The position numbers and the translations under genes were made by a program. From Polytrichum commune (Eukaryota; Streptophyta; Polytrichopsida; Polytrichales; Polytrichaceae): 64,000 bases of DNA. Under the pieces are notes generated by a model. It was not told the DNA's origin, searched no databases, and worked only from the letters and a program-made list of their open reading frames with translations. The stretch spans positions 16,725,501 through 16,789,500 of the forward strand of contig OX485805.1 of the NCBI GenBank assembly GCA_950295325.1, given 5' to 3'. Shown here one piece after another: positions 1 through 64,000 of the stretch (the first letter of the stretch is position 1; every line of letters begins with the position of its first letter).

Positions 1-650
1 AAATGGGCATCATGAGAAATAGAGGCCCCTAAAGGCTTTTGCCTCCCTTGAGGATGAGATACCACAAGGGCACACTTCCATGGAAAGGTCAAGTCGGCAA
101 AAATCAATGAATGACAAAATTTGTACTCCTCTTCCGCATGGAACTATGCATAAAATTTCCCCATACAATGAGATCAACGGCTAGCATAATTGTAAGGGGA
201 AGTTGAAGAGGGGGAGTTGACTACCTCTCTAGTTTGGAGCCGAATATTGACGTAGACATTCGACCAAAAAAAAATTGATTTGTGAATATGTGTTGGTGTT
301 TACCCATGATTGTTGTATGCTTTAGTTATTCTTATTATTGAAACCTTTCTCAGAATTTTCATTTTCATTTATTTATTCTCTATTTCATATTATTAAGATA
401 AAAAGGTTCAATAATGCTAATGATTCCAACATTGAGTATGGGTAAATATGATGACAAACACATTCCAACTTGTATGTTTCACAATCTACTCTCTCACATG
501 GTCCCCTCCCAACTTCACATAAAAGTGCTTGGCCAACAAAATGTTGGTCAATCCTATTCAAAGCTTCGCTAACATCGGTGAACTCCAATTTCCTACATTG
601 GAACCTCAACGCCACATGGAAATTTGCCCTCCATCACATCTCTTGGGAGT
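1..650. repeat. Dispersed non-coding repeat, copy 1
   Basis: No gene is visible here. The stretch is a diverged relative of 5110-5760: both contain a 'gggcacacttccatg' block, then a block on a purine-rich 'gagg..agttgactgcctctc' theme, then a block around 'acaatctact' and 'cacataaaa.tgct'. The order is the same in both. The short open frames have no recognisable protein features. I see a repeat pair, but no termini that would let me name a transposon class. Confidence 0.5.
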
Positions 651-1125
651 GATGTAAGGAACAAGGGACAAGGTCGATTGTTCTTAATTAATGCTAACCC
701 TAACTAAGCCTTGTAGCTAATCCAAAAATGCTATGGCCTCAAATTCTAATTACCATCAACGTAACTAACTCTCAACATGTGACTGATAGCTTGGTGTATT
801 AAGTTCACTATGTTGTAAGTAGAGGTAGTCTTGAGATTCTATAAGGTGTATGAGCTTAAATATGACTATTTTCTTGAATGTTTACCAAGTGTACAACTCT
901 CTTAAATTGCATTTGCAAATGACAACGTGTGCTATATTTTAGAAGATTTTGGCCACTTTAGAATTGGTGTCCATTTCAAGCTCACGTACCTTGGGCCTAA
1001 GGAAATTATTCACCCCTATTTTTTGTTTTTTTTTTCCTCAAGTTAGGAGCAATAATAAGGACACCATGTATTGGGACTCATTGTATTATGCCCTTAATGT
1101 TGTTGAGCTCAAGGTAGGAGCTTTT

Positions 1126-2215
1126 ACACTAAATATTTGCATTTAGTGTCATATGGTGTTTTATGTCATTGTGGTAACTTTTATAATGACATTTCTTATG
1201 AATAAGTTTACAAATATTGTCATCCCAACTTACGTTTAGTTCATCCACTTTTGGTATGTTTTGCATCCTAACATTTCCATAATGAAATATTGTCATGAAT
1301 GATTGAAATTTGGATGAGGAACCCCCAGATGGTGGACTCTTCATATCACATATGAACTAGCATGCGTGTAAGAAGGGGTAATACTTAATGCATTAACGTA
1401 CATAGTGTGCATAAGGGAGAGGTATATTTTTCTCTAGTGTGTACATCTAAAAAGGCTATTAAGAAATTTGAATTAAACATAGAGGGCCCTTAGGTTTAGA
1501 ATTTTTTGACAATAGATGTGTTAGTTTCATCCAATTCACATTTCATCCATTTTTATCATATGCTAGTAGTCCTCAATGACTACCTTGTCCATTCTTGTTA
1601 GGGTTTGCATTTTGGGTTCTAGGTGTTTACAAATTGGACGCTCTTGGAGCGCTCACATGCTCCCTTAAATTTTCATCTCCATATTGCAACTAACTTATTG
1701 TGCTTTTGGATTTGTTTCTTTAATGTAGTCATTGAGTTACATGCTATGCATGAAAAAATGTTCAATGATTTTTTCATTGGAAAGTGAAAATGAATTTCAT
1801 ACATGATAAAGGTGCATTCATTTCATGATTTATACCTTGTATATGTAATGAAGGCATTTGTCACATTAAACTAAAGAACTTAGTATAAATACATGAGTCC
1901 ATTTTCTAGCCTATAATAAGTACGTAAACGATTATTTTTTCTCTATAAGTTTCTCGTGTATAAGGGGTTCAATATTATAATGATCTACACACGTTGGTTA
2001 GATTTCCAATGAAGAGTCCACCCCCCTGGGGGGAAATCACCTAATAAGTGACAATAATTACAACATTGTACATCTATGATGCCCGATTTGTTTTTACAAG
2101 GAATGGCACTTAGTGTTAGGTTTACATTTGGTGTTGGTGACACTACACGAGCGGTTTACAATTAGAGTTGAGCATTATAAATAGAATTGGTAGCACTAAA
2201 TACAATATTTAGTGC
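1126..2215. mobile_element. Palindromic-end element, copy A (about 1.1 kb)
   Basis: The left edge is a near-palindrome at 1126-1149 (ACACTAAATATTTGCATTT then AGTGT) and the right edge is a near-palindrome at 2193-2215. The sequence just inside each edge matches copy B: 'cttatgaataag.ttacaaatattg' on the left, and 'acaaggaatg', '.ggtgttggtgacacta' and 'ggtttacaatta' on the right. It has no coding capacity, so it looks like a non-autonomous DNA element. No target-site duplication is clear, so the superfamily is open. Confidence 0.5.
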
Positions 2216-3300
2216 AGTAAGTTCACTATGCGGTAATCGCTAACCATTCATGTTGCTTGTGTTGCACATTGCACATGGTCACAAGAGGCACAAGACACAC
2301 TCATGCAACTTGTTTCCTAAACACCCAAACCGTCATTGGTATTTGTGGCCTTGGCATATAGCCTACCCCAAAAAGAGGGCAATAGCATGTGGGTATAGAA
2401 GGTGTTCCATTCATGCTTGCTCTTTTAGGAGCCGTCTTGTATATTAATCTTTGGTGGTAGTGATTACATCACCTTACGAGACACTAAGAGAAGTGGACAT
2501 AAAACATACACTTTTAGCTCTACACCCACTTCTCATAAGATATGAAAACACTAGGTATTAGTGCAAGATGATTAGTGAATCCAAATCATGGTTGTAGCCA
2601 TTTTTCTCGTAGTTTTGTGGCATGTATGAATATTTCACTCATTATAAAAAGGCTTATGAATGGGGAAGTAAGGTTGAATCTTAAACTTAGAGCTATATTG
2701 AGAATACCTTTAACAATTTGTGGATGTGGTGGATTCCATGTACTATTTTATGTGAGTTAGAGTTGCTTTGCAATGGGGCTAAACAATGTCGTGTAATGTG
2801 GGCCACACTAATGGCGCCATGCTCATTGTAGTCAACAACAAAATTACATATACATGGGACTCACAAATATAGAAGGATATGACTGTGATGATAATGATGA
2901 TGTTTTCCAATACACACACCGACTTACTTAATGTGACCCACACTATCCATCGTCGACCCACATTAATTGTCTTGCAATCACTAGACGGCGATTGGAGAGG
3001 ATATCATATGGCACTTTGTGCTACTAACATGACAACTCACGAAGATCACACTAATTAACATGTCACATTAAATCAAGTGGTGAGTGTACTCACTTAAAAT
3101 ATCATGTTGAAAGAGATGCAATGATTTTGCTACTAGTCCATCTTTTAGGAGCATTTTCCGTTTGTGAAGTTGCGGCAAATTAAAGGACATGGAGTTTGCT
3201 TTCAATGGGTGAGGAAGGAAGGAAGGAAGGAAGGAAGGACAACACAATAACACACGAGCACTCGCATTCGCATTCCTTCTTCACTTGCCTTGCAATTGAG
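2216..3300. repeat. Dispersed repeat segments without genes
   Basis: Three segments here recur elsewhere. 2520-2660 (aagatatgaaaacact, then a 'gtagccattttctcgt' block) matches 6740-6890 and 14085-14200. 2790-2900 (gggccacactaatg, then 'catgggactcacaaa') matches 5845-5945. 3130-3300 (ccatcttttaggagcat, then GGAA repeats and acacgagcactc) resembles the 5' region of the transporter near 9180-9360. A perfect GGAA microsatellite lies at 3211-3239. I see no coding sequence. Confidence 0.45.
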
Positions 3301-4489
3301 GAGACCTAAATGATCATTTAAGAAGAAATGGAAACTTTGCATTCATAGGAGATCTTCATATGAACTCCAACTATTACAAGGGAGGTTGTTACAACCTTGA
3401 TTGAATTTGCTAATAATTTTGTACTATGTAATTGTGTATTAAATATCCTAGGATAAGTGGGCTAATTGCAAACTGTGCCAAAAATAAAAATAAAAAGATA
3501 AGTGGGCTAATACAAGAAAGTAACCATCTAAGACACGTCCTCCTCACATAACATTGCTAATCTCCACATGTTGCTTAAGGTCAAGGCTTTCATAATGGAC
3601 CATGTTCATTTAATCGCTTACTAGGGTACACATAATGCCGACATGGATGAGATCTATATATTTTTTAGGCGAACAAAGTTAACACTTATGTGGTGGCGGC
3701 TTGTGATTGATTACCCTCATAAGAGTTTTGACAAATTTTGTAGCCAAAAACTAGCATTTAGATGAGCGACTATGGGTTAACTTATAGATTGACTATATGT
3801 CCCTTGAAACTCTACACCTTCAAAATTTGTAGCAATTTCCGTATTCATGAAAAAATAAAGATTGAATTATTGTTTCTCTTTGCAAGAAAAACAATCCACA
3901 TCTATTACTCCTCCTAACCGCATGCAAAGTCTCTTGTTTTATCGATTATAGATGCCTCAACCTTACCCTAGGCAATAGAAAAAACATGTTATGAGGTGTA
4001 TGCTTATGTTACACAATCTATATAGACTATAATGGACAATGTGGTGGTTGTGGTGAGGCCGTCGCCTTGCCGTTCCCCATTGTTCTTGCTATTTTTTTAT
4101 TTTTTATTTTTTTAAAGTTCACACATGCCAAAGATTCCTCCCTAAAAGAAACATGTGACAAAAGGAAGGGGGAACTATGATTGCAAAAGGTGGGTATGGT
4201 GGGGGAAACTAGGGGAAAGGTGGCAGGCATGGAGCCAAGGTAGAGACATGGAACGGGCAAGAGGACAAACTAGGACAATTCAATTGAAAATAAAATATTA
4301 TTTAGTTTTAGTTTTAAATTAAACGCTTCATAGGGCAATGGTGGTGGGTCATGGGGCTTATGAGCATGGCCATGGGTATACATGCATATGGCGGATATGC
4401 ATGGGCGTGGGAGTGCATATGGACATGGGGGATATGGTTGCATGGGTGTGTGGAGTTGGGTTCATTAAATCATATGCACAACTGTAACA
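3301..4489. other. Intergenic, nothing recognised
   Basis: AT-rich sequence with short chance open frames on both strands. I see no exon-like homology, transposon ends or tandem repeats beyond short A/T runs. Confidence 0.5.
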
Positions 4490-4870
4490 AGCCACGATGA
4501 CATATCTCCAAGCCGATGGTCTACAAGTGGACTAAAGTGTACACACATGGCATTGGTAAGCTCAAGAATGTCCTCCTCTTCTAGACTAAAATGTAAACAC
4601 ATGACACTTGACATTAGTATGCTCAATAATTTCTTCCCCTTGCATACTAAGTCGCAAAACTATCATCTCGGGTATCCAATGTGCAACACTAAATGTCATG
4701 ATGTAAATACATTCTCACTTTAAAGAGTTACTTATGTTGACAAATAAAATCATTTTGGCATTTAACAAATGTGACACTTTGAGACTTCTAGGCATCTAGT
4801 TAGGTAGGCCCTTCGCATACAATGTATGTGACACTAAATCCATAAATGGTGTAGACCAATTTGGGAGTTT
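4490..4870. repeat. Dispersed repeat, related to 46690-47105
   Basis: About 380 bp runs parallel to 46690-47105. Shared blocks in the same order are 'atggtctacaagt', 'gctcaagaatgtc.tcctctt', 'cacatgacacttg', 'caaaactatcatctc', 'gttgacaaataa' and 'ctaggcatct'. By eye most positions agree, with short indels. There is no coding content, and the family is not identified. Confidence 0.6.
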
Positions 4871-5109
4871 AAATGATTAAGGATATAATCAAGCCTCCAA
4901 AGGATGACTTGGAATTGGGTCAATTACGAGGTATGACATGTACACTTCATAACTAATTCTTTGACTTTACTAAAACAAATTCTTATCCATGTTCACTTGC
5001 TCTCTTTGTCATTTCTAGGTAGAATAAAAAAACACGAAACATGTTTTAAAGATAAAATACTCATCTTGCTAGGAAAATGGGTGCAAGCATGTGAGGGTGC
5101 ATTATCACC

Positions 5110-5760
5110 CACTCTCTAAGAGTGGGTCAAGTTGAGCATGGGGGGAGCCCCTTAGGGCACACTTCCATGTGCTTTGTGAAGTCTGCGAAAACTCTTGGAT
5201 GACACACAAATATGGACCCCCCCCCCGCCCCCCTCCACAATGGTAGTGTGTTCTAAATTCCTTCAGAAAACCAAATCAATTGTTGACACAATTTGAGGGG
5301 ATAGTTGAAATATGAGGAGGGTAACTTGACTGCCTCTCTTTTTTGGAGTGGGAAAACTTGATAATCATAAACATGTTGGCCTCAACCCAACATTTTTGTA
5401 CTTTACATTGAGTTTTTTCATGGTGCCATGTTCTTATTATTCAAAACTTGCTTGAAGTGTTCATGGTTTATGAGATTATTTTCACTCTTCTAACGTCTCA
5501 AGATTAAAAAAAAAAAAAGTTCAATTAGTCATACAACATTCAAAGTGGGTAAGTGTGAGGATGGCCACATCCAACGCGTATTTTGGACAATAAGACAAAT
5601 CTACTATCTCAAATTCTAACCCCCCCCCCCTACCCTACATAAAAATGCTCAATTGAAAAAATGCTTAAAGAAATTGGTCAAAGCTTCACCAATGTTTGCA
5701 AACTTTATTTTGTTTCACCAGAATGGCCGATACGTAGAAGCATTGCCCTAGTGTGGCCGT
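5110..5760. repeat. Dispersed non-coding repeat, copy 2
   Basis: This is the partner of 1-650, with the same block order. It carries long C runs around 5219-5232 and 5621-5630. No gene is visible. Confidence 0.5.
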
Positions 5761-5954
5761 GAGGTCCCCATGGAACAAGTGGTCTTTCTATTTAGAATAC
5801 GTGAGAGAGCACAAGGAGTAGAATTGCTACCTATGTTTAATGGGGGCCACACTAATGACAATAATGTTCGTTGACCACAACAAGGAAAAAAAAAAAAAGG
5901 TCAACATGGGACCCACAAACTTAAAAGGACATGGTGATGTTTTCACTCCACTTA

Positions 5955-6389
5955 GGGCATGCCCAGGAGAGATAGTAAGCAACCCGCCAAAAATAATGTA
6001 TTATATGGTGTTTAGGGTGTTTGGGGAGCCCTCCATCTTGGGCGGGGCAGCTCATCTTGAGTCAGAGCCCACCAAAGCCTAGGCATACCCCCGGTATAAT
6101 TAGGAAGCAATCAATAAGACAACGACACCTATTATCTGACATGGGATAAAGTAGGATATCGGAGTATCTGATATTAAAGTAATCTATTGGCGGGCCGGAG
6201 GAGGGTCGCCATATGAATCATTTATGGCGTTGGAAGGCCTTTACTATACCCGGGCCGGTTCTAAATTATGCCGGACCGGACATTGGTGGGGCTTAATTTA
6301 TGCCGGTACCGCCACCTAAGAACCCGGGATGCCCCATTTTTGACGTTGGCAACTTGGCATGCCCCATGGCGAGACTGCTGGGGACGCCC
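5955..6389. mobile_element. PIF/Harbinger-type MITE (435 bp, TTA target duplication)
   Basis: The ends are imperfect inverted repeats: left GGGCATGCCCAGGAG, right read in reverse GGGCGTCCCCAGCAG (12 of 15 match). They are flanked by TTA at 5952-5954 and TTA at 6390-6392. A 3-bp TWA duplication with GGG-starting ends is the hallmark of PIF/Harbinger (Tourist-like) elements. The interior is GC-richer than its surroundings and encodes nothing I recognise. It interrupts one of the dispersed repeats. Confidence 0.6.
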
Positions 6390-6739
6390 TTACCTGCTTA
6401 CTTTAATTACCATATTAAAAGGTACAGAATAACTGTGCCACTAGTTTAATAATGTTGTGGCAAATGACAGCTGGCAATCGATACGAGAGATACGACTCAA
6501 GAGATACAACACAAAACCCGGAGGATCTAACTTATGTGGTCACTCAAATTAAAGAGAATCTTCACTTTTACCTTTCATAATTTTTGCATCTATACTCCTA
6601 TTCTCAAACATGACATGACAATCTTCGTGATTTGCATTCGCTAATTGGACGAGACAAATTCAGATATGATCAAATGGCCAGATTTTGGGTGGTCATATTA
6701 AAGGTGTTTTAAGTAGATGGGTTTTAACTGGTTATTTTT

Positions 6740-7090
6740 TCTTGACTAGTCCATTTCTCTTAGGATATGAAACACTTGATTAGTACACGATGGTTAGCAA
6801 ATCCAAATCGAGGCCATAGTCACGCTCTTTGTGATGTTTGGAGCTCATATGAATATCTTAATTATTATCAAAATAAAGATTCTCATGCTCACTAGATGGT
6901 CATATGAGTCCCCCCTCCCCCACAATTATATTGAATGTTGAACTTAGAATGGTTCATCTTTTGAGCACGTAGTCCAACCTCTTTTAAAAAACATGTATTT
7001 TTTGGTATCCATTCTTGAAGCCACACTTGAACATATAACACCACTCAAATACGTGTGTCCTATTAAGATAGGTAACCAAATTAGGCACGT
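6740..7090. repeat. Dispersed repeat, same family as in transporter intron 11
   Basis: This segment parallels 14085-14400 in order: 'gatatgaaacacttgatta', 'ccaaatcgaggccatag', 'ttcatatgaatatct', then '.agcacgtagtccaacct.ttttaa' and 'aggtaaccaaattaggc'. A shorter relative lies at 2520-2660. It is non-coding. Confidence 0.55.
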
Positions 7091-7099
7091 CTATGTTAC

Positions 7100-8283
7100 A
7101 CTATGATTGTGTGCATCTTTTAGGAACACGATGTTTTTGTTGTGTAACATTTGGTGTGTGCAAAGAAATGACAACTAGTAGTGCTGTCGTCGAGCTTTGA
7201 AACGGCACAAGCAACAACACAACATATATAGTACATTATCATGCTCAGAGGTAAGGTAAGTTTATACAATGATTGTCTCCATCTTTTAGGATTTTTTTCA
7301 ATAATAGATTTTAATTTTAAGGTTTAGTGGTGTAGGCAAAGGAATGATAGTTGGTGGTTGGATGTTGCTCAATGAGTAGTTGAACCATGGAATGAATGAC
7401 AACCCCAATTGGATATCCCAAGCATCTTTGCACCATTCATTTAATAACATGCCGCCACAATCGACAACCGACTGCTTCGGAACTTTGGAACGGTGCACGC
7501 AGTAACACAATACGTAATAAATCACCATACTCAGAGGTAAGGCAAGCGTATACTATAGTTGTGTCCATCTTTCAGGAGCATGCTATTTTTATTGTTCAAT
7601 GGTGTGGGCAAAGGAAGGATAAATGGCGTTCGAAGGTTGCTCAATGAGTGAGGTTGAATCAAGGAACCAAGGAAAAACCAATTAATCACATGTGTACCCC
7701 TACATTGCTCATTTAAATAACATGTCGTTGTTGTAGGCCATTTATCTTGGAATTGTGAAACGGCACATGTGACAACACTACAGAAAGTAGATTATCATAC
7801 TCAGAGGTAAGGTAACTTTATACTATTATATTGTCCATCTTTTAGGAGCATGATGATTTTGTTATGTAATGGTGTAGGCAAAGGAAGGATAGTTAGTAGT
7901 CAAAGGATGCTCAATGAGTAGGGTTGAACCAAGGAACCAACCAATTAACGTCCCATGCAACATGAACCGTTCATTTAGCATGCCCATCAATGACCAACTA
8001 TTTTAGAACTAGAAGTAAGGTAAGCTTACAGTATATTGTGTTCATCGAGCATGATGTTTATACTATTTTTGTTGTGTAATGGTGTAGGCAAAGGAAGGGC
8101 CTCTGGTGGTCAATGAGCGAGGTTGAACCAAAAAACCAATAAATGTCCTAGGCATCCCTGCACCCTTCCATTTAACATGCCACCGTCGGCGGCCGATTGT
8201 TTTTGAAACTTTGGAACGGCACATTGGCAACACAATATACAATAGATTATCATATTCAATGGTAAGGTAAGCTTAGTTTAGAC
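7100..8283. repeat. Satellite-like tandem array, five units of about 165-285 bp
   Basis: Successive units begin near 7100, 7268, 7554, 7824 and 8031. Each has the same landmarks: a 'gtccatcttttaggagcat' start, 'atggtgtaggcaaaggaagg', 'gctcaatgag..ggttgaacc', 'acatgcc', 'ggaacggcac', and an end near 'actcagaggtaaggtaagcttatac'. Units differ by substitutions and internal deletions, so the array is old. A sixth unit head lies at 9165-9300, immediately upstream of the transporter, with a MITE between. Array and promoter region therefore share sequence. Confidence 0.75.
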
Positions 8284-8645
8284 TATGGTGAAGAAGTGCG
8301 TTGGTCAAGACTTTTAGAGGATTGGAGCAAAATGATTGGCTACGAAATGGGTTCTTCACCATTTGGGGTTTACACTACGGCCAAAAACTCTTAGGTGGAG
8401 AACTTCAACCATGAATGATGAAATGACATGGTTGCCAACATGACAACAATTTTTGTTAGGAGACTTATGTGAAGGTGAAGTTTCTTGGGCAACCTCAAAC
8501 CCTCGGACAAGAAACTTGACCTTTGGCGAACTCCAATTTGAGGCTTTAAAAAAATACAATATTAATTATTATTTTTCCATCTTGTATGCCATACCAACTG
8601 TTGCTTCAAATAACCTTGTCTTGGTTGAAATTCTTCATTGTAGTC
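8284..8645. other. Intergenic gap between satellite and MITE
   Basis: I recognise nothing coding. Open frames on both strands are short and overlap each other. Confidence 0.4.
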
Positions 8646-8648
8646 TAA

Positions 8649-9147
8649 GGGCCACTTCACACACGAGCCAAGAACCGTGACCATGTAATTGTGACAACCC
8701 AAAAGAAAGTGTCCAAAGGCCATCCCAACACACCTCCAAAATCATGTAGTGTGGTCACGGATCCTCAAGTGCAGTGTGAAGTCATATGTGACCAAGCCCT
8801 CAGCCAAATGCTATTTCAATGAATTTCTAATCATGTAGGTTCTCACACACGATAAAATAGAATAAATCAACGGTTGTGAGCGTTCGGAGTGCCATTGTCT
8901 CCCGGTTTTGTGTTAGGCCTACCTCCAAGAGGTGGTTATTGACAATAGTCCAAGTGACCATGAAACGTGATCCATTTGATGCCATGTAGGAATCCATGTA
9001 GACTTTACATCCATCTTGCATTCACATACTCCGTTGGTCTCTCAAGCGTAGTGTGAAGTGAACTTGGACCGGCTCCGCCTTTTCCACCAATGAGAGTGCT
9101 TGAAGTGTAATGGTCACGGGCTCTCAGTCTTGTGTGTGAAGTGGCCC
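8649..9147. mobile_element. PIF/Harbinger-type MITE (499 bp, TAA target duplication)
   Basis: The left end GGGCCACTTCACACAC and right end GTGTGTGAAGTGGCCC are perfect inverses over 16 bp. The similarity continues imperfectly to about 40 bp (GTGACCAT on the inner side of each arm). TAA flanks both sides, at 8646-8648 and 9148-9150. The interior has no coding potential. A second, inner pair of 'agtgtgaagt' motifs suggests nesting or internal rearrangement. It lies roughly 490 bp upstream of the transporter start codon. Confidence 0.8.
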
Positions 9148-9164
9148 TAAACCGGTCCTTATAT

Positions 9165-9640
9165 GACTAGAATTGTGTCCATGTTTGAGGAGCATGATGG
9201 TTTATTTTATTTGTTGTTGTGGGCCAAGGAAGGACAGCTGGCGGTCGGAGGCTGCTCAATGAGCGAGGTTGAACCAAGGAACCAAAGAACCAACGAAGGA
9301 AGGGCGCACGAAGCACCGCATCAACACAACACGAGCACTCACTCACTCACTCACTCGCCTTTCCTTCCTTCCTTCGCTCGCTCGCTCGCTTCCTCCCTCC
9401 CTCCCGCATCCGATTCCAAAACGCATCCATCCATCGCTCATTCACTCAACTCAACAACTCCTCGCGCATTCCAACCACACTCACCTCATGTACTCGACCT
9501 CCGCCTTCTAAGTTTCAGGTTCCGGAGTCTTTAGGACTCCAGAAGCGGGCTGGATCTGCATTAGGTAGGTAGATAGATAGGTAGGTGTAGCGGGGCGGGG
9601 TGGGGTTGGGGTTGGGGTGTCAAATCGGTGGGCATCTGAA
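9165..9640 (+). promoter_or_regulatory. Probable promoter and 5' leader of the transporter gene
   Basis: 9165-9300 is a sixth, truncated copy of the satellite unit. It is followed by TCAC, TTCC, TCGC and TCCC tetranucleotide tracts (about 9338-9410) and GGTA/GATA tracts (about 9563-9587) up to the start codon. Pyrimidine-rich low-complexity DNA is common around plant transcription starts. No TATA box could be assigned with confidence. The assignment rests on position alone. Confidence 0.35.
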
Positions 9641-12600
9641 ATGATGCAGAATGGGATGGCGGAGTGCAAGTTATGCGGCTCCAAGACCACCAACTCGCAA
9701 GCGGTGCAACATGTGTCACGAGCATATGATCGACAAAAAGTGGAACCTACATTGCACAGCTCCCTAAAGATTTTACTCGTAGTTGGAGACTGTTTCTTCA
9801 TTGGCATCCAGGTAAGAAAGAAAGAAAGAAAGGGAGAGAAAGAGAGAGAGAGAAGATCCCCTTGTGTTTCTCTCTCCATCTCTCGTTTGCATCCTCCTAC
9901 TCCATGGCTGTAAATCGGGAGCCTTGGGGGTTACCTTTGGTATGGTGTAGATCTGGATCACCAAAATGGGGGAATTGGAAATGTGGATGAACGAAGAGAA
10001 AGATAAAGAGCACTTTAGAGAGTTCTGGAACTTTCGAGAGTGTGTTAAATCCCCTGTTTCTTCTTAGATCTAAGAAGAGTATTGTTTGTAATGTGAGCGG
10101 TAGGTTATGGGTGTCATGTGTGAAGTTAGCCCTGGATGCATTTGAGGTTAGTCAAGAATGATCGCAAAGGAGTGAGGTGAGGTCAGTCTCCGTCCTTGCG
10201 GAATTCGGTGTAAGAAAAGATGGGGTTTCTGCCATTTGAGAAATATGGGCAGAACTTGAACATGTGTATCAAGAATGTATGGATGGTGGGGGCAGAGCAT
10301 TTAGGAGCTGGAGCTTTTTAATAGGAAATAATAATCTTTGTGACATTTGTTGTTCGGTGAAGCTGGGGTGGGGGGGATCAATAGACTGATGGTTTGTAGT
10401 GTTGGCATTCTTGGCAGGGTAGCATGTATTTAGGGTTTAACGGTTTGCGGGTAATTTGGGAGGCTTAGTGACTGAGTGAGGTGAGTGAGGTTGTTGGAGG
10501 TGTTCGGTTTCAGAGTAGACTGGAATGTTCTAATTGTTCATCCAGGTAATGTTTTTGATAGTGGAGGTACTGTCTAAAGAAAAGCGTTTGTGTGTGTGTG
10601 TGTGTATGCTCGTGGTGGTGGCAGCCCATATTGGTGTACATTGCAAAAGTGGATGGAAAGTTCCTCTTCACCCCCATGAGTGTTAATTTTCTCACAGAAG
10701 TGACCAAGGTTCTATTCACCTTCTGTATGCTCTTCTGGCAAGTAAGTTCCGAGCTTCCTGGTTAATGCAGGTGTCTCATTTTACAGAAATCTACGGATCT
10801 ATGCATTCACTCACTATTACTAAGGGTCATGTGCTTGATATGAAGGCTAATTGTTCAGCATTCATAGACTACACATGACTCTGGCTACCACATGGTACAG
10901 ATTTGTCGGAAGATGGCTGTAAAGGAATACAAAAAAATAAGACTAGTGAATGACAATATATTTCCTCTAAATCACCGTTAACCTAGTCTAGCGAAGTTAT
11001 TCTTTGAAGTCCGTATCGCTTGATAAGATTTATTGTTGCCTGCAATGACATCTGCCTATTTGTGAAGTAGATGGTGGAGGAATGACAGCAATGAATCCTT
11101 CAAAGAAATCCTGGATAGAGTTCAATTGAGAATAGATGAAATTGTACCATCACATTAATTGAGGAAATGTACGACCTTTTAGCCATAAGCTCTTTCTGTA
11201 AGATTGGATGAGAATGGCATTAGTTTCATCTTTGGTGTCTCTATACTACATATATGGGTGGTGCCATACACTTCATTACACCGACTTTCGAGATACTAAG
11301 TTAAACTGTTGGACTCTTTGGGGCAGACGCGGTCGCAACGGCATGGAGACAGATCTCTACTTTCTCCGGTCGTAATGCTCAAGGTTGTTACTTTGTGTCC
11401 TTTCTCAGTCCTTTGCACATTGCCTCATTTTATCAAATTTTATGTGCCCTCAATAATTTGAGGGAGCTCACATAATAATGAGCTAAATTGCCCTGTTCTC
11501 AGCTTAATGGGCAATTTCAACATGTTTTTGCAGGCAGCGAAAGCAAACTATCTGCTTGCTGTACCAGCATTCCTTTATGCCATCAACAATTACCTGAAGT
11601 TCACCATGCAGGTATACTGTATACAATAAATACTATCATTCAAAGATATCAATCCTTTCCCTCCCACCGTTTATAACTTCGCTGGAATCTAACACATTTC
11701 CTCTGTGCAGTTGTATTTCCAACCTTCCACCGTGAAGATGCTGGGGAATCTGAAGGTCAGTCTGTTACTCATCAAAATTTTGATATTATCTATGATCCAA
11801 ATTACAATTGGGCACCTGGAGCCTTTTGGCGATGCAAGCAACATCATGTCCTCCATGGGTCAGTATATGTAATCAAATTATTTACTTCTTACTGGACTTT
11901 GCAGGTGTTGGTGATAGCCTTGTTCTTGAAGGCAGTGATGAAGAAAAAATTCTCCTTGATGCAGGTTCATGTCTTTCTAATGCCCTTCATTCTTGCTGGT
12001 TGGTAAAATAGATTGGTCATTTTGTGATGTTGGTCTGCTCAAATCTGAAATGTTCTCTCTGGATTAGGCAGGGGGCGAATTTGGGATGACAAGTTGCACT
12101 CAATTATGTGCCTCTCCATGTATTCTTGTATTCAGTGTTTGCTCTCTGTGCTTGGAAGTGGTCATGGGAGAGTAATGAACATGATTTACATTTTCATTAG
12201 AAATTTGTGCATAATGTATTATGCATTTTACATAATATCATGTACAAAATTAAATCCAAGGGCATGTACAAAATATTGGTGCATTCAAGTATTATATATG
12301 TATTGCATTTGAATTACACCTTTGTTAACACAAGTTTTCATGTTTGAAATGTCAGTGGGAATGCCTTGCGCTCCTGCTCATTGGTGTCAGTGTGAACCAG
12401 CTCCATACGGCTGGATCAACGAGCCTTGAAATCCCTCTTGTAACAGCAGCATATGTGTCCACCCTAATGTATGTAAGTAAGAGACTTTGAGCTAGTCCAC
12501 TTTGTACTGGAAGTTCAGCCTTGATTTCAATATATGTTTTAATCCAGGTCTCTTCATGGGTTTGCATGTTTTTTTGGTGATATGTCTGACTTTCACCACC

Positions 12601-15095
12601 AAGCAAGTAAGATGAAAATACTCTGCAGCTTGTTGAATCTTAAGGCCTGTTTGAGGTCTGATTGTGTTCAAAATGCAGAGGCTTACATAGAATACATCTT
12701 TGTTGGTTCTGACAGGTAACTGTACCATCGTTGGCTTCAGTGTACAGCGAGTACTTTCTCAAGAAGCAGTTTGACACACCTGTTCATCTCCAGGTCAAAT
12801 ATTTGAGTAATTGATAGAAGTGATTTTCTGCAAGAGGGTTGTGGATGTTTTTAACACTGGGCAACAGTTCACAATGATATTCAATGTTAGTTAAAGATGT
12901 TTTTGTGTAGTTTATAGTAGCTCACTACAATTGGTGCGTATAGAATCTGGTGAAATACTGAATACTGGATGTTGCTATATATAGGTTCTTCTGTTACTCT
13001 CAAGATATTGGCTGATGCATATAAGAGCTTTCTTTCTATGTCATTCCATCTTCTGAGTGACTTCTTTTCAAGAGTCCACACAGATGGAACTGGGCTGAGA
13101 GAAAGAGAAGTAGAGAGGAATACATTATTGGATTGGAACAAGTAGGAGTCAATGAGAGTCCTCTTTTTGTGAGTATTATCTGTTTTTTGTGGATCAATCT
13201 CCATAAACATAACATCTTAGAATAAGAAAAATAGAAACAAAGAACCTACTTGTGTTCTGTTTCCTTGCCATCCATTTTAATATATATAAAATTGATTCAT
13301 ATGTGAAGTTCCCTTTTTTCTGCATGAGATTCTGGTGTTGAGGTCAATAAGATAAAGACCACATGTTAGAATGCCAACTAAGCACCTGGTTAAATGAATT
13401 CCTCCCCTCTCACTTATCTGCTGCTAAACTGTTTTATTTGATGTGCAGAACTTGTCTTTGTATGGTTATGGAGCACTCTTCAATCTCTTTGCAATCTTTG
13501 CACAGAATATCTACCTGGAAGGTAACGTATGCTCACTTTGGATGTTCCAGAGGCTCACTTTAGATTATAGAAAGAAATGCAACCTCAAAGGCTAGATCAA
13601 TTTTCTTCACTGGATTGATCATTGTACATTCTTTTGTTTTACAGGGGGCATGAGCCTTAACATCTTCAAGGGACATTCGTATGCTACAATGCTCCTTATC
13701 TGCAACAATGCTGCTCAGGGTATATTGTCCTCGTTCTTCTTCAAGTATGCAGGTAAAGCTCTATTTAATATTTGAGAGCAACTTCTTGGCAGATACTTGA
13801 GAGTATTGATATTTGAGACTATCGATATCTCAGACTATCTCTATTTTCTGCAGACACCATCTTGAAGAAATATTCTTCTACAGTGGCCACCATATTCACA
13901 GGCCTGGCATCCTATGCTCTGTTTGGGCATGCACTCACCATCAACTTTTTGTTGGGCTTCACGATAGTTTTGATCTCAATGCATCAGGTACGAAATACTA
14001 AGTTTGATGATTAGTGTCAACTTATAGCATATCATGCCCTTAGTAACTAATGTAGATGGGGCTTAAATGGTTGCTGTTTCCGATTGATCCACTGCTTTTA
14101 AGATATCAAACACTTGATTAGTTTCAGATGATATTCAATCCAAATGGAGGCCGTAGCCATTTTCCTCGTGATTTTGGAGTTCATATGAATACTCTATTCA
14201 GTATCAAAGTGAGGATTTTTTTATGTTCCTTGAATGGTGATATAGATCCCCCCAATTATGTTGATTCGTGAAGCTAGAATACTTGACTGATTCTGAGCAT
14301 GTAGTCCAATCTGTTTTAAACATGATTTCTTCTTTGTGATCCACACCCTAAGCACATACTCAGTTCCGTTAAGAGAAGTAACCAGAGTAGGCCCACTTAC
14401 CTTCCACTGTTTTGTATAGCTACTATTGTACATTTTCTTGTCCTTCCGGAATGTTGTAGAAGTTATAAGTTCCAATTTTTGTCATTGCAGTACTACTCAT
14501 CTTCAGGCAAGCCAAGCAGGAGTGCAGAGCAGATTAGCCTTGATTCAGTTTTGGGGCCTTCCCAACATAACCTCAGGTCTGTACTAAAAAGTCTTGGGAT
14601 CAGTGATTATCGAGTGTTGAATGCAAATTGTTGTTGGATAGGTGAATAGCCTTTGCATGATGGTTCAGCTGGGGATGCTATTAAGATAACCTAGAAATAC
14701 AATTTAAATGAGTCATACTTCTGTTGTGAGTCCTTATTAAAGAGTCCATGGTCGAAGTGGTACACTGTCACATATTAATACTTGCAAATTCATTGATCTG
14801 GTGACTTCATGACTTCTTTGCAGCAAAAAGGATTCCAACTTGATTGATATGACTGCTGGTGCATTCAATGATGTGAGCCAACTTATCCCTTTTCTAGTTC
14901 CATGTGATTTTCAACTACACTTAGTTTCCAACCACACCTTTATATTCTCTTTGTTTTGCGCTAATCTGAGAATCTCATTAAGGGAGCTTTCTGAAGTAAG
15001 TTCATACTGTATTCCTAATGTCTCTTGGGTTGGCTCTGCAGGGAAACCATATCCTTGGGGGGCTGAAAGAGAGGGAGCCACTGCTTCCGAAATAG
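9641..15095 (+). CDS. CMP-sialic acid transporter-like nucleotide-sugar transporter
   Basis: This is a complete 14-exon gene for about 408 aa. Exons: 9641-9811, 10625-10741, 11327-11383, 11534-11611, 11711-11755, 11905-11964, 12356-12472, 12716-12793, 13449-13521, 13645-13752, 13854-13987, 14491-14576, 14824-14872, 15042-15095; all phases agree and every intron is GT..AG. The product matches the plant nucleotide-sugar transporter family (drug/metabolite transporter superfamily) along its length. It has the N-terminal cytosolic motif [30 protein letters not shown], the signature [14 protein letters not shown]...TVKMLGNLK, and [20 protein letters not shown]. About ten hydrophobic segments are expected. 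The tail is hydrophilic and ends in LLPK. Such proteins exchange a nucleotide sugar for the nucleoside monophosphate across the Golgi membrane. Plants contain little or no sialic acid, so the name reflects homology and the real substrate is open. Start: ATG 9641, or the adjacent 9644, which aligns better with relatives. Confidence 0.9.
14085..14400. repeat. Dispersed repeat inside transporter intron 11
   Basis: This copy of the repeat at 6740-7090 lies between exons 11 and 12, in the same orientation. It shows that the family inserted into or was copied from this gene. The splice sites on either side are intact. Confidence 0.55.
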
Positions 15096-16383
15096 TTCCA
15101 ATATTGAATACACTTTATATACAATCAGCACCCAGATTATTTTTTAGCTGTAGAATTCTCCCATGATACCTTTTTAGCGGGCTTGTGAAGTACAGAGTTG
15201 AGCTTTCTCACTCGCTTTTGTACACGGTCTTGATTCCTTTTTAGATATTCAATGCAGTAAATTGGAGCTGCATCATAACTTGTACTAATTTTCATATCAC
15301 AATTATGTGGATCAAGAGTTTCTTTCCTCAAGGGCTAAGGTTTTTTAGACTTCTTTCACTCTCTCCTTGATTTGGTTCTTCTCCTGTAGAAGTACTAGGG
15401 CACGGTGGCTTTACTCTTATTGTCAACCATTTGCATTGGTTTCATCATTTTTTAATTAGAGTTAAACCTATACATGTCACTAATCTTCAATCATAAACTT
15501 AAAGGACTCAAGTTAGTGTAGTTGAAGAAGAAAGTGAAGTATGCGGACACAAAGATTGAGTGGGGGTCACCCATAGAATGGGTGGTATGCATGTCATAAT
15601 GAGCATTTTAGACCACAATAATGATCCGTGCACAATTTATATTAGAATGTAGATAATCATACAGCTAAGCAACTTGTTTTAAATGAATGCAATGTCAAAG
15701 CACAGCCAAGTGATGCATATGCTCTATATGTTACATGGATATATGTTGCTTGTGTACAAGCCTCGCAAATCTTGGAACATTTGGGTATCCCATCGGTATC
15801 ATTGTGGTGCTTGATGATGAGCTTTTAATCTTCATGATGTTATGAAGATTTATCCTGTAGGGTTGGAGCTATTTTTGTGAAATGCCATGGCATCTTCTTA
15901 CTACAAACTAACTTAGAAAACAAAAATTATTGAGAAATTCATGATGGAAGGTGTTGAAACATGTTCTTGGTGGTAGATGTCACATCATTGTTTCCTAGAA
16001 AATTTATATGGAAATTTAAGATTGATGATGGAGTTGGTACGAAATGATTGGCCTCCACTAATTGGATGTGATTTTGCATTGAATCCAATCGTAAATGTGC
16101 AAGTGATTGTTCACAAATTACAATGTCAATGGATTCAAGATGGTATGCTGCTTACAAACACATATATTGATTGGAATGTCAATTGACAAATTATATACAA
16201 ATTTATGAGGTGAATCCGATAATGATCTCATCTACTCCTAATGTAAATAGTCTAGGGTGACAAAAGAGATCATTTTCTTAAACAACACAGTTAAACACTT
16301 GAAGCTCCTTCTCAAACCCTAATATTAGAAGCATAATCTTTGAAAAGAAAAAAGAGAATTGTAACACAAATCATCAAATCGAA
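15096..16383. other. Intergenic, transporter 3' side and upstream of the BTB-like gene
   Basis: The interval should hold the 3' UTR of the transporter and the promoter of the next gene. I see no other exon, repeat pair or transposon end. Open frames are short and unrelated to known families. Confidence 0.4.
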
Positions 16384-19300
16384 ATGGTGAACCTTTCAAT
16401 ACGACCACGACCTATGACCAAACCCAATAATTATGACACCGTTGGAAAAGCAACCAAGGATCATCAAAATTTGTTTCCCAATGTCGGTCCTATAGATTTT
16501 TCTGAATATAAGCGAAGGACGAGCACGATCAACTATGATATCATTAGCAAAGCAATGCATGACATGGATGAAGCCCAAAGCGAGCAAATTTTGATGGATA
16601 ATGCCTGGGAGCAAGCAACAAGGTTTGCGGAGATGCTCCCAAGTCCAACTTCAAATCGTCAAGATCTAAAAACAACCTCACAAACAAGAAGCAAAGGCGG
16701 TGTTCGCTTTGCTCAACTTTACGATGACAAAGAAGATGATGCAAAGCTTGCAAATGTTCAAGCAAATGATGTAGAGAAAGACACTGATGATGAAGATAGA
16801 ATTGCAATCAATAAGAATGCTCGAAGAATATTATTTACTACCTTAGCTGCAGCAAAAAATAGTCTCATTTTAATACGACCTAAATTTGGGGTTGCCCCAC
16901 CAATTGTATGGAAAAGAATCGATCTTGAACCGGAGCCAAAATATGTTCTTGACATAATAACTACAAGGTTGGCCAACATCTTTTTACCTTTTCAACCCCC
17001 TAAACCAATCCAAGGGCCAGTTGACGTCATTATTACAGTGAGGAAATCCACTCTTATTCAGGACACCGAAAGAATACTTTGTCATTCACATATTTTGAGA
17101 GAAAGTTGCAATGCATTTCGAGAGTTATTGGATAAATACCTTTATGATATGGAATTGCGCGAAAGAAAAGATAACCACCTTGCTACCACTACAGGTGTGT
17201 TTACTTTGAGGAAATTTTCTACTTGCTACAATTACATAATATATTTTTATTCATAATTTATATGACATAAAATACATATCATTCAAAGACGTCTTGAGCA
17301 AGTGTGCCTAAGACATGAGATGGTCTTATTTTTAATATTCACACTTTTTGAATGTTACTAGCTATCTGATCTTAGAAGATACTAAGAAAAGCTTGGGTAT
17401 TCATCTTAATATTATACAAACGATATAAATTCATACAATTCAATCTTATTATTCACCAAGGATATCTAGATTTTTTATATTTAAATCAAGGAATCACTGT
17501 TAAATAAGATGGTAGGCATGTACGTTAGTACACTCAATCATAAAAATCCACGATGGATTTCTATGAGATTGAGATCAAATATTTATTGTCTAATTATATG
17601 GCCCATGATTTTAAGAAATATGAGAAACAATGATTTGTTAAATACTTATTTCTCACTCTTGATTCTATTGACAAGTTTGAAGTTTATGTCAACCAATGTC
17701 CCGATCAACTGCCTTAATTATCCAAACTAATTTGCACCCCCCCTCCAAAATAACTTGGTGTTGTTTGTGAGTGACACACAACGTCATCCATTTGAGTTTG
17801 ACCATGTTGGGTGGGGCTGGGAATCTATCATATAAGGCATGAGAATTGTACCTCCAGGATGCTTGCCAATAAATAGATTCGGCTTCATAAACTAGTAGCT
17901 TTGGTTGTGGTTGATTACTTTTACAATGGAACGGCTCAGTGCGGCTGAATATTGTTATACATTCAATATTTCGCAGAGGAAACATTTGCAAGGATCACCA
18001 ATGCTGTCATTCCCTTATACAAGGAATGCCATATTCATCCAAAACTTGACACCACACCAGAAGTTATTCGAAGAAAGCTCACCATACATCTAATCGATCC
18101 ATGTATGAGAGGAACCCATGATGTCGTGGAATGGATAGATCCTCAAGGCGAAGATAGACGAGGTGAGCTTGTAGAAAAAGCCTCGGACTTGGAGGAGGAA
18201 ATGAATCATGTTTGGTATAATGAATATCAGAGGTTGGTGGAAGAAGATGAAGAGCAGGAAAGGCGAAAACTTGAAGGAAAACGAAGCATTGTAGAAGAGA
18301 AAGTGGTTGAAGGTGAACCCACTGAAACATTTAACGAAACTGTGGAACCAGAATCAATAGAGGAAGAAGTCTTAACACCTCTTGCAGAACTACCAGAAGA
18401 TGCAGATTTGGGTGACAGGCGAAGAAAAGAGGCCAATGCACTCATACATACATGTGAATCGTTTCTTGAGTGTTTGGTAACGACTACTGTGCAAGATGAA
18501 TTGAGGGAGGAAGTGCTTGGTAAGATGCAGAAACTTGCAGATTTCGTAGCAGCATATAATGAGTTGAGAAAACCTAAGAAGGCGGAGGAAGAAGTTTTAC
18601 CACTTGAAAATACAACTTCAGAGGTTGACGTTGATAATTTAGAAGGTGCAGGTCAAGATGAATCCATGACAAAGGTGGGTAGTATTAGAGGAAGCAAAAC
18701 GCAAGGAAGTATGGTTCGAGGGAGTCAAGTTACAGGGACGAAGAGTGGCAAAGAAGAAAGACCCAGTCAGAGGCCGAGTCAAATTGCCAAAGGACTAAGG
18801 TTGCGAAAGAAGAAATCTCTGATTAAAAAAATCCTTTATCATGTTCAGGTGGACCACACAGATGATTTTACGTTCAATGTTTTTGTATCATTGTTACAAT
18901 TATAATGAACTCCATCTAGAACGCAGTTGAATTGGTGTTGAAGTAGCATGATGAGTTTTCTAAAACACGTCAATCTCATGATGCGCTATAAATTTGATGG
19001 ACATGCTAAATTGAATGACTAGATGCATGTACACCATGAAGTAGGCAAGTCCACTCAAAGACCCTGCGGCACAAGATCTTGACTCTGAAGAAGAGTTGGA
19101 TATATGCCTCGGGATTGAACCAGAGGAACCTAAACTGGAGGTGGATGAAAATGGAGAAGAGCTTGTCAGTCAAGATGACGAGGTGACAAGTGGTGATGGA
19201 GGCAATGAGCAACCCCCGGACGAAGGATTGGAAGATGAAGGAGGCGAATTAGGATATGATTTCAAAGATGATGAAGGCGAAGCGGAAGATTCACAAGAGT

Positions 19301-22300
19301 ATGAAGAGGATTGTGATCATCAACACAAGCCCAAAGAGGAATCAATCCCAGATCCAAAGATTCACGTTCTCATCAAAGGGAATTGGACGTGTGCAAGCAT
19401 GTATCCCATGCTCGAGTATTTGTATACCGAGCGGTGCCATGTGCCATGTGAGGATGTTGCGGATCTTTGGATAGCGGCGAATGAAATTATGCTCACCTCT
19501 CTCACACACTTAATCGTAACGCATCCTATTGTTGAATACCTTCGATTGGCGCTTAAAAACGAAGCTTATAGGAAAGCTCTCCTCAAACTTTGCATTGAGG
19601 CAAAGTCAGACCTTGCACCAGGTAATCATATGCAACCTGAGAATTACATAATAATGCTACACTGTACAATGCACTAAGATTCAAAATCTTGAACTTCGTA
19701 TGTTTCTTTAAGATCAAGGTTGGGAATGGGCCTTAGGGCCGGTTCACATGGGGTCCCAAGTCCCACTCTCATTAGCAAGTCCCAACAAGAAGGCAAAGTC
19801 CCAATATTTGAGACTCAAGAAACCATTAAAAATATGCTCCATTATCATTAAATTTGGATCTTGATTATTTTATGCAAAAAAAGTATTTGCGGGACTTGTG
19901 TTGAGAATTGGGTCTAGTTTCTTTTTTGCTCAACACAAGTTTCAAGTTTGACCTTCAAAAAGTGTTGTCATGTAGGCATCCATATGGGACTTAGGACTTG
20001 GGACCCTGTGTGAAGTGGGAAGTCTTGATTTCCATGCTCTCAACGGCTAAGGTTGCACGGATTGACCTCAAGTGACTTGGGACTGAGGACTGGAGACCCC
20101 GTGTCAACCTACCCTTAGATCTAGTATGAAACTGATTAGATCCCAATTAGTGCGTGTGGTACTCATTCACAAAACACGCATTGATTTGCCAAGTTTGAAT
20201 ATTAATAAGGGTTGACATTTTTATTGAGTGGTACTAATTTCATGAAAATTTACATGCTCATTTACCATACATTTCAAGAAATTTATTGCTCCAAGGTGCT
20301 TGTAGAGTGATAAAGAAAATTATATGCAAACACATGCTTGTCACTAAATAGTGCCAGGATGAAAAATGTCGGCATTTTCAATGTATAGTGGTGCTATGAA
20401 CAATATTTTCAGTGAATAGTGCTTCAGAGGTGAACAATGCTTCCTAGACCTTTAGGTGACACTAATTTTGTAGTGGGAAGAAATCTACACTAAATATGAT
20501 ATTTAGTGTCACTTATTATTTGAAATTATACAACACTATAATTGTTTACAATACATCTCATTTCTTACCAACAAAGGTCGAATTGGAGGTTTGGACATTA
20601 TAGAACACTAGCATCTTTACTCGGTGAAAAATATGTTATCAGTAAAAAATGAAAAAGAGTATGTAACTTCAAATAGTGAGTCACACTAAACATCATATTT
20701 AGTGTAGTCCCACCTTCACTAATTTCCCACACACTATTAACCCTCCCTCACTAATCAGTGTAGAAGACATATTTCTAACCAACAATGTTGCTTTGTTCCA
20801 AGAATTGAGAAAACTAAGGGTATTTTGCGAGTCATTCCAATATGGTGGTCCTGAAGAGCGTCTTCCATATTGTTTCACTTTGCTTACGGCATTTATAGCG
20901 AATCGAGGTTCCTTAGAATTCGTTGAAGAGGGAATGCATGAATACGAAGACATGAAGGTAACTATTTTAAAATAAAATAAACCTTACCTCCTACTTTCGC
21001 TATTGCAACATAACATTACTCAACACCTCTTGTTTGTTCAGTGAGCCCTTGAAATATAACAATCAGATGCTCATAAAACTGAATCTTCTACATCAAGGAG
21101 ACTGAACAAACAATAGGATGCTGAGTAATTTTATGAAAGTCAAACAATTCTACACCAAATCTAAAAACTAATCACACTTGCAAACATCACTAATAAATCA
21201 TGTTGGGAACATTCGCTTACTAGGTTCTATTAACATTCACATTGAGTATCTAAGTGACTCTTATCCCAATCCAATTGATATTCAATTAAACTCATCTTCT
21301 TGAACTCAAAATTACACGTGTAGGTGTCTGTATTGAAGGCTTATGAGCCGGGAACTCGATTGTTTCCTGAAGACTCCAATGGCTTGGAATTCTTGACATA
21401 TGAGAAGCATGTGCAAGACCGGACGGATGATCCCATGCGTAACATTCAACCCCAATGGCATGGTAGAAAGGTACATATGCTTATAGATAAACATTTTACA
21501 TAATTAAACCTCACTTTTGTGGCATTGATATCAATTTACGGCACCTGTTTCTTCCATGTACTATGTGCTAATTATTGTAGTATTTCAAGAAAAATTTCTT
21601 AAATACAAACACGGGTAGATCACTCTGAGGCATTTTTGTGCACCACGTGCGGCTGGGGGTTTTATGTTTTGGGGCTATTTACCTTCAAGGGCTGAATTAA
21701 AGCCTCTCTATAATTACTTAAATTAAAAAAATGGCCCATTTGTTTGCACCCTTCCATTACTTATATTGTCCAAGTCATTGCAATTTTTTCTACTCTATAT
21801 TCCTTTTAAGTAATTTTGGACAGACGGAAATCCCAATTATCATCCATCCCCGTGAGTCCTAAACCCATTTACATACCATACTAAACATACCTTCTAGGAT
21901 CCTTATCTTCAGCCCCTATGTTAATTTTACAAAAAAATAATGGCCCACGTTTTATGTCCATCTAACTTACTTATAATGGGATTGTCTACATTTAATGACC
22001 CCTTCATTATTTGGAATTCCTTTATAATTTTTATTTCAAATGATTTTAATCCTCTCTATATTATGCCGCACGCCGTTTTTAAAATGCACTAAGTGATCTA
22101 CCCGTGAATACAAAAAACTCTGAACAGGTTGATGAGCCATACCTTGACAACAATAGAGAGAAAAGATGGACCATCACGGTGTTTGGCCCACACATTGCAG
22201 AAGAATGTTTCAAGTTTTACACACACATAGTGGGAAGAACCTTTCGTATCAAGGAGCCCGAATCGTTCAGCCTTCACATGCCAACACCATTTCTCAAGAT

Positions 22301-23114
22301 GCCCGTTCTTCATAAAGCTTTCAAAAAGGTATGTAGAATGTTTTCCCAAGTGCATCTAAATATGTTTGTGGCCCGCTCTTAGCTCAAGCATTGTCATATA
22401 TGAGTCAAATATAGGTTTTCAATTGGAAAGGGTGATCACATAAATTTCACATACCTTGATATATTGATATAAGTCCACATCTTATGCATGTCTCAATAGT
22501 TTGGTATACGAGAGGGTTCATGAGTTTTTAACTCAATAGTCTTGTGTTGAGTCAAAGAATCACTTCTTGGAATAGACATAATCACCAGTTTCCATGTGGG
22601 CCAAGGTAACTTCCCCTCCTTCGTTACACCTATGTATTAAGTTGTAAGGAGTTTGGATTCCCTCAAAACACAATGATAGCCCTACTATGTCTCTAGTATA
22701 TCAATACATGTGCACACTTACTTGCAGGCCTTTTTGAGCAATGAATTGTGCATAGAAGGCATGTGGGGGATGCTCCCGAGCTATTACATCGGGGGCGAGA
22801 CACATGGGCACTCCATCACAATCACCGGGGAGCCCCGTCTCATCCTTGAAGCCATGAAATGCATCCCAAAGGACATGGTGGGGAGGATGTCCCTCCGATT
22901 CCGTTCCCCTTGCAAAACCACCTTCATCAATGTGTTCTCGGTAACACGCACGTTGGGGGTCGAGCTTGAGAAGGATACCATCTACCTCCTCAAAAACTAC
23001 AAGAAGTTGAAACTAGCACTGGAGTATTTCACGCGCTATTCAGACACGGCCTTCATCCCTTGGAATGTGCCACGGGAATTCACAGAGCTCGTGGTGCCTA
23101 GCAAGCCCTTTTAA
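16384..23114 (+). CDS. Large BTB/POZ-like protein with a split BTB fold, family unknown
   Basis: Seven exons join in phase to 1049 codons plus stop: 16384-17194, 17977-18848, 19045-19621, 20803-20957, 21324-21470, 22128-22328, 22728-23114. I do not recognise the whole protein. Residues about 213-250 (VDVIITV...CHSHILRESCNAFRELL) look like the first half of a BTB/POZ domain. Residues about 667-725 (IHVLIKG...MYPMLEYLYTE...VADLWIAANEI) look like the second half. Between them lie about 410 residues rich in Glu, Lys and Arg (EEDEEQERR, a Ser/Lys/Gly basic patch, then an acidic run), probably coiled-coil or disordered. Interrupted BTB folds are known in RhoBTB proteins, but no GTPase domain is present here. 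The C-terminal 300 residues look globular and conserved in style (FGPHIAEECFKFYTHIVGR, IGGETHGHSITITGEPR) but match nothing I know. BTB proteins often dimerise or act as Cullin-3 adaptors; that role is inference. The exon 3 acceptor (19044/19045) is the weakest. Confidence 0.75.
19736..20114. mobile_element. PIF/Harbinger-type MITE (379 bp, TTA target duplication)
   Basis: Located in intron 3 of the BTB-like gene. Left end GGGCCGGTTCACATGGGGTC; right end read in reverse GGGTAGGTTGACACGGGGTC (16 of 20 match). TTA flanks both sides, at 19733-19735 and 20115-20117. A related, partial copy lies in the opposite orientation at 51529-51835. It is non-coding. Confidence 0.7.
20485..20707. mobile_element. 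Palindromic-end MITE, copy C (223 bp)
   Basis: Located in intron 3 of the BTB-like gene, ending 95 bp before exon 4. Left end 20485-20509 reads CTACACTAAATATGATATTT then AGTGT. Right end 20683-20707 is its reverse complement with one mismatch. Each terminal repeat is itself nearly palindromic (CACTAAATAT/ATATTTAGTG), so each end can form its own hairpin. This is the smallest member of the family seen at 1126-2215 and 23826-27740. Confidence 0.65.
21610..22106. mobile_element. hAT-type MITE (497 bp) with perfect 8-bp target duplication
   Basis: Located in intron 5 of the BTB-like gene. The ends are CACGGGTAGATCACT and AGTGATCTACCCGTG, perfect inverses over 15 bp, with weaker similarity continuing inward. 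The 8-bp AATACAAA flanks the element on both sides (21602-21609 and 22107-22114). An 8-bp duplication with CA-starting ends indicates the hAT superfamily. There is no coding content. The right duplication ends only 13 bp before exon 6, so the insertion sits inside the usual branch-point and polypyrimidine zone. Confidence 0.85.
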
Positions 23115-23825
23115 CTAGGTTACCTATGCAACTTTGATGGTGGAAATTAACCCCTAAACGCTCAACCCATTTTGGGGGAGGCATCATATCTTTTAAAAGA
23201 AGCATGCCTTTTAAGTGGGGCATTCACCATTGCCGCCTCCAAATGTAGGACTGAACAACCCTCAAAAATTGATCCCCCCTCCCACCAAAATCAACCCATT
23301 TTCAAACTTCTACAATCATCAATCTCGTAAAGAATGCAACTCAATCTTGAAAAACATTTGTGGCCCATATATCTCGCATCGTAGCTTTTGGATTAGCAAC
23401 TGATCATCTAGTGTGCATAGTGCAATTACTTAGTATGAATGAAGAACATCACATGTATATCAAAAAACTTGGTTAGGATATGAATGAGTATGAAATAAGA
23501 ATATGTTTTGAACACAACATAAAGTAAATTTCATGCTTTACACTTTATGATCAAATCCTATAAACTGCATATTTAACTTTTAATCCTTTATTTCTAGGTT
23601 CTCACATCCTAGATTAATTGATTTTATATGAAACATTTTTTCAAATTGGAAGAACTCTCGTGACTTGATAATTAAGCATGCAAGACCTAAGACTGAAAAC
23701 TAAAACATGAAGGACATAAGAATTCAAAGTTGAATTTGTACGACATGAGATTTGAAGCTTATATTTGAATGGGCTTGAGACACAACCTAAGGTAGAAAAA
23801 CAGAAAATGGTGAATGACCACTATT
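23115..23825. other. Intergenic, 3' side of the BTB-like gene
   Basis: It probably contains the 3' UTR of the BTB-like gene. The remainder is AT-rich with no recognisable coding or repeat structure. Confidence 0.4.
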
Positions 23826-26800
23826 ACACTAAATATCATATTTAGTGCCGTATGGTATTCTATGTCACTGTGATATATAACTTTTATGGCAACAATGCTT
23901 ATGAATAAGTGTACAAATATTGCCATGGATGATATATAATAACTTCAAGTTCATCCATTGCCCAAAACCCTACTTGCTCTCGTTTGGCCGCTCTTCTCTA
24001 GGTTGTGCCATCTCCATCCTAATTGACTCCTCCTTTCACAATTTGCTTGAGAGTTTGCTTGTAGGGTTCGCTTGAGCGTAGGCGTGATAGTGAATGCGAA
24101 AATGGAAGGTTCTATCGGTGACACTTTAGGTGTATGTTTTGTGTTCATTCGGACATCTTATTTGCGGCAGGTTTGGGAGCTTCAGCTGAACAAACTTCAC
24201 CTCTTTCTCACCCTAAACTAGTTGGAGAATTTTGTGCAGATGTGGTGAAGATCTGGAGATCTCGATCGTTCATCTGTTGGTGCGATTATGGGATACAAGG
24301 AAACGGAGCAATGGGAGTTGTTTTGGGTCAACTTTGTAAGAATCGTGTGAAGGAGCGAGGTTGGCAGAATGAACCACTCGAGGAGGGTCCATGTGAGTAA
24401 GAGGACGGCCGAAGAGTGTGTCACCACAAGAAAACCTCAAAAGTGCCTTAGCCTTGCGCTTCCCTCTCTCAGGCCCAAGCCACACGACCGGCAATGGCAG
24501 TCAACCCGCGCCGGTCATTGGCCGGCTGGCTCCCCCCCTTACCACACGGGAAGGAGCGGCAATTCTCATAATCCCTGCTGGCGCTTGGTTATCCCTGGCC
24601 GAAGTACCAGGTACTTCCGCCTGGAAACCCTGGTATTCCGGCATCCCCTGTGACACGTAGGCAGGCAGGCTCCTCCCCCGCCCCCCCACCTTTCTCCCCG
24701 CCCTTCTGCTGCCGGTACAGAGACGACCTGCTGTGTGGTAGCAGTTGGGGGTTTATCTTCCGGTGGTTGCCGCAGGCCTAGAATTACCCTAGCCAGGAGC
24801 TAAGTGTCGGCTGCTGGTCATGTGGCAGCGGCCTCAGATCCCATCACCCAAATGTGGCCACAAGCTGATGGTTATTGTTGGACAACCTTGAGCCATGTCA
24901 CTGAGGCGATGTGAATGGAGGGTGTGATTTTGCGGGCAGACCACCACATCCAAGCCATTCATTCACAACGCCCCATCCTACGGTCTATGAAACTTCTTGG
25001 GCAACCCGGGAAAAAACTTCTGACGGATGAAATTTTAGCGGATGGAAAATCAATGTTTGCAAGATGAAGGGGTTGATGGTTCATCCGGTTGTATGAGAGC
25101 ATTTGTGTGGAATTTTGAGGGTTCCCAAAGTTTCCAATGGAGTTCCCATCATCTCTTCCACAAGTCCTTTTAATGAAGGATTGAGTTTGAAAAATTTCAT
25201 CCTAGATTCATAAGTGGACGGAGGTGGAGATCTCATCCAACGTGAAGTTTTTCAAGCTCTACCCGAGGGGAAGAGAAGCCAAAAGCTGGGGCAACATGGG
25301 AGCCTTAAGATCTCTCAGGTCGCAACCGATGGCCGAGATCTTCCTAGCGCGCGAGTTGATGGGAGGCGTTCACAACACCTCAGTGACGTTGTGAGCCCTA
25401 AGATCGTGCTCACATGGGTATTAACCATAAAATAAATATTGGAGGGTGGAAAAATTGAGTGATAAGGCCAACCTCCACCTTAAAAGGTGAAAAACTAAAG
25501 GAAAAAGAGGTAAGAGCAATTATGTGTGTGGGCAAGTGGAGTCTTAAAGGGAAAGGCCAAGGAAAGAGGCCAAACCCGTTTTTCTTTTCAGGAGGCCCGG
25601 AAGATGCCGGGCAATGCGAGGAAGAAAGAGGAAGTTGGAGGGGTCTCGGGAGGTAGGGTGAGGAAACTCATTAGGAGGGGTGTGGAGGAAGAGAGAAGGA
25701 GAGAGAGCTGGGTCATGCGGAAGCCCTGTTGCGTTGGGGAATGAGGTCAAGTAGGAGGCAAAGAGAGGGAGAGCCGATGGGCCATGCGGAAGCTCTGCCT
25801 TGTTGAGGAGCGATGAAAATAGCAGCGGTGAGGGATTCCCAACGAATGAGAAGTCTGGAGATTGACAAGGGCGGGGCCACTAAGAGCAAGAGAGGGAGGT
25901 AGGCGATGCAAAATGGGATGGCGAAGCAAGATCTTAGAAGAGGTTATTGGCGGGAGCACATGGCCGGCTTGAGCAGGGGGCGCAACCTGCCAGGTCTATG
26001 GGAAGACTGGACGGATGTGGAGTTTACATCCACCCCATCCACCAGCGGATGGATGCTGCAGCCCTTCCAAGTGGAGGCTTTTTTATTTAGGTTGGGCTGT
26101 GGATGTGCTGCGCCTCCTGCCCAGGCAGCTCGCGTGAGGCCTCTCTCCCGAGCCCCCAAAGAAGCGCCGCTTCTGTGTGCAGCGGGACGGGGGCGCAGCC
26201 TGGGCGGCGGGTTTTGGGTCCATGTGCGTGAGCCATATGTGACAAGTGGCAACAAGGTTGGTCTCGAGGGCAACATGGTTAGCCCAAGAAAATGCGAAAG
26301 GAAGGTGTCGATCGTTCGCTCCCAGGAATCGGACACAGACGTAGAACCTTGAGAGGAATGCGTCTCCCCCAGTTTGGCATAAGGAGAATAACACTGCCAA
26401 CTGCATTCTCCCGTGACTTCGGAGTCCCTAGGGCTAGAAATCCCAACCGGGTTTGGGATTAGGGATGCTTGTAGCATGGTCATCATCCCTTGTTGGCACG
26501 GTCCGAGGAAACTTAGCAATGGGAGTTGTTTTGGGGCCAACAATGTTGCCAATAGCCGTTGTTCATCCCATTGTTCTTTACGTAGATCTAGGTCATTCAT
26601 AAAATCTGCATTTTGAACACTTTGAAAGGGGTTGGATTAGATTTTGGACTCTTGCTTATTCCAAAAAGCATTCCCTGCATGGATTCCTCGTCAACCATGT
26701 TAAGGTCATTTTTTTCCTAGAGAAGGTAACCAAAATATGATATTGAGGTGTTAATGTGGTTGTGTGTGCTACACACTCCTAATAAGTATGTATAAGGGTG

Positions 26801-27740
26801 TTCTCTTTCTAATTGAACTTCAAAGATAAGCTTTTAAGAATCAAGGTCCTTGAGTACGTGCATGATTGCCGCCAAGCGTAGCATAGTCAAGTGGCAAGCT
26901 CCCTCTCATGTGTCGACACCTCCTTCATTTTTGCCTATCTTCACACACAAAGCCTTCTCCCACCTACCAACAAGATTCAATTGAATAGGTGCGTGAGTGA
27001 GTTCTCAATGGATACATTCTTAAGTTATATGGATTATCCAAGAATCACTCCAGGTAATGTCGTAAGTAAATCTAGACATATTTTCAAAATCTAGACTTTT
27101 TAGTGCTTTGATTCTATCATAGGATCCTACTATACATTTTTGATCGATAGACCTAAATTTTATGGAAGATGTGTGAATCCTTTATGATTACTTGATTTTT
27201 TTCCCTATTAAAATATGATGATACACAACCAAATTTTTAATTTTTGATGTCAAATCTATATAAATAAATCTTGGATAGTGAATATACAATCAAAAAAAAT
27301 ATTATAATTTTATCATCACGAATTTTACATATTCTATCGGAGGATCTTACCATATAGTCTTACTGTAGGATTTTATGATAGAATTCAACATGTTATAATT
27401 ATAGACCTCGACTTAATCCAATCTACTTAAATATCCCTTGTGCTTTGGAACCTAAGTAGGCTACATACATAGCATTCTAAAGCATCCTTCGCCCTGAGAT
27501 ATGAATATCTGATGACAATTTCATAATGAAATATTGCCATGGATGATTGAAATTTGATGAAATCTCACTTGGTAAGTGATAGAAATCTCAACACTGTAAA
27601 TCCATAATCCCAATTTTTTTTACAAGGAATGACAAATAGTGTTGGGTCGACATTTAGTGTTGGTGACACTATACCGTGGTTTACAATTAGTATTGAGCAA
27701 GACAAGAAGATTTGGTGACACTAAATGACATATTTAGTGT
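23826..27740. mobile_element. Palindromic-end element, copy B (3.9 kb) with GC-rich cargo
   Basis: The left edge is at 23826-23847 (ACACTAAATATCATATTT then AGTG) and the right edge at 27718-27740. Just inside, the left 100 bp and right 200 bp match copy A. Compared with A, about 3 kb of additional DNA lies between. Much of it (about 24380-26620) is clearly GC-richer than the surrounding sequence. Its open frames on both strands (for example a 218-codon frame at 25944-26600, minus) resemble no family I know and overlap each other. A 36-bp near-identical segment occurs at 24298-24333 and 26506-26541, and an imperfect short tandem duplication occurs around 25690-25820. I read this as a non-autonomous element that captured foreign DNA; that is inference. 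Confidence 0.5.
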
Positions 27741-29442
27741 AGTGCATTAGATTAGGAGTATAATAATTCTTGTGTGGACCCAAAATTGTTAATTATAAAA
27801 CTAGTCCAAAAGTGGTGGCTTGAAAAAGATACACTGATTGGTCGGATAGGTCTTGTTTCACACCACTTCGGATCACTTTTGGGTGCCATTGAGTTAACCA
27901 TTTTGTGTGCATTCATATGCAGAGTAAAGATATTTTTATGCTCAAATTAGCAGGACTCTACTGCACCAGTAGGTGGGTTGACTTACTTACCTTTTTGGGA
28001 AAATGTAATGACTTAATACTAATTATTTACACGGAATAAACTCACATAACAACTTGCATTCCTCATCATTTTCCCCTACTCCATCTCTGAAAAGCGTTGC
28101 ACAAATTTCAAGCCGTTCTTTTGAGCCGAATCAACTTATTTTCACCGGTTTCTGTTTTCCTACCTTCCTTGAATCTTGAACTTGTCATAGGAGTCTTCAA
28201 GTTACTTAGCATGTTACCCACATGAGGATACTCTTGAAAACTTGGACACAGAGATCAAAGATTTTTTTTCCTATCGCAGAAATGGTCATAATTTAATTAC
28301 ATGACTCAATCAGACGAGAATCAGATACACCCTCAACTCAGAGTTTCGAACATTACAGAATTATCTGTACAGATAATATATTCAACCATGATCAAATAAT
28401 CCAGTTTTGATTACCCTTAATGGTACAGGGCCTAACGTGATTCGATACTTCAGACACATTTAATTCAACCGCGAGACCATCATGGCCTCAATGTGTATGT
28501 TTGACAAATTTCATGTGACATTCAACTTCAAATCCAAAGTGTCACATGACGTTTTCAAAAACAAAAATGAATGTCAATTGACATCTATATTTTCTTCTAA
28601 AATGTCACCTCAATGTCACATGCCTAGTAGTACGTGTCATTTCAATTTTTAAAGTGTCAGTTGATGTGTGGTTTTTTTCTTCACAAGTCACACTACATGT
28701 CAAATTCTAATATGTGCATGTCAATTGACGTGCAATTTTTTTGCGTGTCAAATGTCAAAAACTTGCAAAAACTTTGTCAAAAATACACACTGCATGGCCT
28801 CACGTGCTGGTTCCATTATTCAGCAGACTATTATTATTCGATCTCCCTTTAGGCGGAACCTAGTATCAGGTTGCGTCGGCCTATAAATTTCTTAACTTTA
28901 ATTTCTTTTCAACCATAAACAAACAGTAGTTACTCACACAATGACACTCATGCCATTTCTCGGACAAAAAACAAGGGATTCCCTCCCTGCCAACACTGCG
29001 ATTTCAATACAATCGCAATTTCAAACAATTCAATTCAAATTGCTTTGGCTATCCAATTCAATCTCCCTGGATTCCAATTCAAACGCCAAAGATCCATCGA
29101 CAATTGACACACACGAACTTGTACAATTGCTGCAATGCTCATAAAATATTATTTCGTAAATTATAGAATTCGGTAGAGTTTCGGTGTGAATCAAAACTAA
29201 TAAATCACACACCTTTAGCCTCTAAAGGCCCTCCTTATATAGCCTGTCCAACAAAACTATGAATATCAAACAATGTGCTCCTTGCTATCAGACTATGGCC
29301 CTACTTAGTTGTACTTACTGGTTTCACTAGACTATGGCCTATTCACACTAGCTTAAATCCAATGTTCTGGTTCATCTAAATCACATTTACATTGAATTTT
29401 AGATTTAAACCGAGAATGCAAGAAGATTTTACTACAAGGCCA
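27741..29442. other. Intergenic, nothing recognised
   Basis: AT-rich sequence without exon homology. Around 28500-28790 the motif 'tgtcaNNtgac' or 'atgtca' recurs many times, giving a patchy low-order repeat. No transposon ends could be placed. Confidence 0.35.
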
Positions 29443-30757
29443 CACTACAACAAAATGCATGTTTTATAATTATAATTTATGACTGCACTCAGTCATAAAA
29501 TCCCAAAATATGATTGACGAGGGGCCAAAGAAAGATGACGCGCGTGGTGATTGGGTGTACTCATTACCGACGAGTCACTTTGGACATCAGTCATATGAAT
29601 GTATACAACGGTTGGGGCGTACACGAGGAGAGAATCTACGTTCCTGACAACACGTGGGGTATGCCTTGACTGGCCTTGGAATCCGTGACTTTCTTTGACC
29701 TACCCGGGCAAAAAAAATAGACTAAAAAATCTGATGTAGCATGTGACTCTATGCAGTCATATTTTTTTGCTGACGTGGAATATGACTATGACAAGTCATA
29801 TTTTGGCCAACGTGGCAGGCCACATGAAATGTGACTGCTAGCTTTTTTTATTGTTTGTAGTCATGTTTTTATGAGTGTGAGTCACATTTTTTGCTGGACT
29901 GCGAACATAATATGACTACATGTAGTCACCTTCTTGCTGCTATGTATTGCAAAGTATGACATATTGGAGTGATATTTTGGATGACTGAGAGTCACATTAC
30001 TGGGTTTTGTGTGCGCAGTTTATAACTAGATTGAATTAGATCCGCATTACCTTCACTCGTAAACGTCCGTCATATTTCGAATACATTCCAAGTGGTTTTG
30101 ATGCGATGAAGTCATGTGTCATAAGGTGTACCAACTAAGAAAACAGACTGTCACAAACTTACACGAGTATGTACCAAGTTTACAACCTAGGTTTATGTTG
30201 TGGATCACAACTCCTTCGATGCATGTGTTTGTAAATCACACAAATTGTTTTTGCCAATTCCTGAAGTGGGAGTGTAAAGCCTACTTTGCAGGTGTACATA
30301 CTAACATAGATAGAGCAATGTGAATTCTTCTTGTTATGTTTGAAGTTTGAAATTAAGTCCGAATGTAGGGAAGAATGTGCAAACGATGCCCGTCGTAGCT
30401 AAGTGCAAGAGTAATCTCGGAGAATTAGAAGCGAAATGAAGATTTTGAAGTTGTAAGAATGATAATAGATTATCTGGGAAGATATAATAACAACAACCCT
30501 ATTGACAGTAATGATGGACTTAACGATGACGAAGATTCCCTTATAATGGAAGACACGGAGTTTGAGGAGAAAAACCTCGTGAAGGTCCTAGAAGAATAAA
30601 AAATTCCCCTATACGAGGGTTCTCCAAGAACACGTTTAGTTGCAGAGTTGCTTCTTTTGAATTGCTTCATGATTTTTGAACGTGCAGATGAAATCCTTAA
30701 GCTAGTCAGTAAACTTCTACCAACTAGTAACACTCTACAAAGGGAAAACATTCTTAC

Positions 30758-32139
30758 ATGAGGAGTGCCCGAACAAGGGGGGCCCTGGACTTGTGGCGCC
30801 TAGGACTTGTGGCGCTGTTGATGAGAGTGCCCAAGTGATCCTAGTGAGGGTGAGGGCCCCGGGCGTTGAGAACGCCTCCCACCCACGGAGACTAGAAGGC
30901 ACGAGGGTAAGGCCATGAGCTATGCATAGCTTATGGCGTGTAAATTCCATAATGCTCAAGAACACCTCAATCGGAGGTGTGAGCTAGGAGTTATGGCAAT
31001 TTGAGTGGGGCAGCGCCCTGGTACAGCAGTGGTCTGGGAGTGGCTCCCGGGACTGCCAGGGTTTGAACAGGCATAACTTCCTCAGTACTTGCGTGAATGT
31101 GGTCAGTGAGGAGTTCATCGGCACCTACGTGAAGCGTAGATGAAGATGGAATGGTCGTTTGTTAGCATTAGACATCATATAAGGAAGTTATGATGGTCTG
31201 AAGCTGCTGGGGGGTTCTAGGCCCAGCAGATAAGGGAAAATGTCTACTTGGCCCCAACTCTTGGTAGAGAGACAAAAGGTTTCTTGACGGTGGGGTAGGA
31301 GCCCCGCCTAGAGTCTTAGAGGCTTATATGGGTGAGGTGGTGTGGCCTCATCCACCCGAGGCCAAACGGCACGGCCTCCATGGGCATTGGTCCAATGTGA
31401 GGCCATAGTTGCCTAGTATGCTTCAGGTTGTTGTAGTGTTGCTCCAGCAACGCAATGATCAACATAAGATTGGACTTTCATGGATGGAAGTTCACATCTA
31501 AGAATTGGTTACCGATTAAGGGGTGAGTCCCGAAAGCAAAGTAGGAGGGTTGGTTTCCCTCCTATAAACTATAAGGTCTGGGGTAGGAGGAACTAACATG
31601 TCGTGTAAATATCGATCGTGTGTCACTGCAGCTCGAGTACCAACCACCACTAACAAATAACACTAAAACATAGCAAAATCACACATAAACAACACACCTC
31701 GACAGAGAAGGAAGGTAGTCAAACCCTTGCAAGAACTCTAATTATCTCTTCAAATGCATACAACGAATAAACTATCTCTTACTTCACCACGGGAGAATCC
31801 AAGAGTATAAGAAAGGGGAGAAGAACTCAAGATTTATTACAAACACATGCAATTTTCACCTCACACAAGCTCTTTCCACACACTCACTGACAAGACTTGA
31901 CTTGGCAAGAATGCCAAGCCAATAAGAAGGCTCCCCACTTAGGAGCCTTTCATTCCACATATAAAATTCATCCATCCAAATCTAAATGGATGAAGCCCAA
32001 CGGATAAGGTGTAGCCGCCGACGCCGCATACCATGACAAACCATTAGCATGGCGGAATGCAAAGGGTTAGCGCTCGTAAATTTTGCTAGAAATGAAAATT
32101 GGTAAGATTGTTAAGGGGGCTAGCAAGGGATGCGACACG
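30758..32139 (+). mobile_element. Probable 5' LTR and leader of a decayed retrotransposon
   Basis: This sequence lies directly upstream of a primer-binding-site-like motif (32140-32151, TGATATCAGAGC) and a gag relic. It starts at TGAGGAGTGCCCG. The same 13-mer recurs at about 33252, just after the gag and tandem repeats, which is where a truncated 3' LTR would begin. Similarity does not continue far, so the LTR boundaries remain a suggestion. The sequence is GC-richer than its flanks. Confidence 0.3.
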
Positions 32140-32151
32140 TGATATCAGAGC
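32140..32151 (+). other. Primer-binding-site-like motif for initiator Met tRNA
   Basis: TGATATCAGAGC differs by one base from TGGTATCAGAGC, the motif complementary to the 3' end of plant initiator tRNA-Met that most plant LTR retrotransposons use to prime reverse transcription. A gag relic starts shortly downstream, which supports the reading. Confidence 0.5.
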
Positions 32152-32189
32152 AGGGTTCTAATATTTGAGCTGACATTTTGAGGAAGAGA

Positions 32190-32730
32190 TGGCTATAAAA
32201 AATGGGGGTTGTGATGGTGACCCCGAGGTTTCCAAAATGTTATGATGTTTAAATTGGAACAAGGATCATGTACAAATGAATTTTGACCATACCATTGATT
32301 CTAATGACAATGGTAGACATGAGGGTGGATTCAGTGAGGAAAATGGAGGAGTCCTTTGAAAGGACTTTCGCAAACTTCAAAAAGTATTTGAGACCTAGAA
32401 TACAGAATGCACCTAAAACCTTGGACGATATTGATGTTGGATTGAAATTCCAATTCGAAATGCTTAGAAGGTGGTAATTTGAAATGAACTTGGTGCAAAT
32501 GAGGCATGCGGGGTCTCTTAAGGCGTATATGTGGAAATTTTATATCCAAATGAATCATACATCTTAGATGGATGAGCTTTATAAAAAAATGCATCGTTTT
32601 AGGTGGGTTTCAAAAGCGGGTGGCGAATACCATGCTCAAGTCCCCAAGGCCTCTTGAAGACGTATTAGGGATCATTAAGATTTGAAGAGCATTAAAGCCG
32701 ATGGTCCCAAAAAGAAGTTGGGTGGCGTAT
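32190..32730 (+). pseudogene. Gag relic of a Ty3-type LTR retrotransposon
   Basis: After a possible start near 32190, the translated frames keep the order of a retrotransposon capsid: a charged run (ESFERTFANFKKYLRP), a short stretch with DDIDVGLKFQFEMLRRW, then QMRHAGSLKAYMWKF and MDELYKKMHRF. The last two parts correspond to the usual 'L.q...gsv.eY...F' and '..e.....f..GL' blocks. In-frame stops and shifts interrupt it, so it cannot encode a full Gag. No protease, reverse transcriptase or integrase follows. The identification rests on short motifs. Confidence 0.4.
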
Positions 32731-32805
32731 CACCACAAAGTGGCTTTAGCCGAAATAGGTCCCAAGGAAATAAACGCAAGTAATTTGTTCCATTATACCA
32801 AGGCA

Positions 32806-33190
32806 ATACATGTTCGTGCCGCAGATGAAATGTTGAAAGGTGGCTTTATGCCACCAATGCAAAACGTGTTTGTGCCGCGGACGGAGTCTTAGAATGTGGC
32901 TTTGTGCTACCAAGGCAAATCATATTGATGCCGTAGATGGAATGTTAGAAGATGGATTTGTGGTACCAAACCAAATCATATTTGTGTCATGAGCGGAATA
33001 TTAGAAGTTGGTTTTATGGTACTAAGTCAAATCATGTTTGTGCCGCGGACGGAATGTTAGAAGTTGGCTTGGTGGTACCAAGCCAAATCATATTGGTGTT
33101 GCGGATGGAATGTTAAAAGTTAGCTTTGCGACCAAGCCAAAATCATGTGGTTGCCGAGGACCGAATGTTAGACCATGGCTTTGTAGCCAA
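32806..33190. repeat. Tandem repeat, about 58-bp unit, six to seven copies
   Basis: Each unit follows 'atgtttgtgccgcggacgga', then 'atgttagaag.tggctttgtg' and 'gtaccaagccaaatc'. Units are diverged, with an open frame only in the first one or two. The array lies immediately after the gag relic and may derive from its 3' coding part. Confidence 0.65.
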
Positions 33191-33699
33191 GGCCAGTAGC
33201 CTTAAGCCGAGGCCAAGTATTTTATACCTTGAGTGTTGCGCACCTCTCCATGAGGAGTGCCCGCAACACCATGGGTACAAGGTAGCAAGGCCAACTATCT
33301 CTAAGTACAATTATGTAGAGGAATGTGTTGTTGCAGAACTATGTATTTGAGCAATGAAATCGAAGATGAAAGGTGTATAAGCAGTAGCCAGTAGGGGTGG
33401 CCAAAAAAAAACAATGCGGCAAGAAATTATATATTGTCGTGGTGAGGAAGAAATCACAGCAAACCTGGTAAGTTCTAGACTCTTAAATTTTATGTGAGTA
33501 ATTATAGGCCATATTCTATTATTACCTAGCATGTATCAATCTAATAAAAGAGAAGATTATATTAATGCAAACAATTGAGTTGAATAGGGCTCCAACACGT
33601 GGAAAATTTGAAATGGAGTTGGTGAGATAGAGGACGGGACTACGGAATCAACTGTGGAAAATGTAGGATTATTTGCCATTATGCTTGCAATGTAATACA

Positions 33700-33893
33700 T
33701 AGTTAAGTTTGTGTAGTGTATAATTAGTAATAGTCATGTTTGTGAAGTGTATGACTAATAGTAGTTCTAATTGTGAAGTGTAGGACTAATAGTAGCCATG
33801 TTTGTGAAGTGTATGACTAGTAGTAGTTATGTTTGTGCAGTGTAGGACTAGTAGTAGCCATGTTTGTGAAGTGTATGACTAGCAGTAATCATC
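33700..33893. repeat. Tandem repeat, about 32-34-bp unit, six copies
   Basis: The unit is close to 'catgtttgtgaagtgtatga' followed by 'ctaatagtagt'. Consecutive copies differ at a few positions. It is non-coding and lies inside the CACTA-like block. It shares the 'atgacta..agt' theme of the subterminal motifs, so it may have grown from them. Confidence 0.7.
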
Positions 33894-35818
33894 ATTTGTT
33901 GAAATGATACTAAATGTAGTTATTAATTTTATATTTCTTACCGCAGTTGATGAGGTTGCCCATTATAAATCTTAATTGTTACTACAAAGTCATCATAGAA
34001 GAACAACAAGTGTGAAAAACAATACGAGAAGAGGGAGGAGCAAGAAGCGAATAAAAACAATGAGGAGGAAAAATATATTGATTCAACATCAGAATCCGAG
34101 GCTTGTCCAGAAGTTCGGGGGAAAAAAAATAAAAAATAAAATAAAATCACAGAGGTGTAGAAGTTTCAAATTGGCACATGTTATCACATGAAGCCAATGA
34201 TAAACATGAGAACCGTAGAAGAATAGAGGAGGCCAAGGCTAAAGATTGCAAAACACAATAAACCAAGTACAAACAATGTAACATATAAAGATGATAAGAA
34301 ATATGAAGGAGGGAAAAAACAACAAAGAAGAGCCACCAAGAATGTAAAGGTAAATTCGCCAAACTGTGTAACTATTTAATGCTTCGTTAAATCGCATGTA
34401 TACGTAAAGGTTTTTCGTGAGGTTTTGACTTACGTAGTCACTACAACTATAGGAAGTTGCAGCAGATGCACAAATCCCACCACCTTTCACATTTTCAACA
34501 GGGGATGTTATAATGAACTTTATAATATGATTTACCAAATTTTTATACCATGCATGTATAGAGTCGTAGGTGAATGTAGGAAACACATATTGGGTAGAGA
34601 ATGGGTAGTAGTGTATATCATTTGCAATGAGTAGCTTAAATATGTTTAATGGGTGACATGTGTACGTGAGATATCTTATAGTAAAGTGTTTGAAGATATT
34701 GATTATGCTTTATCATCTATTATAATAAAATATTTCAATATATCGACTATACGAATTCATCTCTTGTAGTTCATTGTTTGAATATTATTATTATGCTTAG
34801 TCATGTTTTATTGTAAATTGTTTAATATGATGATTATATTTAGTCATATCCTAGAATAAAATGTTTGAAGATGATAACTATGTTTAGTCAACTTGTTCAT
34901 ACAAACAGTGTGATCATCGTGAATGTAACTTTCGATGTTTTTTTTAAATGATACTATTTAAATTCATATTAAATGACTACATTTAGTCATGAAAATTGAA
35001 ACGCTTACTACTAGGCCAAAAATAATAACTAACCCCTCATAATTCAAAGCGCCAAAGATGACTCATTTAGCAAATAATCATGTATCATATGATTATTTGT
35101 AGTCACAATATGACTAATAGTAGTTGCTAATAAACAAATGTGTTTGTCATATGACTACACGTAGTGAAGATCATGTAGTCATGTAAATACATAACATGAT
35201 TAATTCTAGTCACATAGTTATGACTAATTCTAATCAAAGGGTAATACTACACATGACTAAATGTAGTCACATAGGTGTGACTAAATATAATGAAAAATGA
35301 CAAATGGTCAAGGGACAACCCAAAATAAGGTTCCAAAATCCCATAAGGAACGTGACATGGGGAACGAAAGTTGTATGATATGACCATAGTCATTTTGTCT
35401 GGAGCGATTGGTCCAACATGACTAGGTTGAGGACTAAAAATGGTTCTAGTCATCAATGCATTTTCTTACCTATATTAGTCATACACTCCAGTCATTTTTT
35501 CGTGTTTTTCTTGTGATGAAATTCTAGTGGTAACTTCCACTTGCAATCCTTCATTGGAATTTACAACAAGAAAACGGTAGAATCGTGAGGCTCTGTCCTT
35601 TACTATGAAAGACTATAATTGTAGTTGTCCACTTTGCTCATGTCAATACATGGCTATTTACTATACTAAACCTCTCTTGGATTTTGTGCACCTTCTTCTC
35701 AAATGCGGGTCAAGGATTGAAGCTACTCATTTATCACCCAAAAATTTTAAAATAAATAATCAAGAACTGCCAAAATAACTATAGTTAACTAGATTTCTTT
35801 CAATGCATTTTAGGAAGC

Positions 35819-35820
<2 letters not shown>

Positions 35821-35906
<86 letters not shown>

Positions 35907-35915
35907 ATATATATA
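35821..35915. repeat. Compound microsatellite (CT)n(AT)n
   Basis: About 26 CT dinucleotides at 35821-35872 run directly into about 20 AT dinucleotides with one interruption. This is a typical plant compound microsatellite and likely to vary in length. Confidence 0.95.
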
Positions 35916-36475
35916 AACTATAGTTGACATCCACATTAAATAAAGTGGACCAAAAATAACAAGAACAAGTAACGTCCAAGTGTGAACGCAAAGTGGTTAG
36001 GAAATTTGCTCTTGAAACGAAGAAGTTGATTCATAGTCTCTATCCTACAGACAGAGCCAACAAACCAAGTGAATAACACTTGACATATGCGTAATCATAA
36101 GAATGAAAGTCGTAAGAAGAGAAACTAAAGCAAGAAATAGACATTGATAGACATGCCAATGACTAAACAAATAAATTCTAAAGGACTCAATTTTTTTTTA
36201 GACTCAACAACAAAACTCCTCACCACCCTAATGAAAGGCTTATGTGTGAATCAATTTGGATAATGAAATTGGTGAGGTTCACTCTCCACCACTCTTTGCA
36301 TTGGCTCACTCTCCACCCTCCAACATTGTCACCTAGAGTAGTGGTCTTAAACTCACATCATTAGAGTATATGTTTCATGGATTTTGGTGCAAATAACAGT
36401 TATACAATGCAAATTAACAAGGAGAGGAGTAAATTTTTTATAACATAGTAACATATAACACTACTAATGTATTTT
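35916..36475. other. Intergenic spacer
   Basis: AT-rich sequence between the microsatellite and the LRR relic. Nothing recognised. Confidence 0.4.
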
Positions 36476-36479
36476 TCAA

Positions 36480-39400
36480 GGGAGTATGAAAAATGTAACG
36501 CTTATGGCAAGATAACACTTAAAGATGTAGGATATAGAGAGGGTAAATTGTAACCCAATCCCTTCGAAAATGTTCTCAACTTTGAGCAGTTTGACAATTT
36601 TAAGGTTGTCAAAGAAGTCTAAGCCCTCAATCCCTCCGACATTGTTGTCAAGCTTCAACACTTAGACAAATCAAAGATTGCCAAATCCCTTTGGTAATGT
36701 TGTCAAACTCTCGTAGTATGACAAATCAAAGGTTTACAAAGAAATCAAGTTCCATAATCCCTCCAGTAATGTTGTCAAGCTAGAACACTCAACAAATCCA
36801 ACGTTGTCAAAGAAGTCAAGTTCCCCAATCCCTCCATAATGTTGCCAAGCTCTAACATCCAACCAAATCAAAGGTTGTCAAAGAAGTCAAGTTTCCCACT
36901 CCCTCCAGTATTGTTGTCAAGCTCCAACACTTAGACAAATCAAAGGTTGTCAAAGAAGTCAAATTCCCCAATCCGTCTAGTAATGTTGTCAAGCACTCAT
37001 AGTATGACAATTCAAGGGTTGTCAAAGAAGTCAAGTTTCTTAATCCCACCGGTAATGCTGTCGAGGTTGAACACTTTGACAAAACCAAGGTTGTCAAAGA
37101 AGTCAAGTTCCCCAAGTCCTCCAACAATATTGTCAAGCTCCAACATCCACCTAAATCATAGGTTGTCAGAGAAGTCAAGTTTCTCACTCCTCTAGTAATG
37201 ATGTCAAACTCCAACACTTGAACAAATAGATTGTTGTCAAAGAAGTCATGTTTCCCAATCTCTCTAGTAATATTGTCAATCTCCAACATGTCAATAGTTG
37301 AAGGGAGCTTTCATCACTTGGTCTTCCATGCCCAAGCAATTTCCAGGATGCATTGCAAAGTTTCTTCATCTAAATAAATGGCTTCAAATTTCATGTACTT
37401 GTGGTTCTCAAAGATACCACAAAATGTCACGAATAAGCCTCTTTTTATTAGCTGGTTAAAAAAACCACCTCTTGTGCTTAGAAGAGATGGGAAAAGATAA
37501 ACCATTCTAATGCGTATTACACAAACATCAACACATCCAATTTTAATTAACTTAGAAATGAAAACTTTCAACAACATATTTGCACTTGCATTTTACAAGA
37601 AAAAACCTTATTGAGGTTTTTATTTGTATTGTACATTGTCATGTGTCGATCCATTTGCTGAATGAATCATTTTTTTTTTTCCTTCCAAATTCAAGTACCC
37701 CGATATTCATTTGTCTTAGCAATCACTTGCCCCATGTCATATAGTTGGTCATACATTTCCAGGATTCCCTCTTGATTTATCTTAACCAAGGATTTGTTCA
37801 CCAATATATCAAGCACCTAATTTGAGGAGGTATCACAGTTGGTACATACGTGCAAGGCTCTTTCTTTATGCATGCCCATGGGGAAAAAAACTAATATCTA
37901 AGTATCTTTGGACAAACCACTTGCCTAAAATTAATAAGGGGTGTGCACTTGTGGAGACAAAAACATCAAATGACAACATCAAAAGCATCCAGACAAGAAC
38001 CACAACTTCAAATATTTGTATTCCAAGTTCACCAAGGCCTCAGAATATTACGCCACAACAAAGTGGTGACCTCATTGCCCAAACACTATAAGCCAACAAA
38101 TTCACCCGGTTCTTTACACTAATCGATGCAAGGAACTCCAACAACAAGCCACATGATTCAACAATCCCGGAAAGCTACTATGATGCTTTTGTGCACATGC
38201 ACCATGCCAATGCCATGCAAAACTAAGACATGACATCCTCTGCATAATAGGAGCCCCAAACCAAAGCCAAACTCCAATAATCCCCTCCCCAACACACACA
38301 GTTCAATTCATAGAATTCACATACCAGCACAACAAATTCCCCAATCAAGCCATTGAACATAAACACACTAAATATGACGCACTAATTAGCACCCTACAAA
38401 GTAACGGATGGAAAATAAACCCCCTCACAACCATCATGGTTGGAATAAGAGGATCAATACACAAACACTCTATAAGAAAACTCACCAAACTCAATATCCC
38501 AAAATCTAACACTAAACCCTAATGAAAAACTTACACCAAAATGTCATCAAATATCTCACATACTTAGTTCTAAATAAAAGAAAACTAGACAACAAACAAA
38601 CATCCATCCTCCCCCTCATAATATCGGATGACATTCTTACTACAAGAGCTCATCTCCTGAAAGAGAGGCATAACACCTTATATTGCATCATGAACAACCA
38701 TGATCAAGATAAGGCTAACGGGCTCATATTCACGCCGGTTACAAGCGTTACTTTTTCTTTTTCTTTTCTTCGCCAACCACCATATTTGTGTAGTTTTGCA
38801 ATCTAATGTACGTCATATTGGCAGTTGCAGTTGTCCAAAACTCATGCACAAATCAAAATATACTTGAATCCATGCTATATCCAAAAACATGTTTTTCTCA
38901 TCATTTTCTAATCCATCACAACTGGTCCTCAAGGTACTCCAAAGCCCTTCATCACCATCCGAATGTCTACCCCTTTTCATCCTTTGGAGAGCCCATTCCC
39001 AACTTTGAATCCTCTCCTTTCCTTGTAAGAATGCATCCATGATGATTTTCAAGCACAAAGGCAAGTTGTTACAAGTTTCTAAAATTTTGACACAAACATC
39101 AAAGAGTTGTGATGACAATTGATCGAGGGGCTATCACACCGGCCACTTCTGGCATTATCCGTCAGCATCTCCGGCTATAACAGTGTGAAAAAGTGGTAGG
39201 CCATGATCTAATTCTCAACATAAACGCGGGCGATTTCACGGCTAGAACCGGATGGAAACATTGGTGTGTTGGGGCATGAACTCCATCCATTAAAACGTAA
39301 GAATCAAAGAGTTCCTTTGCCGTATTATCATCTAACTTGCCAACATCTATCTTTCCATCGCGCCCACCCGAGTTTTTATTCACCCCAAACACGGGTTGTT
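36480..39400 (-). pseudogene. NB-ARC/LRR (NLR) resistance-gene relic
   Basis: Read from high to low coordinates, the parts come in NLR order. At about 39390-39290, KLDDNTAKELF recalls the NB-ARC RNBS-D region. At 39118-38820, NLPLCLKI (the GLPLA motif) is followed by GLWSTLRTSCDGL and EKNMFLDIA. At about 37826-37685, LVNKSLVKI then LEMYDQLYDMGQ matches the winged-helix/MHD region. At about 37310-36480 there are some ten or more 24-residue leucine-rich units of the form GNLTSLTTFDLSKCWSLTT. Stops and frame shifts separate the parts, and a foreign segment of about 1 kb lies between the first two and the third. The P-loop end is missing. In life such proteins are cytoplasmic pathogen sensors; this copy cannot be functional. 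Confidence 0.75.
38210..38600 (+). pseudogene. Fragment of a non-LTR-like retroelement polyprotein C-terminus
   Basis: On the strand opposite the NLR relic, frames encode LRHDILCIIGAPN, then VQFIEFTYQHNKFPNQA, IEHKHTKYDALI, GWKINPLTTIMVGIRGSIH and, after a frame shift, NLHQNVIKYLTYLVLNKRKL. The order resembles the region after reverse transcriptase in some retroelements ('RPDI...', 'E.t...', 'K..KY..L', 'G..G.i'). No reverse transcriptase core is visible. It splits the NLR relic and so arrived later. The family name is uncertain. Confidence 0.4.
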
Positions 39401-39702
39401 ATAATTCATTTCGGCGCCATTGTTGACACATGGAACATCTATCTGCTGCTATAATATCATCCACTTGAGCTGCATCTTGTGGATACAGCCGGGGGTCGAC
39501 AGAGTTGACGAAGGGAGAAGATTATCATGGATATGGTCAGAATCCATGGCCGTTCTGTGCAGACGGAGTATTTTAGATGCGGAGAATGGAGTCTTGGTTG
39601 GAGTGACCTCTCTTGCCGTGATGAAGTCCCAAAAGGAACAAAGAATCAACCTGGTGAGCTCACGTTCGTTCCACTGAGTTAGTATGAGAAAGTTTTATCG
39701 AT

Positions 39703-40310
39703 CGTCCTCTTGGTCGGAGTGTGTAGCTAGGATTCAAGAAGCCAGGCATGCTCGTTTTCTGAGGTAGTCTGAAGGTTAAGTTCATTAATCCAAGTTGTGC
39801 TTGATTGTTGTATGCTTCGATAGGAGTAGCACAACATGCCGGTGTGATAGCTAGCATAGGTTCAACGACCACAGGATGCAGCCGCCGAGACCATTGTGCA
39901 TATTAAGAAGCTAAATGAGGATGTTACCGTCCTCTTGACCGGTGTGTAGGTTTCAAGAAGCTAGGCATGCTCATTTTCTAAGGCAGTCAATAGGTTCCAC
40001 TCACTCCAAGTTGTGCTTGGTTGCTATATGCTTTGATATGAATGGCACAACATTGTGGTGTGATAGCCATCCTAGGTTCAACAACCAGAGGATGCAGCAA
40101 CCAAGATCATTGTGCACGGAAAGAAGCTAAATGGGGAAATTATTGTCCTCTTGCCGGTGCATAGGTTTCACTTATTCCAAGTTGCCGTGCATGTTATGTG
40201 CTTCAATAATATGATTGGCATAACATTCCGGTGTGATAGCCAGCCAGCCAGCCAGCCTAGGTTTCACAATCAGACGATGCAGCATCCGAGCATTGTGCAT
40301 TGGACAGCAG
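39703..40310. repeat. Tandem triplication inside OSB intron 1
   Basis: Units begin at the shared 'gtcctctt' near 39703, 39929 and 40145. They carry common blocks: 'gtttcaagaagc.aggcatgctc', 'ccaagttgtgcttg', 'gtgtgatagc', 'ctaggttcaac', 'gatgcagc' and 'cattgtgca'. The third unit is shorter, contains CAGC repeats, and ends exactly at the exon 2 acceptor. Sizes are about 226, 216 and 166 bp. The intron thus grew by tandem duplication from its 3' end. Confidence 0.7.
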
Positions 40311-41503
40311 GTTTGGAGCGGAATTCAGGGGTTCGATTGTAGAGATTGCAGAACGCCACCTGAAGCAAGGAGACTGGATTCATGTCGTCGGACGTATGGT
40401 GGTGGACACCTTTCTGGAAAACGCAATTTATCAATGTCAACCTCGGGTGAGTGCAAAGTGCCTTTTATATTCGGTCGATCGAGGCAGTAATAATCAATAT
40501 CTGAATGAATAATTAATGAATTAGCAGGTCATGCACCTGCGGAGCAACATGCTTTTTATTAAGCAATTTCTTTTTCGTTTATTATGCTCTCTTTTTGTCA
40601 CAAACTTTATTTCTCTCAATGATTTTGGTCTTGTTACAAATCGGAGCTTAAGAAGATGAATCCAATAGTATTTTATTTGACATAGTTGACCTCCCGTATT
40701 TCCTGCTGCCAGTGAATACTAAGAGAAGAATAAGGAATTTTTATCACATGGGTCTCAAGATATAACAAGGGTTTGCCGAAAACTTATTAAAACAGAATAT
40801 GTTTTATTATGCCTTATTAACTTTATTTTTACATTTTATTTTCTTATTAAAACACTTTCATCCTTTTTTATGAACTTATTATAAGTTACCCTGCTTATTA
40901 TACATGAGTTGCCCCGGACTATGCATGTTGCATTTATGACACTTTTCCTCGTTCATAGTGAATTTATTTGGCAGCTTTTAAGACTGCTCAGTGTGAATGT
41001 CAATGCAGATCACCTTGCATTATTGCATACATGAGAATTTTTCCACTCTTTCCTCCAACTTTCGACAATAGTGAACTCTCCAAGAGGAGCCTTTAATGCT
41101 GTAGAGGTGATTCAGCTCAACATTGACTATTGTTTGTGTTCAGGTGATAGTGACTGATGTAAATTATGCTGAAGCTAATCAAACTTGGTCAGTAGTGCCA
41201 ATGTCAACAAAAACAGCAACAAGTGTCCCGAAAAAAAGACGATTTTCTCCACAAGGTGTTGGTGAGTGTGCTTGCAACTATCGTGATTAATCTCATGTAA
41301 ATTATATTCTGAGAACCTTGCAAATAGGCACTGATTGCCTTAATCTGGCAATGAGCTCCAAATGCAACAATTATTTTAGTCTAACAAAGGCTGCTGCCTC
41401 CGTATAAATTCATCGTAGATTTGTTTTGCCTTGCAAAATCTCTCAATTATGAGATAGGTAGCCTGCACCTAGCTGCAATGTTTGGTAAGAGAAGTTAGCT
41501 CAT

Positions 41504-41566
41504 GAGAGCAATGACTACTTAATGACTAATGACTACTTAATGACTACTTAAGTAGTCATTGCTCTC
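41504..41566. repeat. Perfect 17-bp inverted repeat with internal direct repeats
   Basis: GAGAGCAATGACTACTT at 41504-41520 pairs exactly with 41550-41566. The 29-base loop holds two further TGACTACTT copies. It ends 9 bp before the PDF-motif exon of the OSB copy and so replaces its polypyrimidine tract, which may affect splicing. Confidence 0.75.
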
Positions 41567-41988
41567 TGGCGACAGTTCGGGAGAGAGGAAAAGGAAATGG
41601 AGAAGCTCTGGAATGACTACTTTTCAGATCCCAGACAGTAGTGGGATAAGCGAGCTAGAAAGGTGAGTGATTGCAATTCTTTCTCTCTAAGGATACACAG
41701 GAAGCCGAGCTGATGTTATGCCCGAAGCGACTAGGAGACCATAACATGGTATCAAGTTTTTTCTATGTAGGTTTTGCTTGTAGATATAGTCTAAAAGGCA
41801 TCATTCATATCTATGTTTTGGAACCCAATTCCAAAACGGGTCTTCAATCTCTACATAATAACACATTTTTTTATATGAGATCAATCCTTCATGCTTTTAG
41901 GGTTCAGAGAGAGATCATAGACAACATCTTGAATACTATACTTGAAAAGAAGGTAATCACATGATCGAGCATTTCAGCCACCATATGG

Positions 41989-42337
41989 GGTTGTCACACA
42001 CAACTTGAGCTCAAGCTCAAGCTCAAGCTTGCAAGTTCGGTGGGCCAAGGGAAAAAAAATTGAGCCCTCACATGTGCCTAAGATGGTGGAGCTTTGTCTC
42101 AAGGCTAGTCCCTGCTTTCTTTGTGGATTAATTTCCAAGTTCAAGCCCAAACCTGAACTTCTAGAAGTTCAAGTCCAATGACTAAAAGTTCAAGTTCAGG
42201 CTTGACTAGAAAATCAATCCAAAAAAAGGGGACCTAAGCTCCACCATTTCAGGCAAATGTAAGTGCCCAAATTCTTTCAGCTTAGACCACATCAAACCTG
42301 CAACCATGAGCTTGAGCTCAAGTTATGCGTGGCAACC
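41989..42337. mobile_element. MITE-like element with about 30-bp inverted ends (349 bp)
   Basis: Located in OSB intron 4. The left end GGTTGTCACACACAACTTGA matches the reverse of the right end (GGTTGCCACGCATAACTTGA) at 16 of 20 bases, and the match continues through 'gctcaagctca'. An inner inverted pair ('atggtggagct' and 'agctccaccat') is also present. Target-site duplication is not clear, so the superfamily is open. Confidence 0.6.
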
Positions 42338-42620
42338 ACAAGAAAATACCTATCTTGAATTTTAGCTAGAAGCGTATAGTTTGGAAATGATGCCTGTCAA
42401 TATGTGCCCCTTGATTCATGCAAGGCTATAAATCAGTAGGACAGCTTGAAGTTGACAGGCTTGGATGGATGTACAGGCAGGTCCAAATTCACCAGATTTT
42501 AAGCATAAAACCACAAAAGTATCACTGTGGCTGGACAGCTACTCCACCCATCATGGGTGCCAATTCAGTTGGAGAAACTGGAAGCAGCAAGACAACGGTG
42601 GTACGCCAATGGTGGACTGA

Positions 42621-43733
42621 GTCATCGCAGAAGAACTGGAGTGTACCCCACCTAACACTTATTCTTGATCTAGCAAAATCACTAAATCCGCTCAGTTTCT
42701 ACAGGTAACAAATCCTTAAATCCAGTAATCTAAACTTGACTTATAGTTGGGTTTCACAGTCACATTACTTGGTCTGTACAAATGGAGCCTGGAGGAGTAA
42801 CTTTAACCGTCCAAAGATTCTTGCGTTGTTTGTCAGGGCCTCGCATGCCAAGGGAGAAAGCACCCTTCAAGAGACACAAGTAGTCTCCATGCTGGTGACC
42901 TTTTAGGAAGAATCTCTTGGATACTTCATGTGCAGAGATTCTCAATTTTTCAGGAGCTGGATGCTTTGATATATGAAACCATTGAAAATTTGGATATATT
43001 AAGTACATTTGCAGACTTGAAAAGCCGGGCATTGTTTTGGTTCTCATTATGAAACAATGTGAAGATGATACTGCTTTTGTTCCTTCAAACGTGTTGCAAA
43101 CATCTCTGGCAAATTACATCTGATTAAATATTCTACACAATTTATATATTCAGGTTTACATTCACTCAAGATTCTAGTGCCAGGTGAGATTTGCAAGGTC
43201 TAATCAGGTGATGTGTAATCCTTCATCTCTACCACATATGTAAAAATGCTCGTGCAAGCGGCCAAGGCCTATTAAAACGTATTCATTGACTTCAAGGAAC
43301 TGCAACAATGTAGGAAAACAAGCATAAATCACAGTCGTGCTATGGTTAGCATTAGTGGCCACAAGGAGTATAAACAACGATGTCGCCTTGGGTTTCAATA
43401 CCCAGCATGACTTTATTCAGAAGAATTGCTATCACTCTTTCATGTAAGGACATGAGAAAATTTCTATCCTGAGCGATACCTGTAAACTCTGATTTCCAGA
43501 GATCGTGTACAAAATGCAGGGTTGCATTTGCCAAAACCTTCACACTAACATTGGATCGTTGAAAGAGGAAAGATCTTCATGTGACCGGTTAGAGAGAGCA
43601 GCAGCAGAGAAGAAGATTCATCAAGTGAGACGAGAACCTAGATAAACGATCTGCAATCTGAAGAGGATGCTTGACGCTTGTGCTATCAAAACTTCTCTAA
43701 GTTATAGCATTCACTATCCTGAATTCATCCCCA
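42621..43733. other. Spacer between convergent OSB copy and L-aspartate oxidase
   Basis: It should hold both 3' UTRs. Several minus-strand open frames of 60-95 codons (42760-43047, 43204-43398, 43352-43543) are present, but none shows a family motif or clean splice borders. I do not call a gene. Confidence 0.4.
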
Positions 43734-46292
43734 TTATTGAGATTCAATTGCCAATCTATGTACTACCTGCGAGCTCCAAGTGTTGGGCATTGGCGAAGTT
43801 GGGAAAAGAATGGTGGGGATTCTCTCACTCTCTACAAGCTCGGGGAAGCTCGTCGTGTAATGAAGCCCGCGGCTCTCTTGCCGTGTCAGTGCACTATTGA
43901 TTACCAAATAAGCCACAGAGATCAAGTTGCGCATTTCGCAGACCTCGAGGCTGACCATGGTGGGTTTCCAGCCATGGCTAAGAAGTTGGCCCTCCCACTC
44001 AGCCTCGAGCCCGCTCAGCTCTGCCTGTGCCTTTTTGAGACGCTCCGTCGACCGCACGATACCTACGTAATCCCACATTACTTGCTGCAAACGCTTTCTC
44101 GTTGAACCTGTGATTTGAATAATCTCCTCCATGTGGGAATCCCTAACAGCTGCAGATGCGATTGGACGGGGCCATTCCTGTGCCTCCTTCACCTCATGCC
44201 GGCCGCCATGGAATCGAAGGGCATAAGCCACCGAGGGCTCCACAGCCCGCTCCGCAAACACTAGAGCTTCTAACAAGGAATTGCTCGCCAACCTATTTGC
44301 GCCGTGCAACCCAGTGCAAGTGACTTCACCAGCGGCAAAAAGACCTTCGATGGAAGTCTCGCCCTTCAACCCGGTCTGAACTCCTCCACACATGTAATGT
44401 GCGGCAGGTACGACAGGAATGGGTTGTTTCGTAATGTCAAGCCCATACTTCAAGCACTCTGCTGCAATGTTGGGGAAATGGGCTAAGATCTCTTTGGCCG
44501 GCTTGTGACTGATGTCGAGATACACGAACTTCTCGTTCCGTTTCTTCAGCTGGTCATCAATGCTCCTTGCCACCATGTCACGAGGAGCAAGCTCCGCTCG
44601 AGAATCGTACAGCGGCATAAACCTCTCCATGCTCTGGTTATAAAGGATGCCTCCAGCTCCCCTCATAGCTTCGGTGATCAGGAACGCATTCTCCCGCTTC
44701 GCAGGCTTGATGGGTAGACCTTCATCAGCTAAAGCGGTGGGATGAAACTGCACAAATTCCATATTGGAAACCACAGCATTGGAGCGTTGTGCCAAGGCTA
44801 CGCCATCTCCAGTAGCCACTAAAGGATTCGTCGTGGTTGGGTACACATGGCCTGCTCCTCCCGAAGCCAGCATCGTCACTCCCGCAAGGAACCGCATAAC
44901 TCTCTGCTTTCGTGTATCCAAAGCATCCACACCATAGCAGGCAACCGTTCCATCGCCATTTTGTAGGGTTAGAAGGTCTACAGCAGCGTGATGTTTGAAC
45001 ATGACTATGTCAGGATTCTTGCAAACGGCAGTCAAGAGAGCTCGCTCAATCTCACGCCCTGTCATGTCAGCCGAGTGCACAATTCGGTGGTGTGAATGGC
45101 CACCTTCTCTGGCCAGATGCAGCTGCCCATCTTCGCTCTGATCGAAAAGCGCACCCCACGCTATAAGCTCCCTAACGCGCTCCGGACCTTCGCGACACAC
45201 AACCTCCACAGTCTCCTCGTCACACAGAAAAGCCCCCGCGACTATCGTGTCTCGGATATGACTCTCCACGGAATCCTCAGGATCGAGCACCGCGCTCACC
45301 CCCCCTTGTGCGTAATTCGTGTTGCTCTCGTGTGGCTCCGATTTTGTCAAAATTGCAACCGATCCGTACTTGGCTACCTCCAGGGCGTACCGTAGGCCTG
45401 CAATTCCACTTCCAATTACCAGAAAGTCGAAGTGCTTCGTCAACTCCTTGTCTGAGCTCTCTTCGCAATCGGTTACCCCCTCTTGATCGCTCTCGTGAGA
45501 AGATGCAATGAACCTGTTCACGGCATTCTTCCTGTCCACCGTGTTCGCCTGTACAGGTTTTCCTCCCTCGTGAGTATCAAAAAACAGCGATGATTTGTTC
45601 ATCTACCACATAAACCACCAGGGAATGCTCCAAACCCCACCATGACGTTTAGGGTACATTGACTGAAAAAAATGAGATTGTCACCAGGATCCAAACGCAA
45701 AGCCAATTGACCTCGCCAGAAACCAGCGATGATGCATTAATCTACCACATGAACCACAGGGAAATACCCCAAAACCTCACCGATGAGGTTTATGCTACAC
45801 TCACTGAAATAGAAAGAGATTGTCACCGGGCTCCAATCGCAAAGGCAATTGACCACGTCAGAAAACAACGATGATACTTGCACTTACCACATAGACCATG
45901 GCGGAATGCTCCAAACCTCACCGATGAAGTTTGTGCTGCACTAACTGAAAAAGGAAGAGATTGTCACCAGGATCCAGACGCAAATTCAATTGACCTTATC
46001 GCAAACCAAAAACAAAAAAAACAAAAAATAAAATAAAGACGGAATCGCTGACCTTCGTGAGGCCATTTGAACCCCAGCCCCAGCTGAACAAAGCTCCTTC
46101 GCCAAACACCAATCCCGGCAGTATCGGCAGCTTGGTGAAGCTCTCTCCAACCTTGAACCCCAAACTTGGAGTTCCATTCCCAGGAATTCTCGCGAGCGCA
46201 TTCACCACCACTCCCGCGTGTGCACTACTCGCCAACACCGTGGAGCTCGCCACTTCCCGAACCGCACTCACTCCACCTCCCCTGAGCGCCAT
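43734..46292 (-). CDS. AO: L-aspartate oxidase, plastid NAD biosynthesis
   Basis: The enzyme oxidises L-aspartate to iminoaspartate using FAD, the first step of quinolinate and NAD synthesis in plant plastids. Exon 1 (46292-46053) encodes 80 residues rich in Ala, Ser, Val and Gly, consistent with a transit peptide. Exon 2 (45602-43734) carries the whole enzyme, giving 702 aa. Visible motifs are the dinucleotide fold GSGIAGLRYA, SNTNYAQGGVSAV, HLAREGGHSHHRIVH, MEFVQFHPTAL, RAELAPRDMVARSIDD, HYMCGGV and GLHGANRLASNSL, followed by the C-terminal helical domain (EVCEMRNL, SRGLHYTTSFP). All key regions are present and the frame is intact. An alternative acceptor (exon 2 from 45548) is also in phase and would remove 18 repeat-derived residues, giving 684 aa; Arabidopsis AO is about 650. 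The catalytic domain without introns is unusual for a plant gene. The frame-opening TTG at 46304 is not needed, since ATG 46292 fits. Confidence 0.92.
45585..46005. repeat. Three tandem units of about 140 bp in the AO intron
   Basis: Units start near 45585, 45724 and 45866 with 'ca.cgatgat', then share 'taccacat.aacca..gg', 'tgctccaaac.tcacc', 'actgaaa.a', 'gagattgtcaccagg.tcca' and 'caattgacc'. The first unit covers the intron 3' splice site and the first codons of exon 2. The array therefore spans an exon-intron border. Confidence 0.75.
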
Positions 46293-46560
46293 CTCCTCAG
46301 CCAAAAACCTCTAGGAAATCAGATTTATTTTTTGCTAATTCTTGTTTCTCTTCTCCGCAATCCGAAGCTGTCGAACCCAAATTCACTGCTCCAAGAATCC
46401 CACCGCGTGGTGGAGAGAGAGAGAGAGAGAGAGCGCAAGAAGCCCGAGGGGCGTTCCTTCCTCTGCTCGCTCGCTCTTCACCTTCCTGCTTGGAACAACG
46501 GCCGAAGGAGAATAGGAAGGGGTACACCGTCTATGGTATTTAGTGTCACATACGTAATAG
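46293..46560 (-). promoter_or_regulatory. Upstream leader and promoter side of L-aspartate oxidase
   Basis: Lies directly upstream of the AO start. On the minus strand it contains a CT-rich tract (the GA run at 46412-46432 on the plus strand), common in plant 5' leaders. No TATA box was assigned. A solo half of the palindromic end motif (tatttagtgtcac) lies at about 46539-46551 near the outer edge. Confidence 0.35.
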
Positions 46561-46689
46561 TATCAAGTACCCTATTTTGAGGCCTATGCTAGCTTACATT
46601 TGGACATATGCTAGGTTACACTAATGATCAACAAACACTTCATTATTAATGTCACCTCATGACACATGATGTTCAAGTGCGCTTACTAC

Positions 46690-47105
46690 TTGTATTTTGG
46701 CATCGGTAAGTTATGTTTAATAGTGTTAGGAGGTGTAATATGCCTATGTTACATAATGGTCTACAAGTTGACCTCAGTGTACACAACTGACGCTTGGCGT
46801 TTAGTATGCTCAAGAATGTCTTCCTCTTGCATACTAAAATATAAGCACATGACACTTGCCATTGGTGTGCTCAACGATATCTTCCCTTTGCATGCTAATA
46901 TGCAAAACTATCATCTCAAGTATCCCAAAGTGATACGTTAAATGTCATAATTTAAAATACATTTACACTTTTAAAAGTTACTCATGTTGACAAATAATAT
47001 CATATAGGCAACTAGTGGGGGCATGACACGTTGAGACCTCTAGGCATCTGGTTTAGGCTCATTGCAAATGGTGTTCACGAAACTAAATACGATAAAATAG
47101 TATAG
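46690..47105. repeat. Dispersed repeat, partner of 4490-4870
   Basis: Same block order and orientation as the 4490-4870 copy. The landmarks are the 'gctcaagaatgtc', 'caaaactatcatctca' and 'gttgacaaataat' blocks. It is non-coding. Confidence 0.6.
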
Positions 47106-50100
47106 TCGAAACCAAATGAAGGTTCTATCATCCATCCACCGTCTCTCTATTCATCCCTCTTCCTTCCTTAGAATGTCCAACCAACCACAATTCTATCATC
47201 ATCCGTCCACTTGTTCTCATCCAGTTTCATAGTTGTTTTGGGGGTCACACTACGAGGGAAAGGGTGAGGGAAGGAGTTTATCCCATGCATGCCCACACTA
47301 GGGCCAATTTTTGGTCCTTGACAACATGAAGAATCCCTTTTGATAAAGAAAGTTCATATCTTCCTTGAAATTTACTACTACCAGTAAATTTTTTTTGTCC
47401 TACTCACAATTTACCCTAGATGCAATAACATGTAGTTTTTTGCCCATCCACTTCACTACATACAAACACATAAAAACTCCTATCAAGATGGAAACTCTCT
47501 CATTGTTTTGGGCTAGTCACTAGTCCTAGTGTGGGCATGGTATTAAGGTAGACAAACCATCTCCAATAACCACCTCAATCAGATATACACAAAGTCCCCT
47601 AAAGTTGTGAAGTTCCACATATGTAGCCATCATTCTATAATTTGGAAAGTTGTAAATAGGTCGTGACCAAGTGAGAGTGGAGTCATAAGCCGTTGAGGAC
47701 TTCGACACGATGGGAAAAAAAATAAAGTTTAAAGAGCACAAACTTGGGTTCCTTGAAAAAGGTAATGACTACACTCAAGTTTGTGTCTACTAGTTATCAT
47801 AAACAAGTCAACAACCTTTGTTATGAATATGGATTGGGAGAGAATCCTACCTTTGGAAAAAACATCGTAATTTAATACTTCAACATTGACCCATAAAAGC
47901 ATGGGGGTTTTAGCTTGAATCAAAGATGTACTATAAGGTATGGATTAGAAACTTAATTTTGGGTTGACATGCAAGAGAAATTTTTAGGGAGTTGATTTTA
48001 AATCACATTTGTGCAGTTGGATATATGGATCTTTATCCTTAGTCTCCACCAAATCGTTTTACAAACATTTTACTTTAGAAAATAAGAAAAATCACAAAAT
48101 GTATCAAAACCACTTGATCATGGATATGATTGGCTGAACGTATGAGCTGCATCATTTGGTGGGAACAACCAAAAATATTCATGTCATTGACATTGTCACT
48201 TTCCCAAAATAGCCAATCTTGTTGTAACAAAGAAAAAATTGAAGGATTCCAACCACTTCAAGGTCCATATCTTAGAGTCATTGATATAAAATATCAATCC
48301 GTTATCTCTAGACAACGCAAAGTTTTATTATGTCAAGCTACAAGAAAAGAAAAACAAGAAAAGAGAAAAAAACACCAAGAAAGATATATATCTTTGAAAC
48401 AATGCTCGCGACCACTTTTGGGGGACTTCTTGGGCATTCAAGGGTCAACTATGGTGTTTTAGTCCACATAAACGGTTTCTAGGCACATGAAAACCCCACT
48501 CCAAGTATCACACCGGCACCACACTAATGTGAAATTGCTTAAGTTACCGGAAACGGGTTCTTGTCTATCTACCTACATTAAAAGCAAACATCACTCCACC
48601 CGTTAATGAACGGAGCATCTTTGATCCGGGCGATTTGATTGGACGATGACGGACTTAGTTTACATCCATCCCCGGTTTCTCATCCGTGCGTCATGTTCTT
48701 GGGGGGGGGGACGAGAATTGAGGCCCTCACTGCATCCCAGCTGCTAGTTTTTGTGTGGTGGCCATTCCTCGTGGCCATGTTATACGCTTGGGGCCACAAG
48801 TTAGTATAGTTTACTCTCGCTTATTGCCTTTCCGTTTTGGTTGGCTATCGGGGGTCCACCAAAGTTGTCAGGTAAAGGTGGTTAGTTAACCCGGAACAAT
48901 GGTTTCCCTCATAAAAACCAAGTGGAATCCATGTGAGTCGAGAACTATAAGATATAACATAGTGTGCTTGTGTCATTGGGGGTGGGGGGGGGGGGGCTAT
49001 TTGAGGCTTTAGTTGGGCTTGCAAGTTGGCGGGTAGAAGGGCCCCCTCGCGTTTGTTTGTTAAACTCGAAGAAAGGAGGAAAACATGTGCACATTATTGA
49101 GCCCCGAGTGGGTGGGAGGGGGTGTGTGTCATGTGGGTTTTGGACCCTTCTTCTTGAATCTGGGCAATTGATGAAAGCCGATGACAATTAAGAGATGGCA
49201 CTTTATTGTGACTCGGAGTGACATAGTTGTCACTTGGATGGATAGACCGCAAATGAGCATTGTTTTTGGATTCTATGTGGGTGGTGTTGGCTGGCTCACC
49301 CGGGTTGGTTGTATTTTGGGTTGCCTTTGCAATTGAGTTTCTCATTTTGTGACAAATTTGCTATAAAACAAAAAAAAATACTATTAAGAGATGGTTTGAT
49401 TTCAATCCACCTCGCGTTATTGGATCGTTCATGTGTCCTAAATCCCACGTAAAACAAATTGATTTATGTGCTCCTATTGTTGAGAAACGAAGACATGTTT
49501 GCTCAAACACTGCCGTTGTTTGTTATGGTGTCACTCCTATGTTGGCTGACAATATGTAACTTAGGGAGCGGAGAACAAGAAACAAATAATATTGACAAAA
49601 CATGTGAAATCTCCTCTCTACTTGATAAAAAAAAACTTGCTAGGTGGTCAACTACCTCCTGTACTTTGGCGTTGCCATGTCGGCCTTATGTTTAAAAAAA
49701 AACTCAAAAAAAAGATGATTACTTTAAATTTGGATAGTGATACCATTTCTAGGTTGTTTACTTGAGTATTGACATGTGCCGGGGGGGTCCCCTATATGTT
49801 CACCTTGAAAAATCATTTTCATAATAATAACAAAATATCATGTTTCATGATTTTACCCTATATGAACTAAAATGAAAGAATTCAAGGGTAGAACAACCAT
49901 TTTTAAAACATTGGGGTCCCAAGTCAAATTAAAGATGTATTATAAAATGTAAATTACTTTGAAGGCTTCCTTTGGAATGAACATATGAAAGGAAAGTTGT
50001 ATAAGGTGAAATTTAAACTACATTTGTACAATTGGAACTAGCAACATTGTTGTTGTTTTTCATCATTTATTTTTGAAACATTGATTGCAAATATAAATTT

Positions 50101-51528
50101 ACTAGCCCCTCGATTAGGTTTCAAAGATGGGTAATACTCATTCCCTTGCAAACCTTGGGTATTTGTTGTCCCTACTCTCTCTCTCTCTCTCTCTCTCTCT
50201 CAAAAACCCCTACACATGTTCAATCTTGTTCACAACTAATTTATATCAAAAACCATAGGAAGAAGAATTTGCTACATATTCAGCTTTGATATCCAAAAAA
50301 ATTAGATGTCTACAATTGACTATAAAACACATTATTGGGACTTTGGGGGGGGGGGCTTCGAATGAGTTTGAGGACAATGTCAGGATCCCTCAAGCAAAAG
50401 ATACAAAATGTGGAAGTTGGTAGATTCAAATCAAATGCATGCTAGAATCTAACTGAGTTAAGGCAAGCACTTAAAGCTTGGCGATCATGACATTAATAAC
50501 ATGCTTTTAGGATATCAAGGATTATGCTCTATATTTTCCTGATATAAAGATGCGGGTCTTTATATCATGTAGAAGCCTTGACCCTCAAGCCAAGGGCTTC
50601 ACTAGTCCAAGATGACTCTAAACTACCGGATGATAGTGGACATGTCCCCAAAACCAAACGGAGTGATTGGCAGTTTGATTCCCGGCCATGAAATCTTCTC
50701 TCCACTTAACAGAAAAACTAGCCACATAGTCAAGGGCCTCCTATGTCCCCCCCCCCCCCCAAATAAAATATAAAATAAAAGAAAGGGCTTCACATTACTT
50801 ATGTGATTGTAATGTTACACATGCTCATTTATGTCATTCTCAATGAACAGGGAGAACCAACTACTACTTATAGATGAAGCGGTTGAAGTTCAAGACTTAA
50901 GGATAACTACCTATCATTTTAGAGAAATCTATAGAATACATCTCAAATTAATAAAGAAAAAAACTATTAGATCATAACATGTAACCAGTTGGACTTGTAA
51001 ACATTATGATCTTGACCGATTATGCACAAAAAAAATCCCCAAATATTGGTCATTCCTCTCAAATACTTCAACATGTCCCCTTTAGTTCTTGTTCACACTT
51101 AAAAAAACAATGTGTAGTAGTCCAAATGGACACCCAGTGATTACTGCTTTGATAGTGATTATCCATGCTAAAAAATCCTCCCAATGTCTAGTTTATTCAC
51201 AACTATAACTATAAGAATAATACGTACTTGTTGAAGTAAAACAAAACAAACCCAACCGGGTGCAAGGACAATGCAATGGACAATTCTTGATCCTTACAAA
51301 GGTTTAAATGAAAGTGACTCAAAATTATATACTAACTTTGAATTCTGCAAGAGGGAACCATAAACGTTCATAAACATATTGATTTACAAAGCCAAGTAAT
51401 TTATGCCAACTAAAACAATATCATTATATATATGTCTTAAAAGACAGTGCAAGTGATATGCAAGTAGACGATATTAAACAACTAATCCTCTAAAATTGTT
51501 TAGAATACAATCAATCCATGCAATCTCA
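47106..51528. other. Gene-poor interval
   Basis: I found no exon with family motifs. 48130-48462 is open for 110 codons but composed of Gln/Lys/Arg-rich low-complexity sequence with no recognisable domain. The interval has long G or C homopolymers (about 48701, 48981, 50345 and 50747), a (CT)n tract at about 50174-50201, and a GC-richer patch at 48600-49340 of unknown origin. Confidence 0.4.
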
Positions 51529-51835
51529 ATAGTTGAATGCATGGAAGTTGGGAGTCTTGGGACTTACCACTTCACATAGCGTCCCATGTTGTAAAGTCCC
51601 AAGTACGGCATGGATGCCTTCATAGCAACACTTTTTGGAGGTGAGGTTGGGACTTGTGTCGAGAGTCAGGTCCAACAAAAAGTTAGACCTAACTCCAAGT
51701 CAACACATGTCCCGGTAGTTTATTTGCATAAATAATCAAGATATGGCACCAAAATGGATGTAAACTACACTTTATTGGTTTGTTGAGGCCCATGTAATAA
51801 CACATGGGGCTTGGGACCCCATGTGAACCAACGCC
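51529..51835 (-). mobile_element. Partial, inverted copy of the 19736-20114 Harbinger MITE
   Basis: In reverse orientation it starts GGGCGTTGGTTCACATGGGG, like the GGGCCGGTTCACATGGGG end of the intron copy. It shares 'caagtccca', 'gacttgtgttgag..t', 'aaaaagtgttg' and 'catgtgggac' type blocks. About 60 bp of the far end is missing or diverged, and no target duplication is seen. Confidence 0.55.
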
Positions 51836-53154
51836 CAATCATTTTGAAAATAATTCCATGAATAAATATATGACGGTTGTATTGGAACAAAACAATCACC
51901 CGGTATAAAGAGTCCTCCAACATTTTGACCTTCCACTTGCATGGCTACCACGAAACCTTGGCGTGAGGACTTCACATGGCAAACGTAAGTAGGGTAAAGA
52001 AAGAGTGCACAACTTTGTGTAAGTGGGGATCACCAGGAGAACCTTCACAAAAGGGCAGCCCGAGTGGTTCATGTTTCACTTCGGGCCTTTGAGAGAACCC
52101 TATTTTATATTCGCAACTTACGCAATGAAATGAAATTGATTTTAGAGTCCGGGAAGCTAAATGCTGACGGATTTGAGAGTACATGAGGATGGTCTCAATT
52201 TAGCTAATTTTCTAGAGTGGCGGAGTGCGGTAGCCTCTGTGCAATAGAGACTGATGTCAGCTTGATGATATGATTGAAAGAAAGACTTGAGGTTTCCTAA
52301 CACTACATTCTCGTATACTAACGGAGACCAATTTCTATCAGGATTATATAGGGGACACTCCAACACAAAGTGTGTCTCAATTTCAGTTGTATTGAAAGAG
52401 AAAAAGTGGCATAGTCTATTATTTCTAGAGATAGGAATAGTCGACCACCGTCCAACTCTGTTGCAATGCTTTGGTTGGGAGAAGGCTTATGATATAGATT
52501 AGGTATAAAAATATTGTTACAATCTTATTATTGACATACATGACTGGAGGGAATTATCACATACAAGCATACCTCTCATTCATTCATGAATCAATATAAA
52601 CTTAGTAGACGCTTGTGGCCATTCAATTGGATCATGGATCGCCCCATTCTATTGCAAACAAGAAGATTGTCATGTCAACTTTCAAAATTAAATCTGAGAT
52701 GTAGATACTACAAGAGGCCAAACTTTAAAAGAATTATGTTATTTTTAATGATGTACATGTTTTTTGAACACAATCTCAAAAATAATGATGAATCTCTCAT
52801 CACAACATATAATAGGTATTTCCACTCCAAAAACGTAGGTGTCCAATTAAGAAGAATGACCACATGAGGCACATGTACAAGTGTCCATGGAGATTTTTGG
52901 GCATAATCAAGTGGGATCCTAGTGTTTCCAAGTCCAACCGGTTCCATGTTGACATCTATCGGATCTTCCTTGTTAAATTAAAGAATATTCTCGAGATTCC
53001 TCTAAATGGATCAGTAATTTTCTTGAAGCCTTGAATTTGAACCGGTTATTTCTCAACCTCAACTGGTTCATTTGTAACTAGCGACCGGTTCTCCCATTCA
53101 TTGACTTCAAGACACTTCAAATGTGTACCAGGAGTAGACTCGCCCATAACATAT
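51836..53154. other. Intergenic, nothing recognised
   Basis: Short open frames on both strands with no family features. No clear repeats. Confidence 0.4.
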
Positions 53155-53931
53155 CACTTAAGAGATTTTGCGCCAAATCTAGAGAAGTATAAGGTGGTGC
53201 AATTTATTTTCCATTCGTAGGAAGATAGGAAATCGGGAAACCTGCAATTTTTTTGGTATTTTTATTCCTTAATTTGAAATTACTATGAATTTTTGAAGCC
53301 CAAAAGTTGGCCTGTGTATATTACCAATGTCTAGATTTTGCCATACTTGCTCATTTTGAGACGATACCTCCTCACTTTAGCACTCAGAAATAGGGACATG
53401 TGTCATGGTACTATCAATTCGGCTTGATCAAAATTTAGTCCTAGAATGATCAAAATTTTGGTCCCCTATAGATGCCCAATGGGGTCCTGATTGGGAATAG
53501 GTGACTCAACTCTATCGTGCGTGCATTTGTGGCAAGTCTCCACTTTGCCACATTACATGTGAGTGTAAGCTTATTTCAGACGTAGCTTTATAGTAGAGGC
53601 ACCTATTCTCAATCATGACCCCATTAGCACTCTAGAGGGTGCCTGGATTTCAACCAAGTTAGGATTGAATTTTGATCAAGCCGGAACCGATTGTCTTGTG
53701 ACACATATCCTGGTTTTAAATGTTAAAGTGAAGAGGAATTAGCAGTTATGATAGACTCTAGACATTGGTAATATGTTAGGACCAACTTTTGGCTTCAAAA
53801 CTCACAATAATTTCAGTTTAAGGAATAAAATTTCTGAAAATTTTACAATCCTCCTTATTTTTATCTTCCTACACGGGAAATTTTTGCACCACCTTATACT
53901 TCTCCAGATATGGCGCAAAATTTCTTAAGTG
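53155..53931. mobile_element. Foldback element with arms of about 365 bp
   Basis: 53155 onward (CACTTAAGAGATTTTGCGCC) is matched by the reverse complement of the right end (CACTTAAGAAATTTTGCGCC). The similarity continues with small indels through 'gagaagtataaggtggtgca', 'attccttaa.ttgaaatta', 'attaccaatgtctaga', 'cggcttgatcaaaatt' and 'atggggtc.tgattg' to a loop near 53520-53610. A transcript could form a long imperfect hairpin. No protein is encoded and no target duplication is clear. Confidence 0.75.
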
Positions 53932-55889
53932 ATTGGTTTGAAAGTCCAACTTGGCCTAATTATAATCTTTATTTTGGAAATTGCATGTGCACGCTGTGGA
54001 TTCGATCTTCAAGGAAGACGGCATCATAAAGTGGTGAGGCACCATTGAAATAACTAATCCGACAAAACATAAATAAGAATAATAAAATAGAGCTGACTTT
54101 TCAATGCTTTATGCAAAGCTTGAACTTCCTCTTTTCAGAGGCCTGATCCTTCAACATCTTCCTCATTGCTTTGCAAGGGTGGGTGGGTGGGTGGGAACCC
54201 TCATAACACTCAGTCTTTTCAAACCAAAACCTTCCTATATAGTATCTTAATGCTAACAATGCATAATGCATAACGTTTGTACCCATGCCTAATTGTATGT
54301 AAACAACATAAACATGCTATGGTATGCCATACTGCTCCTCATAAGTATTTGCATCATACTTAGGGTTTCAGTATTCATATATTGCTCATAAGTACCAATA
54401 ACAAACTGTGGCTGACTATTCCATACCTTGGTAGATTTAATCACCTATCTTCATGCATTGCTCCAACATATAAGTAACCTATCTACCATATATATGGAAT
54501 ACATACAAGGATATATGCATGGTAGTCTTAACCAAAGGAAATGCATAATATGTCATAGTCACAATACATCATTGTATTGAGAGTGTGAAGGGTCTGCCTC
54601 ACCTGTGCCCATGCAACCAACCAACAAATAATTGAGGATTAGTTACGTACACAAGGTAAATAACAGCAGGACCCAATTGTTATCCATGTCGCACACATTA
54701 AACTACATCAAATGCATAATAGTACTTCAAATAGTAACACTCATTGCACAATGTCAAATGGGTGTTCAAACATGTTCCTTAGCCATGAGTGTATCACCAC
54801 AAGTAGAATACTCCGCTTGGTGAATAGCTCTAGTATCCTTTACTTAACATACGTATCTAGTATCCCAGTAACTGTGCACTAAGTTACCGCATCAAGCTCT
54901 TGTGTGAATGGTAAAAAAGAGCCTCTTTTAGGGTTTGAGGGTTTATATTGAAGATCTTACCCGTGGTAAGTTCTGTCAAGCCCTAAGTTTACCATGGGTT
55001 AAAGACGTGTTCCACGTCCTTAACTCTGGTTACTTTGTTCCATTCATCCATACTCATGAAAAATCAATTCACATGGTAATTATATTTGCTTTCCATGTGT
55101 ATATAAGATGTATTTCATGATTCAACGTCTGTCTTTTATTATTATTATTATTATAACAAAAAATAATCATTTGCAAGGTGTATAAAGTGAAGGTTCATGA
55201 GCTTAGAGTGAACACTTGGCTTTAAGAGAGAGAGAGAGAGAGAGAGAGCTTTCATCCAACATATAGATTTTGGAATAGTATGTAGTTTGGAGGTTACTTT
55301 GTTTGGTTAACTGGACAACTGTAGTGATTTTAGAAGACCCCGAATTATTCTAGTAAGGGTCAATTGAGATGAATTGGCAAGAACCTTATAAGGGGGGTCC
55401 AGTTTCCATGTTGGATGGATAAGAGGTATGCTCATATACGATAATCCCCTCTCTCCATGCAATTAAGTTGCCTTCACAAACTTATCGTCATTGTACTCAT
55501 GCAAACTTCCTTGGATCAAAACTAGATCATGATCTTAGACACTTATAGACACTAGTGTGGGGCAATCTAATTGCACTTATGAGTGTAGTCGAAAACAACA
55601 TATTGTATGAAGCTTCATCTTGTTGTCATCATGATCATGTGTATGCACAAAACTTTCATGTGAATGGGGTGAGGCCACAATACCTAGAAATGGGAATGGG
55701 ACCGAGATACTCTTCAATTGTAAATTAAAATTTTGAGGAGAGCATGAGGGGAGCACGAGGTCATTCATTATTTTTCCTTTTTTTCCACCTTCATGTCGTT
55801 GCTTTTGAGCCTCCTCTCCATAGCTCATGGTCGAATAGGCACACTATACTCCTCTTGACTTCAAAATGTTACACCACATGAATGCAATC
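53932..55889. other. Gene-poor interval with G-rich microsatellite
   Basis: No coding sequence recognised. A (GGGT)n run at about 54176-54195 has enough G triplets to form a G-quadruplex. (AG)n lies at 55225-55248 and an ATT run near 55138-55153. Confidence 0.4.
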
Positions 55890-56056
55890 TTAACCCTTAA
55901 AAGAGGTTGCAGGCCAAACTGGCCTACGGTTCTCTGTAATGGATTGCTATTGAACTCAATTCGGATCATTAGAGGTTGGTCCGAACTGCAGATATGTCGG
56001 CACTAACTAGAGGCTAATTGTAGGATTTTCTTCACGATTTTCGGAGCCCTGTATCG

Positions 56057-56353
56057 ATGTCTGAGTCGACAGAAGTGAGGTATTCTGTGTATTCCTACGT
56101 ATTCCTTGGCAACACGGTAGAAGACCGGGTAATGCGGGACAGTCCGGTTGGTGACACTGCGTATTTTGTGGTGGCCGTTGGTGACCTGCTCGGCTGGTCA
56201 GGGTCGTTGGAAGGACACGCTCGTGTGGCGAGGGGAGCCCGAGGGCATTCCCCCGAGATTGCTTCACCTTCCACCTTCTCCACTCCATGTTTAGGGTTCT
56301 CGGAATTTGTTTATCTTTTGTTGAGGGGCATCCGGACTGCATCAAGATGGTGA
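56057..56353 (+). CDS. Hypothetical open frame in the piggyBac-associated block
   Basis: 98 codons from ATG, starting about 160 bp inside the candidate left end. The start MSESTEVRYSVYSYVFLGNT reads like a protein, but no family was recognised. It may be the first exon of a spliced gene continuing into 56287-56963; no splice model was clear. Confidence 0.2.
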   Translation: MSESTEVRYSVYSYVFLGNTVEDRVMRDSPVGDTAYFVVAVGDLLGWSGSLEGHARVARGARGHSPEIASPSTFSTPCLGFSEFVYLLLRGIRTASRW

Positions 56354-56537
56354 TTTGGATGTGTAGAGGTGACTCTTACGATTGTGACAACCACGTCTGG
56401 GGTACTTCATTTTGGTTTGGGGGGGAAATGGATTCCCGGTTTTGGAACATGACGTTTTCGTGGCGGCGGATTGTCCTATACCTTGTTTCAATGTGTGGAG
56501 TTGATCCGTTTCTGAGACTCCAAATTCGTTCCAGAGA

Positions 56538-56963
56538 GTGGGAGGAGTATACATGGAGATTGGCGGCAACTGGAAGAGCGCAGAGCGCGTTTCTTTGGAG
56601 GGGGAATTGGAGAATTGGTTCACAGGGCAGGGGGTTTCAAGTGAAGGCGCATCGCAGGCGGTGCGACTTTTGGACGTGACCGCACTCCTCGCGCAGCCAC
56701 GCCTGAGCCGGTGGAATCGTCGAGGCAATTTCAGCGTCCAAGAACGTCGCAGATATTTGTGGTACAGACACGCCGCCCGAATCCTTGGTTGGTGTGATCG
56801 CACGGGATTCCCCGACATTGTGACCCGCATTCTTCGTGGACACATTTTTCCAACGCAGGGTGGGAGAGATGAAGCGGCTCACGAGGATGTCACGGGGAGG
56901 GTCTCAGCCGGTGCTCGTCCAAGACCGATCGCCATCGACACCGATCATCTCCCCGCAAGTTAG
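56538..56963 (+). CDS. Hypothetical open frame, family unknown
   Basis: Up to 141 codons. The segment QERRRYLWYRHAARILGW then DRTGFPDIVTRILR is basic and aromatic, helix-like and plausibly a real exon. The start codon and exon borders are uncertain. The opposite strand is also open (56342-56845), which weakens the call. No function can be assigned. Confidence 0.25.
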   Translation: MGGVYMEIGGNWKSAERVSLEGELENWFTGQGVSSEGASQAVRLLDVTALLAQPRLSRWNRRGNFSVQERRRYLWYRHAARILGWCDRTGFPDIVTRILRGHIFPTQGGRDEAAHEDVTGRVSAGARPRPIAIDTDHLPAS

Positions 56964-57761
56964 TCGTGTCAGACTTAGATAGCGGCGTGCCGCGGGTTTA
57001 GGGTTTAGTGAGGATCAATGGGTGGTCAGGAGGAATGGCTTGGTGGGTTTCGGCAAGCGTAAACCGACCTTCTGATTGTTGCTGTTGTGCCGGTCAATGA
57101 GTTATTGGAGTTGTTGTGGGGTTTTGTTCAATTGTTCTTGGTGTTGAACCTGTATGCTTTTCACAAATGCCGCTTGTTGTGGAGCGTACAAGTGTGAGGA
57201 TCCAATTTTTTCCATTTCGTTGGTCGCCTGTTTTTTGAAGTGAAGGGTGTTTCGGGAGCATAATCCATCACGGGTTTTTTCTTGGTTGTCTTGGGCGTTG
57301 TCTGTCTGTGTTTGGGTTGCCATGTCTTCTGAAATGTTGGATGTTGCGGACTCCACATGCGAGTGAAAGTGTCGAGGTTTCGTGTCAAGCCTCTTTTCCA
57401 GGAATCTCCTACATAGTGTTCATGTGGTGTGAATTTGTAGGTGCCTTGTGAGTTTCTATCTTTATGTCATTGGTTTATTCTGTATGCGAACGTTTTCCAA
57501 TTACTCGTTTTATGTCTCATACCATGTGGGCATAGTGAGGGAGTGTCTGTGTGCTCACTCACGGTGCATGTGTATGTCACATGGAAATGCATTACAGTTC
57601 TCACCGTGTGTATGTTGGTTCTGCTGGGGGGTTTTGAGCTGGACTTCACACTTGTGAATGAGTGTCGTGCACGATTTGCACTGTCGATGGTCGAACATTT
57701 TAGGCCATTGACATGGCCATGGTGGCCATGAGATTTTCCTAGCGGGAGGAGGCTTGAATCT

Positions 57762-59417
57762 AATGCAGCCCGCGAGCACAGGTGGAGCACCGATGCAGAG
57801 AAGGCCCCGGAAGTGCAAGGTAGTGTGTCTGCAATTTATTGCGCACTTGTGTTGTAGATGTGGGACAGACATTCATAGGAGTGTCATGGTGTTATTCTAT
57901 TTTTATATCGTCCTAGTGCGCGTTTCAATCGAATGTTGTCGTTGGACGCCTTGCAGGGGGTGCTGTATCAGAGCAGGATAGGCCAGGACGAGGGGAAAGA
58001 GAATGTCGATCCGGCTCCGAAGCCAAAGCTTCCTCGGGTGCCCAGGGCGAGGAAGGTAAGCATCGCCCGTCGTTGTGCTCAGACTGTTACGGTGCAGACC
58101 GCTTTAGGCTCCCTAATTGCTCAGGTGCACACACATAAATGTATGTCGTCATTGCGATGTGTTGTTGAGACGCTGTTGATGTTGTTGTGCCCCCGTTGCT
58201 ACAGGAGAACTTGGCGGATGTGGAGGAGGATGTCAACATGGTCCCCTGCACGCAGATTCCTCCTGCAATTGCGAAGGGAGCCTTGAAACGCATCAGGAGG
58301 CCAGGGCAGTGGAGGGCGGCCGCAGATGGGGGGGGGGGGGGACTACGCCGAAGACACCATTGCACCCGACATCGAAGATGGTCGCCATGGCGAAGTGCGG
58401 CTTGGCAGACTTGACGCAGTAGACGCCCATGCCGCAGAGCACCCCGGAAAACGAATTTGGACCTCCACCTCCCGATACGACGCCGACACCCCTACGTGAG
58501 AACTCAGCTGCCTCTGGTGAATTGATTAGTTCATTTTGCTGTAGCGTGGGTATTAGGCCTGAGGTTTATTCTGATTCTTCCTGCATTTCGCAGGTGGACA
58601 GCGGGGTCCTCCCAGGAGACGATCAAGGGAGGAGAAAGGGAAGGTGGTACGCTCCAAGCCCAGGAAGCCGCGTGCATGGATGCCACCCACAATCCTACCT
58701 AACCTGACCGACGGAGTTCGCATGCGGGCTTTGGCGACACAGGTCGCAGAGTATGAGCAACAACTGTTGAACGATGTCACGATCTGTGAGGTGCTGGCGG
58801 ATGTTGGAGAGTACGAGGGCCTGGATGACTTTGTGGCGCCTGAATCACAACATTCCATTGGGAGCATGGACACTTGCAATGTCAACCTCTGGGAATCTGT
58901 GTTCCGGGATGATGTGTGGAGGACCTCAGCCCCTATTTCGAAGCGAACGGGTTTTGGAGCGACACATCCCGGCGGAGCGTTGGAGAGGCCGGTTCTTCTT
59001 GAAGTCGGTATTATGCCGGACCGTTTCCAGGGAACTTATGTGGAGTGGAGTTGCAGGCGGGCTGGGTGGGCCGTGCTAGTCCCCAATAGGTTTCTTACTG
59101 AAGCCTCGTTCCACACGGGAGACACACCTTCTTGGACGCAAGGTGATGTCATCGGAGGGGGTGTGCATGCCGCAACTGGGAAGAGGATGGTGTTGTGCAA
59201 CTTGGGGGGATACAACACGCAGTGCCACCTCAACGAGGAGAGCGTCCGGGTTGCAGATGGTCCGCTGGTGTGTGCTTTCGGGAGCGAAGGGGGCCACGGA
59301 TACGGCTGGTGGAAAAGGCAACATTGCTTCAGCCCCGCTCCTGGTTCTGAACCTATGTATGGCGGGGCAGTCTCAGGAGGGAGTGCAGGCGGGTTGTTGG
59401 GAGCAACTGCAAGTTGA
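57762..59417 (+). CDS. Unassigned spliced gene next to the piggyBac transposase
   Basis: Proposed exons: 57762-57818, 57957-58055, 58205-58495, 58616-59417, about 415 aa, with good donors (gtaagc, gtgaga) and acceptors (ttgctacag, tcctcccag). The N-terminus is basic and Pro-rich (PMQRRPRKCK, KPKLPRVPRARK), possibly a nuclear signal. The middle contains a stretch of 14 G (58328-58341); a run of 13 would be needed to keep the frame that joins exon 4 in phase, so a one-base error or mutation is likely there. The C-terminal part (TILPNLTDGVRMRALATQ, GWAVLVPNRF, GYGWWKRQHCF) belongs to no family I know. Its stop is only 27 bases before the transposase ATG, same strand. It could be an accessory transposon gene, an upstream portion of the transposase transcript, or a captured host gene. 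Confidence 0.4.
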
Positions 59418-59444
59418 ATGGGGAGTGGGGAGGGACCATGATTA

Positions 59445-61386
59445 ATGGAGCACGTCTCTGAAAACATCAACGTGGAGGGGATACCCGACCAGCTAGGAGG
59501 CTACCCCATCACGGATTATGATGCCCCATCCGACACAGAGGGGGTCGATGGTACGCAGGACTCGACGGCCAGAGTCACATTTCCGAAGGTAAGTCATGGG
59601 CTTCCAAAATATATGCTCTGCACTAACATGTCTGTGCTCTCCGATGATGGGGTGGACTTGGGGCTGCTATCGATGGACTCAGGTGGTGAAGAGTGGCTCC
59701 CAGATTTCGGTGACACCATAGAAAGCTCTGACTCTGATTTCGATGTGGATAATTTAGATGAGGGTGAGCCCCCTGCACCTGGCCTGGAATGTTGGTGCAT
59801 GAGCCCGGAGTCATTCACACCCGTCCACATGGACAGTGAACAACTGGCCGAATACTACAGGAAGGAGTCGTGGAATTCTAGCAGCGTGGACTTCGTTAGG
59901 ACCCGGGACAACTTCACGGGCCCTACACCAGGGTTGAAGTCCCGAAATACCCAAGGAGTTCCCTTGCCACACACAATTTTTGATCTGTACTGGACTGATG
60001 CCTGTGTGGACCGGATTGCTCTTGAGACCAACAGGTATGCGAGAGCAGTCCTGCCTCATGTAGAGAATGATGTGCCACGTACAAAAAGGGGACCGACGTG
60101 GAAGGATGTTAATCGCTCCGATATACGGGGCTGGTTGGGAATATGTATCCTGATGGGATGCAAACGTCTACCAAGCGTGCGGCAATATTGGATGCGTAGC
60201 CAACCCTTCCTGTATTTTCAGCTTATATCCTCCATCATGTCTCTGGGGAGGTGGGAGCAGATCATGCGATGTTTGCATCTAGTGGATAACAATAGTATAG
60301 TGAGGGATGTGAATGACCCTAGGTTTGACAGGATTGCGAAGACAAGGTGGCTCATTGAAATGTTTGTCAAAGTGTCAAAGGAAATTTATAACCTCGAGAG
60401 GGAGATCACTGTGGACGAGTGTGTCATCCCCTACAAAGGGCGTTACTATTTCATTAGGCAGTTCATGCCTGACAAGCCGGTACGCTTTGGAATTAAGGTG
60501 TGGCTGTTGGCAAGCTCCAAGAGCAGGTTTGTGTGGCAGATGGAGGTCTACTTCGGAGAGGGCACAGGTGCAGGGGCTCACGGGTTGGGCTACCACGTGG
60601 TCGAACGGATGGTGAGGGGTTTGGAAAACCGGGGCCATTGTTTGGTGATTGATAATTTCTTCGCAAGTGTAAATCTTTTCCATGAGCTCATGTGCAAGGG
60701 GATCTGGGCCACGGGCACCGTCCGACGCACCAACAAGCTGGTGGCCTTTACCGGGAACTTGACTCCAATGTGCGGGGGTCCGTGGTGATCTGGAATCACG
60801 TCCATCAGCAAATGGGCGTTGTGTCATGGCAGGACAAGAAACTGGTGACCCTTCTGAGCACTGCGGCCGGCCCCTAGGAGCCGAACAGCAAGGTCCTGCG
60901 AAGAATTCCGGGGCTTCAAGGCCAGTTGATGGTGCCATCGTCTCCCATGCACCAACAGTACGTCGAGTACATGCGTGGAGTTGATGTCACAGATCAGCTT
61001 CGTGGCAACTATTCATCGCAGCTGAGGTGCCACAAGTGGTGGGTGAAGATTTTTCACTTCATCATTGACCAGACGATGGTGAACTCCTACGTGACTTGGG
61101 TGAAGCAAATGGAGGACCTCGGATTGCCCGTCACCTCGCATCTGGCATTCAAGATCGCTGTGGGAAAGCACCTCGCTGCAGAGGCAATTCAAGCCCGTCG
61201 AAGAGGGCGTGTCCCTCCTGAACCTAGACTGCGACACCCCCCCCCACTGTACACACTTTATTTCGGTCCAAGCTAAAGCGACGATGTGTGATATGTGGCC
61301 GTGTGCAGAGGTGGTTCTGCACGGCGTGTGGGGATAAGTGGATGTGCCCGGAATCCTGCTACCAGGCACAACACGAGAGCATATAG
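59445..61386 (+). pseudogene. piggyBac transposase (DDE_Tnp_1_7 type), frames broken
   Basis: The first frame (59445-60788) has an acidic N-terminus, then the piggyBac fold: WLGICILMGCKRLPSVRQYW, then ITVDECVIPYKGR with the first catalytic Asp (codon 324, 60414-60416) and LVIDNFFASVNLF with the second (codon 403). The frame is lost around 60745-60770 and homology continues one frame over (VRGSVVIWNHV, then MRGVDVTDQL with the third Asp at 60983-60985). A TAG at 60875-60877 interrupts it. A second shift falls in a run of nine C at 61237-61245, after which the C-terminal zinc finger (CVICG, CTACG, CPESC, QAQH; 61285-61386) follows. The enzyme would cut and paste DNA at TTAA. All catalytic and zinc-binding residues survive, so inactivation is recent or partly due to sequence error. 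Confidence 0.85.
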
Positions 61387-62771
61387 GCCATGGGTTAGAT
61401 GTGTCACATTTAACAATGTGGGAGACGTGCTTTTGTTGGTGCAGGAAAGAGTCTCGGAATGGACTGGAGGGGATACGGTTCTGGTGATCGGCGTGGACGT
61501 GGCATCTGCTGTGAGCAAGTGTGGACAGTCGTCTCCACCCCGGCACCGCCGGTGGTCGCTTTGATTTATCTTCCAATGGAGAGGGGTTGGCTCACAGATC
61601 AATGCCACTGTGGGCGTTTGGCCTCCGTCACAGTTATGTTTGGACTCGTGACATGGGTTTGTGGACTCCCTCGAGCGCGACTTGGGACACACTGAGGGAC
61701 ATTTTGGACTCACTGACGGCCATTTAGTGGCTCACTGACGGTCTTGTTCGATCTCACTCTGCTCTACATTTGTCAGGATTTTTGTAACTTCCCGTCACAG
61801 CCCTTCCTCTGCCACGTCCCAGACATAGGACTCCTACTCTGCTTGTAAATGCTGAACATTGTAAATGTAGCATGGCCAATTTTGATGTTCAATTTCCCCT
61901 ATTATGTTACAGAATCGTGTGAGGAGTGGATGTGTGCTAAGCTAACAATCACAGTGCAACGTGTTCGGCGGATTGGCACGATAATGTGTGGTAATTATGT
62001 TTATGGTGGGGGATGGACAGCGACTGTCGGGGCTACATTTCAGCTAATCACTGTGTCGTTCACAGTCCGAAGCAGGCAGGGTGTGCTTCTCCATCCCGCG
62101 GCGAGAGGCAGGGCTAATAGCATGGTTTGTGTGGTCTCATTTGTCGCCCCAATGTTTGTCAGCAGATTCAGGCAAGAATTGCCGATACATGCAAGTGTAA
62201 GGCAGACCTGTAGGAAGTCGTCACAACAACAAATATGTGCAAACGGAGACGACTTCTGGAAGACGGAGAGGGCAGATGTGGATATGTAATCTAGCTGGAG
62301 GATTGGGGAAATAAACTGCAATTTCAACCTCAGGGGAGTGGTCGTTATAGTTATCAATTGATATATGCGCCGTTGCTCGACCGAAGGTGATTGTGACCCC
62401 CTCGAGTACTCCCGGCTTGTACCAGAGGAGCACTCAAGTGGCTTGTGTCATCAATGCTCCGCCGACCATGTGGGTGTCACTGATGGTCGAAGTGACCCTG
62501 TTGTGCATGATGTTGTGGTGATCGCTCCAGATTTGGTCATAATGCTAAACCCTGCACCTGTGTACTTGCCAGCCCGTGCTCACCATTGCTCAAAGATTAC
62601 CACTCTCTCCACTCTCATGTGACTCACATTGCTCTGCCTATCACCTATTCTGTAGTTGTGGCTGTCGTGGTCTGGACATTGAGTACGAGCGGGCTGGTTG
62701 TATGCTGAGGTCAAGCGGAGATATTAGGCGCTCCCTGGTGGACGATCATCAGGCCACTGCGCACGTTATCC
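61387..62771. other. Spacer between transposase and B3 gene
   Basis: GC-rich like its neighbours. Several frames of 65-145 codons are open on both strands (for example 61849-62289 plus), but none has family motifs. It may contain the transposase 3' UTR and the B3 promoter. No TTAA-linked right end was found here. Confidence 0.35.
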
Positions 62772-63907
62772 ATGGCTGATTCATGGAGCGGTCTGGAGGT
62801 GTTGCGAGAGCTGGACGAAGCCAATGCATGTTACTTCGCGCTTACAGTGAAATCTAAAGCATTGCGGTACAAACTGGTATGTACACTCTATTTGTGAAAA
62901 CCCTAGCGTGTGCAGTTTGTGTTCAAGCCTCCCCTGTCCGCGATGGCTCCGTATGTATGTTTGCTACCGGCAGGCGGGCTTGTAGTGAGTATTGGGTCAC
63001 GGCGTGTAGAGGCTCGTCGTTCTCACGGTGCAAGGTAGTGTGTCTATGTGAAACGCAGGAAATACCTGCGACCTTCACTACCGAGACAGGTTGGCCAGGC
63101 GAAGAGAATTGCGCGCTGGTGACGTCCATTACCATTCACAAGGAGTGGCCCTTGCGATTCCGGCGATTCCCCGATATGCGCAGGGGGGTGTCCGCAGTGA
63201 GCGTCGGCGAGGGGTGGGCGAGGTTCAAGAGCAATCAGGGCCTTGGCCTCGGGGCGTTATTGACCTTCGAGGTAGTGGACGAAAGACGCCTCGTGGTCGG
63301 GATCCACCGCCGCAATGCTCTCAAAGAACCGCAGTCATTTGAGCAGCTTCCGGACGCCAGTCACCTTGCGTGTGACTCCCGTGAGCAGCCAGAGGTGGAC
63401 AATAGTTTTCCCAATCACTCGCCTCGGCCCGCCCTCCACGAAGTCCACGGTGATGCCTGCCCCCACTTTCAGAAGACACTTCGCAAGACGCACACCAAGA
63501 AGTGCGCATCCAACCGAATTGTAAGTTGGTTTTCCAATTCTTTTTCATTTCGGCAGCATGTCGTAATTTTTAGGGATTTCTTGTACATGGAGTTCCGGAC
63601 GGGAGGTCAATTCGGAGAGTGCTTTGTCGATAATCCCGTGAGAACTTGATTGGGGTGGGCGCAGGATGTCCCAGTTGCATACTGGCGCAAACACGGACTG
63701 GAGGGGTTCGATGGAATCTGGTACACTCTCAGAGGCCCGCTGTCGCCATGGACGGTGAAGAGTGCTACGTACACTTTCGGGAAGCATATGTTTTGCTCCT
63801 TCACTCAGGGTTGGGCGGGCTTCTGCACCACCAACAGATTCAAGCTGGGCGACTCGTTGTTGTTCACGAAGGTTGGACCAGTCGAATTTGAAGTGACGAA
63901 GGTGTGA
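62772..63907 (+). CDS. Paired-B3-domain protein (REM-like)
   Basis: Three exons in phase, 62772-62876, 63059-63520 and 63665-63907, give about 269 aa. Exon 1 opens the first B3 domain (CYFALTVKSKALRYKL). Exon 2 continues it with EIPATF, then EWPLRF, VGEGWARFKSNQGLGLGALLTFEV and VVGIHRR, which follows the B3 pattern of 'G W..F....l..GD.l.F....'. Exon 3 encodes a second B3 (DVPVAYWRKHGL, then WTVKSATY, TQGWAGFCTTNRFKLGDSLLF, VEFEVTKV). A roughly 60-residue linker with many His and Pro joins them. B3 domains bind DNA through a pseudobarrel and are plant transcription-factor modules; two in tandem without other domains recalls the REM group. In the first domain the usual GD is GA. A further open stretch after the stop (from 63910) could be part of a longer transcript cut by the window end. 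Confidence 0.7.
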
Positions 63908-64000
63908 ACGATGGAGGTCGATGGAGCCGAATCCCTGAAGGCGGATGTGAAGGCGTCGTTGAAAGAAGTGGTTGTGCACCGGACTGGGTGTCGTCACCGT

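What the first reader, a model, noticed from the sequence alone, without database searches (positions are those of the whole stretch)
55890..64000. A GC-rich block opened by a TTAA-CCC end may be an oversized piggyBac element with passenger genes
Composition changes visibly at 55.9 kb, exactly where TTAA is followed by CCCTTAAAAGAGG. Inside are a transposase with all three catalytic Asp and the zinc finger, an unassigned spliced gene directly upstream, and a paired-B3 gene downstream. Typical piggyBac elements are a few kb with one gene. piggyBac is, as far as I know, rare or absent in flowering plants. If the right end lies past 64 kb, the element carries a plant-type DNA-binding protein as cargo.
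Basis: partly seen in the sequence, partly recalled or inferred. Interest (0 to 1): 0.75.

Follow-up and report, generated by a model that had tools for sequence, protein, structure and literature searches.

The report
Three-gene plant piggyBac with B3 protein
A jumping gene of the piggyBac kind, best known from animals, occurs in a spore-bearing plant with two extra conserved genes, one of them a plant-type B3 DNA-binding protein that has travelled with it for a long time.

Summary
The block is one piggyBac element, 8,986 bp between two TTAAs: window 55894 to 64879, the last 879 bp beyond the window. Its ends are a perfect 17-bp inverted repeat, and the B3 gene lies inside.

Facing ends of this type bound 18 elements in this genome, paired by eye. 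Of these, 14 carry a transposase, 14 the B3 gene, 16 a third gene (ORF1) and 12 all three. A 3.9-kb copy matches an 11.9-kb copy with 1 mismatch in 3,757 bp, and its unfilled target sites elsewhere have a single TTAA at 99-100% identity.

The B3 gene (3 exons, two B3 domains, intact here) is a resident gene: 36 of 38 protein matches genome-wide are element-linked. Transposase, B3 and ORF1 all show purifying selection (median dN/dS 0.12, 0.32, 0.34). ORF1, with no Pfam match, also sits upstream of other piggyBac transposases.

The window's transposase is broken. The host has dynein heavy chains, so it is not a flowering plant (plus recalled knowledge). The roles of B3 (self-regulation or anti-silencing) and ORF1 are inferred.

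The parts
55890..55893 (.). left TTAA target site (its partner is at extended coordinate 64880-64883, C3:16790380-16790383, 880 bp past the window end)
55894..55910 (+). left terminal inverted repeat CCCTTAAAAGAGGTTGC (perfect inverted copy at extended coordinates 64863-64879)
   Evidence: element family ends
55894..64000 (+). piggyBac element, part inside the window (whole element 55894-64879, 8,986 bp)
56553..56960 (+). ORF1, 136 aa, conserved accessory gene without Pfam match, open here
57793..58593 (+). probable 5' exons and introns of the transposase gene (inferred from weaker frame conservation and splice-like borders)
58594..61386 (+). piggyBac transposase gene, broken (open pieces 58575-59414, 59442-60785, 60878-61273; zinc-finger piece 61249-61383)
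62772..62876 (+). B3 gene exon 1
63059..63520 (+). B3 gene exon 2 (most of the first B3 domain)
63665..63907 (+). B3 gene exon 3 (second B3 domain), stop included

Best explanation
A multi-gene piggyBac DNA transposon family of a spore-bearing plant. SHOWN: TTAA-flanked elements with 16-17-bp inverted ends, a piggyBac transposase of about 930 aa (open frame, more with 5' exons), a conserved upstream gene ORF1, and a conserved downstream double-B3 gene; a recent copy pair and unfilled single-TTAA sites; purifying selection on all three genes. INFERRED: the transposase cuts the element out at its ends and reinserts it at TTAA, as in piggyBac; ORF1 helps the transposase (assembly of ends, nuclear entry or regulation), since it is kept beside divergent piggyBac transposases; the B3 protein binds sites inside the element and controls its own expression or lifts host silencing, much as other plant transposons encode sequence-specific regulators. 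The window copy has lost its transposase but kept ORF1 and B3 open, so it could now move only with a transposase supplied by another copy.
For: Perfect inverted end with TTAA past the window. 18 bounded elements; transposase 14, B3 14, ORF1 16, all three 12 of 18. The 3.9-kb copy equals the two ends of an 11.9-kb copy with 1 mismatch in 3,757 bp; on the one side where flanks were compared, the match starts exactly at TTAA and the flanks are unlike. The 300 bp of joined flanks of the 3.9-kb copy are matched without a break across one TTAA at C3:27781553 (100%), C7:22851132 and C5:45259561 (99%). dN/dS medians 0.12 transposase (12 copies, 66 pairs), 0.32 B3 (10 copies, 45 pairs), 0.34 ORF1 (11 copies, 55 pairs); highest value in any pair 0.55, no pair dropped for saturation. 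B3 protein: 36 of 38 genome matches element-linked. ORF1: 32 of 36 matches upstream and same-strand within 12 kb of a piggyBac DDE match, against 111 of 20,000 random points lying within 12 kb in either orientation.
Against: Functions of ORF1 and B3 are untested. Two bounded elements with a transposase lack B3 (C2:67124892, C7:20353423), so B3 is not strictly required for spread. Among 12 copies read, 5 have stops in the transposase, and B3 or ORF1 has a stop in some. Divergence of B3 and transposase across pairs correlates only weakly (0.32), because parts are exchanged or because the data are few. No clear multi-copy B3-type motif was found: the RY and auxin-type motifs tried are at chance level, and only weak tandem arrays occur in the window part. 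TTAA at both sides of the other copies (8 of 8) is partly built in, since the ends were found with patterns that contain TTAA. No empty site for the window copy itself. All evidence is from one genome.
Confidence: 0.9

Rival explanations
1. The B3 gene is casual cargo: a host gene fragment picked up by one element, as in Pack-MULEs or Helitrons.
For: B3 is a plant host family with large clusters in this genome; two elements with a transposase lack it.
Against: The same three-exon gene at the same place in 10 of 12 elements examined; dN/dS 0.23-0.55 over all 45 pairs; closest host B3 match only E 1.3e-4; mean synonymous difference of B3 (pS 0.56) similar to that of the transposase (0.51), though the pairwise correlation is only 0.32.
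Confidence: 0.04
2. The B3 protein is a VANC-like anti-silencing factor that removes host methylation from its own family.
For: Works like a known plant case: VANDAL elements of Arabidopsis encode sequence-specific anti-silencing VANC proteins that bind noncoding parts of their own copies (abstracts). B3 evolves faster than the transposase. Conserved noncoding blocks near the ends, with ACGTA about 240 bp from the right end in 12 of 12 and TACGTA about 203 bp from the left in 6 of 9.
Against: No methylation or binding data. VANC targets often form tandem repeats, of which little was seen in the window part.
Confidence: 0.35
3. The B3 protein is a self-regulator or end-binding helper: it drives or represses the element's own promoters, or marks the ends for the transposase.
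For: Double B3 is a DNA-binding fold; conserved subterminal blocks at both ends.
Against: Two elements lacking B3 keep an open transposase frame; the conserved blocks may be core promoters or transposase sites.
Confidence: 0.4
4. A virus-transposon fusion like Teratorn of fish.
For: Oversized piggyBac with extra genes. One phage-named Pfam family (Gp45_2) at E 0.047, far below its cut-off, in a frame of the 33-kb copy.
Against: No viral Pfam family reaches its cut-off in the 20 open frames of these elements that were scanned (6, 10, 1, 3); no relative of the transposase in the viral contigs, by a search that finds close relatives only; the 33-kb copy contains an unrelated high-copy repeat gene, which accounts for part of its extra length.
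Confidence: 0.02

Closest known systems
piggyBac superfamily (piggyBac, piggyBat)
   Same: TTAA target, CCC-starting short inverted ends, DDE_Tnp_1_7 transposase matching piggyBat (9c0f, E 3.6e-32) and piggyBac (6x67, E 1e-24), Cys-rich C-terminus
   Different: two extra conserved genes (ORF1, double B3); about 460 residues before the catalytic domain; median length 11.3 kb for the 14 copies with a transposase
Teratorn (fish piggyBac-herpesvirus fusion)
   Same: oversized piggyBac with additional genes and short inverted ends (passages of PMC6431247)
   Different: no viral genes found; 7.5-16.7 kb in 13 of 14 copies with a transposase (the other 33 kb) against 41-182 kb; the extra genes are a plant DNA-binding protein and an unknown protein
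VANDAL elements of Arabidopsis (VANC proteins)
   Same: plant DNA transposon that encodes an additional sequence-specific DNA-binding protein (abstracts)
   Different: different transposase superfamily (Mutator-like, recalled) and different accessory protein; anti-silencing untested here
REM/B3 transcription factors of plants
   Same: two B3 domains in one small protein; the name REM is recalled
   Different: encoded by a transposon; no close host gene in the same genome

Membership tests
piggyBac superfamily | TTAA target duplicated on insertion, single TTAA in the empty site | tested here: met
   TTAA on both sides of the window copy; single-TTAA empty sites of one other copy; 8 of 8 other copies flanked by TTAA, but these ends were found with patterns containing TTAA; the window copy's own empty site not testable
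piggyBac superfamily | short terminal inverted repeats starting with CC | tested here: met
   CCCTTAAAAGAGGTTGC, 17 bp, perfect in the window copy
piggyBac superfamily | DDE_Tnp_1_7 transposase with the catalytic aspartates | tested here: met
   (alignment to 9c0f and 6x67); which columns are catalytic is recalled
piggyBac superfamily | C-terminal Cys-rich zinc-binding domain | tested here: met
   conserved Cys pattern at the C-terminus by sequence; zinc binding not tested
Teratorn-like virus fusion | herpesvirus genes inside the element | tested here: not met
   no viral Pfam family at its cut-off in 20 element open frames scanned; not every copy was read in full
Pack-type gene-fragment capture | different host fragments in different copies, close to their host parents | tested here: not met
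   same gene, same exons, same place in 10 of 12 copies; no close host parent
B3 DNA-binding family | B3 domain above the curated cut-off | tested here: met
   54.8 bits against a cut-off of 30.1, two stretches
VANC-like anti-silencing systems | protein removes DNA methylation from its own family | not testable with these tools
   no methylation data
VANC-like anti-silencing systems | tandem-repeat target sites in noncoding parts | tested here: inconclusive
   only four low-scoring arrays in 55890-64000; subterminal conserved blocks instead

The most novel reading that the evidence does not exclude
A plant piggyBac lineage built on a two-part transposition system (transposase plus ORF1, kept together across subfamilies), of which one branch recruited a double-B3 protein as a sequence-specific anti-silencing or self-regulating factor, in parallel with VANC of VANDAL elements. 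The same solution to plant silencing would then have arisen twice from unrelated parts.
Probability: 0.3. Interest if true: 0.85.

Novelty: new variant of a known kind. Interest (0 to 1): 0.68.

Why it matters
piggyBac is usually treated as a one-gene transposon and is chiefly studied in animals. A plant family with two additional selected genes shows that piggyBac can be multi-component, points to an unknown protein (ORF1) that accompanies divergent piggyBac transposases, and offers a second plant transposon group in which element-coded control of host silencing can be tested. It is also a natural example of piggyBac carrying a plant gene over long evolutionary time.

Tried and rejected
Rejected: chance TTAA; B3 outside the element; B3 as a one-off capture; virus fusion; flowering-plant host.

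Led nowhere: single-sequence fold of ORF1 (mean pLDDT 47); solved-structure profile searches with ORF1 (no match) and with the transposase N-terminus (one match, E 0.78); k-mer search for B3-type motifs (RY and auxin-type motifs at chance; the TACGTA excess largely reflects one conserved site near each end); first alignment of right ends, wrongly cut (redone); empty site for the window copy.

Two slips of mine: the first B3 exon borders were one base off (corrected), and the first ORF1 frame was off (corrected).
Full report
Where it lies. The window is C3:16725501-16789500 of a 408-Mb assembly in 64 contigs; all matches seen lie on contigs C1 to C7, of which six were shown to be 42-78 Mb long. 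Dynein heavy-chain domains are present (13 matches at eight places). Flowering plants lack them (recalled), so the host is a plant with swimming sperm.

Borders. The left border is TTAA at 55890-55893 followed by CCCTTAAAAGAGG. The contig was extended by about 30 kb to the right. The exact inverted end followed by TTAA is at extended coordinates 64863-64883 (C3 up to 16790383); the 17-mer CCTCTTTTAAGGGTTAA occurs once between 50 and 94 kb. Left reads CCCTTAAAAGAGGTTGCAGG and right, inverted, CCCTTAAAAGAGGTTGCCCT: 17 shared bases. The element is 8,986 bp. GC is 0.35-0.41 just outside on the left, 0.45-0.59 inside, and 0.35 again past the right end.

Other copies. The 17-mer TTAACCCTTAAAAGAGG occurs 26 times in the genome, 0 times in the reversed control. 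With up to 3 mismatches on a 20-mer there are 158 matches against 83 in the control, so single distant matches are not reliable; the printed list was also cut short. Pairing facing ends by eye gave 18 bounded elements of 0.84-33.3 kb, the window copy among them; there may be more. 14 hold DDE matches, 14 B3 matches, 16 ORF1 matches, 12 all three and 2 none; the median length of those with a transposase is 11.3 kb. Ten 20-kb stretches around copies were read, plus one full 11.9-kb and one 3.9-kb copy. The 33-kb copy carries a 762-aa gene of an unrelated repeat (59 scored matches of 2,397 candidates), so part of its extra length is a nested insertion.

Mobility. The 3,916-bp copy at C6:37908946 and the 11,902-bp copy at C6:41604265 agree over 2,086 bp (1 mismatch) and 1,671 bp (none). 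On the right-hand side, where flanks were included, the match starts at the TTAA and does not extend into the flank; the left flanks were not compared. The small copy is an internal deletion of such an element. Its flanks, joined at one TTAA (150 + 150 bp), are matched without interruption at C3:27781553 (100%), C7:22851132 and C5:45259561 (99% each): unfilled target sites in a repeat. A weaker match at C2:62675541 (78%, with length differences) spans the junction of another copy and was not inspected further. For the window copy no such site was found; its flanks are single-copy. All ends were found with patterns that contain TTAA, so TTAA at both sides of 8 of 8 copies is not independent evidence; the empty sites are.

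Transposase. In 6 of 11 copies one stop-free frame of 931-952 codons holds the protein from an upstream splice-like border to the zinc finger. The twelfth copy read, at C6:41604265, also has an open frame of 946 codons. The other 5 have 1-3 stops. One open protein matches piggyBat 9c0f (E 3.6e-32) from residue 374 and piggyBac 6x67 (E 1e-24) from residue 456 on. The first 460 residues match no Pfam family and no solved structure convincingly. Further 5' exons between 57.8 and 58.6 kb are likely but not proven.

B3 gene. Exons 62772-62876, 63059-63520 and 63665-63907 give 269 aa with GT/AG borders, no stop, and Pfam B3 at 54.8 bits over two stretches. The gene is found in 9 of the first 11 copies and in the C6 copy, so in 10 of 12. 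Not all are sound: c3_28.6 (the copy at C3:28563568) has a stop in exon 2, the exon 3 match of the 33-kb copy ends early, exon 1 is only partly recognised in some, and the 3.9-kb copy has lost exon 1 and the first part of exon 2. A genome search with the protein gives 38 matches: 32 inside the 18 bounded elements, 4 at two further one-ended copies on C7, and 2 weak host matches (E 1.3e-4). dN/dS is 0.23-0.55 over 45 pairs. Mean synonymous difference is 0.56 for B3 and 0.51 for the transposase over the same 45 pairs, correlation only 0.32. The copy at C2:62694345 has a transposase closest to the 33-kb copy (0.19) but a B3 closest to the window (0.24), so elements appear to exchange parts.

ORF1. 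56553-56960 gives 136 aa with a core of residues invariant in 8 aligned sequences (PR.SRWNRRG.F..QER.RYLWYRHAARILGWC.R..FPD.VT.ILR). It was found in 10 of the first 11 copies; the eleventh fetched stretch stops short of it, but the genome search finds it there. Two of 11 copies compared have a stop. dN/dS is 0.22-0.52 over 55 pairs. Of 36 genome matches, 32 lie upstream on the same strand within 12 kb of a piggyBac DDE match, one at 23 kb in the 33-kb copy, two in transposase-less copies of this family, and one (C1:3704295) is an orphan with stops; random points fall within 12 kb, in either orientation, in 111 of 20,000 draws (the length of C5 was assumed). The 18 weak matches (29-38% identity) all lie 0.8-3.8 kb upstream of other piggyBac transposases; the six such transposases compared are about 40% identical to this one in the catalytic part. 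No Pfam match at cut-off in the seven ORF1 proteins scanned (one hit of E 0.038 in one protein).

End anatomy. Just inside the left inverted repeat TGGCCTACGGT is present in 9 of 9 left ends and the fuller palindromic form GGCCAANNTGGCCTACGGT in 6 of 9. The right end has other conserved blocks, and ACGTA about 240 bp in is present in 12 of 12. Ends are thus asymmetric, as in piggyBac (recalled). Which protein binds where is unknown.

Mechanism. Cut-and-paste at TTAA follows from family membership and from the empty-site and copy evidence. That ORF1 and B3 act for the family is inferred from selection and linkage. The anti-silencing reading rests on analogy with VANC (abstracts of PMC10398659 and PMC5735166) and on faster B3 evolution; it is not shown. 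Two B3-less copies with open transposase frames show that B3 is dispensable at least for a time.

Literature. PMC8086355 and PMC10813416 (passages) say piggyBac-like elements are known from plants, and PMC6890710 (one table passage) lists 1,230 entries labelled PiggyBac in a fern, so piggyBac in a spore plant is not itself new. Animal elements up to 9.5 kb and transposases over 900 aa are on record (passages of PMC10813416), so size alone is not new either. The listings, seen as titles and starts of abstracts, showed no piggyBac with a B3 gene or a conserved second gene in a plant; the library is open-access only, and the 2017 survey of the superfamily was not held.

Noticed in passing
window 43734-45602 (-): GC-rich 622-aa open frame without stops, with FAD_binding_2 and Succ_DH_flav_C domains (succinate dehydrogenase flavoprotein-like), in a GC-rich block at 44-46 kb.
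   Followed up: partly
C7:6704738-6738012 (L018, L019): The 33-kb copy holds a 762-aa gene without a Pfam match at cut-off that belongs to a high-copy, recently spread repeat (59 scored matches).
   Followed up: partly
C2:62694345-62706802 (L028, L029): Mosaic element: transposase closest to one copy, B3 gene closest to the window copy, suggesting exchange between elements.
   Followed up: partly
   Followed up: partly
C4:1.56, 3.7-3.86, 17.7 Mb; C1:55.8-57.97 Mb; C6:5.1, 7.29, 14.5, 33.4 Mb: Host B3 genes form clusters, with what looks like an inverted duplication at C1:55.94 Mb.
   Followed up: no
C3:14616666-14634982: 18.3-kb element with B3 and an ORF1 remnant but no DDE match.
   Followed up: no
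window 58328-58341 (+): Run of 14 G within the probable 5' exon region of the window transposase, a possible slippage site.
   Followed up: no
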